DNA from: Bacteroidales bacterium Bact_19
GTDB taxonomy: Bacteria; Bacteroidota; Bacteroidia; Bacteroidales; ML635J-15
Direction of reading: 5' to 3'
Length of the DNA: 43,446 bases
Assembly (NCBI GenBank): GCA_001603595.1
Contig: LUZK01000073.1
Location: forward strand, 1-43,446
A program made the position numbers and the translations under genes. The notes under the pieces are model-generated. The model did not search any database and had not been told where the DNA came from. It saw nothing but the letters and a program-made list of their open reading frames with translations. How positions within the stretch are numbered: position 1 is the stretch's first letter; each line of letters begins with the position of its first letter. Shown here one piece after another: positions 1 through 43,446 of the stretch.

Positions 1-535
1 ACTTATGATTTTACTTTCCGGTTCTATCCTTCCGCAAAGTACTTTCAACAAATGTTTTTCCCTTAGCTTACCTACTGTTGCAAGTCTAAACATGGATGCT
101 GTTTCATCGGTTGAGGATACAGTTTTAGAACAATTTTTATCATCGGCAGGAGTAATTTTACCTCCGTGCTTTCGGGGATTATCCACTCCTTTCCTACCCT
201 TACGACTAAATCGTAACCACAAATCATCACAAATAACCTCCATTCCAAATGTAAATTCTTCGGGAGAAAGTGAGGCCAATATTTTATGTCTCCAGTCAAA
301 TGCTGTTAGTGGAGCAATTTTTAATCTCTTACATTCGTTTACAACTGCAACATCTGTACCTTTCTGTATATTTATACCTACCATGACGATAAAACTTTGT
401 ACTGTTACAATAAGGACAATGTGTAACATCCAATACAGAAAAATAAAGATTAACTAATCGGTTATCGTAAACTTCAGATGGCATTAACAGATATTTTTTC
501 AAAAATAAAAATTTTTCCACATTTTTTTGTATCAT
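1..535 (-). pseudogene. IS1595/ISXO2-like transposase remnant, frameshifted, internally deleted and cut by the window edge
   Basis: On the minus strand, positions 535 to about 329 encode a zinc ribbon (CPYCNSTKFYRHGRYKYTE, then CCSCKR) closely like the start of the transposase at 13825-14784, and then stop. A different frame carries on from about 340 to 1 with CKRLKIAPLTAFDWRHK and RFSRKGRKG, matching MSKRFNIAKLTSFDWRHK and RFSQKGRRG of that second copy. The roughly 40 residues that separate these two parts in the intact copy are missing here. The junction lies in a TGTAAACGA/TGTAAGAGA-like stretch, so deletion plus frameshift at a short repeat is likely. The 3' part lies outside the window. 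The family name rests on motif resemblance; that this is a broken relative of the 13825-14784 gene is well supported. Confidence 0.75.
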
Positions 536-749
536 AGTAAATAATATTGATTAAACTTTATCCTAAATTCAAATTGTGAATAATGTCTGACAACTTTATT
601 TTCTTTAGTTTCAATTAAAATGTTTTACAAATATTTTAAAAATTCAACATATTTCTAAATCACAGTTTAACAGTTATTTTATAATCTTACTTAGAATTCC
701 AATTCCATCTCCTTTAATTAAAAGATTTTTTATTTTTACAAATCTCTAT

Positions 750-757
750 TATTTTTG
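750..757 (+). promoter_or_regulatory. Bacteroidetes -7 box TATTTTTG upstream of the 5'-nucleotidase gene
   Basis: TATTTTTG fits TAnnTTTG and lies 23 bases before the ATG at 781. No clear -33 TTTG is visible at the usual spacing, so this is a moderate call. The stretch from 536 to 749 is AT-rich and I see no other gene or RNA in it. Confidence 0.4.
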
Positions 758-780
758 TAAAAACCTCTAATTCATATAAA

Positions 781-2592
781 ATGAAAAACAGAAATTTATA
801 CCTTATCTTGATTATTTTAATTCCATTTTTATCTTTTGCCCAATCCAAAAGTGGCAAAATCATTATTCTTCACACTAATGATTTACACAGTAATTTAACA
901 GGATTTGGTCCAGAGATTGAATACACTCCTTGTCTGCTTGGAGACGACAATACTTTAGGGGGTTTTAGCAGGATTGCGGCCCTTATTCAAAATGAAATAC
1001 GCAGTTTTCCTAATCAAGTAATAGTGTTAGATGCCGGAGATTTTTTAATGGGAACCTTTTTTCACTTATTTGAACAAGAGCATGGGTTTCAATTGGGATT
1101 AATGAAAAAGATGGGTTATGATGTTGTCTCCATAGGCAATCACGAATTTGATTTTGGCCCGGAAGCATTAGCTAAAATAATCAATTCTACACTTAATAAT
1201 TATGGGGACATACCGAATTTAACTCTTTCTAATATTGAATTTTCAAAAAAATCAAACAAAGATGATGCTTTAGAGGATTTATACAATAAAGGCATTATAA
1301 AACCTTACACGATAATTGAGCGAGGGGGAATAAAGATTGGCGTTTTTGGATTATTAGGGGTTGATGCAGACAATGTTTCTCCGTATAAAAAACCTGTAAA
1401 AGTTACTAATCGAATAAAAAAAGCTAAAGAAATTGTCAAAGTGTTAAAGGCCAAGGAAAATGTAGATTTAGTTATTTGTCTTTCACATTGCGGAGTAGCC
1501 TATGATTCAAAATCAGGTAAGTGGTCAGGCGAAGACGTTGAGTTGGCAGAAAAAGTTAAAGGAATTGATATTATTGTGGGGGGACATACTCATCATGAGA
1601 TAATGGATCCTATTGTGATAAATAATACTTATATACTTCAAACAGGTTCACAAGGGAAAAAAATTGGCAGGTTAGAAATCAATTTTAATGAAGGTAAAAT
1701 GGCAAATGCCAAATATCAATTAATAAATATTGATGACAAGATATATGGAGACTGCAAGATTCATCAGGAAATTGCAGGACGGATAAAATTAATTGATGAT
1801 GAGTTGTTAAAACCAATGGGATTAGGTTATTACAGGTCACTTGTAGAAACCAATTTCGAATTGGAATCGAGTGAGCAACAAAATCTCGACAGTACAAATT
1901 TAGGACCTTTCATTGCCGATGCTTTAAAATATTATATCAATAATTATAGTCCGGTTAAAACAGACATTACTATGGTTGCTGCCGGAGTTATTAGAGATAA
2001 AATTTATGTAGGAAACAAAGGAATTCAATCAGCTCCTGACATTTTCAGAATTATGAGTTTAGGTGAAGGGGATGATAATATTCCGGGATATCCTCTTGCA
2101 ATGGTATTTTTAACAGGCAGAGAAATTAAAAATATTATTGAGTTATTACTGGTTGCACAAAAAATGAAGCCCTCATATTATTGTTTCTACAGTGGTGTAA
2201 AAGTTGAATATGACGAAACAAAAGGTTTTTTTAAAAAAATTCAAAAAATTTATATAGGGGATGAAAATGTTGATTATTCGAAGAAAAATAAAAAACTTTA
2301 CGCTGTAGCAGCGAATTCATACATGTTGGATTTTGTGGGCGAGATTAACGGTATGACCTTTGGACTTGTTAAAGTAATTCCTAAAGATTTGAATGGAAAT
2401 AAAATTAAGGATAATAAAAGCACCTGGATAGATTTTGATAATCAAAAAGAGGGAATTCAGGAAGGTAAAGAATGGTTGGCATTAATTAAATACCTTCAAT
2501 CATTTAATGATTTGAACAACAATAACATTCCTGATATTCCAAACAGCTACATAAAACCAGTACCTCGAATTATTGATATAAGTAAAAAATAA
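781..2592 (+). CDS. Secreted bifunctional metallophosphatase/5'-nucleotidase (UshA/NadN family)
   Basis: This 603-residue protein probably hydrolyses nucleoside monophosphates or related phosphoesters outside the cytoplasm. Residues 1-20 form a signal peptide (hydrophobic run ending LSFAQ). The dimetal phosphoesterase domain follows with HTNDLHS (His31, Asp34, His36), DAGDFLMG, GNHEFDFG, SHCG and GGHTHH, which are the canonical metal and phosphate ligands. The C-terminal half has the substrate-binding nucleotidase domain, recognisable around AAGVIRDKIY and FLTGREIKNIIE. The length is typical of two-domain members of the family. There is no lipobox and no T9SS tail, so a periplasmic location is most likely. 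The gene is monocistronic and converges on the rhomboid gene with a 21-base gap. The exact substrate cannot be read from sequence. Confidence 0.9.
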   Translation: MKNRNLYLILIILIPFLSFAQSKSGKIIILHTNDLHSNLTGFGPEIEYTPCLLGDDNTLGGFSRIAALIQNEIRSFPNQVIVLDAGDFLMGTFFHLFEQEHGFQLGLMKKMGYDVVSIGNHEFDFGPEALAKIINSTLNNYGDIPNLTLSNIEFSKKSNKDDALEDLYNKGIIKPYTIIERGGIKIGVFGLLGVDADNVSPYKKPVKVTNRIKKAKEIVKVLKAKENVDLVICLSHCGVAYDSKSGKWSGEDVELAEKVKGIDIIVGGHTHHEIMDPIVINNTYILQTGSQGKKIGRLEINFNEGKMANAKYQLINIDDKIYGDCKIHQEIAGRIKLIDDELLKPMGLGYYRSLVETNFELESSEQQNLDSTNLGPFIADALKYYINNYSPVKTDITMVAAGVIRDKIYVGNKGIQSAPDIFRIMSLGEGDDNIPGYPLAMVFLTGREIKNIIELLLVAQKMKPSYYCFYSGVKVEYDETKGFFKKIQKIYIGDENVDYSKKNKKLYAVAANSYMLDFVGEINGMTFGLVKVIPKDLNGNKIKDNKSTWIDFDNQKEGIQEGKEWLALIKYLQSFNDLNNNNIPDIPNSYIKPVPRIIDISKK

Positions 2593-2613
2593 AATTAATT
2601 TATTTTATCTATT

Positions 2614-3279
2614 TCATTTGTCGTTTTTATAATGATATTTAATTTCAATCTCGTCATCAATGGTATAATCAAAATTATCATTTGCATCATCTTCATTTTC
2701 ATCCTCTGAAGTAATTTCTTTAGGAGATTTAAAGATAATTGCCAAAAGTATTCCTGCGATAAACCCAGAAAAGTGTCCTTCCCAGCTGATATTTGTATTT
2801 TGAGGAAAAATGCCCCACACCATGCTCCCGTACAAAAAAACAACAATCAGAGTAACTGCCAAATTACGGACATTTCTACTGATAATTCCTGCCGTAAGAA
2901 GAAAGCCGGCAAAGGAATATATCATAGCAGAAGCACCGATATGAATGCTTGAACGCCCGATAATCCATGTAAATATTCCACTCAAAAAATACGACCATAT
3001 AAAAACACTAAGTGCTTTATCATTGTAGAAATAAAAAATCATGCTACCTAATATAAAGAAGCTCCCGGTATTTGACACAATATGTTCAATCCCTTGGTGT
3101 AAAAAAGGGAATGTCAAAATTCCATACCATTGTTTAAATTCTCTGGGACTGAGTCCATATGAAGAAAGAGATATTCCGAAGCTGATTTCCAGAATATAAA
3201 TTATCCAAAACACAAAAACAAATGTGCCTGGAATAACCATTGCATATAACAATCTTTTCAGTTCCGTAGAGGAATTCAT
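2614..3279 (-). CDS. Rhomboid family intramembrane serine protease
   Basis: This 221-residue polytopic membrane protein has about six hydrophobic segments. The rhomboid catalytic dyad is visible: Ser117 in GASA and His169 in WEGHFSGFIAG. The second-helix signature is H61QGIEH66IVSN70, the oxyanion-side residues of the family. The protein would cleave transmembrane substrates within the membrane; the substrate is unknown. The last 40 or so residues form a very acidic cytoplasmic-type tail rich in Glu, Asp and Asn (around residues 188-215). The start lies 10 bases after the pyrF stop, so the two are probably co-transcribed, although no functional link is apparent. Confidence 0.9.
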   Translation of the reverse strand: MNSSTELKRLLYAMVIPGTFVFVFWIIYILEISFGISLSSYGLSPREFKQWYGILTFPFLHQGIEHIVSNTGSFFILGSMIFYFYNDKALSVFIWSYFLSGIFTWIIGRSSIHIGASAMIYSFAGFLLTAGIISRNVRNLAVTLIVVFLYGSMVWGIFPQNTNISWEGHFSGFIAGILLAIIFKSPKEITSEDENEDDANDNFDYTIDDEIEIKYHYKNDK

Positions 3280-3289
3280 AAATATTTAT

Positions 3290-4117
3290 TCATAGGATAC
3301 TGTAAAATGATAGTAAGGATTCCATTTCCTGCTGCATCTCTTTTGCTTTTTTAGCTGCGATTTTATCGAAATTTTTTGTTTTATCGGCAAAAATTATTGC
3401 TCTAGAATTATTTACTAAAAGTCCGCAATTAGGAATTAGACCGTACTTAGCAACTTCGGCAAGACTTCCTCCTTGAGCTCCTACTCCTGGAACCAATAAA
3501 AAATGTTCAGAAATTATTTCTCTTATTTTTGATAACATTTCAGCGCGAGTAGCACCCACAACATACATCATTTTATCTTTACCTGCCCATTTTTGTGAAA
3601 TTTTTAAAACTTTTTCAAATAAATATTCTTCATTTTCTTTTGTATATTGAAAATCATCTGCTCCTTTGTTTGAAGTGAGAGCCAGTAAAATAACCCATTT
3701 ATTATCATAACTTAAAAATGGGCTAACGGAATCTTCACCCATATAAGGAGCTACTGTGACAGCATCGAAATTCATTTTTTCAAAAAATGCCTTTGCATAA
3801 AGTTGCGATGTATTTCCAATATCCCCACGTTTAGCATCAGCAATAATAAAAACATCAGGATAATTTCTACGTATGTATTCAACAGTTTTTTCAAGTTCTA
3901 TCCATCCCTTAGTACCTATACTTTCATAAAAAGCTAGATTTGGTTTATAGGCAACAGAATATTGCACTGTTGCATCAATAATTCCACGATTAAATTCAAA
4001 TATCGGAAATTCATACTGACACAAAAATTCAGGAATTTTTGTTATATCAGAATCCAGTCCAACGCATAAAAAACTTTTCTTTTCTCTTATTTTTTCTACC
4101 AAAGCATCGTAATTCAT
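3290..4117 (-). CDS. pyrF: Orotidine 5'-phosphate decarboxylase
   Basis: The product decarboxylates OMP to UMP in the last step of de novo pyrimidine synthesis. Near the N-terminus is FLCVGLDSD, then [15 protein letters not shown], which carries the catalytic Lys/Asp cluster, and near the C-terminus [11 protein letters not shown], the phosphate-binding loop. The size and motifs fit the group of about 270-290 residues found in Bacteroidetes (PyrF type 2). The frame is open up to an ATG at 4162, but that extension reads through a terminator hairpin and a promoter box. The ATG at 4115-4117 ([10 protein letters not shown]) is therefore the better start, giving 275 residues. The gene is followed by the rhomboid gene in the same unit. 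Confidence 0.92.
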
Positions 4118-4131
4118 AAAATTATTTTTTA

Positions 4132-4162
4132 CAAATATAAAAAAAGAGGCTGCAAATTGCAA
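4132..4162 (-). promoter_or_regulatory. pyrF promoter overlapping the upstream gene's terminator
   Basis: On the minus strand a TTG (4162-4160) is followed after 20 bases by TATATTTG (4139-4132), a perfect TAnnTTTG -7 box at Bacteroidetes-type spacing. The expected start of transcription is about 8 bases before the ATG at 4117. The -33 region lies inside the terminator stem of the T9SS gene. Experimental support is lacking. Confidence 0.5.
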
Positions 4163-4168
4163 CCTCTT
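4138..4168 (-). terminator. Rho-independent terminator of the T9SS protein gene
   Basis: AAGAGG (4144-4149) pairs with CCTCTT (4163-4168), and an inner TGCA/TGCA extends the stem. Read on the minus strand the hairpin is followed by seven Ts. It lies 24 bases past the stop of the gene at 4192. Confidence 0.8.
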
Positions 4169-4191
4169 AATTTATGTTTAGAAATATTTTA

Positions 4192-6078
4192 CTACTTCAT
4201 TAAATTTACTTTGTAGGTGTTAACTTGAGCTCCGTTAATAACTTTTACAAAATAAGTTCCGTTTGCATATTTGCTCATATCAACAGTATTGAAAATTTGA
4301 GCATTTTCAATATTTTCAACAACCTGCCCCATCATATTAACGATTTGAATTTTAGCACCTGCTACGTTTTCAATATTTAAAACTCCGTTGCTTGGGTTAG
4401 GATAGATATTAATGTTATTGTTTATTACATTGTTTTCAGCATTTACTAAATCAATAGAAGATACTCTTACACCAAGTCCACCAAGTCCCCAGTTAGATAA
4501 TGAAACCCATTGATTTGCAAAATTTCCTGATAAGAAATACCATTTTGTTCCCCAGATACTGTGTTTATCAGTTTTGTCATAACCAATATAAAAATCATTA
4601 TCAACACCATTATAATAGATTTCTATTCCAACTAGAATTTCTTTAGCATCATTACCATCAAGTGTTACATAAACTTCGTCACTTGGATTAACATGTTTCC
4701 ACGTACCAAGATCACTTTCTTGTATTTCAATAAATTCAGAAGTTGCTAAATCTACCCAGCTAGAAGATCCTTCATCATATTGCATTACGTGAGCAATGAA
4801 AGCAGTTCCGGGAGTTGTTGCTGGACCAATGAAAACACTAATTGTACGAATATATTCTTCAAACATATACAAATATGTTGTTCCCATCATTTCACCGTCA
4901 TTACCTCCAATGGAATAGTTACCCGGGGTTACTTGAGCAGTAATACTGTCTACATCTCTACCAAATTGGTCAGGAGTAACCATGAAGAAACTTTCATAAG
5001 TATTATCTTCAGTATTTGCATCACTTTGTCCTTGAATTGATAATGTATATTCAACACGATACATACCAATGGTTGGGTTTGCTCCTAAATATAAATCTTC
5101 TAATAAATCTAAAGTATCGATTGCATCAATAGGCATTGCATTACCAGTAACATTTTGATTATAAATTTCGGTTTCGTTAGGATTGAAAACTTTAACGTTT
5201 ACAACCGGAGTTACAATTTCAGTTCCTTTATTTTGAACTCTAATATTAAACCAAGAAACTGCATTTGGAGTGCTATATTGAGCTTGAGGAATTTGTCCAT
5301 AGTGTGAACTTAAATGAAAATAATCAGCATATTGAGGATCGGAATAATCAACACCTTCGAAGAAGTTTACAACAGCCCAATTCAAAGCCATGTCATAAGC
5401 CGGAGTAGCTGTGATCATAATGTCGTCAATCTGCCATCCGTAACCAGCACCATAATTATTATCATCACTTGGATTGTACCATCTGAAGCGAATGGAAACA
5501 TTAGATTGGTTACCCATCCCCGGAATCAATAATTCTGGATAGTCAGGAGCATACTGGTTAGTTGTTGTTCCATTATTCATAGTAACAGCAACCGGAGTCC
5601 AGCTAGCACCTCCGTCTAAAGAATAATCAACATAACATTCGTCATAGTTGAATTTTCTAAAGTTTTGAGTCCATGATAATTTTGGAACTGCATAACCTGT
5701 TGTGTTAATTCCGTCGAATCTTATCCAGCAGTTATAAGGATCTACGTTTGCTGCTAGAAGATCAGGAATTCCTGTTACACCTGCGAATTTTCCGGTTGTA
5801 TTGGTAGGAGCTTCTGTAATCCAACCCATGTACTGTCCGAACTCAGAAGGGAAATCTGTAGGCTCACCAACAGCCCAGGATTTTGTACCTTCATCTGCAC
5901 CAAAACTCCATGTAACAGCGCCATCAAAATTTTCTTCCCAAAGAGCACCACCTTTGAATTCTTTTTTCACAGAAACAACATCTTTCTTTTCTTGTGCAAT
6001 TTTAAATTCTGCACTGTACTGTGCAAAAACACTGCTTGCGAAAATTGCTAACACAAATAAAATTGTAACTTTTTTCAT
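4192..6078 (-). CDS. Large T9SS-secreted protein with type A sorting domain
   Basis: This 628-residue protein begins with a signal peptide (hydrophobic run ending SSVFAQ) and ends with a type A T9SS C-terminal domain over about the last 75 residues (INIYPNPSNGVLNIEN ... GTYFVKVINGA ... YKVNLMK). It should cross the outer membrane by type IX secretion and be released or anchored at the surface. The N-terminal half (residues 45-225) resembles jelly-roll choice-of-anchor/MAM-type modules: LWEENFDG at the start, then ISIRFRWYNPSDDNN-like strands and GYGWQIDDIMI. Residues 230-360 look like a CARDB-type beta-sandwich (VVNVKVFNPNETEIYNQN). No catalytic motif is seen. It has its own promoter and terminator. 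Its substrate or adhesin role is unknown. Confidence 0.85.
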   Translation of the reverse strand: MKKVTILFVLAIFASSVFAQYSAEFKIAQEKKDVVSVKKEFKGGALWEENFDGAVTWSFGADEGTKSWAVGEPTDFPSEFGQYMGWITEAPTNTTGKFAGVTGIPDLLAANVDPYNCWIRFDGINTTGYAVPKLSWTQNFRKFNYDECYVDYSLDGGASWTPVAVTMNNGTTTNQYAPDYPELLIPGMGNQSNVSIRFRWYNPSDDNNYGAGYGWQIDDIMITATPAYDMALNWAVVNFFEGVDYSDPQYADYFHLSSHYGQIPQAQYSTPNAVSWFNIRVQNKGTEIVTPVVNVKVFNPNETEIYNQNVTGNAMPIDAIDTLDLLEDLYLGANPTIGMYRVEYTLSIQGQSDANTEDNTYESFFMVTPDQFGRDVDSITAQVTPGNYSIGGNDGEMMGTTYLYMFEEYIRTISVFIGPATTPGTAFIAHVMQYDEGSSSWVDLATSEFIEIQESDLGTWKHVNPSDEVYVTLDGNDAKEILVGIEIYYNGVDNDFYIGYDKTDKHSIWGTKWYFLSGNFANQWVSLSNWGLGGLGVRVSSIDLVNAENNVINNNINIYPNPSNGVLNIENVAGAKIQIVNMMGQVVENIENAQIFNTVDMSKYANGTYFVKVINGAQVNTYKVNLMK

Positions 6079-6117
6079 AACTTTTTAATTTTAATTTAAT
6101 TGTTAATTAACATACCA

Positions 6118-6147
6118 CAAATATAAACAAAATTTTTATTTGCCAAA
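6118..6147 (-). promoter_or_regulatory. Promoter of the T9SS protein gene
   Basis: The minus strand reads TTTG (6147-6144), 18 bases, then TATATTTG (6125-6118), matching the Bacteroidetes -33/-7 consensus. It lies 39 bases before the ATG at 6078. This is one of the best promoter matches in the window. Confidence 0.6.
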
Positions 6148-6153
6148 TTTTTT

Positions 6154-6906
6154 TTATTTTTGTTTTGTATATAACTGCAAATTTTTAAAAAAGGTTGCAT
6201 AAGCTGTTGTAATAGAAATAATAAAACCTGTCAATCCGTCTAAAAATCCTAATTTAAATATGTAAATGATAAAAAATTTTGTACAGAAAGATGTATAAAC
6301 TTTTAGAAGCCCTGCTCTTTTCCCGGTTTTAAATTCTTTTTCCGCACTTTCGTAGGCATATTTAATGCTTCGTTGAAAATACTCCATATAAGAATTATAG
6401 GTATAGTGTAACAAATCTCCTTTCAAATGTAATATTTCCGGTTTGGTTTTAAAAACAAGCTTTTCATGTACAGTTCCTTCCCAATTACCGAAATTTTTAT
6501 TCCATAATCTTATTTTTCTATCAGGATACCAACCGCAATATCGCACAGGTTTTCCGCAAAAAAAGTTTAGTCGGTTGAAGCTAAAGGCGATGTTGTGGTT
6601 TTCAAAATCTTTTAAGGAGATTATTGATTTTCTCATGTCATCGCTCAGTACTTCGTCAGCATCAATATTTAATACAAAATTATACTTTGTAAGATTTGAA
6701 GCATAAGATTTTTGAGTACCATAATCTTTAAATTCATTGTAATAAAATCTTATTTTATATCGTTCGCAAATTTCTTTTGTTTTATCTGTAGAGCCGGAAT
6801 CAACAACAACAATATCATCACTTAAATCAATTACTGATTTGATGCAACGTTCTATATTTTTTTCTTCATTAAAAGTAATAATTGCAACACTGAATTTAAA
6901 AATCAT
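6154..6906 (-). CDS. Family 2 glycosyltransferase (WaaE/KdtX-like)
   Basis: This GT-A glycosyltransferase probably adds a sugar to lipopolysaccharide core or another surface glycan, using a nucleotide sugar. The N-terminal motif SVAIITFNEEKNIERCI and VVVDSGSTDKT mark the nucleotide-binding half. NIDADE is the DxD metal/nucleotide motif, and CGWYPDRKIRLWNK with GTVHEKL is typical of the WaaE-like subgroup. A hydrophobic stretch near the C-terminus suggests membrane association. The frame is open to an ATG at 6945, but a TATATTTG box covers 6943-6950, so transcription probably begins downstream of that codon. The ATG at 6906 (MIFKFSVAIITF) starts directly at the first beta strand and is preferred. 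The gene is monocistronic. Confidence 0.85.
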   Translation of the reverse strand: MIFKFSVAIITFNEEKNIERCIKSVIDLSDDIVVVDSGSTDKTKEICERYKIRFYYNEFKDYGTQKSYASNLTKYNFVLNIDADEVLSDDMRKSIISLKDFENHNIAFSFNRLNFFCGKPVRYCGWYPDRKIRLWNKNFGNWEGTVHEKLVFKTKPEILHLKGDLLHYTYNSYMEYFQRSIKYAYESAEKEFKTGKRAGLLKVYTSFCTKFFIIYIFKLGFLDGLTGFIISITTAYATFFKNLQLYTKQK

Positions 6907-6942
6907 CTTGTAATTTTTATTAGCTAAAAACTTTCGTTCGAG

Positions 6943-6950
6943 CAAATATA
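6943..6950 (-). promoter_or_regulatory. -7 box TATATTTG of the glycosyltransferase gene
   Basis: A perfect TAnnTTTG match on the minus strand, 36 bases before the ATG at 6906. No clear -33 TTTG is seen. The box argues against the longer open frame starting at 6945. Confidence 0.45.
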
Positions 6951-7004
6951 AAAAAATTATTTGTTTGAAATCGTTTGTTTGAGAAAAATTAAAGATGTCA
7001 TTAT

Positions 7005-7036
7005 AAAAAAATGAGCTGTATTTTCGTACAGCTCAT
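7005..7036 (-). terminator. Terminator of the kamB-thiolase unit
   Basis: A perfect 10-base stem, ATGAGCTGTA (7011-7020) with TACAGCTCAT (7027-7036) and a six-base loop, is followed on the minus strand by TTTTTT. It lies 20 bases beyond the thiolase stop and marks the end of the lysine locus. Confidence 0.9.
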
Positions 7037-7056
7037 CATAAGAAAAAAATGATTTT

Positions 7057-8262
7057 TTATACATTTTTAAGAATTATGGCAGTCCCCATTCCGCCACCTA
7101 TACATAATGAAGCAAGTCCGTAAGTATTGTTTGAACGTTTCATTTCATGTATGAGTGTAACGATAATTCTATTACCGCTTGCTCCAATTGGATGTCCAAG
7201 GGCAATTGCTCCTCCGTTTTTATTACATTTTTCTTCGAAAAATTTAATATCCACGCCATGATCCCGGCAAAGCTGCTTAATAACTCCAAGAGATTGTGCG
7301 GCAAATGCCTCATTTAATTCCAATACTTCAATATCTGTCAATTTTAAATTTGCATTTTTTAATGCATTTTTAATTGCAGGAACAGGACCCATGCCCATAA
7401 TTTTCGGGTCAACACCTCCCTGACCAACAGCAACAATTTCAACCAATGGAGTTAAGTTATATTTTTTTAATGCATCTTCAGAGGCAACCAATACAAATGA
7501 AGCACCATCGTTTATTCCTGAAGCATTACCGGCTGTAACAGTTCCGTCTTTTTTGAAAGCAGGTCTTAATGCTGATAATTTTTCGAGATTTGTTGACCTG
7601 TTAATATATTCATCTTTATCAAAAACTATAGTTTCTTTTTTCGTAACAATATTTATAGGTACAATTTCCTTGTCAAAGTTTCCGGCATCTTGAGCTTTAG
7701 CAGCTTTTATTTGAGAATCAGCAGCAAATTTATCTTGTTCTTCTCTAGAAATATTATATTTTTCAGCAATATTTTCTGCTGTATTTCCCATGTGGTAGTC
7801 ATTATATGCGTCCCAAAGACCATCAGTTATCATGTGATCCATAACAGTAAAATTTCCCATTTTTACACCGTTACGCACTGTATGTGGCAGCAACATAGAG
7901 GCTTGTGACATATTTTCAGTACCACCTGCAAGTACAAGATCCGACATTCCAGCCTGTATAGATATAAATGCATTAGACACTGACTTCATTCCCGAACCAC
8001 AAACCATGTTAAGCGAATAAGCCGGAACTTCAACCGGAATACCTGCCTTTATTGCACATTGGCGACCAACGCCCTGGCCCTGTCCTGCAGATAAAATATT
8101 TCCAACAATTACTTCATCAATAGCAGCCGGGTCAATTTGTGTATTTTCAATAATATTTTTTATAACGGCAGCTCCCAAGTCCGAAGCAGAAAAACCTGCT
8201 AAAGAGCCTCCAAATTTACCAATTGCAGTTCTTTTTGCAGCAACAATATAGACTTTTTTCAT
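7057..8262 (-). CDS. Acetyl-CoA C-acetyltransferase (thiolase)
   Basis: This 401-residue thiolase splits acetoacetyl-CoA with CoA into two acetyl-CoA, or runs the reverse condensation. The nucleophile Cys88 lies in NMVCGSGMKS, the catalytic His in GGAIALGHPIGASG, and the second Cys in the C-terminal CIGGGMGTAI. The length is that of a biosynthetic-type thiolase. It is the last gene of the kamB unit, 14 bases after CoA-transferase subunit B. In this context it is the end step of lysine fermentation. Acetoacetyl-CoA would arrive both from acetoacetate through the CoA-transferase and, if the kat assignment is right, from 3-aminobutyryl-CoA. Confidence 0.92.
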   Translation of the reverse strand: MKKVYIVAAKRTAIGKFGGSLAGFSASDLGAAVIKNIIENTQIDPAAIDEVIVGNILSAGQGQGVGRQCAIKAGIPVEVPAYSLNMVCGSGMKSVSNAFISIQAGMSDLVLAGGTENMSQASMLLPHTVRNGVKMGNFTVMDHMITDGLWDAYNDYHMGNTAENIAEKYNISREEQDKFAADSQIKAAKAQDAGNFDKEIVPINIVTKKETIVFDKDEYINRSTNLEKLSALRPAFKKDGTVTAGNASGINDGASFVLVASEDALKKYNLTPLVEIVAVGQGGVDPKIMGMGPVPAIKNALKNANLKLTDIEVLELNEAFAAQSLGVIKQLCRDHGVDIKFFEEKCNKNGGAIALGHPIGASGNRIIVTLIHEMKRSNNTYGLASLCIGGGMGTAIILKNV

Positions 8263-8276
8263 AGCAGTAAATTTTA

Positions 8277-8939
8277 TTAGTTAAGTTTCATTTCTTTTAA
8301 ATCTTTGGGAATAATTAGAGTCGCTTCTGTAGCAGCCTGTATTTGTTCTATGGTATATTCAGGATTGATTTCTTTAAGAACGATACCTTCAGGAGTAACT
8401 TCCATAACTCCCATTTCTGTAATTATGGTATTTACCTGAGCTTTTGCTGTGAGAGGAAGAGTACACTTTTTCAGGATTTTTGGATTTCCTTTAGCTGTAT
8501 GCTCCATTGCAAGAATAACTCTTTTGGCCCCGACAATTAAGTCCATAGCACCGCCCATTCCGGGAGTAAGTTTTCCGGGTATTGTCCAATTTGCGAGGTC
8601 TCCGTTTTCATCAACCTGCATAGCACCAAGTACGGTAACATCCACATGTCCACCGCGGATTATAGAGAAAGACTTTGCTGAATCAAAACTTGCAGCTCCC
8701 GGCATAGCAGTAATATAACCTCCGCCGGCATTCACCATATTAGGGTCTTCTTTCCCGGGATCCGGACTAGGTCCCATACCTAACAATCCGTTTTCTGATT
8801 GTAAAATTACATTTACTCCTTTTGGTAAAAAATTAGGAACTAAAGTCGGCAACCCAATTCCGAGATTTACAACATCTCCGTCCTTGAGTTCGAGAGCTAC
8901 TCTGCGAGCAATTATTTCACGTATTGAATATTTTTCCAT
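8277..8939 (-). CDS. atoA: 3-oxoacid/acetoacetate CoA-transferase subunit B
   Basis: This 220-residue beta subunit of a family I CoA-transferase carries the catalytic glutamate in SENGLLGMGP and the glycine-rich NLGIGLPTLVPNFLP near the N-terminus, with the GGHVDVTVLGAMQVD signature in the middle. It should pair with the alpha subunit encoded at 20401-21054 to move CoA from an acyl-CoA such as acetyl- or butyryl-CoA to acetoacetate. The start is 2 bases after the kamE stop, which suggests translational coupling. The symbol is used by family; the donor substrate is not shown by sequence. Confidence 0.88.
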   Translation of the reverse strand: MEKYSIREIIARRVALELKDGDVVNLGIGLPTLVPNFLPKGVNVILQSENGLLGMGPSPDPGKEDPNMVNAGGGYITAMPGAASFDSAKSFSIIRGGHVDVTVLGAMQVDENGDLANWTIPGKLTPGMGGAMDLIVGAKRVILAMEHTAKGNPKILKKCTLPLTAKAQVNTIITEMGVMEVTPEGIVLKEINPEYTIEQIQAATEATLIIPKDLKEMKLN

Positions 8940-8941
8940 AT

Positions 8942-9733
8942 TTATTTAGAATTTAATCTTTTATACATTTCTTGAGCTATAAAACTTGCAACATCATCGG
9001 CATAAGAATTCATTGAAAATCCGGCATCATAACCTAACTCTTTAGCCAATTCGTGGGTGATTCTAGGTCCACCGCAAATTAAGATAACTTTTTTGCGAAT
9101 ACCTTCGGCTTCAAGCATTTCAACCAGCTCTGCCAAGTTTTTGATATGCACATCCTTTTGAGTAACGGTCTGAGAAACGAGCAAAGCATCGGCATTTAAT
9201 TCTATTGCTTTTTTAACAAAATCTTCATTTGGCACCTGAGCTCCCATATTAAGAGTTTCGAACATTTCATAGCGTTCGAGTCCGTAGTGCCCGGCATAGC
9301 CTTTCATATTCATTATAGCATCTATGCCAACCGTATGAGCATCTGTACCAGTACTTGCACCAATAACGACAATTTTTCTGCCTATATTTTGTTTTATAAA
9401 TTCATCACATTCTTTCATGTCCATTTTTACAGAATCAACTTTTGGAACATGAATAGCTGTATAATCAATTGTATGAATACAGGAACCGTAGCAAACAAAG
9501 AAGGTGAAACCATCTGTAAGTCCTTTATAATAAACTACTTGAGGATTTTCAAATCCCATTTTTTTCATAAGTTGTTTAGCAGCTTCTATTGCTTCGTCGT
9601 TACAAGGAACCGGCAAAGTAAAACTTAGTTGGGTTTTACCATCGTTCATTGTATCGCCATAAGGTTTAACTTTTTTAAGGTCGAGAGTTTTATCGAAATC
9701 TTTACTCTCCATTGAATACAATCCGCCGCTCAT
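8942..9733 (-). CDS. kamE: Beta-lysine/D-lysine 5,6-aminomutase, B12-binding beta subunit
   Basis: This 263-residue subunit binds adenosylcobalamin and PLP, and with KamD moves the terminal amino group of beta-lysine to give 3,5-diaminohexanoate. The base-off B12 motif is GTDAHTVG, with cobalt-ligating His133. The PLP lysine is Lys144 in MNMKGYAGHYGLERY. Both numbers equal those of the characterised Clostridium sticklandii enzyme as I recall it. The Rossmann-type domain continues with SQTVTQKD and ILICGGPRI. The N-terminal 100 residues match the family's dimerisation domain. The ATG shares its first base with the kamD stop (TAATG overlap), a sign of tightly coupled, stoichiometric synthesis. 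Confidence 0.95.
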   Translation of the reverse strand: MSGGLYSMESKDFDKTLDLKKVKPYGDTMNDGKTQLSFTLPVPCNDEAIEAAKQLMKKMGFENPQVVYYKGLTDGFTFFVCYGSCIHTIDYTAIHVPKVDSVKMDMKECDEFIKQNIGRKIVVIGASTGTDAHTVGIDAIMNMKGYAGHYGLERYEMFETLNMGAQVPNEDFVKKAIELNADALLVSQTVTQKDVHIKNLAELVEMLEAEGIRKKVILICGGPRITHELAKELGYDAGFSMNSYADDVASFIAQEMYKRLNSK

Positions 9734-11292
9734 TATTTGTTTCCTCCTTTCATTAAATTAATAAATGGGTTGAAATAGTTTTCAGCTTTTTCAACAACAC
9801 CATTGAGTCCTTTTCCTCCGTTTCTAGATCTTTTAGTTTCAGCAAAAAGTCCTTTTTCCAGAGCTGTAAAAAGACCGAGTTTTTCAATTTCTGCCAACAA
9901 ATTTAAGGCATCGTCTAAGACTTTTGCAGCACGTTGTCGGATTATTCCGCCTTCTTTAAATTCAACTTCATTCCCTATATCGTGTAGATTATTGAAAATA
10001 TATTTTGCATTTTCAATTGACAAATACCTGTCGGACATAAATGGAGTATGAATAGCTTCTGTTAGCATTCCCAATAAATGTATACCCTGTCCTGTCCAGA
10101 TTGAAATTTGATTAAAAAGAGCATCCTGAACATGCCCGCGGAAGATATTTCCGGTCATATATTTTGTTGGAGGCATATATTTTAATGGGGCTTTTGGAAA
10201 AATTTCGCGGGTCATTTGAGCCTGAGCTAATTCATAGAGGAATCCGTTTTTCAAATCAGGATCCATTTCAAAAGCATGTCCTAGACCCATTTGTTCTTCG
10301 GGCATTCCGGCTAATAATGCGAGTTGTTCATTGATTAAATCTGAAGCAAGAACTGTATGTGCCTGTTCGAAAGCATCAGCAGTGGTTAAATAATTATCTT
10401 CACCTGTATTAATTATAACGCCGGCGAAGCCATTAATAATTCTGCTAAAATACTGGTCAATAATTGTTCGTTGAGGATTTATATCTCTGAAGAGAATTCC
10501 GTAAAGCGCATCATTTAGCATAACATCAAGCCTTTCAAGTGCACCCATGGCAGCAATTTCGGGCATACATAATCCTGAACAATAATTACATAATCTGATA
10601 TATCGTCCAATTTCCTGCCCGACTTCATCAAGTGCAGATCTCATAATTTTGAAATTTTCCTGAGTGGCATAAGTTCCGCCGAAACCTTCGGTTGTAGCAC
10701 CGTAAGGCACGTAGTCCAGAAGGCTTTGCCCGGTTGTTCTGATAACAGCAATAATATCAGCCCCTTGACGAGCAGCAGCCTGTGCTTGTATTACATCTTC
10801 GTAAATATTTCCGGTAGCAACGATGACATAGAGATATGGTCGAGAACCTTCGCCCAAAGTTTCGAGTAATTCTTTTCTACGTTTTACGTTGTTTTTTATT
10901 CTTTCCACTGTTGCATTGATGTAAGGCATAACAGCCTCTTGAATTTTTTCGATACTATGAAGAGACAATTTGGTTATGTCAAGGTTTGATTTTGCAATTT
11001 CTTCTGCAATTTGCTGAGGTGTTAATCCTGTATTACAAATTGCATTCCCGATAAAATATAATATTCCATGCCCTAAAAGTTTATTGTTATGAACCTGATC
11101 AACAACAACATTCGGCAAAGGAACTTCATTTTCATCAATACCGTCTATACCTATTAACCTGCAAAGTGTTCGCTCTACAGCAACTGTGGAATAATTTTCT
11201 ACAAAATTCTGCACATCTGCAGCAATATTTTCGGCTAATCTTCTGGCCTCATCAACTTTAGCAAAATCCAATCCTAACTTACTTTTCCTCAT
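9733..11292 (-). CDS. kamD: Beta-lysine/D-lysine 5,6-aminomutase, alpha subunit
   Basis: This 519-residue TIM-barrel subunit of the B12/PLP aminomutase catalyses the radical 1,2-amino shift with KamE. The family is clear from segments such as SRPYLYVIVATGNIYEDVI, RTTGQSLLDYVPYGATTEG, LCNYCSGLCMPEIA and GQGIHLLGMLTEAIHTPFMS. Its length is normal for the alpha subunit. It follows kamC by 65 bases and overlaps kamE by one base. The cluster context makes L-beta-lysine from KamA the physiological substrate. Enzymes of this family are known to be prone to self-inactivation, which bears on the kamB and kamC genes just upstream. Confidence 0.95.
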   Translation of the reverse strand: MRKSKLGLDFAKVDEARRLAENIAADVQNFVENYSTVAVERTLCRLIGIDGIDENEVPLPNVVVDQVHNNKLLGHGILYFIGNAICNTGLTPQQIAEEIAKSNLDITKLSLHSIEKIQEAVMPYINATVERIKNNVKRRKELLETLGEGSRPYLYVIVATGNIYEDVIQAQAAARQGADIIAVIRTTGQSLLDYVPYGATTEGFGGTYATQENFKIMRSALDEVGQEIGRYIRLCNYCSGLCMPEIAAMGALERLDVMLNDALYGILFRDINPQRTIIDQYFSRIINGFAGVIINTGEDNYLTTADAFEQAHTVLASDLINEQLALLAGMPEEQMGLGHAFEMDPDLKNGFLYELAQAQMTREIFPKAPLKYMPPTKYMTGNIFRGHVQDALFNQISIWTGQGIHLLGMLTEAIHTPFMSDRYLSIENAKYIFNNLHDIGNEVEFKEGGIIRQRAAKVLDDALNLLAEIEKLGLFTALEKGLFAETKRSRNGGKGLNGVVEKAENYFNPFINLMKGGNK

Positions 11293-11357
11293 ACCAAATT
11301 TATTTCATTAAAACTTTCAAATTTAAATAATTTATAAATAATATTAAAATCCTTTTG

Positions 11358-12746
11358 TCATAATTTACGACTTATAAAATCTCTGGCCGAAAACACTAAT
11401 TCTTTTTCGACACCAAGCATTTCTATAATATTTAAAGCATCGTTGGGAACAAAATTTTCATCAATTTCTACCAATAAATAATCAATATAATCATTTATGT
11501 TAGTTGAATTAACTTCTTGGTTTTTAATTTCATCTGTTTTAAGTCCTTTGACTTTATATCTCTTACTTCGTGTGATTATACCGCTATAATGAGTTGTTAC
11601 AACACAAGACGAATTATATTTTTCCATAAGATATACAAAAGCATTGACAATTGCTTTACCTTCGTCGGGATTAGTTGTTCGTGCAAGTTCGTCAACTAAT
11701 CCAAGAATTTTTTTCCCTTTTTTAGCGGCTTTTATAATTTTATCAACATTAAGCATTTCTGCAGCAAAAGATGATAATCCTGTTAATTCATCCTGGTTAT
11801 CGCCAAGTGACATTATTATTTCTTCAACAGGCATGATCTCAGCTTTTTGTGCCGGAACATAAAATGCAAACTGAAACATTATTTGAGCAACTGCAAGAGT
11901 TTTTAACAAAACAGTTTTTCCTGACATATTTGCACCTGTAATAAGGCAAGGTTTTTGGTCAATTCCAATATCCACTGCCTGAAACTTTTTTCCTTTTTTA
12001 CTTAATATATCAGCAATAAAAGGGTTAAATAATCCGCAATAATTTATTCTATTTTCGACAATTTCCGGTCTGCACAAATTAAACTTTTCGATCAACTGTG
12101 TTTTAGCAAGTAAAACATCAAATTTTGCAACATTCCGCAAATTAATTTCTAAATCTTTACAATAATGTCTTAATTCTTTGCAAAGTTTTGTTCTAATTTG
12201 ATCTTCTAATTTAAGTATCTCTATATAAAGTTCATCTTTTTTATTTTGATTATTCGTGGAAATTCTTTCTTTTCTTAATTTTGCAAGTTTTGAATCGTAG
12301 GAATCATAAATATAAAATGTCATCAACCCCGTATTATCAGGATCCAGGATATTTATAACAATAGACAGATCAGAAAATTCGAGACTAGTATAATTAATTT
12401 CACATAAAATTTCTTTCAATTTCTGAATTAAAACAGAAAATTTTTTTACTTCAAACAATTGAATATCATCAACAGTAAACCCGGATTGGATATTTTTTAT
12501 TATTAACGATACATCATAAACCTGAGACAATAAATGCAGGATATTCGTTTTAGTTATTTCGGATAAGGATGTATATTTTATAAATAATTCATCAAGTAAT
12601 TCCAGTTCATCTTCAATTTGATTGGGAGCAACAATAAATTTGGAGTTTAGGAGTTCTTTTCGACCTGGAGCAGAACAGATATTCATATTATCATAAATAA
12701 ATTTCACTCCAACATGCTCCGCTATGTAATTTCTAAATGTTTTCAC
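11358..12746 (-). CDS. kamC: KamC: MutS-like ATPase of the lysine fermentation cluster
   Basis: This 462-residue protein has the MutS core/clamp-like helical region (residues 50-230) and a MutS-type ABC ATPase domain (about 235-462). Seen motifs: Walker A GANMSGKT (271-278), the trans-acting LTGLSSFAAEM segment (321-331, compare STFMxEM in MutS), Walker B ILGLVDE (347-353) followed by LARTTNPDEG, and the switch His386 in TTHYSG. The mismatch-recognition and connector domains are absent, so DNA repair is unlikely to be its job. Homologues sit in kam clusters of Fusobacterium and Porphyromonas. A role as ATP-driven chaperone or reactivase of KamDE is inference. The gene starts 2 bases after the kamB stop, so the pair is translationally coupled. 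Confidence 0.85.
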   Translation of the reverse strand: MKTFRNYIAEHVGVKFIYDNMNICSAPGRKELLNSKFIVAPNQIEDELELLDELFIKYTSLSEITKTNILHLLSQVYDVSLIIKNIQSGFTVDDIQLFEVKKFSVLIQKLKEILCEINYTSLEFSDLSIVINILDPDNTGLMTFYIYDSYDSKLAKLRKERISTNNQNKKDELYIEILKLEDQIRTKLCKELRHYCKDLEINLRNVAKFDVLLAKTQLIEKFNLCRPEIVENRINYCGLFNPFIADILSKKGKKFQAVDIGIDQKPCLITGANMSGKTVLLKTLAVAQIMFQFAFYVPAQKAEIMPVEEIIMSLGDNQDELTGLSSFAAEMLNVDKIIKAAKKGKKILGLVDELARTTNPDEGKAIVNAFVYLMEKYNSSCVVTTHYSGIITRSKRYKVKGLKTDEIKNQEVNSTNINDYIDYLLVEIDENFVPNDALNIIEMLGVEKELVFSARDFISRKL

Positions 12747-12748
12747 TT

Positions 12749-13756
12749 TTAAATTTTTTTAATATCGTAAATTGGTAATTTTATTTCGTCGTGAAGTTTA
12801 TCTGCAAGCAAATTTGAATCTAACTTATAACCAAATGGAGAAAGTGGATTTATGCAAATTGCTATTAAATTTGGCTTTAACAGTACCCTTATTTCACCTC
12901 CGGATCTTAAAAATCCGTAATATTTTTCTTTTGAAATAAATATTTTTGTAAAATCCTTAACAAGTATTACGATCTTCTTTTTAGTATTTTGAACTCTTAT
13001 CAGTTCTATAAATCTATCTGTCAAGATTCCGCTCAAAAAAATGGCGGAAGCTTTATTAATAAATTCGGGAGAAATTTTGTCTGCAAAAAGCCCTGATTCA
13101 ATACAGGTGTCAATAAGTTCATTGTCTTTTGTAATAATGTATAGTCCCTTTTCTTTTCCCATTAATATTTCGTGATGTTCGGTATCAAAACTTTCAATAT
13201 TTATGAGCTTAACTAAAAAAGCTGTTTTCTTTACAATATCATCTATCCCGGGAGCAACAGCTGCTCCGGTAGTGAGAATCATACTTTCAGTAATGGAAGG
13301 CGATGCTGATGATTTTCTCGACAATGCTCCGTCAACCAGAAACAAGTCAACTCCCATATCTCTTGTTTTATCAATTATTTCTTTCAACCAAACTGTTTGA
13401 GAAGGTCCTGAACAAATTACCTTACCAAAATCTTTGGCACGAGCTGTAATTAAACGTCCCAAAGCAGTAGATTTTTGTGTTATATCAAGAATTTCTGCAG
13501 TTAATTGTTTTTGTTTATAGTGTTTTTCCGAAGTAATAAAAATTGTTCCTGGATAAATTTCGATTTCCGGTTTTGGTGTTTCAGTTACCTGATCTACGCT
13601 CTCCCCATCTATGCCAATGGATGTTAATCCTATTATTTTTTCTTTCTCCTTGAGTCTATAAATTACATAATTTAAACACTCAGTTTTACCTGTATTCTTC
13701 TCCATCCCCACAATGGACAAACTTCTGCTTACTAATATTTTATCAATAAATGGCAA
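12749..13756 (-). CDS. kamB: KamB: P-loop NTPase-like protein of the lysine fermentation cluster
   Basis: This 335-residue protein is known only from lysine fermentation clusters, and its biochemical role is not established to my knowledge. A Walker A-like motif GMEKNTGKT (17-25) follows a first beta strand (LSIVG), and a Walker B-like DLFLVDG (137-143) is followed by ALSRKSSASPS; this arrangement resembles BioD/MobB-type P-loop proteins. The start is a TTG at 13756. An in-frame TGA lies two codons upstream, and the next ATG (codon 18) would remove the strand and first glycine of the P-loop. The TTG is therefore the only start that keeps the domain whole. It is the first gene of the second lysine unit, directly after the transposase gene. 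Confidence 0.8.
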   Translation of the reverse strand: MPFIDKILVSRSLSIVGMEKNTGKTECLNYVIYRLKEKEKIIGLTSIGIDGESVDQVTETPKPEIEIYPGTIFITSEKHYKQKQLTAEILDITQKSTALGRLITARAKDFGKVICSGPSQTVWLKEIIDKTRDMGVDLFLVDGALSRKSSASPSITESMILTTGAAVAPGIDDIVKKTAFLVKLINIESFDTEHHEILMGKEKGLYIITKDNELIDTCIESGLFADKISPEFINKASAIFLSGILTDRFIELIRVQNTKKKIVILVKDFTKIFISKEKYYGFLRSGGEIRVLLKPNLIAICINPLSPFGYKLDSNLLADKLHDEIKLPIYDIKKI

Positions 13757-13772
13757 CTCTCAAAAATTTTCT

Positions 13773-13780
13773 CAAATTTA
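13773..13780 (-). promoter_or_regulatory. -7 box TAAATTTG upstream of kamB
   Basis: A minus-strand TAAATTTG lies 16 bases before the TTG start of kamB, between it and the transposase gene. No TTTG is seen at -33, so this may be a weak or activator-dependent promoter. It would explain how kamB to thiolase is expressed beyond the kamA terminator. Confidence 0.4.
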
Positions 13781-13824
13781 GAAAACTTTGCAATAATTAT
13801 ATTTACCGAAATAAAAAATAACTA

Positions 13825-14784
13825 TTAATATAGTATATTATCCTGTGTTATATAATATAATTTTGTCCGCTTCCAACTTCTTTTTATTGGTCTTGAATAT
13901 TTTGCTTCACAATGCAAATCCAAAAACTCTTTGTATGTCTCCTCCATTTGCGTAAAAATTCTCCAAACAAACTTCTGACATAAATACTTAGTTGTCATTG
14001 CATCAAATATTTGCATCTCTTTAGTAATAAAAAAATTATTATACCCCTGCAAATATTTAGTAGATACACCCTTCAGCTCATAGTTGATAAAGTTAACTAT
14101 CTTTGACGATAACTGTTGATAATAACGGACAATTCTATGCTTCAAATATACAGATACATCTTTATGTACAACTTTTTTATCAATTCTATTATTTTTTGTA
14201 AATTTCAAAAATGCATCTTTTTCAGGAATTAATAACTTGCATGATTCCATTATTTTTTTTCTCAATACCCTATCCAAATGTTCTGCATTCAGATTTCCAA
14301 CAGTTGCAATTCTCACAAAGTTTATATTTTGATCTGTTGTATTTAATACTCTGGAGAAATATCTTTTATTTATATCATTCTCTTTTTTACTCAAACCTCT
14401 CCTGCCCTTCTGACTAAACCTAAAACTTATATCACCAACAAAAGCCTCATCTTTAAACAAAATATTCTGCTGTGGAATAGAAGAAAAAATTTTGTGTCTC
14501 CAATCAAATGATGTTAACTTAGCTATATTAAAACGTTTCGACATCTTCATAACAGAAGATAATCCTTCTTTCTTCAAAACTTCAGCATATTCAATAAATA
14601 ATTCCTTTTTGTGAATATAATGAATTGAAGTCCCACTACTTGGCAAAAATGTACGTTTACAATCTTTACATTTATACCTATGAGTAAATTTGTATTTACC
14701 ATGCTTTTTGAATTTCGTACTATTGCAGTACGGACAATTTGTTACCAAGAGGTTTTCTTTATAAAGTTTAATCAGTTTTTCCAT
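13825..14784 (-). mobile_element. IS1595/ISXO2-like transposase gene between kamA and kamB
   Basis: The 319-residue product has an N-terminal zinc ribbon (CPYC at 17-20, CKDC at 38-41), a helix-turn-helix-like region to FDWRHK, a likely first catalytic Asp in FKDEAFVGD, a possible second in EKDAF, and the C-terminal GVSTKYLQGY that IS1595-type transposases carry. The NxYHSRLK-like motif expected 15-20 residues before GVSTKYL reads YYQQLSSK, so the third catalytic position looks altered and the enzyme may be inactive. No convincing terminal inverted repeats or target duplication were seen in the flanks (13757-13824 and 14785-14854), so element ends are not defined and the coordinates cover the gene only. 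A broken relative lies at 1-535. Confidence 0.75.
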
Positions 14785-14841
14785 AATTAAATAAAAATAA
14801 AAAAGTAAAAACGCAATATAGCCACATAAATTTGGTATTAA

Positions 14842-14882
14842 TAAAAAATATTCTATAAATAACCTCTCTCGAGGTTATTTAT
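14842..14882 (-). terminator. Rho-independent terminator after kamA
   Basis: A perfect 12-base stem (14855-14866 with 14871-14882) closes a TCTC loop; its core is AACCTC/GAGGTT. On the minus strand the sequence after the stem is ATAGAATATTTTTTATT, a U-rich tail. It begins 8 bases past the kamA stop, so the first lysine unit ends here, before the transposase gene. Confidence 0.85.
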
Positions 14883-14889
14883 TCTTTGT

Positions 14890-16131
14890 TTATTTATTCT
14901 TATGTCTTTTCTTTCTCGACAATCCTTCCGGTTCTAACGACATATGACTCCCGTTTAATAATGCGGCAACTCCTTCTACTCCTTTCTTACATTCATCACA
15001 ATTGCAGTTATCAACATAATCAGTTGGTTCTGTATAAGTGGTTATTACTCCTTCAAAGTTCCTTAATACAATCCGTCCGGGACTTTGTGAAATTATGTAA
15101 GTCGGCATCACCGGAGTCTTTCCTCCTCCCCCGGGAGCATCAACTACAAATGTAGGAACAGCATATCCCGAAGTGTGTCCTCTTAAATTTTCTATAATCT
15201 CTATACCTTTTGATACTGGTGTTCTGAAATGCTCCAATCCCATAGAAAGATCACATTGATAGATATAATATGGTCTTACTCTTATTTTCACAAGATCGTG
15301 TACAAGTTTCTTCATTACATGAACACAATCATTTACACCTCTTAATAATACAGATTGATTTCCTAAAGGAACACCGGCATTGGCAAGTTTTGCACATGCT
15401 TCAGCTGCCTCAGGTGTTACCTCTTTTGAATGATTAAAATGTGTATTCAACCAAATTGGATGATATTTTTTCAACATGTTTACAAGGTCATCTGTGATAC
15501 GTTGAGGACAAACTACAGGTGTACGTGTTCCGATTCTTATTATTTCAACGTGAGGAATTTCACGCAATCTTTTAATTATTGATTCTAGCATTTTATCCGA
15601 GACCATCAATGCATCACCGCCCGAAAGGAGAACATCTCTTACTTGAGGCGTATTCGCAATATAATCTATTGCTTTTTGAATTCTTTCGCTTGGTGATTCT
15701 CTATCCGTTTGACCGGCAAATCTTCTTCGAGTACAATGTCTGCAATACATGGAACACATGTCTGTTATTAAAAACAGAACTCTGTCGGGGTAACGATGTG
15801 TTAATCCGGGGACGGGAGAATCTTCGTCTTCGTGCAACGGGTCAAGTAAATCAGCTGCCGAAATATGTGTTTCAGCTCCTGTTGGAATAGCTTGTTTTCT
15901 GATAGGACAATTTTTGTCTTCAGGATCTATTAAACTAAGATAGTATGGAGTAATTGCCATTCTTAAGGTTTGCAATGATTTGATTACTCCTTCTTCTTCT
16001 TCAGGAGATAATTTAATATACTTTTTAAGTTCTTCTAAAGTTTCTATCCTATTTTTTACTTGCCATTTCCAATCATTCCATTGTTCGTCAGGAACATTCG
16101 GAAACATTTTTTTTCTTCCTTCACTCATCAT
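14890..16131 (-). CDS. kamA: L-lysine 2,3-aminomutase (radical SAM, PLP)
   Basis: The product converts L-lysine to L-beta-lysine, the entry step of the pathway. The radical SAM cluster motif is C126SMYC130RHC133. The PLP lysine is Lys338 in [11 protein letters not shown]. Asp294 (YQCD) and Asp331 (VVDAP) are the two acidic residues that hold the substrate's epsilon-amino group and separate true lysine 2,3-aminomutases from the EF-P enzyme EpmB and from glutamate mutases. C-terminal CNCDEC together with C269 forms the structural zinc site. The protein begins MM; starting at the second Met makes every number equal the Clostridium subterminale enzyme as I recall it. It is the last gene of the first unit, 11 bases after kdd copy 2. 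Confidence 0.96.
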
Positions 16132-16142
16132 TTTTCAGAATT

Positions 16143-17177
16143 TTAAACGTAAATTTTTTCAAATAAAGCTCTTATTTCAGGAGACTCTCTTAAAATATCG
16201 AGTGTTAATTGTGCGTGGCCTTTTGCATAACCATTACCAACAATCAGATTTATGTCTTTTCCAACACCTTCTGCTCCCAGTGCTGCTTTAGTAAACGATG
16301 TTGCCATTGAAAAAAAATAAATTATTCCCTGTCCCTTTGCTATAAGAATTGAAGTCATTTCGGTATTGGGAACATTCACATTATTTATAACAACATCACA
16401 TCCTCTCGGACCGGTAATTTCAATAACTTTGTTATAAACTTCCATTACTTTGGTTGCATCTGCAACAACTACATGGTGTGCAAGTTTCATATCAACGATT
16501 CTCTTTGCATTTTCCGGAGAATATTCAACCACAATTACTTCTCCATAAGGGCCAACATTCTTCATCGCCTGATAGCAGCAAAGAATTCCGGATTTTCCAC
16601 CGCCTCCGATTATGCAAACGGTATCACCTTCTTTTACCAGTCTGTCAACCTGAGCAGGTGCACCTGCCACATCAAGAGCTGCTAATGCAAGTTTTTCGGG
16701 AATATCATCAGGAAGCACGGCATAAATTCCGCTTTCAAATAATATAGCTTCGGCTTTGACATCAACTTGATCAATATGCGGATCAAGTTTTAAAATTTCA
16801 TAAATCTTCAATGGAGTCAAAGATAATGAAACTAATGTAGCTATTTTATCACCTACCATAAGTTTTTTATCAGGAAAATTAGAACCAATTTCTTTAACCA
16901 CACCAATTAACATTCCTCCGGAACCGGTAACGGGATTTTGCATTTTTCCTCTTTCATCCACAATTGAAAGTATCATTTCTTTCATTTTATCAGCATCATG
17001 ACCGCAAGCTTGCCTTATTTGTGTGTAGCTGGCAGAGTCAATATTTAAAGTCCTTACATCAATAAGTATTTCATTATCATAAATACTCATTGTATTATCC
17101 AATTTATATGCCGGTTGCGGCAATGTTCCTTCCGGTTCAATCACTCTGTGAGTACCAAATCTGCATCCTTTCTTCAT
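16143..17177 (-). CDS. kdd: 3,5-diaminohexanoate dehydrogenase, copy 2
   Basis: This 344-residue MDR-fold oxidoreductase oxidises L-erythro-3,5-diaminohexanoate to 5-amino-3-oxohexanoate. It shares most of its length with the neighbouring copy (for example HRVIEPEG, NPVTGSGGML, ALDVAGAPAQ, FSMATSFTKAALGAEGVG). The Rossmann loop is GGGGKSG (191-197), and the second strand ends VIVVEYS with Glu218 where an NAD-preferring enzyme carries an acid. It is 66 bases after copy 1 and 11 bases before kamA. Which copy carries the main flux cannot be told from sequence. Confidence 0.88.
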   Translation of the reverse strand: MKKGCRFGTHRVIEPEGTLPQPAYKLDNTMSIYDNEILIDVRTLNIDSASYTQIRQACGHDADKMKEMILSIVDERGKMQNPVTGSGGMLIGVVKEIGSNFPDKKLMVGDKIATLVSLSLTPLKIYEILKLDPHIDQVDVKAEAILFESGIYAVLPDDIPEKLALAALDVAGAPAQVDRLVKEGDTVCIIGGGGKSGILCCYQAMKNVGPYGEVIVVEYSPENAKRIVDMKLAHHVVVADATKVMEVYNKVIEITGPRGCDVVINNVNVPNTEMTSILIAKGQGIIYFFSMATSFTKAALGAEGVGKDINLIVGNGYAKGHAQLTLDILRESPEIRALFEKIYV

Positions 17178-17243
17178 TATCCTCGAGTTTTATTTAGCAA
17201 ACCTATGCAAAAAAATAACAGAAGTTTGTAAAAGATTTTCTAA

Positions 17244-18287
17244 TTATGCATAAAGTTCTGTAAATACTTTTCTTAATTTTTCACATTCTCTAAGAATTTG
17301 GAGAGTTATTTCTGCATGACCTTTGGTATATCCATTTCCAACAATCATTGTTACATCACTCCCAACACCTTCTGCTCCTAATGCTGCTTTTGTAAAAGAT
17401 GTAGCCATGGAAAAGAAATAAACAAGACCTGTATCTTTTGTGCAAAGAATACTTGTCATTTCAGTATCAGGGATATTTACATTATTTATTGTGATGTCGG
17501 CCATTTTGCCTCCAGTTAGTTCTTCAATTTTTTCCATAATTGGAACAGGTTGTGTTGCATCTGCAGCAAATACATAGTCACAAAAACCTAATTCCATCAA
17601 TCTTTTGGTACTCTTTTCACTATGAGTTAATCCAATAACTTTTCCGGTTACGCCTGCACGTTTTTTTGCTTCATAACAACAAAGCATTCCTGATTTACCT
17701 CCTGCTCCTATAATGAAAACAGTATCTCCGGGTTTTACTAATTTAGCGGTTTGAGCTGGTGCACCTGCAACATCAAGAGCTGCTAAAACCAATCCTTCAG
17801 GCATATCATCAGGTATTTTGGCATAAATTCCGCTTTCAAACAAAATAGCTTTGCCTTCAATATCAACTTGGTCAATTTCACTTCTGATTTCTTTTATTTT
17901 GTCAATTCTTAATGGTGTTAATGATAATGAAACAAGTGTTGCAATTTTATCTCCTTCTTTCAAATCAATTTTTCCTTTTAGAGCATCTCCAATCTTTTCT
18001 ACTGTACCCAAAAGCATTCCTCCAGAACCTGTTACCGGATTACGATGCTTACCTTGTTTTGCAACAATATCAAGCATTATTTCGGCAATCTTAGCTTTAT
18101 CGCCTCCGGCTTGTTCCTCGATCTGTGTAAAACTTGCCGAATCAATATTTAATGTTTTTACATCAATGAGAATTTCATTATCATAAATCTCATCCATGTT
18201 ATTATCTATCTTATTTGCAGGTTGAGGAAGTACTCCTTTGGGTTCAATTACTCTGTGTAATCCGTATTTATTTCCTTTCTTTTGCAT
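17244..18287 (-). CDS. kdd: 3,5-diaminohexanoate dehydrogenase, copy 1
   Basis: This 347-residue paralogue of the next gene has the same family signatures: HRVIEPKG, NPVTGSGGMLLG, LFESGIYAKIPDD, ALDVAGAPAQ and FFSMATSFTKAALGAEGVG. The Rossmann loop is GAGGKSG (194-200). The second strand ends VIGLTHSEKSTK, with Thr-His-Ser in place of the acidic residue of copy 2 and basic residues nearby, which could favour NADP. It starts 21 bases after kce. The tandem arrangement points to a local duplication followed by divergence, since the copies differ throughout and not only in one block. Confidence 0.88.
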   Translation of the reverse strand: MQKKGNKYGLHRVIEPKGVLPQPANKIDNNMDEIYDNEILIDVKTLNIDSASFTQIEEQAGGDKAKIAEIMLDIVAKQGKHRNPVTGSGGMLLGTVEKIGDALKGKIDLKEGDKIATLVSLSLTPLRIDKIKEIRSEIDQVDIEGKAILFESGIYAKIPDDMPEGLVLAALDVAGAPAQTAKLVKPGDTVFIIGAGGKSGMLCCYEAKKRAGVTGKVIGLTHSEKSTKRLMELGFCDYVFAADATQPVPIMEKIEELTGGKMADITINNVNIPDTEMTSILCTKDTGLVYFFSMATSFTKAALGAEGVGSDVTMIVGNGYTKGHAEITLQILRECEKLRKVFTELYA

Positions 18288-18308
18288 ATTGAATTATTTT
18301 AATTGTTA

Positions 18309-19133
18309 TTATTTTTTCTTTAAACCTAAAATTTCACGTGCTTCATTTGGTGTTGCAATTTCGCGACCCAGCTCTTTTGCCATTCTCACTACCTTTTCTA
18401 CTAATTCACCATTGGATTTTGCAAGAACACCCTTCGAAATAAAGACATTATCTTCCAAGCCAACCCTAACATGACCACCATCAATTATTGCTGCCATTGC
18501 TAAAGGGAATTCAAACCTTCCTATTCCTGCTACTGTATAAGTAGCATTTGCTGGAATACTATGTCTTAGAAAAACAAAATCTCTTAACGAACCTCCTATA
18601 CCTCCCTGAACTCCCATAACAAAATCAAAATGCATAGGATCCTTAATAATTCCTTTTTTGTGCAATCTCAAAGCAGTATCAACCATTGATTTATCAAAAA
18701 CTTCAATCTCGGGTTTTACTCCGAGTACATTCATTTTTTCGGCAAAATAAATGATTGTTTTTTCTGTATTTACAAATATATCAACAGGACCAAAATTTAA
18801 CGTTCCACAATCGAGAGTTGCCATTTCGGGAGTTAAATCAAGTGGTTGAAGTCTTTCATCATCAGTCATTCCTACAGCTCCTCCTGTTGAAGGCTGAATA
18901 ATTACATCCGGAATTTCTGCATATATTGCATCCATTACTTCTTTAAATCTGTTTTTATCCTGAGTCGGAGTACCATCGTCCCATCTTACATGCAAATGAA
19001 TTATACTTGCTCCGGCATTGTATGCTGCCTTGGCTTCGCGAACAAATTCTTCTACTTTATAAGGTACGGCAGGATTATGTTCCTTGAGAACTTCTGCTCC
19101 GCAAATTGCTGCTGTAATTATAAGTTTATCCAT
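18309..19133 (-). CDS. kce: 3-keto-5-aminohexanoate cleavage enzyme
   Basis: This 274-residue member of the BKACE (DUF849) family condenses 5-amino-3-oxohexanoate with acetyl-CoA to give acetoacetate and 3-aminobutyryl-CoA. The zinc-binding N-terminal motif is IIHLHVRWDDG, with the family's paired histidines. IQPSTGG and GGHVRVGLEDN (phosphate/metal and catalytic loops) are present in order. The length is typical. It sits between the aminotransferase and the first kdd, with gaps of 12 and 21 bases. The kam context, rather than sequence alone, makes Kce the right member of this substrate-diverse family. Confidence 0.93.
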   Translation of the reverse strand: MDKLIITAAICGAEVLKEHNPAVPYKVEEFVREAKAAYNAGASIIHLHVRWDDGTPTQDKNRFKEVMDAIYAEIPDVIIQPSTGGAVGMTDDERLQPLDLTPEMATLDCGTLNFGPVDIFVNTEKTIIYFAEKMNVLGVKPEIEVFDKSMVDTALRLHKKGIIKDPMHFDFVMGVQGGIGGSLRDFVFLRHSIPANATYTVAGIGRFEFPLAMAAIIDGGHVRVGLEDNVFISKGVLAKSNGELVEKVVRMAKELGREIATPNEAREILGLKKK

Positions 19134-19145
19134 AGTTTTTATTTT

Positions 19146-20390
19146 TTAGATATATTTTTTCAATTCACCAAAAGCTTCAGCTATCATATTTGCTGTGTAG
19201 TCTAGATCCTCATCGGTATGACGATATGCAATATAACCATGATGATATGGTTGCAAGAATACTTTTCTGCGTATAAGTTCTGTATAGAATGCAGGACGAA
19301 GTTTCTTGTATAATTGATCTTTATCTCTGTTAAAAGTTATAAATGGCATGAAAGGAGCTCCGGAAAACTCTGCATCATAACCCGAATTTTTAACAATTTC
19401 CTTAACCTTTGCTGCAAATCTATTCCCTTTTTCTGCAATAACATCTAAAACTTTATCTCTTTCAAGAATCTCTATAGTTTTTAATGCAGCTATTTGTTCC
19501 AGACTGTTCGGGAAAAATGTTGATGATAAAAATACTTTGTCGGCTAAAACCTTCATATATTTTTCTTTTCCGACAACCACACTAATTGGATAACCATTTG
19601 CAATAGCTTTTCCAAATACTGATATATCAGGAGTAACTCCAAATACTTTTTGTGCTCCGCCAAGGCTAAATCTAAAACCACTGCGTATTTCATCAAAAAT
19701 AAGAACTGTTCCGTATTTATCTGCTAATGCCCTCACACCTTCGAGATAGCCGGGTTTGGGCATTTGAACCTTTTCTGCAAGTGGATGACCTACCGGGGTA
19801 ATTATAATTGCAGCCATGTCATCCCCATGTTTTTTCATTACATCTTCGAGCTCGTCTAAATCATTGTAATGTACTTCGTGAACATCTTCATATAGTTTTT
19901 GAGGTATGCCGCCTTTTACTTCCACACACCAATCATGCCATCCATGATATCCGCATCTTACAACTTTTGTTCTGTCGGTAGCACCTCTTGCTACTCTAAT
20001 TGCTGTTGAAGTTGCATCAGAACCTGTTTTTACAAATACAACCATTTCGGCAGATGGAATTAATTCTATTAATTTTGCTGCCAAACGGTTTTGCACTGGC
20101 TGAACCAATGAAAAACAAAATCCTTTATTTTTCATTTGTTCTATGACGGCACTGTCTATTTCTTCTTCACGATGTCCTATGATAATTGGACCGTAAGCAC
20201 ATAAATAATCAAGATACTCATTCCCGTCAACATCATATACTTTACCGCCTTTAGCATTATCAAAAAAAATAGGATATTCGCCAGGAACAAAATTATACGG
20301 CCGTCTAATGCCTGCTACTGCTCCCGGAATCATTTTCAGAGCTTCGTTATAATACTTCTCCGATAATTCTAATTTTAATTTTTCTGCCAT
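19146..20390 (-). CDS. kat: Class III aminotransferase, probable 3-aminobutyryl-CoA (acyl-CoA beta) transaminase
   Basis: This 414-residue fold-type I PLP enzyme resembles glutamate-1-semialdehyde aminomutase. KTGSDATSTAIRVARG (121-136) binds PLP phosphate, Asp233 lies in IFDEIRSG, and the Schiff-base Lys261 in FGKAIANGYP. It stands where other lysine fermentation clusters carry kal (3-aminobutyryl-CoA ammonia lyase), and no kal-like gene is present. An acyl-CoA beta-transaminase (Kat) that turns 3-aminobutyryl-CoA plus 2-oxoglutarate into acetoacetyl-CoA has been described from a Cloacamonas kam cluster lacking kal. The assignment here rests on family and context; a true GSA aminomutase is unlikely next to kce. 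It is 10 bases after the CoA-transferase gene. Confidence 0.78.
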   Translation of the reverse strand: MAEKLKLELSEKYYNEALKMIPGAVAGIRRPYNFVPGEYPIFFDNAKGGKVYDVDGNEYLDYLCAYGPIIIGHREEEIDSAVIEQMKNKGFCFSLVQPVQNRLAAKLIELIPSAEMVVFVKTGSDATSTAIRVARGATDRTKVVRCGYHGWHDWCVEVKGGIPQKLYEDVHEVHYNDLDELEDVMKKHGDDMAAIIITPVGHPLAEKVQMPKPGYLEGVRALADKYGTVLIFDEIRSGFRFSLGGAQKVFGVTPDISVFGKAIANGYPISVVVGKEKYMKVLADKVFLSSTFFPNSLEQIAALKTIEILERDKVLDVIAEKGNRFAAKVKEIVKNSGYDAEFSGAPFMPFITFNRDKDQLYKKLRPAFYTELIRRKVFLQPYHHGYIAYRHTDEDLDYTANMIAEAFGELKKYI

Positions 20391-20400
20391 AATATATTTT

Positions 20401-21054
20401 TTATTTGTTTGCTTTTACAATAAAATCAACAAAAATCCCTTGAGTATGAATATTTTCCATCGGAATTTCACCAATTTCTACAATTTCATCGGCTTCAGCA
20501 ATTACCAGATCTGCTGCTGTTGCCATTATAGGATTAAAATTTTGCGTTGTTCCCTTATGATGTAAATTTCCCATTTTATCGGCAACAGAAGCTCCCAATA
20601 AAGCTACATCGGCTCGTAAAGCTGTTTCTAATAAATATGCTTTGCCGTTAACTGTGATTTTTTGTTTACCTTCTTCTACTATAGTACCAATTCCGGTTGG
20701 AGTTAATACTCCACCTAAGCCCGCACCACCGCAACGAATACGTTCAGCTAAAGTTCCTTGAGGAACAAACTCAACTTCTATCTCTTTTTTATTATATTGT
20801 TCAATTGTAGCTGTATTTGTTCCAATATGCGAGGTTATTACCTTTTTGACCTGGCGATTTGCTATTAACTGCCCTAAACCTCTGTCGGCAAATGCGGTGT
20901 CATTACAAATTATTGTTAAATCATTTACCCCTTTTTCTACCAGTTCTGCAATTATAGAATGTGGAGATCCTGCACCTAAAAAACCTCCAATCATCAATGT
21001 CATGCCGTTTTGAATTTTAGATACTGCTTCCTCTATCGTAATTATCTTTTTCAT
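20401..21054 (-). CDS. atoD: 3-oxoacid/acetoacetate CoA-transferase subunit A
   Basis: This 217-residue alpha subunit of a family I CoA-transferase has GGFLGAGSPHSIIAEL near the N-terminus (CoA-binding glycine-rich loop), then FVPQGTLAERIRCGGAGLGG and LLGASVADKMGN. It is the first gene of the lysine locus, preceded by a terminator and a promoter box. Its partner subunit is encoded about 11 kb away at 8277-8939, so the two subunits bracket the pathway genes. The complex should activate the acetoacetate released by Kce. The symbol is by family. Confidence 0.88.
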   Translation of the reverse strand: MKKIITIEEAVSKIQNGMTLMIGGFLGAGSPHSIIAELVEKGVNDLTIICNDTAFADRGLGQLIANRQVKKVITSHIGTNTATIEQYNKKEIEVEFVPQGTLAERIRCGGAGLGGVLTPTGIGTIVEEGKQKITVNGKAYLLETALRADVALLGASVADKMGNLHHKGTTQNFNPIMATAADLVIAEADEIVEIGEIPMENIHTQGIFVDFIVKANK

Positions 21055-21088
21055 AATTTAAAATTTTATCCTCTCATTATAAATTTTT

Positions 21089-21096
21089 CAAAATTA
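21089..21096 (-). promoter_or_regulatory. -7 box TAATTTTG of the first lysine unit
   Basis: A minus-strand TAATTTTG fits TAnnTTTG, 34 bases before the ATG at 21054. The -33 region is a run of T with no TTTG. It is the only good box between the lplA terminator and the CoA-transferase gene. Confidence 0.45.
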
Positions 21097-21154
21097 TTAA
21101 ATTTGACGAAAAAAAAAAATATTATAAATCATTTTCTTGCAGATTTTTGGATAT

Positions 21155-21187
21155 AAAAAAAGCCGAACTTATTTAATAAATCCGGCT
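21155..21187 (-). terminator. Terminator of the lipA-lplA unit
   Basis: AGCCG (21161-21165) pairs with CGGCT (21183-21187), and an inner A/T stem with two G-T pairs extends it. On the minus strand it is followed by a run of seven Ts. It starts 22 bases beyond the lplA stop and separates lipoate genes from the lysine locus. Confidence 0.85.
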
Positions 21188-21209
21188 ATTTACTATGCTT
21201 CTTTATAAT

Positions 21210-22193
21210 TTACTCAAATAAAACCTCAATTATTTGGTCTATTGTAATCAGATAGAAATGTTTTTCTGCTTGTATCTCTTGGAGTTTATTTCTAATTTGT
21301 CCTGCTTCAAATCTTAATCCAACAAGTGAATCTTGTAAAGTCTGAATTTCATCATCAAAAAAGAAATCTCCAAATATTCCAAATTCTTTAATGATGCCAT
21401 TTTCAACATTCAACTGAACGTTTACTTTTCCTCCGTCAAAACGCTTACTTTTACTCATATTAAATGCAGGCGAAACTCCGTAATTCCAGTCCCAAGTAAG
21501 AAATTTTGATTTTTCAATTTCAAGTATTTTATTAATATCTTTTTCACTCAATGTTATTTGCTCCATATCTTTACGTAGCATGCTGATCATTTTATCTCTA
21601 AATGAAAGACTATCCATATCTTCTTTTAGATAGGGTCTTATATTTGTTACCCTTTCTCGTACTGATTTTATGCCTTTGGAGATTATTTTTTCTTCTCCAA
21701 CAGTAATTGCTCTTACAAGATTTTCTAGATTTGTATCGAAAAGTATTGTTCCATGATGTAAAAACCTGTCTTTTAATGAAAATCTTGCATTTCCCGAAAA
21801 CTTTTTTCCATCACACAACAAATCATTTCTACCAGAGAATTGAGTATCCACACCCAATTGCTTCAATGCATCAACTACAGGTTTAGTAAAAGTTTGAAAA
21901 TCTTTAACTTTTCCGCCTTTTTTCCATGTAATAAAGCTGAATTGCCAACAATCCGGATCTGTATATACGGTTCCTCCTCCGCTATTGCGTCTTACAACCT
22001 GAATATTATGCTCATTTACAAATGCTGAATTTATTTCTTCAATAGTATTTTGGAATCTTCCTATCATTAATGTAGGATCTGTTCTCCAAAATAAAAAATA
22101 CTCATCATCAAATTCAGGATTTGTCATAATATACTCCTCAAGAGCAAAACTGAAAGATGCTCTTAAATAATTATCAAATTCTATGTGCTTCAT
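21210..22193 (-). CDS. lplA: Lipoate--protein ligase A family
   Basis: This 327-residue protein attaches lipoate, via lipoyl-AMP, to lipoyl domains of 2-oxoacid dehydrogenases or glycine cleavage H protein. The family motifs are VVRRNSGGGTVYTD (lipoyl-AMP loop), the GRNDLLCDGKKFSGNA segment with the catalytic Lys, and HHGTILFDTNLE. A C-terminal accessory domain (from about residue 230) is present, so it is a full-length two-domain ligase. The ATG lies 6 bases after the lipA stop, so ligase and synthase form one unit. It could act on scavenged lipoate or transfer octanoate; lipB is not in the window. Confidence 0.9.
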   Translation of the reverse strand: MKHIEFDNYLRASFSFALEEYIMTNPEFDDEYFLFWRTDPTLMIGRFQNTIEEINSAFVNEHNIQVVRRNSGGGTVYTDPDCWQFSFITWKKGGKVKDFQTFTKPVVDALKQLGVDTQFSGRNDLLCDGKKFSGNARFSLKDRFLHHGTILFDTNLENLVRAITVGEEKIISKGIKSVRERVTNIRPYLKEDMDSLSFRDKMISMLRKDMEQITLSEKDINKILEIEKSKFLTWDWNYGVSPAFNMSKSKRFDGGKVNVQLNVENGIIKEFGIFGDFFFDDEIQTLQDSLVGLRFEAGQIRNKLQEIQAEKHFYLITIDQIIEVLFE

Positions 22194-22199
22194 AATAAC

Positions 22200-23063
22200 T
22201 TAGCTTTGGTTTATTTCTTTAATTCCTTCGGCAGCGTGGTAGGAACTGCGAACATAAGGACCACTTGCTACAAATTTAAAGCCTTTAGTGATTGCTATTT
22301 CTTTAAGTTCTTCAAATACTTCTGGTTTTACGTATTCCTTTAGCAATGCGTGGTTATATGATGGTGGCAAATATTGCCCGATCGTCAACATATCACATTG
22401 ATATTTTCTTAAATCATCAAAAACTTCATGAACCTCCTCAATGGTTTCTCCTAATCCTAACATAATTCCGGATTTAGTATAAATTTTAAGATTTTTTTCT
22501 TTAACGTATTCCAATAATTCCAATGACCTTTCATATTGAGCCATAGGTCTGACTGTGGGATATAAAGATGGAACAGTCTCGATATTATGGTTTAGAATTT
22601 CGGGATTTTCATTTATAATTTTATCTAAAGCTAATTTATCTCCTTTAAAATCAGGAATTAAAACTTCTACACTCGATTCCGGCAATACTTTACGTACTTC
22701 TTTAATACATTTTGCAAATTGCTCTGCTCCGCCATCTGGCAAATCATCTCTGGTTACAGATGTTATAACCACGTGATTTAATTTTAGCTTTAATGCTGCT
22801 CGAGCTAAATTATAAGGTTCTTCGGGATCAACAGGTTTGGGTTTGCCGGCAGGAATTGCACAAAACTTACAATTACGTGTGCAGATATCTCCTAAAATCA
22901 TGAATGTTGCCGTTCGATTACGAAAGCATTCTCCCATATTCGGACATTTTGCTCCCTCACAAACAGTATGAAGATTTAAACTCCTGAGCATCTCGCCCAT
23001 TGACTTCATACTTTCATAATCTAATTTTTTATTTAACCATTCAGGTTTTTTTAGATTTTCCAC
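22200..23063 (-). CDS. lipA: Lipoyl synthase
   Basis: This 287-residue radical SAM enzyme inserts two sulfurs into protein-bound octanoyl groups. The auxiliary cluster motif is [12 protein letters not shown] (CX4CX5C) and the SAM cluster motif [15 protein letters not shown]. The C-terminal [13 protein letters not shown] carries the conserved serine that ligates the auxiliary cluster. The start is a GTG at 23063 (read VENLKKPEW), supported by a TACTTTTG promoter box 12 bases upstream. The product depletes one SAM per radical event and yields 5'-deoxyadenosine. Confidence 0.95.
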
Positions 23064-23075
23064 CTTATTTTTTCA

Positions 23076-23083
23076 CAAAAGTA
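23076..23083 (-). promoter_or_regulatory. -7 box TACTTTTG of lipA-lplA
   Basis: A minus-strand TAnnTTTG match, 12 bases from the GTG start of lipA, implying a very short leader. No clear -33 element is seen. It lies in the 44-base gap after the radical SAM gene. Confidence 0.4.
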
Positions 23084-23107
23084 ATGAAAAAAATATTTGA
23101 TCTAATT

Positions 23108-24607
23108 TTAAATGTTAAAATCCTTGTACGATTTTGGGTAAACATCTTTCATTTTTGTTAAACTTAATAAAACAGATTTAACTTTATTTTCATCAAATCC
23201 ATTTTTTGTAAGATTTTTTAAATCCTCTTCTCCTCTTGAGAATAAATAATTATAAATATTTCCCCAATAAACTCGTTTTTCATGCATATCCAATTTTGAA
23301 GATATTTCTTCTATTAAATTTTTAATAATATTCTTTTGATTTTCATAAATAACATTTTTCCTCAACATCCTTTCAAAAAAATCCCCAACAAATTCTCTGG
23401 ATGAAATTTCATCAGGTAAATTTTGAAAATATTCTTCCTCAAGGGATTTATTTATTTGATGATATTTCGTAATTTGACTCACAAATTGCCTGTAAACTTC
23501 AAAATTATATTTTGCATTAACGCTCGATGCCGGCATAAATACATAAGACCTGTAAAAATTCTCTAATTCTTTCAACTCATACGATGACATTATCCAGATT
23601 GCAAACTTACGCGGATTTTCAAGAAAAGAAAGGTTTATGGTTGCATTTAATGAATTACAGAAATCTATTACGGCGGGAACTTCTCTGCAATTTATCTGCA
23701 TGGGAGTCAAACTCAGGGACAATCCTTTGCCCCCAAGCAAATTGTTATATTCGAGAATGTTTGCCTTAACCTTATCAAAATCTGCCCCTACTCTTATTGA
23801 CTCAAAAGTATCCTTATCCAATGAATCAAAACTAACTGTAATGGTAAAATTCAACTTTTTAAGGTAATTTCTGACTTTATCGTTTAATACTGTTCCGTTT
23901 GTTACTACATGCAGTTTTGCTTTAGATTTAATTCGTAATAATTCATCCCAGATTTTATAATACAAATCAATCAAAAAAGGTTCGCCTCCGTAAAATTTTA
24001 TTTCCCGTGCATAAGGTAAAAATTCTTTTAATTGTTCGACAAACTGTCCATCATACTTACTCTCCAATTCCGGTAAATTTTCACGACATTTACGAATACT
24101 CGAGGATACAATTCCCGAACACATTATGCATTGTAAATTGCATTTATTGGAAAGTTCCAATTCGAGTATTTTAGGATATGTTGTTTTTGTTACTGCATAT
24201 CTGTCTGCATGCATAGAAGGTAATCCGTGGAATCTCGAAGTAGCAATCTGATGATAACAATATTGACAGCCCATCGAAAGGTCGTTGGATGATAATTTTT
24301 CGCGTAATTCATATGCTTTGTGTCCAAACCAAATTTCTTTTATTTTTTGTTCAGGATAACTTCCCAAAACTGTATCCTGATTTCGACAACATACAACCAC
24401 CTGTCCACGGCTGTTAAAATACAGGTTAACAAAAGGATTATAACAAACCAATTTTTTGGGACCATGATATCTCTCTTTATTGAAATCCTTAATTTGTTTC
24501 TCAGATAAGCTCCATGCTCCTTGCGATGTGGGATATTTCAAAAAAAGAATTTTTATCCTGTTTAATTGTCGGTAAAAAAATTTTATGCTGTCAGAAAGGT
24601 TAAACAT
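23108..24607 (-). CDS. Radical SAM protein with N-terminal twitch (SPASM-like) Cys region
   Basis: This 499-residue protein carries the radical SAM motif CNLQCIMC at about residues 154-161, with KFYGGEPFL and VTNGTVLND downstream, so the SAM domain spans roughly 145-350. Before it, residues 50-115 hold a SPASM/twitch-like set of cysteines: YFNSRGQVVVCCRN, IWFGHKAYELRE and MGCQYCYHQ. In most SPASM enzymes this module follows the SAM domain; here it precedes it, as in the family sometimes called N-terminal twitch radical SAM proteins. The last 150 residues are helical with no match I recognise. No small peptide substrate gene is visible beside it (24608-24704 is AT-rich and empty). Substrate and product are unknown. 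Confidence 0.8.
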   Translation of the reverse strand: MFNLSDSIKFFYRQLNRIKILFLKYPTSQGAWSLSEKQIKDFNKERYHGPKKLVCYNPFVNLYFNSRGQVVVCCRNQDTVLGSYPEQKIKEIWFGHKAYELREKLSSNDLSMGCQYCYHQIATSRFHGLPSMHADRYAVTKTTYPKILELELSNKCNLQCIMCSGIVSSSIRKCRENLPELESKYDGQFVEQLKEFLPYAREIKFYGGEPFLIDLYYKIWDELLRIKSKAKLHVVTNGTVLNDKVRNYLKKLNFTITVSFDSLDKDTFESIRVGADFDKVKANILEYNNLLGGKGLSLSLTPMQINCREVPAVIDFCNSLNATINLSFLENPRKFAIWIMSSYELKELENFYRSYVFMPASSVNAKYNFEVYRQFVSQITKYHQINKSLEEEYFQNLPDEISSREFVGDFFERMLRKNVIYENQKNIIKNLIEEISSKLDMHEKRVYWGNIYNYLFSRGEEDLKNLTKNGFDENKVKSVLLSLTKMKDVYPKSYKDFNI

Positions 24608-24704
24608 TTATGGTGAAAATTTTTTTGCGAATTTAATCTCAATTTTTTATTTCTAAAGAACATTTTGATTATTTATTTTTTTTATTGTACTCAAATTTTT
24701 AAAA

Positions 24705-25760
24705 ATGAAATACAGGGTTTTAATTTTGTCTTTTCTCGTGAATTTTTCGTTGTATTCTCAAATTACAATTACTCATAATGATATGCCTAATCCCGGTGAT
24801 GTTTTTATTATTAACCTTTCTAATATTCAGGGAAACAGTTACGAAAATACGGGAGAGAATTACATCTGGGATTTTTCCAATTTAAACTCAAACGGACAGG
24901 ACAGCCTTGTCTTTTTATACCCTTATAATGCCCCGTTTAGTTATAATCTTATCTTTACCTATCCTTTTGTTTCGAATATTTGTTCTCCGGCAAAAGCTCC
25001 AGGCGTTCCTCCACAAGCTCCGATTCAAATTACCGATTCCTATGATTTTTATAAAAATACTACTTCATCTTTTAAAAAAGTTGGATTTGCAGCAAAAGTT
25101 AATGATATTCCAACCCCTCAGAAATACGATATCCCCGAAAACTATTACATATTCCCTCTAACTTATGGCAATGAAGAGGATTCTTCTGTTTCTTTCTTCA
25201 GCATACAAGTTCCAGAATATGGAACATATGGACAATACATATACAGAAAAAATTATGTTGACGGCTGGGGAATAGTTAAGATGCCTTATGGAGACTATGA
25301 ATGTATAAGACTTAAATCTACAATAATTACAAGAGATACTATTTTCATGGAGCAATATGGCTTTGGTTTTTTAAGTCCACCACGAACTTACTACGAATAT
25401 AAATGGCTAACTAATAATTTCAGAATTCCTGTAATTCAAATTACTAAAGAAAACATGATAAGCTCAGTTAAATACATTAAATTAAATGATATCCCGGCTA
25501 ACATAACCCATAATTTTACTACAAGCTCTTTTGAAACTATTCAGCAAAATGAAAATATACGTATAAAACTTTCAGGCAATTCAGAATTTGCAAATATTTT
25601 TGTATTTGATATTTCCGGAAAACTATTCTACCATGAAAATATTTTTATTAATAGACAAAATGAGATATTTCTTTCTAAAAAGAACTTTCCGAGTTCTATC
25701 TATATAATTAAAGTTCAAATAGGAAAACAAATCTTTATCGAAAAATTTATTGTTGAATAA
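24705..25760 (+). CDS. T9SS-exported protein with C-terminal sorting domain
   Basis: This 351-residue protein has a signal peptide (MKYRVLILSFLVNFSLYSQ) and ends in a type A-like T9SS sorting domain: ENIRIKLSGNSEFANIFVFDISGKLF, then SSIYIIKVQIGK and IFIEKFIVE. The YPNP motif typical of such tails is missing, so the domain is a diverged one. The body (residues 20-265) is beta-rich, with a WDFSNLNSNGQDS segment near the start, and has no catalytic motif I recognise. Its role at the cell surface is unknown. It is the first of three plus-strand genes that include two secreted proteins and a glycosyltransferase. Confidence 0.7.
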   Translation: MKYRVLILSFLVNFSLYSQITITHNDMPNPGDVFIINLSNIQGNSYENTGENYIWDFSNLNSNGQDSLVFLYPYNAPFSYNLIFTYPFVSNICSPAKAPGVPPQAPIQITDSYDFYKNTTSSFKKVGFAAKVNDIPTPQKYDIPENYYIFPLTYGNEEDSSVSFFSIQVPEYGTYGQYIYRKNYVDGWGIVKMPYGDYECIRLKSTIITRDTIFMEQYGFGFLSPPRTYYEYKWLTNNFRIPVIQITKENMISSVKYIKLNDIPANITHNFTTSSFETIQQNENIRIKLSGNSEFANIFVFDISGKLFYHENIFINRQNEIFLSKKNFPSSIYIIKVQIGKQIFIEKFIVE

Positions 25761-25812
25761 TCACATTCTTCAAAGTATTTTTTCCAAACTGCATAATTTT
25801 CAATAAAATTTT

Positions 25813-25820
25813 TATTTTTG
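25813..25820 (+). promoter_or_regulatory. -7 box TATTTTTG upstream of the GT32-like gene
   Basis: TATTTTTG fits TAnnTTTG and lies 23 bases before the ATG at 25844. No convincing -33 element is visible. Confidence 0.35.
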
Positions 25821-25843
25821 AAGTCTTAAGGAATTTTTCATAC

Positions 25844-26680
25844 ATGCAACATTCAAATAAAATTGTACATGGGCTTTGGATTGGTAATAATCTGAGTATT
25901 ACAGAATTATTAACAATTAAGTCTTTTATTTCTCACGGACATGAATTTTGGTTATGGAGTTATGATAGCATTAAAACTGAATTACCATGTAACCTAAAAC
26001 TTAAAGATGCAAATGAAATTATTCCCTTTGAAAAAGTTTTTTGCTACAAATACACTAATCAATTTGGACACGGCAAAGGCAGTTATGCAGGTTTTAGTGA
26101 TATTTTTAGGTATAAACTTTTATATCTATACGGAGGATGGTGGACAGATATGGACATTACCTGTCTTAAACCTCTGGATTTTGAGGAAAAATATGTTTTT
26201 AGAGTTCATCATTCCTTGCCTTTAGTAGGAAACATTATGAAATGCCCTAAAGGCAGCAAGCTAATGGAAATTTGCTACAATGAAGCATCAAAAAAAGTTA
26301 CTGCCGAAAACCGCGATTGGCATCTACCCATCGAAATTTTAGTTAAAAACGTATATGAATTAAAACTTGACTGCTTTATTAAAAATTTCTCCAATACAGA
26401 CAGCTGGGATATTATTCGCAGATTTCTTGCCTCCGATTATAAAATTCCTGATAATTGGTTTGTGATACACTGGGTTAATGAAGAATGGAGAAGAAATAAT
26501 ATTGATAAAAACGAATTTTTAAAAAATTCCTTGTTTTTCAAATTAGCAAGACAATATGGGTTAAATCCATTGCAAGCAAAAGGGTTTAACAAAATTAAAA
26601 AGAGAGTTCAATTAACAAAAGTCAATTTTGGAATAAAATTTTTCTGGTCAAAAATTAAAACCTATTCAAAAAATAAATAA
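25844..26680 (+). CDS. GT32-like glycosyltransferase (DXD sugar-binding, OCH1-like)
   Basis: This 278-residue cytoplasmic or membrane-associated glycosyltransferase starts KIVHGLWIGNN, the first strand typical of the family. The hallmark is DIFRYKLLYLYGGWWTDMDITC, given here in two parts: the helix DIFRYKLLYLYGG, then the DxD motif in WTDMD, which binds metal and nucleotide sugar. The protein ends in a basic stretch without a membrane anchor. Such enzymes build polysaccharide or glycolipid. Neighbouring genes encode T9SS cargo, which fits a surface-glycan role but does not prove it. Confidence 0.82.
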   Translation: MQHSNKIVHGLWIGNNLSITELLTIKSFISHGHEFWLWSYDSIKTELPCNLKLKDANEIIPFEKVFCYKYTNQFGHGKGSYAGFSDIFRYKLLYLYGGWWTDMDITCLKPLDFEEKYVFRVHHSLPLVGNIMKCPKGSKLMEICYNEASKKVTAENRDWHLPIEILVKNVYELKLDCFIKNFSNTDSWDIIRRFLASDYKIPDNWFVIHWVNEEWRRNNIDKNEFLKNSLFFKLARQYGLNPLQAKGFNKIKKRVQLTKVNFGIKFFWSKIKTYSKNK

Positions 26681-26707
26681 CTTTACAAAAATCTAATCAC
26701 TACCAAT

Positions 26708-29338
26708 ATGAAAAAGCTGTTTATTCCATTTTTACTTTTGGGGATAACTTCATTATGTATTTCTCAATCATATTATGATGTACAATTACTTTCAATTAAT
26801 TGTCCTAATGGAACATATTATTTCTGGAATAATCAACAAAATCCTTCGGTAACAATAAAGAACTCCGGAACTCAACCCATTCAGAATGTTAAAGTCTATT
26901 ATAAAATTGATGACCTAAACGAAGTTGAACGTGAGCTTTCGAATATAAACTTAGCACCCGGTCAAAACAGAGACGTTTTATTTTCTTCCATTACATTAGC
27001 TCCCGGAACACATTCTGTAACTGCAAGCGTTGAGTTAATCGGACAGACTGACATTTTCCCTAACAACAATATTTCATCAGCACAATTTTCTGTTACAGGA
27101 GCAGATATTGCAATCGGAAAAATTGTTTTTCCCCAACAAAACGAATGTACTTATCAAGATTTTATTCCACAGTTATATGTTGTAAATCATTCCAATACAA
27201 CTATTGAAAATTTCAACATTAAGTACCGACTTGATTTTTTCCCTTTAGTTAGCATGGATGTAAATCAAACAATCCCACCAAATGACAGTATTTTGATAAC
27301 TTTCGACTCTTCTCAAATAAATTATGGATCTCACACAATTCAATTTATATGTTCTAACCCCAACTCATATCCCGATTCAAATCCACAAAACAACTCAAAA
27401 AGTTTAAGTTTCGACTATAATTATGGAGAAAATATTCAAGTGCAAATATTTACAGATAATTATGGTAGCGAAACTTCATGGAATATTAAAAATTCTAACA
27501 ACGAAATTATTGCTTCAGGCTCTGGATATTTATCCAACACATTATATACTATTGATTTATGTATTAATCCCGGATGTTATACTTTAAACGTATTTGATTC
27601 TTTCGGTGATGGAATGTGTGCAGGTTATGGAAACGGCTTTTACAAGATAATTCGAAGTACAACAAATCAAGTGCTTGTAGAAGGATGTTCTTTTACTTTT
27701 TCGATTTCACATAATTTCTGCATAGAAGCTCCACCCGGACTACCTTTTGTTAATTTTACCAAATCTAATTTCAACAATTGTACCGGGGAGATTTCATTCT
27801 ATGACTTATCCGCTTGTAATCCACCAGCTACAGAATGGCTTTGGGATTTTGGTGATGGAAATACTTCTACAGAACAAAATCCGGTTCATATTTATAATCA
27901 AAACGGAGTTTATTCGGTAAGCCTTCAAGTTGCAAATTCATTTGGAACTTCTTCTCTATTTATTCCAAATTTTGTTGAAGTCAACAGAGATTTACCACCA
28001 TTAGTTGATGATGTCCATTTTTGCAAAAATTCTGATGTTAACTTAATTATTCCGACGGAATATCCGGAAAATATTCATTGGTTTCAAAACATTAACGATA
28101 ATCAATCCTTCATGCAAGGAAATGAACTTAGTTTGACAAGTTTACAGCATGATACAGTCTTTTATTATCAATTTGTTTCATATCAAGTTCCTCAATATGT
28201 AGGATTACAGAATAACAATGGTCCGGGAGGTTATTTTGGCTGGTCAATTGATAGGGCAATTTATTTAAATGCCTATACTGATTTAATAATAAAATCTGCC
28301 CGAGTATATGCTTCCGGAACAGCTAACAGAACTATTACCCTAAAAAACTCTCAAGGTCAGGTAATTGATACTAAAAGCATAAGTATTGAAAATGGTGAAA
28401 GTATAATTGATCTTGATTTATTTATTCCTCAAGGAAATAATTTTGCAATTCACCTAAATCCCGGCAATAATTTATCATATACCGGTGATTATGGCGGACC
28501 TAATATTGGATACCCTTTTACAATTGAAAATTTGATTTCAATTACAGGAAATAATTACAGTAACAGTTTCTGGTATTTCTTTTACAATATTGAAGTTATT
28601 CCAGCAAACGCAAATTGTTCGTCTGCAAGAGTACCTATTAATTTTATTATGTCTCCGCAAAATGTTTTCCTCGGTAATGATACAACCATTTGCTATGGGA
28701 ACTCTTTTATAATAACTCCGCAAGATAATTTTGAAACTTACTTGTGGAGTAATGGACAAACAAGCCCAACACTGACAGTATCCGAACCCGGACTATTTAG
28801 TGTAACCACCACAGATAATTACGGATGTTCGGCTAATGGTGAAGTATATGTAAATTTTTCAGATGAACTGATATTTGATGCAGTCATCACAAATGCTTCA
28901 GATTATCAAGCAAATGATGGAAGTATCTCAATAGTCATCCTCAGCGGTAACGAACCATATAGCATTATCTGGTCAAATTTTGCATCTGGCTTTAGCATAA
29001 ACAACCTCTATCCCGGGGATTATGCTTTCACAATCACCGACGGATACGGTTGCAAATACACAGGCTTCTACACAGTAGAAACCAGTTCCATAAAAAATAA
29101 AAATTATTTTTCTAAAACAGAGGTTTATCCAAATCCCACTACCGATTATTTCATAATAAATTCCGATATAGAAAACTATAATCTTGAAATCATTTCTACA
29201 GACGGAACTGTAATAAAGTTAATTAAAATTAAAGATTTTTCATCAATGATAGACATTAAAACTCTTAATCCCGGAATTTATTATTTAAGAGTTTTCAACA
29301 ACCAGGAATCTATTTACAAAAAACTTATAATACAATAA
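26708..29338 (+). CDS. Large T9SS-secreted multidomain protein with CARDB-like and PKD domains
   Basis: This 876-residue protein begins with a signal peptide (hydrophobic run ending SLCISQ). Residues 20-235 look like two CARDB-type beta-sandwiches (NPSVTIKNSGTQPIQNVKVY; PNNNISSAQF; PQNNSKSLSF). Residues about 240-340 contain CYTLNVFDSFGDGMCAGYG, a module often seen in Bacteroidetes surface proteins. A PKD domain follows at about 345-425 (WLWDFGDGNTSTEQNP). Residues about 655-700 carry the LGNDTTICYG/YLWSNGQTSPT pattern. The type A sorting domain closes the protein (VYPNPTTDYFIINSD ... NPGIYYLRVFNN). No enzyme domain is seen, so an adhesin or structural surface role is likely. It starts 27 bases after the glycosyltransferase. 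Confidence 0.85.
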   Translation: MKKLFIPFLLLGITSLCISQSYYDVQLLSINCPNGTYYFWNNQQNPSVTIKNSGTQPIQNVKVYYKIDDLNEVERELSNINLAPGQNRDVLFSSITLAPGTHSVTASVELIGQTDIFPNNNISSAQFSVTGADIAIGKIVFPQQNECTYQDFIPQLYVVNHSNTTIENFNIKYRLDFFPLVSMDVNQTIPPNDSILITFDSSQINYGSHTIQFICSNPNSYPDSNPQNNSKSLSFDYNYGENIQVQIFTDNYGSETSWNIKNSNNEIIASGSGYLSNTLYTIDLCINPGCYTLNVFDSFGDGMCAGYGNGFYKIIRSTTNQVLVEGCSFTFSISHNFCIEAPPGLPFVNFTKSNFNNCTGEISFYDLSACNPPATEWLWDFGDGNTSTEQNPVHIYNQNGVYSVSLQVANSFGTSSLFIPNFVEVNRDLPPLVDDVHFCKNSDVNLIIPTEYPENIHWFQNINDNQSFMQGNELSLTSLQHDTVFYYQFVSYQVPQYVGLQNNNGPGGYFGWSIDRAIYLNAYTDLIIKSARVYASGTANRTITLKNSQGQVIDTKSISIENGESIIDLDLFIPQGNNFAIHLNPGNNLSYTGDYGGPNIGYPFTIENLISITGNNYSNSFWYFFYNIEVIPANANCSSARVPINFIMSPQNVFLGNDTTICYGNSFIITPQDNFETYLWSNGQTSPTLTVSEPGLFSVTTTDNYGCSANGEVYVNFSDELIFDAVITNASDYQANDGSISIVILSGNEPYSIIWSNFASGFSINNLYPGDYAFTITDGYGCKYTGFYTVETSSIKNKNYFSKTEVYPNPTTDYFIINSDIENYNLEIISTDGTVIKLIKIKDFSSMIDIKTLNPGIYYLRVFNNQESIYKKLIIQ

Positions 29339-29356
29339 CAGGTTCATTCCCTCCTA

Positions 29357-30217
29357 CTACCCCAGATAACTTTTCAAAAGTTTGCTTCTGGAGGAGTGTC
29401 TTAGTCGTCTAATTGCTTTTTCCTTAATTTGACGAACACGTTCGCGAGTAAGCCCGAACTTATCGCCTATTTCTTCGAGCGTCATTTCTTGACAACCGAT
29501 TCCAAAGAAAAGTTTGATAATATCCCTTTCTCTTTCAGTGAGAGTAGCAAGGGCTCTTTCAATTTCTTTCGACAGTGATTCGCTAATAAGTTTTGCATCG
29601 GTATGAGGGATATCAGTGTTTTCCATCACATCGAGCATTGTACTTTCTTCGCCGCTTGCAAGAGGAGCATCAACAGAAACATGACGCCCTGAAACTCTTA
29701 GTGTATCTGCAACTTTATCTTCGGGCATATCAAGCTCTCTTGCTAATTCTTCAGCTGTCGGTTTTCTCTCATTTTCTTGTTCAAATTTTGCAAAAGCTTT
29801 ATTGATTTTGTTTAATGAGCCCACTTGGTTCAAAGGTAAACGAACAATACGTGATTGTTCAGCCAAAGCTTGCAGAATAGATTGACGAATCCACCACACT
29901 GCATAAGATATGAATTTGAATCCTCGTGTTTCGTCAAATTTTTCGGCAGCTTTAATTAATCCCAAATTACCCTCATTTATTAGGTCTGGCAATGTTAAAC
30001 CCTGATTTTGATACTGTTTAGCAACAGATACAACAAATCGTAAATTTGCTCTGGTAAGTTTCTCTAGAGCTTCTCTATCTCCCTGGCGAATACGCTGAGC
30101 AAGTTCAACTTCTTCTTCTACTGAAATTAATTCTTCTCTTCCTATCTCCTGGAGATACTTGTCAAGTGAAGCACTTTCACGGTTGGTAATCGATTTAGTA
30201 ATCTTTAACTGTCTCAT
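29357..30217 (-). CDS. rpoD: Primary RNA polymerase sigma factor (sigma-70/RpoD)
   Basis: This 286-residue protein lacks region 1.1, as is usual for the Bacteroidetes housekeeping sigma factor. Region 1.2 is [16 protein letters not shown]. Region 2 includes [33 protein letters not shown] and the -10-recognising [17 protein letters not shown]. Region 3 follows ([14 protein letters not shown]). Region 4.2 ends with the helix-turn-helix [20 protein letters not shown]. It should direct transcription from the TAnnTTTG boxes found in this window. It converges on the upstream T9SS gene with an 18-base gap and no obvious terminator. Confidence 0.95.
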
Positions 30218-30327
30218 TCTTATTAATTATTTTTGTAGTATGTTTAATTTTTTTATCAGACCTCTATACGTAATATTTTTGAAAAGGTTTTATTTTTCAT
30301 GTTTTTTTTTATTTTTTTAAATTTAAC

Positions 30328-30358
30328 AAAAAAAGATAACCAAAATTACTTGGTTACC
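30328..30358 (-). terminator. Terminator of the lipoprotein-porin unit
   Basis: GATAACCAA (30335-30343) pairs with TTGGTTACC (30350-30358) with one G-T pair and a six-base loop, and is followed on the minus strand by seven Ts. It lies 36 bases beyond the stop of the OmpP1/FadL-like gene. Confidence 0.85.
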
Positions 30359-30394
30359 TTAAAATAAATTAAATTTAAAAGAAGGAGTATTAAA

Positions 30395-31861
30395 CTAAAA
30401 TCTAAATCCTATAGTTGTTATAAATGAATTTTTCATTAACTTAATATCTGTGGCAGGACTATTTACTCCATAACCTTCGTACATATAGTAAACCTCTTTG
30501 CTCATCAAATTAGAATATGCAAAATCAAGATATATATTTTCGAAGAAAATTCCAATTCCACCACTAACCAATAAAGCATAACTACCTTGATTTATATGAT
30601 CAGTTTTATAAGGTGAATCAAAATATGCCCCACCTGCTCTCAAACTTATATTTCCAATTCTATATTCTAATCCGAGCTTTAAATTATGAGCAGGTTTATA
30701 TTCTGAACGTATATTATCGTTTTCATCAAAAAATCCGTAATTATCAGATCTAAGTCTTGATAAAGAATAATCAACATATTCGTAATCAATATTCAATAAT
30801 GCGGTTTTAGCAATAATGAATCCCAAACTTGAATTAGCTCTAAATGGTGTAACTAATTGATAATCAAAATAGCCATTCTTCGAATCAAGTTCTTTAGACT
30901 TTTCAGCAGTTTCAAAAACAGATTTTATAGAATTATTATAATTTAATTTTAATGATAAAACTGTTGGAGTATGAATTGCTCCTCCAAACCTAATCCAATC
31001 CGCCGGTGAATACAAAACTCCCAGGTTAAAATTAATTCCGGAACCTGAAGTTTTCTGATATTGTATAAAATTAAAAGACTTAAAATCCGGAATGAGATTA
31101 CCTTCATCAATTTCTGATAAAGTTGATTTTTGGATAAAGCTAATAGATTGTATTCCAATACTTGTTCCCAAGTATAACTTATTTTCAAGATTTATTGCTA
31201 CCGCAAAATCATACTGACCTATCAACCCTTTTCTTCCAATAAATTGTCTCTGCGTTTCCCCATAAATTCCACCGTAAGCAGAAACATAATTCATTGTATC
31301 AGGTAAATCCTGATCTATGAGATATGCCTCCCATGCCAAATTACTATAGAAATTATCTTGAGACTTCAAATTTCTGTAATCTGTTCCAGAAGCTCTGGAT
31401 GCAAACCAGTCTGTCATACTATTATAGGTGTTTTTACCTGAAATAAGGATATTTGAATTAAAGTCTGCAAGTTTATTGTAACTAATACCAAAATTTACTG
31501 CTTTAACTGAGTTTTCGTCATTATTTAAATTTATTGATCCAATGTAAGTAAAATTGTCAAATTTAAAATTAAAATTATAATCTGTTGAATTTGAACCTAA
31601 AAAATCGGAGCTTGAATTTACAAGATTAAATCCGGGAGTAAAACTAAATTGAGAAGATCTGTAAACTCCCATACCTGCAGGATTAAACCCTATCACTGAA
31701 GGATCGGCACCTAAAGCCCCAAAAGACCCTCCCATTGCAGAATATCTTGCAGTGCCGGAAGGTGTTAAGAAAGAATATCTTAGAGCTTCAACTTCACTTT
31801 GTGCAAAACCTAAAATAGATACAAATAAAAATACACCTATCAATATTAAATTACTTCTCAT
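30395..31861 (-). CDS. OmpP1/FadL-like outer membrane protein
   Basis: This 488-residue protein has a signal peptide (ending LGFAQ) and then EALRYSFLTPSGTARYSAMGGSFGALGADPSVIGFNPAGM (in pieces: RYSAMGGSFGALG and SVIGFNPAGMG), the start of FadL/OmpP1-type barrels in Bacteroidetes. Many amphipathic beta strands follow, and the C-terminus is aromatic (TTIGFRF), as expected for an outer membrane barrel. FadL-type proteins carry hydrophobic solutes, but homologues in this phylum are often labelled hemin receptor without proof. It follows the lipoprotein gene by 11 bases, so the two are co-transcribed and may work together. Confidence 0.8.
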   Translation of the reverse strand: MRSNLILIGVFLFVSILGFAQSEVEALRYSFLTPSGTARYSAMGGSFGALGADPSVIGFNPAGMGVYRSSQFSFTPGFNLVNSSSDFLGSNSTDYNFNFKFDNFTYIGSINLNNDENSVKAVNFGISYNKLADFNSNILISGKNTYNSMTDWFASRASGTDYRNLKSQDNFYSNLAWEAYLIDQDLPDTMNYVSAYGGIYGETQRQFIGRKGLIGQYDFAVAINLENKLYLGTSIGIQSISFIQKSTLSEIDEGNLIPDFKSFNFIQYQKTSGSGINFNLGVLYSPADWIRFGGAIHTPTVLSLKLNYNNSIKSVFETAEKSKELDSKNGYFDYQLVTPFRANSSLGFIIAKTALLNIDYEYVDYSLSRLRSDNYGFFDENDNIRSEYKPAHNLKLGLEYRIGNISLRAGGAYFDSPYKTDHINQGSYALLVSGGIGIFFENIYLDFAYSNLMSKEVYYMYEGYGVNSPATDIKLMKNSFITTIGFRF

Positions 31862-31872
31862 ATTTTTAAATT

Positions 31873-33423
31873 TTAGCGAGTACGACCACCTGAACTACTT
31901 GATGAAGAACCTCCTGAATATGAACTGCTGCCACTACGTGAACCGGAACCTGAACTACTGCTTGAAGAACCTGAGTGAGAACTTCCACTACTCCGTGAAT
32001 TTGATGAAGAACCTGAATAAGAACCGCTGCTACTTCTAGATTCCGAAGACGAACCTGTTGAATATGAACTGCCTCCTGTTCTTGAACCGGATGATGAACT
32101 ACCTGAATTATATGTACCGGAATTTCGAGACGGACTTACATTTGAACTCCCCGAAGATGGTCTTGTTCCGGAATTTGAATTATTCGACGGACGATTATAG
32201 CTATTATTATTCGGTGTATTATTTGATGGCCGCGTATAACTATTTTCCGAAGCATTACCTCTCGGCATACCCTGGTTTGTATTTGATTCTCTTCCAACAT
32301 TATAATTAGGTTTTGAATTGTATTCAGGTTTGTTGTACGGTCGGCTGTTATTATCCTGAATAGAAGGAGTTCGACCGGAAGAATTTTGGTTGGATGGTAT
32401 TCTTTCGTTATTATTTATTGTTGGATTCACTTGAGATGAGTTATTATTTCGAGAATTTTCAGTCTTGTCTCCTATAGGTTTTCTGTTGGCATCAGTAACG
32501 GCAGGATATATATCTTTATCAGAAGGTTTTATATCTCCACTTGGTTTAACATCAACAGGTTTTCTTCCGGAATCCTCAACCGTAGTAATACTTGATGGAA
32601 CTCTTTCTTGGGTCACATCTACAGGTTGTACAGTATTATTTGAACCTCCATCTCTTCCAACTCTACCATCATTTACATTGGAAGCACTATTGTAGTTATT
32701 CAAAGTATTTGGAGTATTTCCGGAATTATTATTGCTTGGAATTCTTGATGAACTACTTGACCCGTTACCACTGCTTGATCCCATATGTCCGTAATAAATA
32801 CCTGAGGAATTATTTGGTCTGAAAGGATCATTCCAATAGTAATTATTACTCCAATATCCGTCATAATATCCATGTTGATATCCCCAATAATATCCTGAAT
32901 TCCAACTACTATAATAAGGATATCCCCAATAACTCCAGTATGGGTATCTCCAATAAGGATAACTCCAATAAGGATAATAACCTACATACCAGCCAATGCT
33001 TACAGACCAACCGTAACCGTAAAACCAAGGATCGTAATACCAGGGATCATAGTAATAATAAGGAGCATAAAACCTTCCAAACCTGGAAAAGTAAGATGAA
33101 TATGAATCCCCTTCATAATAATCCCCGTAATAATTATTTACAATGTAATTACCTGAACCCGACCATTGAGAATCGTCGGAATAATATTCTTCGGTATTAT
33201 TTTGCGAAGAATCATAGCTCGATTGGTAATTAAACTCATTATTAAAAGTTTCCTCATAAGTTGCTTTATCATTATCAACTTTTGAGGTATTAACTTTATT
33301 ATTTCCCTTGGCAGGAGCTGTTGATGTATAAACATCATCGTAGCCTCCGGTAGTGTACAGATTAATCGTGCAACTTGTTGCCAGGAAAATTAAAATTACC
33401 GAGAGATAAAAAACTGCTTTCAT
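31873..33423 (-). CDS. Lipoprotein with Tyr/Trp-rich and Ser/Asn/Gly-rich low-complexity regions
   Basis: This 516-residue protein has a lipoprotein signal peptide with the lipobox LATSC (Cys18). Residues 75-200 are extremely rich in Tyr and Trp with repeated PYW and YW pairs (for example YWSYPYWRYPYWSYWGYPYY). The middle has Asn/Pro/Arg-rich linker sequence, and from about residue 400 the chain is mostly Ser and Gly, ending SSSSSSGGRTR. Such proteins are found in Bacteroidetes but have no established function to my knowledge. It is anchored to a membrane, and the aromatic region may bind a surface or aggregate. It shares a unit with the OmpP1/FadL-like gene. Confidence 0.8.
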   Translation of the reverse strand: MKAVFYLSVILIFLATSCTINLYTTGGYDDVYTSTAPAKGNNKVNTSKVDNDKATYEETFNNEFNYQSSYDSSQNNTEEYYSDDSQWSGSGNYIVNNYYGDYYEGDSYSSYFSRFGRFYAPYYYYDPWYYDPWFYGYGWSVSIGWYVGYYPYWSYPYWRYPYWSYWGYPYYSSWNSGYYWGYQHGYYDGYWSNNYYWNDPFRPNNSSGIYYGHMGSSSGNGSSSSSRIPSNNNSGNTPNTLNNYNSASNVNDGRVGRDGGSNNTVQPVDVTQERVPSSITTVEDSGRKPVDVKPSGDIKPSDKDIYPAVTDANRKPIGDKTENSRNNNSSQVNPTINNNERIPSNQNSSGRTPSIQDNNSRPYNKPEYNSKPNYNVGRESNTNQGMPRGNASENSYTRPSNNTPNNNSYNRPSNNSNSGTRPSSGSSNVSPSRNSGTYNSGSSSSGSRTGGSSYSTGSSSESRSSSGSYSGSSSNSRSSGSSHSGSSSSSSGSGSRSGSSSYSGGSSSSSSGGRTR

Positions 33424-33473
33424 AATAGTTTTAATTTTATATTTTTGAACAAAAAATTTTAAAGAACTTTACT

Positions 33474-33481
33474 TAATTTTG
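33474..33481 (+). promoter_or_regulatory. -7 box TAATTTTG upstream of proS
   Basis: TAATTTTG fits TAnnTTTG and lies 24 bases before the proS ATG. The nearest TTTG upstream (33444-33447) is 26 bases away, longer than usual, so the call is modest. Confidence 0.35.
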
Positions 33482-33505
33482 CAACAAATTTCATACCAAT
33501 AAATT

Positions 33506-34978
33506 ATGGCAAAAGCGTTAACGAAGAAGGAGGAAAATTACTCACAATGGTACAATGACTTAGTACTGAATGCTGATTTAGCAGAAAATTCAGCAGTAAG
33601 AGGTTGCATGGTGATTAAACCATACGGATACAGTATTTGGGAAAAAATGCAATCCATACTTGACAAAATGTTTAAAGATACCGGTCATACCAACGCCTAT
33701 TTTCCAATTTTCATACCAAAATCTTTTTTCAGCAAGGAGGCAAAACATGTTGAAGGATTTGCAAAAGAATGTGCGGTAGTAACCCATTACCGTCTAAAGA
33801 ATGATGGGCATGGAGGAATAGAAGTTGATCCAGAGGCTAAACTCGAAGAAGAATTGATTGTAAGACCTACTTCAGAAACAATAATTTGGAATACTTATCG
33901 TAACTGGATACAATCATACAGAGACTTACCTATTTTGGTAAATCAATGGGCTAATGTTGTAAGATGGGAAATGAGGACAAGGCTTTTTTTACGAACTGCA
34001 GAATTTTTATGGCAAGAAGGACATACTGCTCATGCAAGTCGTAAAGAAGCTATCGAAGAGGCTCAAAGAATGATAAAAGTATATCAAGATTTTGCGGTCA
34101 ATTATTTAGGTATTCCGGTTTTAGTCGGAAGAAAGAGCGAAAATGAAAGATTTGCTGGTGCAGAAGACACCTATTGTATTGAAGCTTTAATGCAGGATGG
34201 CAAAGCTCTACAAGCAGGAACTTCACATTTTTTAGCTCAAAATTTTGCAAAAGCCTTTGACGTAAAATTTCTAAATAAAGAAAATCAGGAAGAATATGTA
34301 TGGGCAACATCCTGGGGAGTTTCGACAAGATTAATGGGAGCTTTGATAATGTCACATTCCGATAATAACGGACTTGTTTTACCTCCAAAACTTGCTCCAA
34401 TACAGGTTGTAATAGTGCCAATTTACAAGAATGATGAAGAATTAAATCTCATAAGGCAAAGAGTAAGGGAACTTACAGAAAAGCTCAGAATTTTGAATAT
34501 TAGTTTTAAATTTGATGACAGAGACAATCAACGTCCAGGTTTTAAATTTGCAGAATGGGAATTAAAAGGCGTTCCGATACGATTGGCAATCGGGCCAAAA
34601 GATTATCAAAACAATACATGGGAAGTTGCAAGAAGAGATACTCTAACAAAAGAATTTATTACCAACGAAAATATTATTGAACATATTAAATTTTTACTCG
34701 AAGATATCCAGCAGAATATTTATAACAATGCATTAAAATTCAGAGAGGAAAATACGCATAAAGCAGATACATGGGAAGAATTCAAGCAGATTCTTGATGA
34801 AAAAGGAGGCTTTGTTCTTGCTCATTGGGATGGAACAAAAGAAACTGAAGAAAAAATAAAAGAAGAAACTAAAGCAACAATAAGATTAATTCCATTAAAT
34901 CCTGAAATTGAAGAGGGAAAATGCATCTACACAGGTAAAAAATCTAATTTCAGAGTAGTTTTTGCAAGGTCATACTAA
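33506..34978 (+). CDS. proS: Prolyl-tRNA synthetase (archaeal/eukaryotic-type)
   Basis: This 490-residue class II synthetase charges tRNA-Pro with proline. Motif 1 is around [17 protein letters not shown], motif 2 is [20 protein letters not shown], and motif 3 lies in [16 protein letters not shown]. The anticodon-binding domain follows ([12 protein letters not shown]). No editing insertion is seen between motifs 2 and 3. The C-terminal extension ends in a conserved-looking Tyr (VVFARSY) but retains just one of the zinc cysteines (GKCIYTGK). The short, type 3 form is standard in Bacteroidetes. It is followed after 10 bases by the next gene. Confidence 0.96.
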
Positions 34979-34988
34979 ATTAAAATAA

Positions 34989-35678
34989 ATGGACGAGCCA
35001 AAAGAAAAATCTATTAAAGAACACGTTATAAGTGTACTAAAAGAAAAAGCAGTTCTTAAACAAAATGTTTATGATCAAACAAAAAAGACATTAAAGATTA
35101 TCAAAAAGTTAGCTCAGGAAATTGCAAAAGAATACGATAAGGAACTTGCTTCTGAAGATGAAAGAGTACTGCTTGAATACCGGGACAGAGGAATGTTTGA
35201 AGCAGAGTTGAAAATTGCCGGAGACTTAATAATCTTTAATATGCACTCAAATGTATTTGAATTTCCACGAAATCATGAAATATGGAAAGACAATTATTTT
35301 GTTCAGGAACCTTTATTAACCTATTCTGGAATAATTAATATATATAATTTTTTAGCAGATTCGTTCAAGTATTATAGAATGGATGACCTTGGATATTTAA
35401 TCGGGCGGATTTTTGTAAATAAAGATTGTACATTTTTCATTGAAGGGAGAAGAGAGCTTGGTTTTAACTATCCGGCTTTCGGGAAAAATGAGGTAAATGA
35501 AAACAATATACGCACTTTAATAGAAAATACCATGGCTTATGTTTTAAAGTTTGATTTGCTTGTTCCTCCTTATAATGAAGTAAAAATAATAACAGTAAGA
35601 GATATGCAAGAAAAAATGAACAAGCATAAAATGCAAACCGGGAAGCGTTTAGGATTTCAATACAATGCAATAGAATAA
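34989..35678 (+). CDS. Conserved hypothetical protein, 229 residues
   Basis: I do not recognise a characterised family. The N-terminal 60 residues are charged and helical. The rest alternates hydrophobic and charged segments without a signal peptide or membrane segment, so it is probably cytoplasmic. Motif-like stretches are LLEYRDRGMFEAELKIAGD, FNMHSNVFEFPRNHEI, DDLGYLIGRIFVNKD and FFIEGRRELGF. It lies 10 bases after proS and 17 bases before ftcD, so it is likely co-transcribed with both. The context gives no functional clue. Confidence 0.75.
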   Translation: MDEPKEKSIKEHVISVLKEKAVLKQNVYDQTKKTLKIIKKLAQEIAKEYDKELASEDERVLLEYRDRGMFEAELKIAGDLIIFNMHSNVFEFPRNHEIWKDNYFVQEPLLTYSGIINIYNFLADSFKYYRMDDLGYLIGRIFVNKDCTFFIEGRRELGFNYPAFGKNEVNENNIRTLIENTMAYVLKFDLLVPPYNEVKIITVRDMQEKMNKHKMQTGKRLGFQYNAIE

Positions 35679-35695
35679 ATAAAATAAATACAATT

Positions 35696-37393
35696 ATGAA
35701 ACAAATTATTGAATGTGTTCCAAATTTTAGTGAAGGACGTGATATGTCCATAATTAAACAAATTACTGATGTTATAGAATCCTGCGAAGGAGTAAAGTTA
35801 TTAAATGTTGATCCAGGAGCAGCCACAAATCGTACTGTTATTACTTTTGTCGGTACGCCGGAAGAAGTTTGTAATGCTGCTTTTCTGGCCGTAAAAAAAG
35901 CTTCGGAATTGATTGATATGCGAAAACATAAAGGAGCTCATCCGAGGTTTGGAGCAACAGATGTTTGTCCGCTTATTCCGGTAGCAAACATCAGTATGGA
36001 AGAAACTGTTGAGTATGCACGTAAATTAGCCGAAAGAATAGGCAAAGAGTTGTCTATTCCGGTTTATTGTTATGAATTTGCAGCATTTAAGCCAGAAAGA
36101 AAAAATCTTGCCAATTGTCGCTCAGGGGAATATGAAGGGTTATCAAAGAAATTAGTAAATCCGGAATGGGAACCCGACTTTGGACCTGCAGAATGGAACG
36201 AACATGTAGCGAAAACAGGGGCAACTGCAGTTGGAGCACGTAAATTTTTAGTTGCATACAATATAAATCTTAATACAACATCCGTAAACAAAGCTAATTC
36301 AATAGCTTTTGATGTAAGAGAGAAAGGACGTGTAAAACGTGAAGGACATCCTGTTACAGGAAAACCTGTTTTAGACGAAAAAGGTAACAAAGTTTATGAA
36401 CCTGGATTATTAAAATCAGTAAAAGCTATCGGATGGTATATTGAAGAGTATGGAATTGCTCAAATTTCAATGAATCTCACCGATATAGATGTAACTCCGG
36501 TACACGTGGCATTTGACACAGTTTGTGAGAGAGCTCAAGCTCATGGATTAAGAGTCACAGGTTCCGAACTTGTTGGTGTGATTCCATTAAAAGCCATACT
36601 GGATGCAGGTAAGTATTTTCTGAAAAAGCAAGGTCGTTCAACAGGAATTGCCGACAGCGAAATAATTAAAATTGCTGTTAAATCGCTTGGCCTTGATGAG
36701 CTTAAACCTTTTGACCCAAAGAAAAATATTATAGAATATATGCTCGAAGAAGACAGCGGCAATAAACTTGTTGACATGGATTTGGTAAAATTCTGTCATA
36801 CCACGGCATCGGAATCACCTGCTCCCGGAGGAGGGTCGATTTCAGCATATATGGGAGCATTAGGTGCTGCTCTTGGCACTATGGTAGCCAATCTCACGGC
36901 AAATAAATACAGACATGATGATAGATGGATGGAATATAGTGATTGGGCAGAAAAAGGAAAATATTATCATGACGAGCTTCTAAAACTTGTTGATGAAGAC
37001 ACCAGAGCATTCAACAAAATAATAGATGCCTTCGGACTTCCAAAATCAAATGATGAAGAAAAAGCTGCAAGAAAAAAAGCAATTCAGGAAGCAACAAAAT
37101 TTGCCATGGAGATTCCTTTTAAAACCATGAAACTAAGTTACGAAAGTATGGAAGTTATGTTCGAAATGGCAAAACATGGTTTGGAAGCCTCAATAAGCGA
37201 TGCCAGTGTTGGAGCTTTAGCAGCTACGGCAGCAGTTAGAGGAGCATTTTTGAATGTTAAAATAAATGGCTCTGGTTATGATGATAAAGATTTTGTTAAT
37301 CAAATTATTGCAGAAGGTTCAGAAATTGAAAGAAAAGCAATAGAATTACAAAATAAAATTTTAGACCTTGTAAATAGCAAAATTTCAAAATAA
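35696..37393 (+). CDS. ftcD: Bifunctional glutamate formimidoyltransferase/formimidoyl-THF cyclodeaminase
   Basis: This 565-residue fusion transfers the formimino group of formiminoglutamate to tetrahydrofolate and then deaminates it to methenyl-THF, in histidine breakdown. The transferase half (residues 1-330) starts IIECVPNFSEGRD and contains AHPRFGATDVCPLIP. The cyclodeaminase half begins at about residue 360 with TTASESPAPGGGSISAYMGA, the usual glycine-rich start of that domain. The length matches the mammalian-type fusion. The histidine utilisation genes hutH, hutU and hutI are not in the window. Confidence 0.95.
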   Translation: MKQIIECVPNFSEGRDMSIIKQITDVIESCEGVKLLNVDPGAATNRTVITFVGTPEEVCNAAFLAVKKASELIDMRKHKGAHPRFGATDVCPLIPVANISMEETVEYARKLAERIGKELSIPVYCYEFAAFKPERKNLANCRSGEYEGLSKKLVNPEWEPDFGPAEWNEHVAKTGATAVGARKFLVAYNINLNTTSVNKANSIAFDVREKGRVKREGHPVTGKPVLDEKGNKVYEPGLLKSVKAIGWYIEEYGIAQISMNLTDIDVTPVHVAFDTVCERAQAHGLRVTGSELVGVIPLKAILDAGKYFLKKQGRSTGIADSEIIKIAVKSLGLDELKPFDPKKNIIEYMLEEDSGNKLVDMDLVKFCHTTASESPAPGGGSISAYMGALGAALGTMVANLTANKYRHDDRWMEYSDWAEKGKYYHDELLKLVDEDTRAFNKIIDAFGLPKSNDEEKAARKKAIQEATKFAMEIPFKTMKLSYESMEVMFEMAKHGLEASISDASVGALAATAAVRGAFLNVKINGSGYDDKDFVNQIIAEGSEIERKAIELQNKILDLVNSKISK

Positions 37394-37417
37394 TATTTTT
37401 TCAAATTACCTATTCTT

Positions 37418-37449
37418 TAGCCTAAGTATATATGCTTAGGCTATTTTTT
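37418..37449 (+). terminator. Terminator after ftcD
   Basis: TAGCCTAAG (37418-37426) pairs perfectly with CTTAGGCTA (37435-37443) and is followed by TTTTTT on the plus strand. It sits 25 bases past the ftcD stop and reaches to the stop of the convergent protease gene. Confidence 0.88.
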
Positions 37450-38374
37450 AAGAAAGAGTAAATATTTCCATTGCAAGAGCAAGTAAACAATGTAAAATTA
37501 CACCCCACCAGATGTGCTTTTCTTCAAATGCAATAATCCCTAAGAAATATGCACCAAAAAATGAGCTAATAGTCTCAGGTAAAGGTTTTCCAAAATGAAT
37601 TACTACATATAAAACCGAAACTGGCAAAATAGAATTTCTACCTAATAATTTTATTAAACCCAGAATCATAAAACCTCTGAAAAATAACTCAATAATAAAA
37701 AAATCAAACAGGTAGGCAATCTCAAAAAAAATTGCAGTTAAAAATTCAGATGTACCTAATTCGTTAGCAAAACTTTTATAATACGTTCTTTCTAAAATTG
37801 GATAATACTTAGAAACATCTTTAAAAAAAGAGCCAATAAAAGATATTGCTACAACGGTTAAAATTAAAATTCCCAATGGGAATAAGCGTATTCCATAAAA
37901 CCTTAACCCGTAAAAATCAGGAACACTTTCCTTATCGAGAAAATACCAAATAAGCGACAAAGGAATAACTATTGTTACTAAACCCGAAAAGTTATCAAAA
38001 ACCTGATAAAAATAAAATTTTTCAGGGTACGGAATTTTTATATCTATACCATACTGACCAAAATAAGAAATATATACACTGAGAATTAAAATGGCTACAA
38101 AAAGCTTAAAAAAAAGTTCAAGGTTTATTTTTATTTCATTTTTCCTAAAAATTTTAATAATCAATAAAGTAATCCCATAAGAAAAGAAAAACCAGAAAAA
38201 ATTTATGAAATATACCTTAAACTCGAGGTTATACTTATTAGTTAATTTATCATACGGGAAATAAATATATTCAATCAAGATTAAAGTTGAAGTGAATAAA
38301 AATACCGATAAATAAAGTCCGGCATGAAAATCCTTTTTAACAAAATCAAAAACAGAAAATAAAATTTTTTTCAT
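37448..38374 (-). CDS. CPBP family intramembrane glutamic protease
   Basis: This 308-residue polytopic membrane protein has about eight hydrophobic segments. The CPBP (Abi/Rce1-like) motifs are in the last 100 residues: IIELFFRGFM (the ExxxR motif, with one of the paired Glu replaced by Ile), VVIHFGKPLPE and GVILHCLLA with the catalytic-site histidines. The family cleaves CAAX-type or other membrane substrates; the target is unknown. Its start overlaps the stop of the PBP4-like gene by one base, so the two are translationally coupled. Confidence 0.82.
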   Translation of the reverse strand: MKKILFSVFDFVKKDFHAGLYLSVFLFTSTLILIEYIYFPYDKLTNKYNLEFKVYFINFFWFFFSYGITLLIIKIFRKNEIKINLELFFKLFVAILILSVYISYFGQYGIDIKIPYPEKFYFYQVFDNFSGLVTIVIPLSLIWYFLDKESVPDFYGLRFYGIRLFPLGILILTVVAISFIGSFFKDVSKYYPILERTYYKSFANELGTSEFLTAIFFEIAYLFDFFIIELFFRGFMILGLIKLLGRNSILPVSVLYVVIHFGKPLPETISSFFGAYFLGIIAFEEKHIWWGVILHCLLALAMEIFTLS

Positions 38375-39825
38375 TATTCAAGCTTAGAAATGGTAATAAA
38401 AAGTTCCTCGAATATTTTTCTCATTCTGAATCCGGGGCACCCATAATTATTAGCAATTACACAAAATGCAATTTCTTCACCTTTATTGTTAAATATATAT
38501 CCGGCATATGCTCTGACACGATTCATACTGCCACTTTTAGCATACATTTTATTTTTCTCTGTATTTTGAATTGCGTATTTAGAAACCGTACCTTTTAATT
38601 CTGTTATCGGAAAAGTTTTTAGGAATATGTCCCCCACAGGAGATTTTGTTTTCATATAAATCAAAAAATCTGTCATTTGTTTGCAGGTCAACCCATTTGA
38701 ACGACTCAAACCGCAAGCATCATCAACGAATAATCCTCTGGAATCAATGCCTCGAATATTTAAAAATTCTTTTAACAGATCAGCATAACTTTTTCCAAAT
38801 TTTTTGGAAATATGATATGACAATATCTCAGCATACAGATTTTGACTTTTGATGTTGGTAACTCGGACTATTTCAGAAAGTTTTGGTGAAAATGTAGTGC
38901 TAATTACTTTTATATTTTCTTCAGTTTTTTTATTAAAGATTACTTCTTTTTTCCCGGTTACTACTATTCCATTGATTTTTAAAGCATTCTCAAGTTGATT
39001 AAGTAAATACATTTCAGGATCAGGTAAAGCAGCTTTTATTTGAAAATCACTTTTATTCATTGGCAGAGTTCCACGAATATCAAGTTTTTTTGAATCACGT
39101 GTAAAATAAATATAGGCTTCATCAAAATTGTTTTTGGAAGTAATCACTTCATTATTTATTTCAATACCTAAATCAGGTGGATTGATTCTAATTATTTCTG
39201 TAGGAAGACCCTCTTTATTGCCTGTTTTAAAATGAATATAGAACAGATTATCCAGATAGTTTAAAGACGAAGCTTTAGTGCCATAATGATTAGCAACATC
39301 CTCCCAAAGCCATTTTCCGTTAATATTTATTTTTCCGAAATACGAAGCATCAGCAATTAAATTACCATTTATTCGTTTTATTCCTGCTTTTTTAATATCA
39401 TTTACCCATTTAAGCAATAAAACAGCCTCTTTATTATAATGATTTTCAAAATTTAAAGAACCTAAACTTGGATCTCCAAAACCAATTACATATAAATCTC
39501 CGTTTAAATTTCCCGAAGAATCAATATTTCCTGAATATGCAATTTCAGTTTTAAACTCAGAATTTGGGCCTAATATTTCCAAAGCTAAAGCTGTAGGGAA
39601 AATTTTAAAAACTGAAGCCGGACAAAGACTTAGTTTTGAGTTATAATCAATAATTACACTATCTACAGTTAAATTTTTTGCATATAATCCTAAAATGGCG
39701 TTATTCAACTCAGGCAAACCGGCTATAGAATTTATAATCTCTTCGGAGGTTTTCTTCTGAGAAAAAATTGAATTGCAAAAAATAAGAAAAAAAAGAGTTA
39801 AGATAATTGCGCAAAAGTTTTTCAT
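38374..39825 (-). CDS. dacB: D-alanyl-D-alanine carboxypeptidase/endopeptidase (PBP4 family)
   Basis: This peptidoglycan hydrolase of peptidase family S13 trims or cleaves muropeptides in the periplasm. The catalytic SxxK is in LCPASVFKIFPTAL, the SxN-type motif in DACGLSRSNG, and the KTG-type motif is KSG in MYAKSGSMNR. The frame is open to 39918, but the ATG at 39825 (MKNFCAIILTLFFLIF) begins a proper signal peptide ending IFSQ, which gives 483 residues. Length and domain order fit a PBP4 with its inserted domains. It is the first gene of a pair with the CPBP protease. Confidence 0.9.
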   Translation of the reverse strand: MKNFCAIILTLFFLIFCNSIFSQKKTSEEIINSIAGLPELNNAILGLYAKNLTVDSVIIDYNSKLSLCPASVFKIFPTALALEILGPNSEFKTEIAYSGNIDSSGNLNGDLYVIGFGDPSLGSLNFENHYNKEAVLLLKWVNDIKKAGIKRINGNLIADASYFGKININGKWLWEDVANHYGTKASSLNYLDNLFYIHFKTGNKEGLPTEIIRINPPDLGIEINNEVITSKNNFDEAYIYFTRDSKKLDIRGTLPMNKSDFQIKAALPDPEMYLLNQLENALKINGIVVTGKKEVIFNKKTEENIKVISTTFSPKLSEIVRVTNIKSQNLYAEILSYHISKKFGKSYADLLKEFLNIRGIDSRGLFVDDACGLSRSNGLTCKQMTDFLIYMKTKSPVGDIFLKTFPITELKGTVSKYAIQNTEKNKMYAKSGSMNRVRAYAGYIFNNKGEEIAFCVIANNYGCPGFRMRKIFEELFITISKLE

Positions 39826-40421
39826 AAACTGATTTATTTTTTCAAATTTAAAATTTATTTTCAATCTAAACACAAAATATTTGTTAACTGAAACGATTAA
39901 ACCTTTAATATAAAACAACTAATCAAAAATAAACATTATCATGTCGCAAAATTTTTCCAAATATTTTTGTATCAAAGTATTTATTAAATATTTTTTCCGT
40001 AGCTTCCAACAGAAAATTTAACAACATAAATTTGAATAAGAAACGCAGGATAAAAATTCAGTAAACTAAAACCCAAAAACTTCACCAGTTATGTGTAACC
40101 TTTGACATAAACTCAACAACATAAATTTGAATAAGAATCCCAAATATTGATATGACATTGAAATTAAAACATATAAAAATGTAACAACATTATTTTGAAT
40201 ATGAATTTCAAAAATAAAAGTTTATCCGTTTTACATCTCCAAAAACTCTGTTAGTTGTTATCATTAAATAATTCTTAAAGGATAAAACTTATTATGTAAC
40301 TTAGAATAATAAATTCTTTTTGAATTATAAAATTGAAACTTCGTTCAAAACAACATAAAGAAAATCGCTCACAACTCAATTATAAAAATTTTCGTATTTT
40401 TACAATGCTAAACTTTGAATA
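39826..40421. other. Gene-free divergent intergenic region of 596 bases
   Basis: Between dacB and mtnA, which are transcribed apart, there is no open frame of note, no tRNA and no hairpin followed by a T-run. The region is strongly AT-rich. It contains the three direct repeats listed separately, and a 32-base stretch (39948-39979) that matches 508-539 at 29 positions. Promoters of both flanking genes must lie here; near mtnA the sequence GTATTTTTAC resembles but does not match a TAnnTTTG box. Confidence 0.7.
40020..40205. repeat. Three interspersed 23-base direct repeats
   Basis: The unit begins AACAACATAAATTTGAATAA and continues GAA. It occurs at 40020-40042, identically at 40115-40137, and with three changes at 40183-40205. 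An 11-base fragment, AACAACATAAA, recurs at 40349-40359. Start-to-start distances are 95 and 68 bases, not constant. The first two copies contain TAAATTTG, a -7-like box. The function is unknown. Confidence 0.8.
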
Positions 40422-41459
40422 ATGAAAGTAAATAAAAAACACTACAGATCAATCTGGATGGAAAAAACAACGGTTTGCATGATTGACCAAAATTGTTTAC
40501 CGTTTGAATTCAAGATACATTATTGCAAAAATTCTGATGAAACTTGTACCGCAATAAAAAACATGACTGTCAGAGGTGCGGGGTCAATAGGAGCTGCAGG
40601 TGCTTATGCTATGCTTCAGGAAATATATTCAGCAAAAGACAATGAACTATATTCTCACTTACAAAAAGCAAAAATTAAAATTGATGCAACACGTCCTACT
40701 GCGGTAAATCTTTTTTATGCTACAGAAAGAGTTTTGGAGGCATCAAAAATTTCCGAAGATTTTGCAATTAAAGAAGCAATTGCTGTAGCAGACGAATGTG
40801 CCGAACATGGCAGATTAATAGGAATTTATGGGAATGAATTAATAGAAGATGGTTACAGAATCGAAACGCATTGTAACGCAGGTTGGCTTGCTCTTGTAGA
40901 TTATGGTTCTGCCCTTGCCCCCATTTATGCTGCTTATGACAGCGGAAAAAACATTTTTGTTTATGTTGACGAAACTCGTCCGAGATTTCAAGGAGCAAGA
41001 TTAACTGCATGGGAGCTCAAAAATCACGGAATTCCTCATACAATCATTTCCGACAATGCAGGAGCTTTTTTAATGAGTAAAAATTTAGTTGACATGATGA
41101 TTGTCGGAGCAGATAGAATTGCATCCAACGGAGATACTGCAAATAAAATAGGAACTCTTGAAAAAGCTATTGCTGCAAAATATTACGGCATTCCGTTTTA
41201 TGTGGCTGCTCCTTCTTCTACTTTTGATTTAAATACTAAAACCGGAGGTGAAATAATTATTGAATACCGCTCCGAAGATGAGATCACAAATATTACAGGT
41301 TTACATAACGATAAAAAAATAAATTCATTTATAACCAGTCCCGGTTCGAGTGCTTTAAACCCTGCATTTGATATAACTCCTGCATCTTTAATTACAGGAT
41401 TTATAACAGAAAAAGGAGTAATAACTGATAATGAAATTTTAAAACTTTTCGAAAAATGA
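40422..41459 (+). CDS. mtnA: S-methyl-5-thioribose-1-phosphate isomerase (MtnA family)
   Basis: This 345-residue eIF2B-like isomerase converts 5-methylthioribose 1-phosphate, and probably 5-deoxyribose 1-phosphate, to the ribulose form. Family motifs are RGAGSIGAAGAYA near the N-terminus, THCNAGWLA with the catalytic Cys, and IVGADRIASNGDTANKIGT with the catalytic Asp. The stop overlaps the start of the aldolase gene by 4 bases (ATGA), so the two enzymes probably act in sequence. Other methionine salvage genes are not in the window. Confidence 0.88.
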   Translation: MKVNKKHYRSIWMEKTTVCMIDQNCLPFEFKIHYCKNSDETCTAIKNMTVRGAGSIGAAGAYAMLQEIYSAKDNELYSHLQKAKIKIDATRPTAVNLFYATERVLEASKISEDFAIKEAIAVADECAEHGRLIGIYGNELIEDGYRIETHCNAGWLALVDYGSALAPIYAAYDSGKNIFVYVDETRPRFQGARLTAWELKNHGIPHTIISDNAGAFLMSKNLVDMMIVGADRIASNGDTANKIGTLEKAIAAKYYGIPFYVAAPSSTFDLNTKTGGEIIIEYRSEDEITNITGLHNDKKINSFITSPGSSALNPAFDITPASLITGFITEKGVITDNEILKLFEK

Positions 41460-42094
41460 TTTTCTATAAAAATGAACGTAAACAAGTTGCCCAACTAATG
41501 AGGCGACTATACAAACAAAAACTCACAAGTTCAAGTGGCGGAAATGTTAGCATGAGAACAGAAGACGGAAAAATTTTGCTAACATCAAGCCAGAAAGATA
41601 AATCTAAACTTAAATGGCAAGATGTAGCTGTTATTGATAGCGACGGAACTCTTTTAACTCCGGATATTAAGCCCAGTATGGAAATTAACATTCATAAAAA
41701 AATTTACATACAACGTCCGGATGTATTTGCTATTGTTCATGCCCATCCAATATATGCAACTACTTATGCGGTTTCCACAAGTAAAATAAACACAAATCTC
41801 ACCGGCGAATCACGATTTATTCTTGGAGAAATCACTTATATTGAATATTGTTTAATGGGAACGGAAGAACTAGCCGACAAATGTGCCACAGGCTTAAAAT
41901 CGTCTAATATTGCCATTATGAAAAATCACGGAGCATTATGTCTCGGGAAAAATCTTTTCGAAGCTTTCGATAGAATGGAAGTCCTTGAATATGTGGCTCA
42001 AATGAACTTTAACTTAGAAGTTATAAAGAATTCAAAACCATTACCACAGAATGAAGTTAAAAAAATTGATAAATTAAAAAATCATTATAATTAA
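41456..42094 (+). CDS. Class II aldolase/adducin family protein
   Basis: This 212-residue protein resembles L-fuculose-phosphate aldolase and MtnB. The GGNVSMR substrate-phosphate motif, the Glu in KPSMEINIHKK, and zinc-ligating histidines in VHAHPIYA and KNHGAL are in the canonical order. Next to mtnA it could be an aldolase that splits 5-methylthioribulose- or 5-deoxyribulose 1-phosphate into DHAP and an aldehyde (the DHAP shunt), or the MtnB dehydratase of classic methionine salvage. The absence of the later salvage genes here leans towards the first, but they could lie elsewhere. It overlaps mtnA by 4 bases. Confidence 0.82.
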   Translation: MIFYKNERKQVAQLMRRLYKQKLTSSSGGNVSMRTEDGKILLTSSQKDKSKLKWQDVAVIDSDGTLLTPDIKPSMEINIHKKIYIQRPDVFAIVHAHPIYATTYAVSTSKINTNLTGESRFILGEITYIEYCLMGTEELADKCATGLKSSNIAIMKNHGALCLGKNLFEAFDRMEVLEYVAQMNFNLEVIKNSKPLPQNEVKKIDKLKNHYN

Positions 42095-42171
42095 AAAAGT
42101 TATATAAAAGACTAAATAGCATTAAAGTTTATAAACTAATTTAGAATAAATTTTGAAAGATGATATAAAAA

Positions 42172-42699
42172 ATGAAAAGATTATTTGTTTCTATTGATAT
42201 CCCGGAAAGTTTAAATAAAGATATTTTGAAAATTCAGAAAGAATTAAAACATTTTCAAGGCAAAATAACAGAACTTGAAAATCTACATTTGACTCTTAAA
42301 TTTTTAGGAGAAACAGATGATTTAAACGAAATAAAAATTATCAATCTACTTTCAGAAATTAATTTCAAGAGTTTTACAACCAATTTAAGTAACTTAGGTG
42401 TCTTTAGAGAACAAGATATTCGAATTGTTTGGATTCATCTAACGAATTGTGAGGAATTACAAAAAAAAGTAGATAAAGCATTAGAGTCGTTATATCCGCT
42501 GGAAAAAAGATTTATGAGTCATCTTACCATAGCCAGAGTTAAAAAAGTTTTTAATAAAGATTTGTTTCTTAACGAATTATGGAAGATCAAACTTCCTGAT
42601 TTGAGTTTTGAAGTTACTAATTTCAGACTGAAAGAATCGAAATTAACTTCTAATGGTCCAATATATAAGACAGTAAAACAATTTAATCTAATACAATAA
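42172..42699 (+). CDS. thpR: RNA 2',3'-cyclic phosphodiesterase (2'-5' RNA ligase family)
   Basis: This 175-residue 2H phosphoesterase has its two catalytic motifs, HLTLKFLGE near residue 42 and SHLTIARVK near residue 120, spaced as in ThpR. It opens RLFVSIDIPESL, the usual first strand. It hydrolyses RNA 2',3'-cyclic phosphates; the ligase activity from which the family was named is of unclear relevance. It starts 77 bases after the aldolase gene and is followed after one base by the next gene. Confidence 0.92.
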   Translation: MKRLFVSIDIPESLNKDILKIQKELKHFQGKITELENLHLTLKFLGETDDLNEIKIINLLSEINFKSFTTNLSNLGVFREQDIRIVWIHLTNCEELQKKVDKALESLYPLEKRFMSHLTIARVKKVFNKDLFLNELWKIKLPDLSFEVTNFRLKESKLTSNGPIYKTVKQFNLIQ

Positions 42700-42700
42700 A

Positions 42701-43069
42701 ATGAACGAAATTTATGATTTAACAAATAAAAGAGGTATAAATCAAGCCTTAGAAATTTTCAAAAAATACGGATGGATTCTGAATCCAATACCATGGTTGA
42801 TTTACAAAAGTTTTTCGCAACAAGTAACTACAGAAAAACAAGTTGAGACCGCCTTAAAAATTATTGAAACTGCAAGAATTAATAATGCAAAAAACTTAAA
42901 ACTAAAAATTAATAATTCAGCTGCCTTGAAATTAGGAACTTTACTTAAAGGATTTCCCTTAAGTTTTGGGTTGGAAAACTCCGGGAACATGGAAATTGAA
43001 ATTAATTTTGATGAAATTAACAGAGAAAATATTACAATACTCTCGGAGGCCTTGAAAAAATATCAATAG
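42701..43069 (+). CDS. Hypothetical protein, 122 residues
   Basis: I do not recognise a family. There is no signal peptide. The chain looks mixed alpha/beta (helical N-terminus LTNKRGINQALEIFKKYG, then alternating strands in the C-terminal half), and is Lys/Asn-rich. It starts one base after the thpR stop, so it is translationally coupled to it. Its 3' end overlaps the convergent SGNH-like gene by 38 bases. Confidence 0.65.
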   Translation: MNEIYDLTNKRGINQALEIFKKYGWILNPIPWLIYKSFSQQVTTEKQVETALKIIETARINNAKNLKLKINNSAALKLGTLLKGFPLSFGLENSGNMEIEINFDEINRENITILSEALKKYQ

Positions 43070-43446
43070 AATCATTCTTTAGGGACCATAAAATGCCTTC
43101 AGCAAATTTTTCATATCCTTTTGCTTTATGATGTCCGTCAAATACCCAGTAATATTCAAAAATATTATTTTCATTCATCCCGACTACATTCCTGTAATAT
43201 TTCAATAAATCTACATATAAGACATTATTTTCTTTACAAAATTCTATCAATGTATTCCAATTTTTGTATGAATTTTCAAAAATTTCTTCCTTTTTAGGAT
43301 AGAAAATAATAATTGGCAAAAAATGATTTTTCTCGCCTAATTGTTTAAAATCAAGAATTAGATTTTTTAATTTCTTTATTGCTTCCTGTGAAGCCTGTTC
43401 AAATTGATTTAAAGATAAGAACAAATAATTATCTGAGAATCTCATG
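43032..43446 (-). CDS. SGNH/GDSL-like hydrolase, C-terminal part, cut by the window edge
   Basis: The visible 137 residues end in WVFDGHHKAKGYEKFAEGIL, the DxxH-type C-terminal catalytic motif of SGNH hydrolases (Asp and His of the triad). Before it, NVLYVDLLKYYR is the typical preceding strand. The catalytic Ser and the N-terminus lie beyond the window, so the first Met at 43445 is only an internal one. Such enzymes include deacetylases and esterases acting on glycans or lipids. Family assignment from this fragment is tentative. Confidence 0.6.
   Translation of the reverse strand, partial: MRFSDNYLFLSLNQFEQASQEAIKKLKNLILDFKQLGEKNHFLPIIIFYPKKEEIFENSYKNWNTLIEFCKENNVLYVDLLKYYRNVVGMNENNIFEYYWVFDGHHKAKGYEKFAEGILWSLKNDSIDIFSRPPRVL

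Follow-up and report, generated by a model that had tools for sequence, protein, structure and literature searches.

The window (the whole stretch of DNA analysed, 43,446 nucleotides) carries on its minus strand, in gene order, a HemL-like class III aminotransferase gene (19146..20390; below the HemL cut-offs and probably kat, for 3-aminobutyryl-CoA aminotransferase, by parallel with a cluster in the excerpted text of PMC3149608), kce (18309..19133; NF052387, 440 bits, cut-off 382), two neighboring copies of the 3,5-diaminohexanoate dehydrogenase gene kdd (17244..18287 and 16143..17177; NF052381, 279.7 and 275.4 bits, cut-off 200), and kamA of the same pathway, for lysine 2,3-aminomutase (14890..16131; TIGR03820, 628.6 bits, cut-off 525.4). 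After an IS1595-type transposase-like ORF that lies outside the system (13825..14784; over the cut-off of NF050000, below that of NF033547), there follow kamB (12749..13756; 335 aa, TTG start; NF052386, 348.6 bits, cut-off 210), encoding a SIMIBI P-loop NTPase, kamC (11358..12746; 462 aa, GTG start; NF052383, 423 bits, cut-off 300), encoding a MutS2-like ATPase core that lacks DNA-binding domains, and kamD and kamE, for the alpha subunit (9733..11292; NF052384, 929.7 bits, cut-off 600) and the beta, B12-binding subunit (8942..9733; NF052385, 417.9 bits, cut-off 280; Pfam B12-binding and OAM_dimer) of lysine 5,6-aminomutase, the presumed client. Downstream of kamE on this strand are genes for a 3-oxoacid CoA-transferase subunit and then a thiolase. 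Each of the two kdd copies exceeds the family cut-off; this gene is usually single-copy. The initial annotation of this DNA had described kamC as starting 2 bases after kamB and both as preceding kamD-kamE, and the coordinates bear this out: the kamB stop (12749-12751) and the kamC GTG start (12744-12746) leave 2 bases between them, and all four ORFs lie in that order on the minus strand.

The kam cluster is interrupted where the transposase-like ORF separates kamA from kamB. This ORF has an IS1595/IS1-type zinc domain and 48 matches in its own genome (itself and fragments included), and a close relative (L056) is collinear with the window at 91% over 14 kb, the ORF included. The excerpted text of PMC3149608 describes, from a Bacteroidetes contig and 'Candidatus Cloacamonas', a variant of the lysine-fermentation cluster with a HemL-like aminotransferase (Kat) instead of kal; the window is a cluster of this Kat variant, and the cluster-figure legend of that paper already lists a 'mutS' gene and hypothetical proteins. 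No Rfam match over the gathering score was found in the window, L056, L109 or L137. Lysine riboswitches were seen at L117 (Thermoanaerobacter wiegelii, a thermophile; 3613-3791) and L124 (3536-3717), in each case on the strand of kamB and some kilobases upstream of it, and none in the window.

The families to which KamB and KamC belong already carry a function in their names: NF052383 is the NCBIfam lysine 5,6-aminomutase reactivase ATPase KamC and NF052386 the reactivase subunit KamB, matched (E 0.01) by all 30 aligned KamC and all 40 aligned KamB sequences, respectively. Because both window proteins exceed the cut-offs of these named families, the role first proposed for them, that two ATPases load, repair or exchange cobalamin on KamDE, amounts to the existing annotation; such a role is plausible and agrees with the NCBIfam names. 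By profile score, KamB and KamC of the window are ordinary members of these families, with no sequence difference from them. Their presentation as a poorly described system holds only in part: NCBIfam already names their function, but we found no experimental test of the reactivase role among the open-licence PMC papers listed. Membership of a defence system was also considered and rejected: KamC gave nothing better than weak ATPase-motif matches (best E 6.5e-6), and KamB gave no match.

KamC has the full set of MutS-type ATPase motifs with which it had been credited: a Walker A (GANMSGKT) that begins at G271, an SSFAAEM segment (S325, E330), a Walker B (D352, E353) and a switch histidine (H386). 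All 30 aligned KamC (the window's own and picks by length from the 44 loci having both KamB and KamC) share G271, K277, S325, E330, D352, E353 and H386 without exception, and L97, E99, K101 and D135 are likewise invariant. A Pfam scan of these sequences found MutS_V in all 30 and MutS_III in 7, and in none of them MutS_I, MutS_II, MutS_IV, Smr or an MSSS-type domain; as a positive control, the MutS1 of the same genome scored for domains I-V, and its MutS2 for V, Smr and, below cut-off, MSSS. The reported absence of a mismatch-recognition domain is thus upheld, since MutS_I is missing from every KamC while the MutS1 of the same genome scores. The reported clamp-like helical region is not: the stretch between the alignment anchors R158 and E181, both invariant, spans 20-37 residues in the 30 KamC and about 87 in MutS1 and MutS2 of the same genome, and its equivalent in MutS1 is where Pfam places domain IV. 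With these Pfam domains missing and the clamp stretch shortened, the DNA-handling parts of KamC, clamp included, are therefore gone. Judged from its sequence, KamC consists of a MutS2-like ATPase core; it lacks the mismatch domain, the connector, Smr and the DNA clamp.

The features of a MutS superfamily ATPase (MutS_V, Walker A and B, signature and switch histidine) were nevertheless present in all 30 KamC, and the nearest proteins outside the family are MutS2 (best PDB and NCBIfam match) and MutS. KamC has the ATPase core motifs in common with MutS2 (e.g., that of Bacillus subtilis), whereas MutS2 has Smr and MSSS domains and an insertion at the clamp position and KamC lacks all three. Two more MutS_V genes, one of MutS1 and one of MutS2 type, are present in the same genome; in another genome (G022), a mutS2-type gene and kamC lie about 3 kb apart (L138 2230-4698 and 7985-9370). 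The missing DNA-binding parts fit the suggestion that a MutS fold is used here outside DNA repair; the particular task suggested, the loading, repair or exchange of cobalamin, rests on analogy.

In KamB, a Walker A (GMEKNTGKT) extends from G17, and K20, G23, K24 and T25, as well as D142-G143, are invariant in 40 of 40 aligned sequences. The structure model (pLDDT 88.5) has a SIMIBI fold, and BioD and SRP GTPases share first place among the matches listed; this, together with the motifs, agrees with the BioD/MobB-type P-loop first read from the sequence. On this model, KamB belongs to the SIMIBI class (BioD/SRP/MeaB fold). By sequence, the NTPase sites of both KamB and KamC are intact. Two loci (L108 3087-4205 and L128 3087-4229) encode a KamB with an additional C-terminal tail and a His/Cys-rich end, SHCCGNEE.

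KamB and KamC recur beside KamD, as had been stated for kam clusters. We kept the best 80 of 443 KamD relatives from one scan, a set therefore biased towards the window's kind and, by record title, composed of Bacteroidales, clostridial and Thermotogota sequences and one from Propionigenium. Within 10 kb around KamD, both proteins were encoded at 44 of the 80 loci, KamC alone at 2 and neither at 34, of which 15 had less than 4 kb of upstream DNA. Wherever both were present, kamB and kamC adjoined on one strand, and by mechanically picked ORF starts they overlapped or were at most 9 bases apart in 43 of the 44. A KamB-KamC fusion suggested by a 655-aa frame was rejected, as the genes sit in different frames, and so was a KamD-KamE fusion suggested by frames of about 800 aa, as a TAA separates the genes. 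Whole-genome searches of the 36 remaining KamD genomes recovered KamB in 33 (31 over cut-off, with no match in the other 3), KamC over cut-off in 32, and KamC-type fragments in 4, three of which reach the contig start. Overall, 80 of 80 KamD genomes have KamC (four as fragments; counted copies contain several in-frame stops in G353 and one in G361) and 77 of 80 have KamB, often far apart. Operon hitchhiking alone was set aside as an explanation because KamB and KamC persist when unlinked from KamD. The pair accompanies kamDE in almost every genome searched but, to the question put by the initial annotation, apparently not always, with exceptions such as G024 and G007.

These exceptions come from a sample of the window's family comprising 31 genomes, 26 from the same genus and 5 from other genera. 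Of the 26, 25 have KamD (above its cut-off in 24), 25 have KamC over cut-off, 24 have KamB and 22 have all three; four of the other five had none of the three over cut-off, G030 being the exception. In G024, KamD and KamC are present with no detectable KamB match, possibly a genuine exception because the genome (about 10 contigs) is listed as 100% complete. KamB is likewise missing from G018 (80%), and G007 (91%) has KamD and KamB with no KamC over cut-off, while G013 (88%) and G030 (87% complete) have KamB and KamC with no KamD match. In G022, KamD, KamC and KamB lie on three contigs, kamB straight after kamA (L139) and kamC apart from the other kam genes. Among 296 sampled genomes of the window's phylum, KamD exceeded its cut-off in the window's own genome only.

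The sharpest comparison was a search for KamB and KamD in 199 genomes from the order of Clostridium sp. Cult1 (G383, L109). KamB exceeded its cut-off in 92 and was fragmentary in one more, and KamD exceeded its own in 90 and was fragmentary in 3, such that 91 genomes had both, 2 only KamB, 2 only KamD and 104 neither (87, 5, 3 and 104 by strict cut-offs), an association whose significance is inflated by the relatedness of the genomes. In 83 of the 87 strict double positives the two genes lie at most 6 kb apart, and in 4 they are on separate contigs. In all 4 discordant genomes the gene lies on a contig of 4.7-7.8 kb, which breaks off within kamC in two cases, at kamD in one and shortly after kamB in one. 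In 13 of the 199, the KamD model scored no higher than ornithine-mutase strength (696-749-aa frames in the 7 listed); KamB was absent from 11 of these, the other 2 being cases of cut contigs (G448 and G533), and KamB therefore follows the lysine enzyme and not its ornithine cousin. A dedicated link between KamB/KamC and KamDE is strongly supported by the co-occurrence across these genome sets, which outlasts the loss of linkage.

Ornithine mutase has a different neighbor. A search of 44 genomes gave OraE over cut-off in 28, and we compared 13 ornithine loci, regions of 10-20 kb, 12 from OraE genomes and one from G186. A MutS-like partner had been expected but was found in none of the 13, and no ORF there resembled KamB or KamC even at E up to 10. 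A GlmL-type protein adjoins oraE in 9 of the 12 and in G186 (10/13), and two of these ten were confirmed as Or-4; no GlmL-type ORF occurred in the 80 KamD loci, and the NCBIfam matches (E 0.01) of KamB and KamC include no GlmL model. GlmL/Or-4, which belongs to a different protein family, parallels KamB/KamC as the accessory neighbor of a homologous B12/PLP aminomutase. The three oraE regions without a GlmL-type neighbor are all from Thermotogota: L211 and L218 lack the gene, and in L217 the contig ends past oraE. The genomes of L211 and L218 (and L217) carry KamB/KamC, and a helper shared by the two mutases is therefore conceivable there.

According to the excerpted text of a review (PMC3958899), KamDE inactivates itself through electron transfer that gives cob(III)alamin, and the ornithine mutase does so too, 10-fold more slowly. 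In the same text, the native lysine mutase came with a partner protein of about 80 kDa, E2, which showed AdoCbl synthetase activity, made ATP activating and transferred label from ATP; the recombinant KamDE is active alone, without ATP regulation, which OraS is reported to restore.

The named reactivase function gains in likelihood from the co-occurrence, the loss of DNA-handling parts from the MutS core, the SIMIBI fold and the difference from the GlmL-linked enzyme. We favor, with some reserve, the reading that KamB and KamC act as a two-NTPase helper dedicated to KamDE, probably spending nucleotide to open the enzyme and exchange damaged cobalamin. KamDE would oxidise its cobalamin during turnover and die; KamC, driven by ATP, would pry the complex open or move KamE's B12 domain away from the barrel of KamD; and KamB, as a SIMIBI switch, would sense the B12 domain and gate damaged cobalamin out and fresh adenosylcobalamin in. 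That KamC is the motor and KamB the gate is a guess, and the reverse may apply; the scheme combines two precedents, the holding open of a B12 mutase by MeaB and the splitting of a complex by MutS2. In the excerpted text of PMC9974510, MeaB assists both first cobalamin delivery to methylmalonyl-CoA mutase and the removal of damaged cobalamin, and MeaB/MMAA and the G-domain of IcmF resemble KamB in their SIMIBI-class P-loop fold and in having a B12 mutase as (for KamB, presumed) client. No sequence-family match between KamB and MeaB was seen, however, the aligned core leaves out about half of KamB, and KamB, unlike MeaB, has a MutS-fold partner. MutS2, as excerpted in PMC10897456, shows a MutS-type ATPase splitting a large non-DNA complex. 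A two-NTPase reactivase in which a MutS-fold motor and a SIMIBI protein mechanically open a B12 aminomutase would be unlike the known types and may be part of the old ATP-linked activation of lysine mutase, a tentative proposal that we hold possible rather than probable. The reactivase of diol dehydratase exchanges damaged cobalamin for AdoCbl in an ATP-driven manner, and it is likened to KamB/KamC by mode of work only, as no diol dehydratase reactivase family is among the matches of either protein.

Several observations speak against a helper of this kind: the genomes with KamD that lack KamB (G024, G018) or KamC over cut-off (G007), those that keep KamB/KamC without a KamD match (G013, G030), the activity of recombinant KamDE alone, the self-inactivation of an ornithine mutase with no KamB/KamC near its loci, and the restoration of ATP regulation by OraS together with an E2 activity that also fits an adenosyltransferase (all biochemistry from PMC3958899 as excerpted). 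KamB and KamC might instead mature KamDE, by first loading of AdoCbl or by assembly with PLP, and have no part in repair after inactivation, which would suit the SIMIBI fold of KamB and the dual role of MeaB (PMC9974510) and would fit the co-occurrence with KamD equally well; but recombinant KamDE expressed without the pair is active (PMC3958899), and loading therefore has no strict need for it, which leaves maturation an unlikely, though by no means negligible, alternative. The size, ATP label transfer and AdoCbl synthetase activity of E2 (PMC3958899) would be accommodated if the pair supplied cofactor or regulated the enzyme, for example as this ATP-linked activator, in the part of an AdoCbl-making or allosteric partner. 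KamB and KamC together come to about 90 kDa (37.4 and 52.9), near the size of E2, but adenosyltransferase families are absent from the matches of both proteins. A trimeric PduO-type adenosyltransferase fits the size of E2 equally well, and we consider a cofactor-supplying or regulatory role improbable. Because an adenosyltransferase fits the activity of E2 and OraS restores ATP control, the identity of E2 with KamBC is itself rather doubtful.

The other alternatives take the pair away from KamDE altogether. MutS2 and MutS being the closest relatives of KamC outside its family, KamC could act on nucleic acids or ribosomes as they do, its place in the cluster owing to chance or co-regulation; a DNA or ribosome function was dropped since the DNA-handling domains (mismatch, connector, clamp and Smr parts) are absent, the genome already has MutS1- and MutS2-type genes, and KamC is kept alongside KamD even when unlinked, all of which makes this reading very hard to sustain. 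KamA as the client would account for kamB directly following kamA in G022 and, with only the IS-type ORF between them, in the window. KamB, however, tracks KamD across the 199 genomes and has matches in none of 14 control genomes, including Bacillus subtilis and Methanosarcina acetivorans, both of which we take to carry lysine 2,3-aminomutase genes, and service to KamA is highly improbable.

The excerpted text of PMC12429584 describes suicide inactivation as an incompletely understood obstacle to the use of KamDE as a biocatalyst. If KamB and KamC revive KamDE, adding the pair could give a lasting enzyme. Such a role would also bear on the long-standing ATP effect and present a MutS-type machine acting on a metabolic enzyme. 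Set against the GlmL-linked ornithine mutase, it would show that unrelated helpers have been recruited by related B12 mutases.
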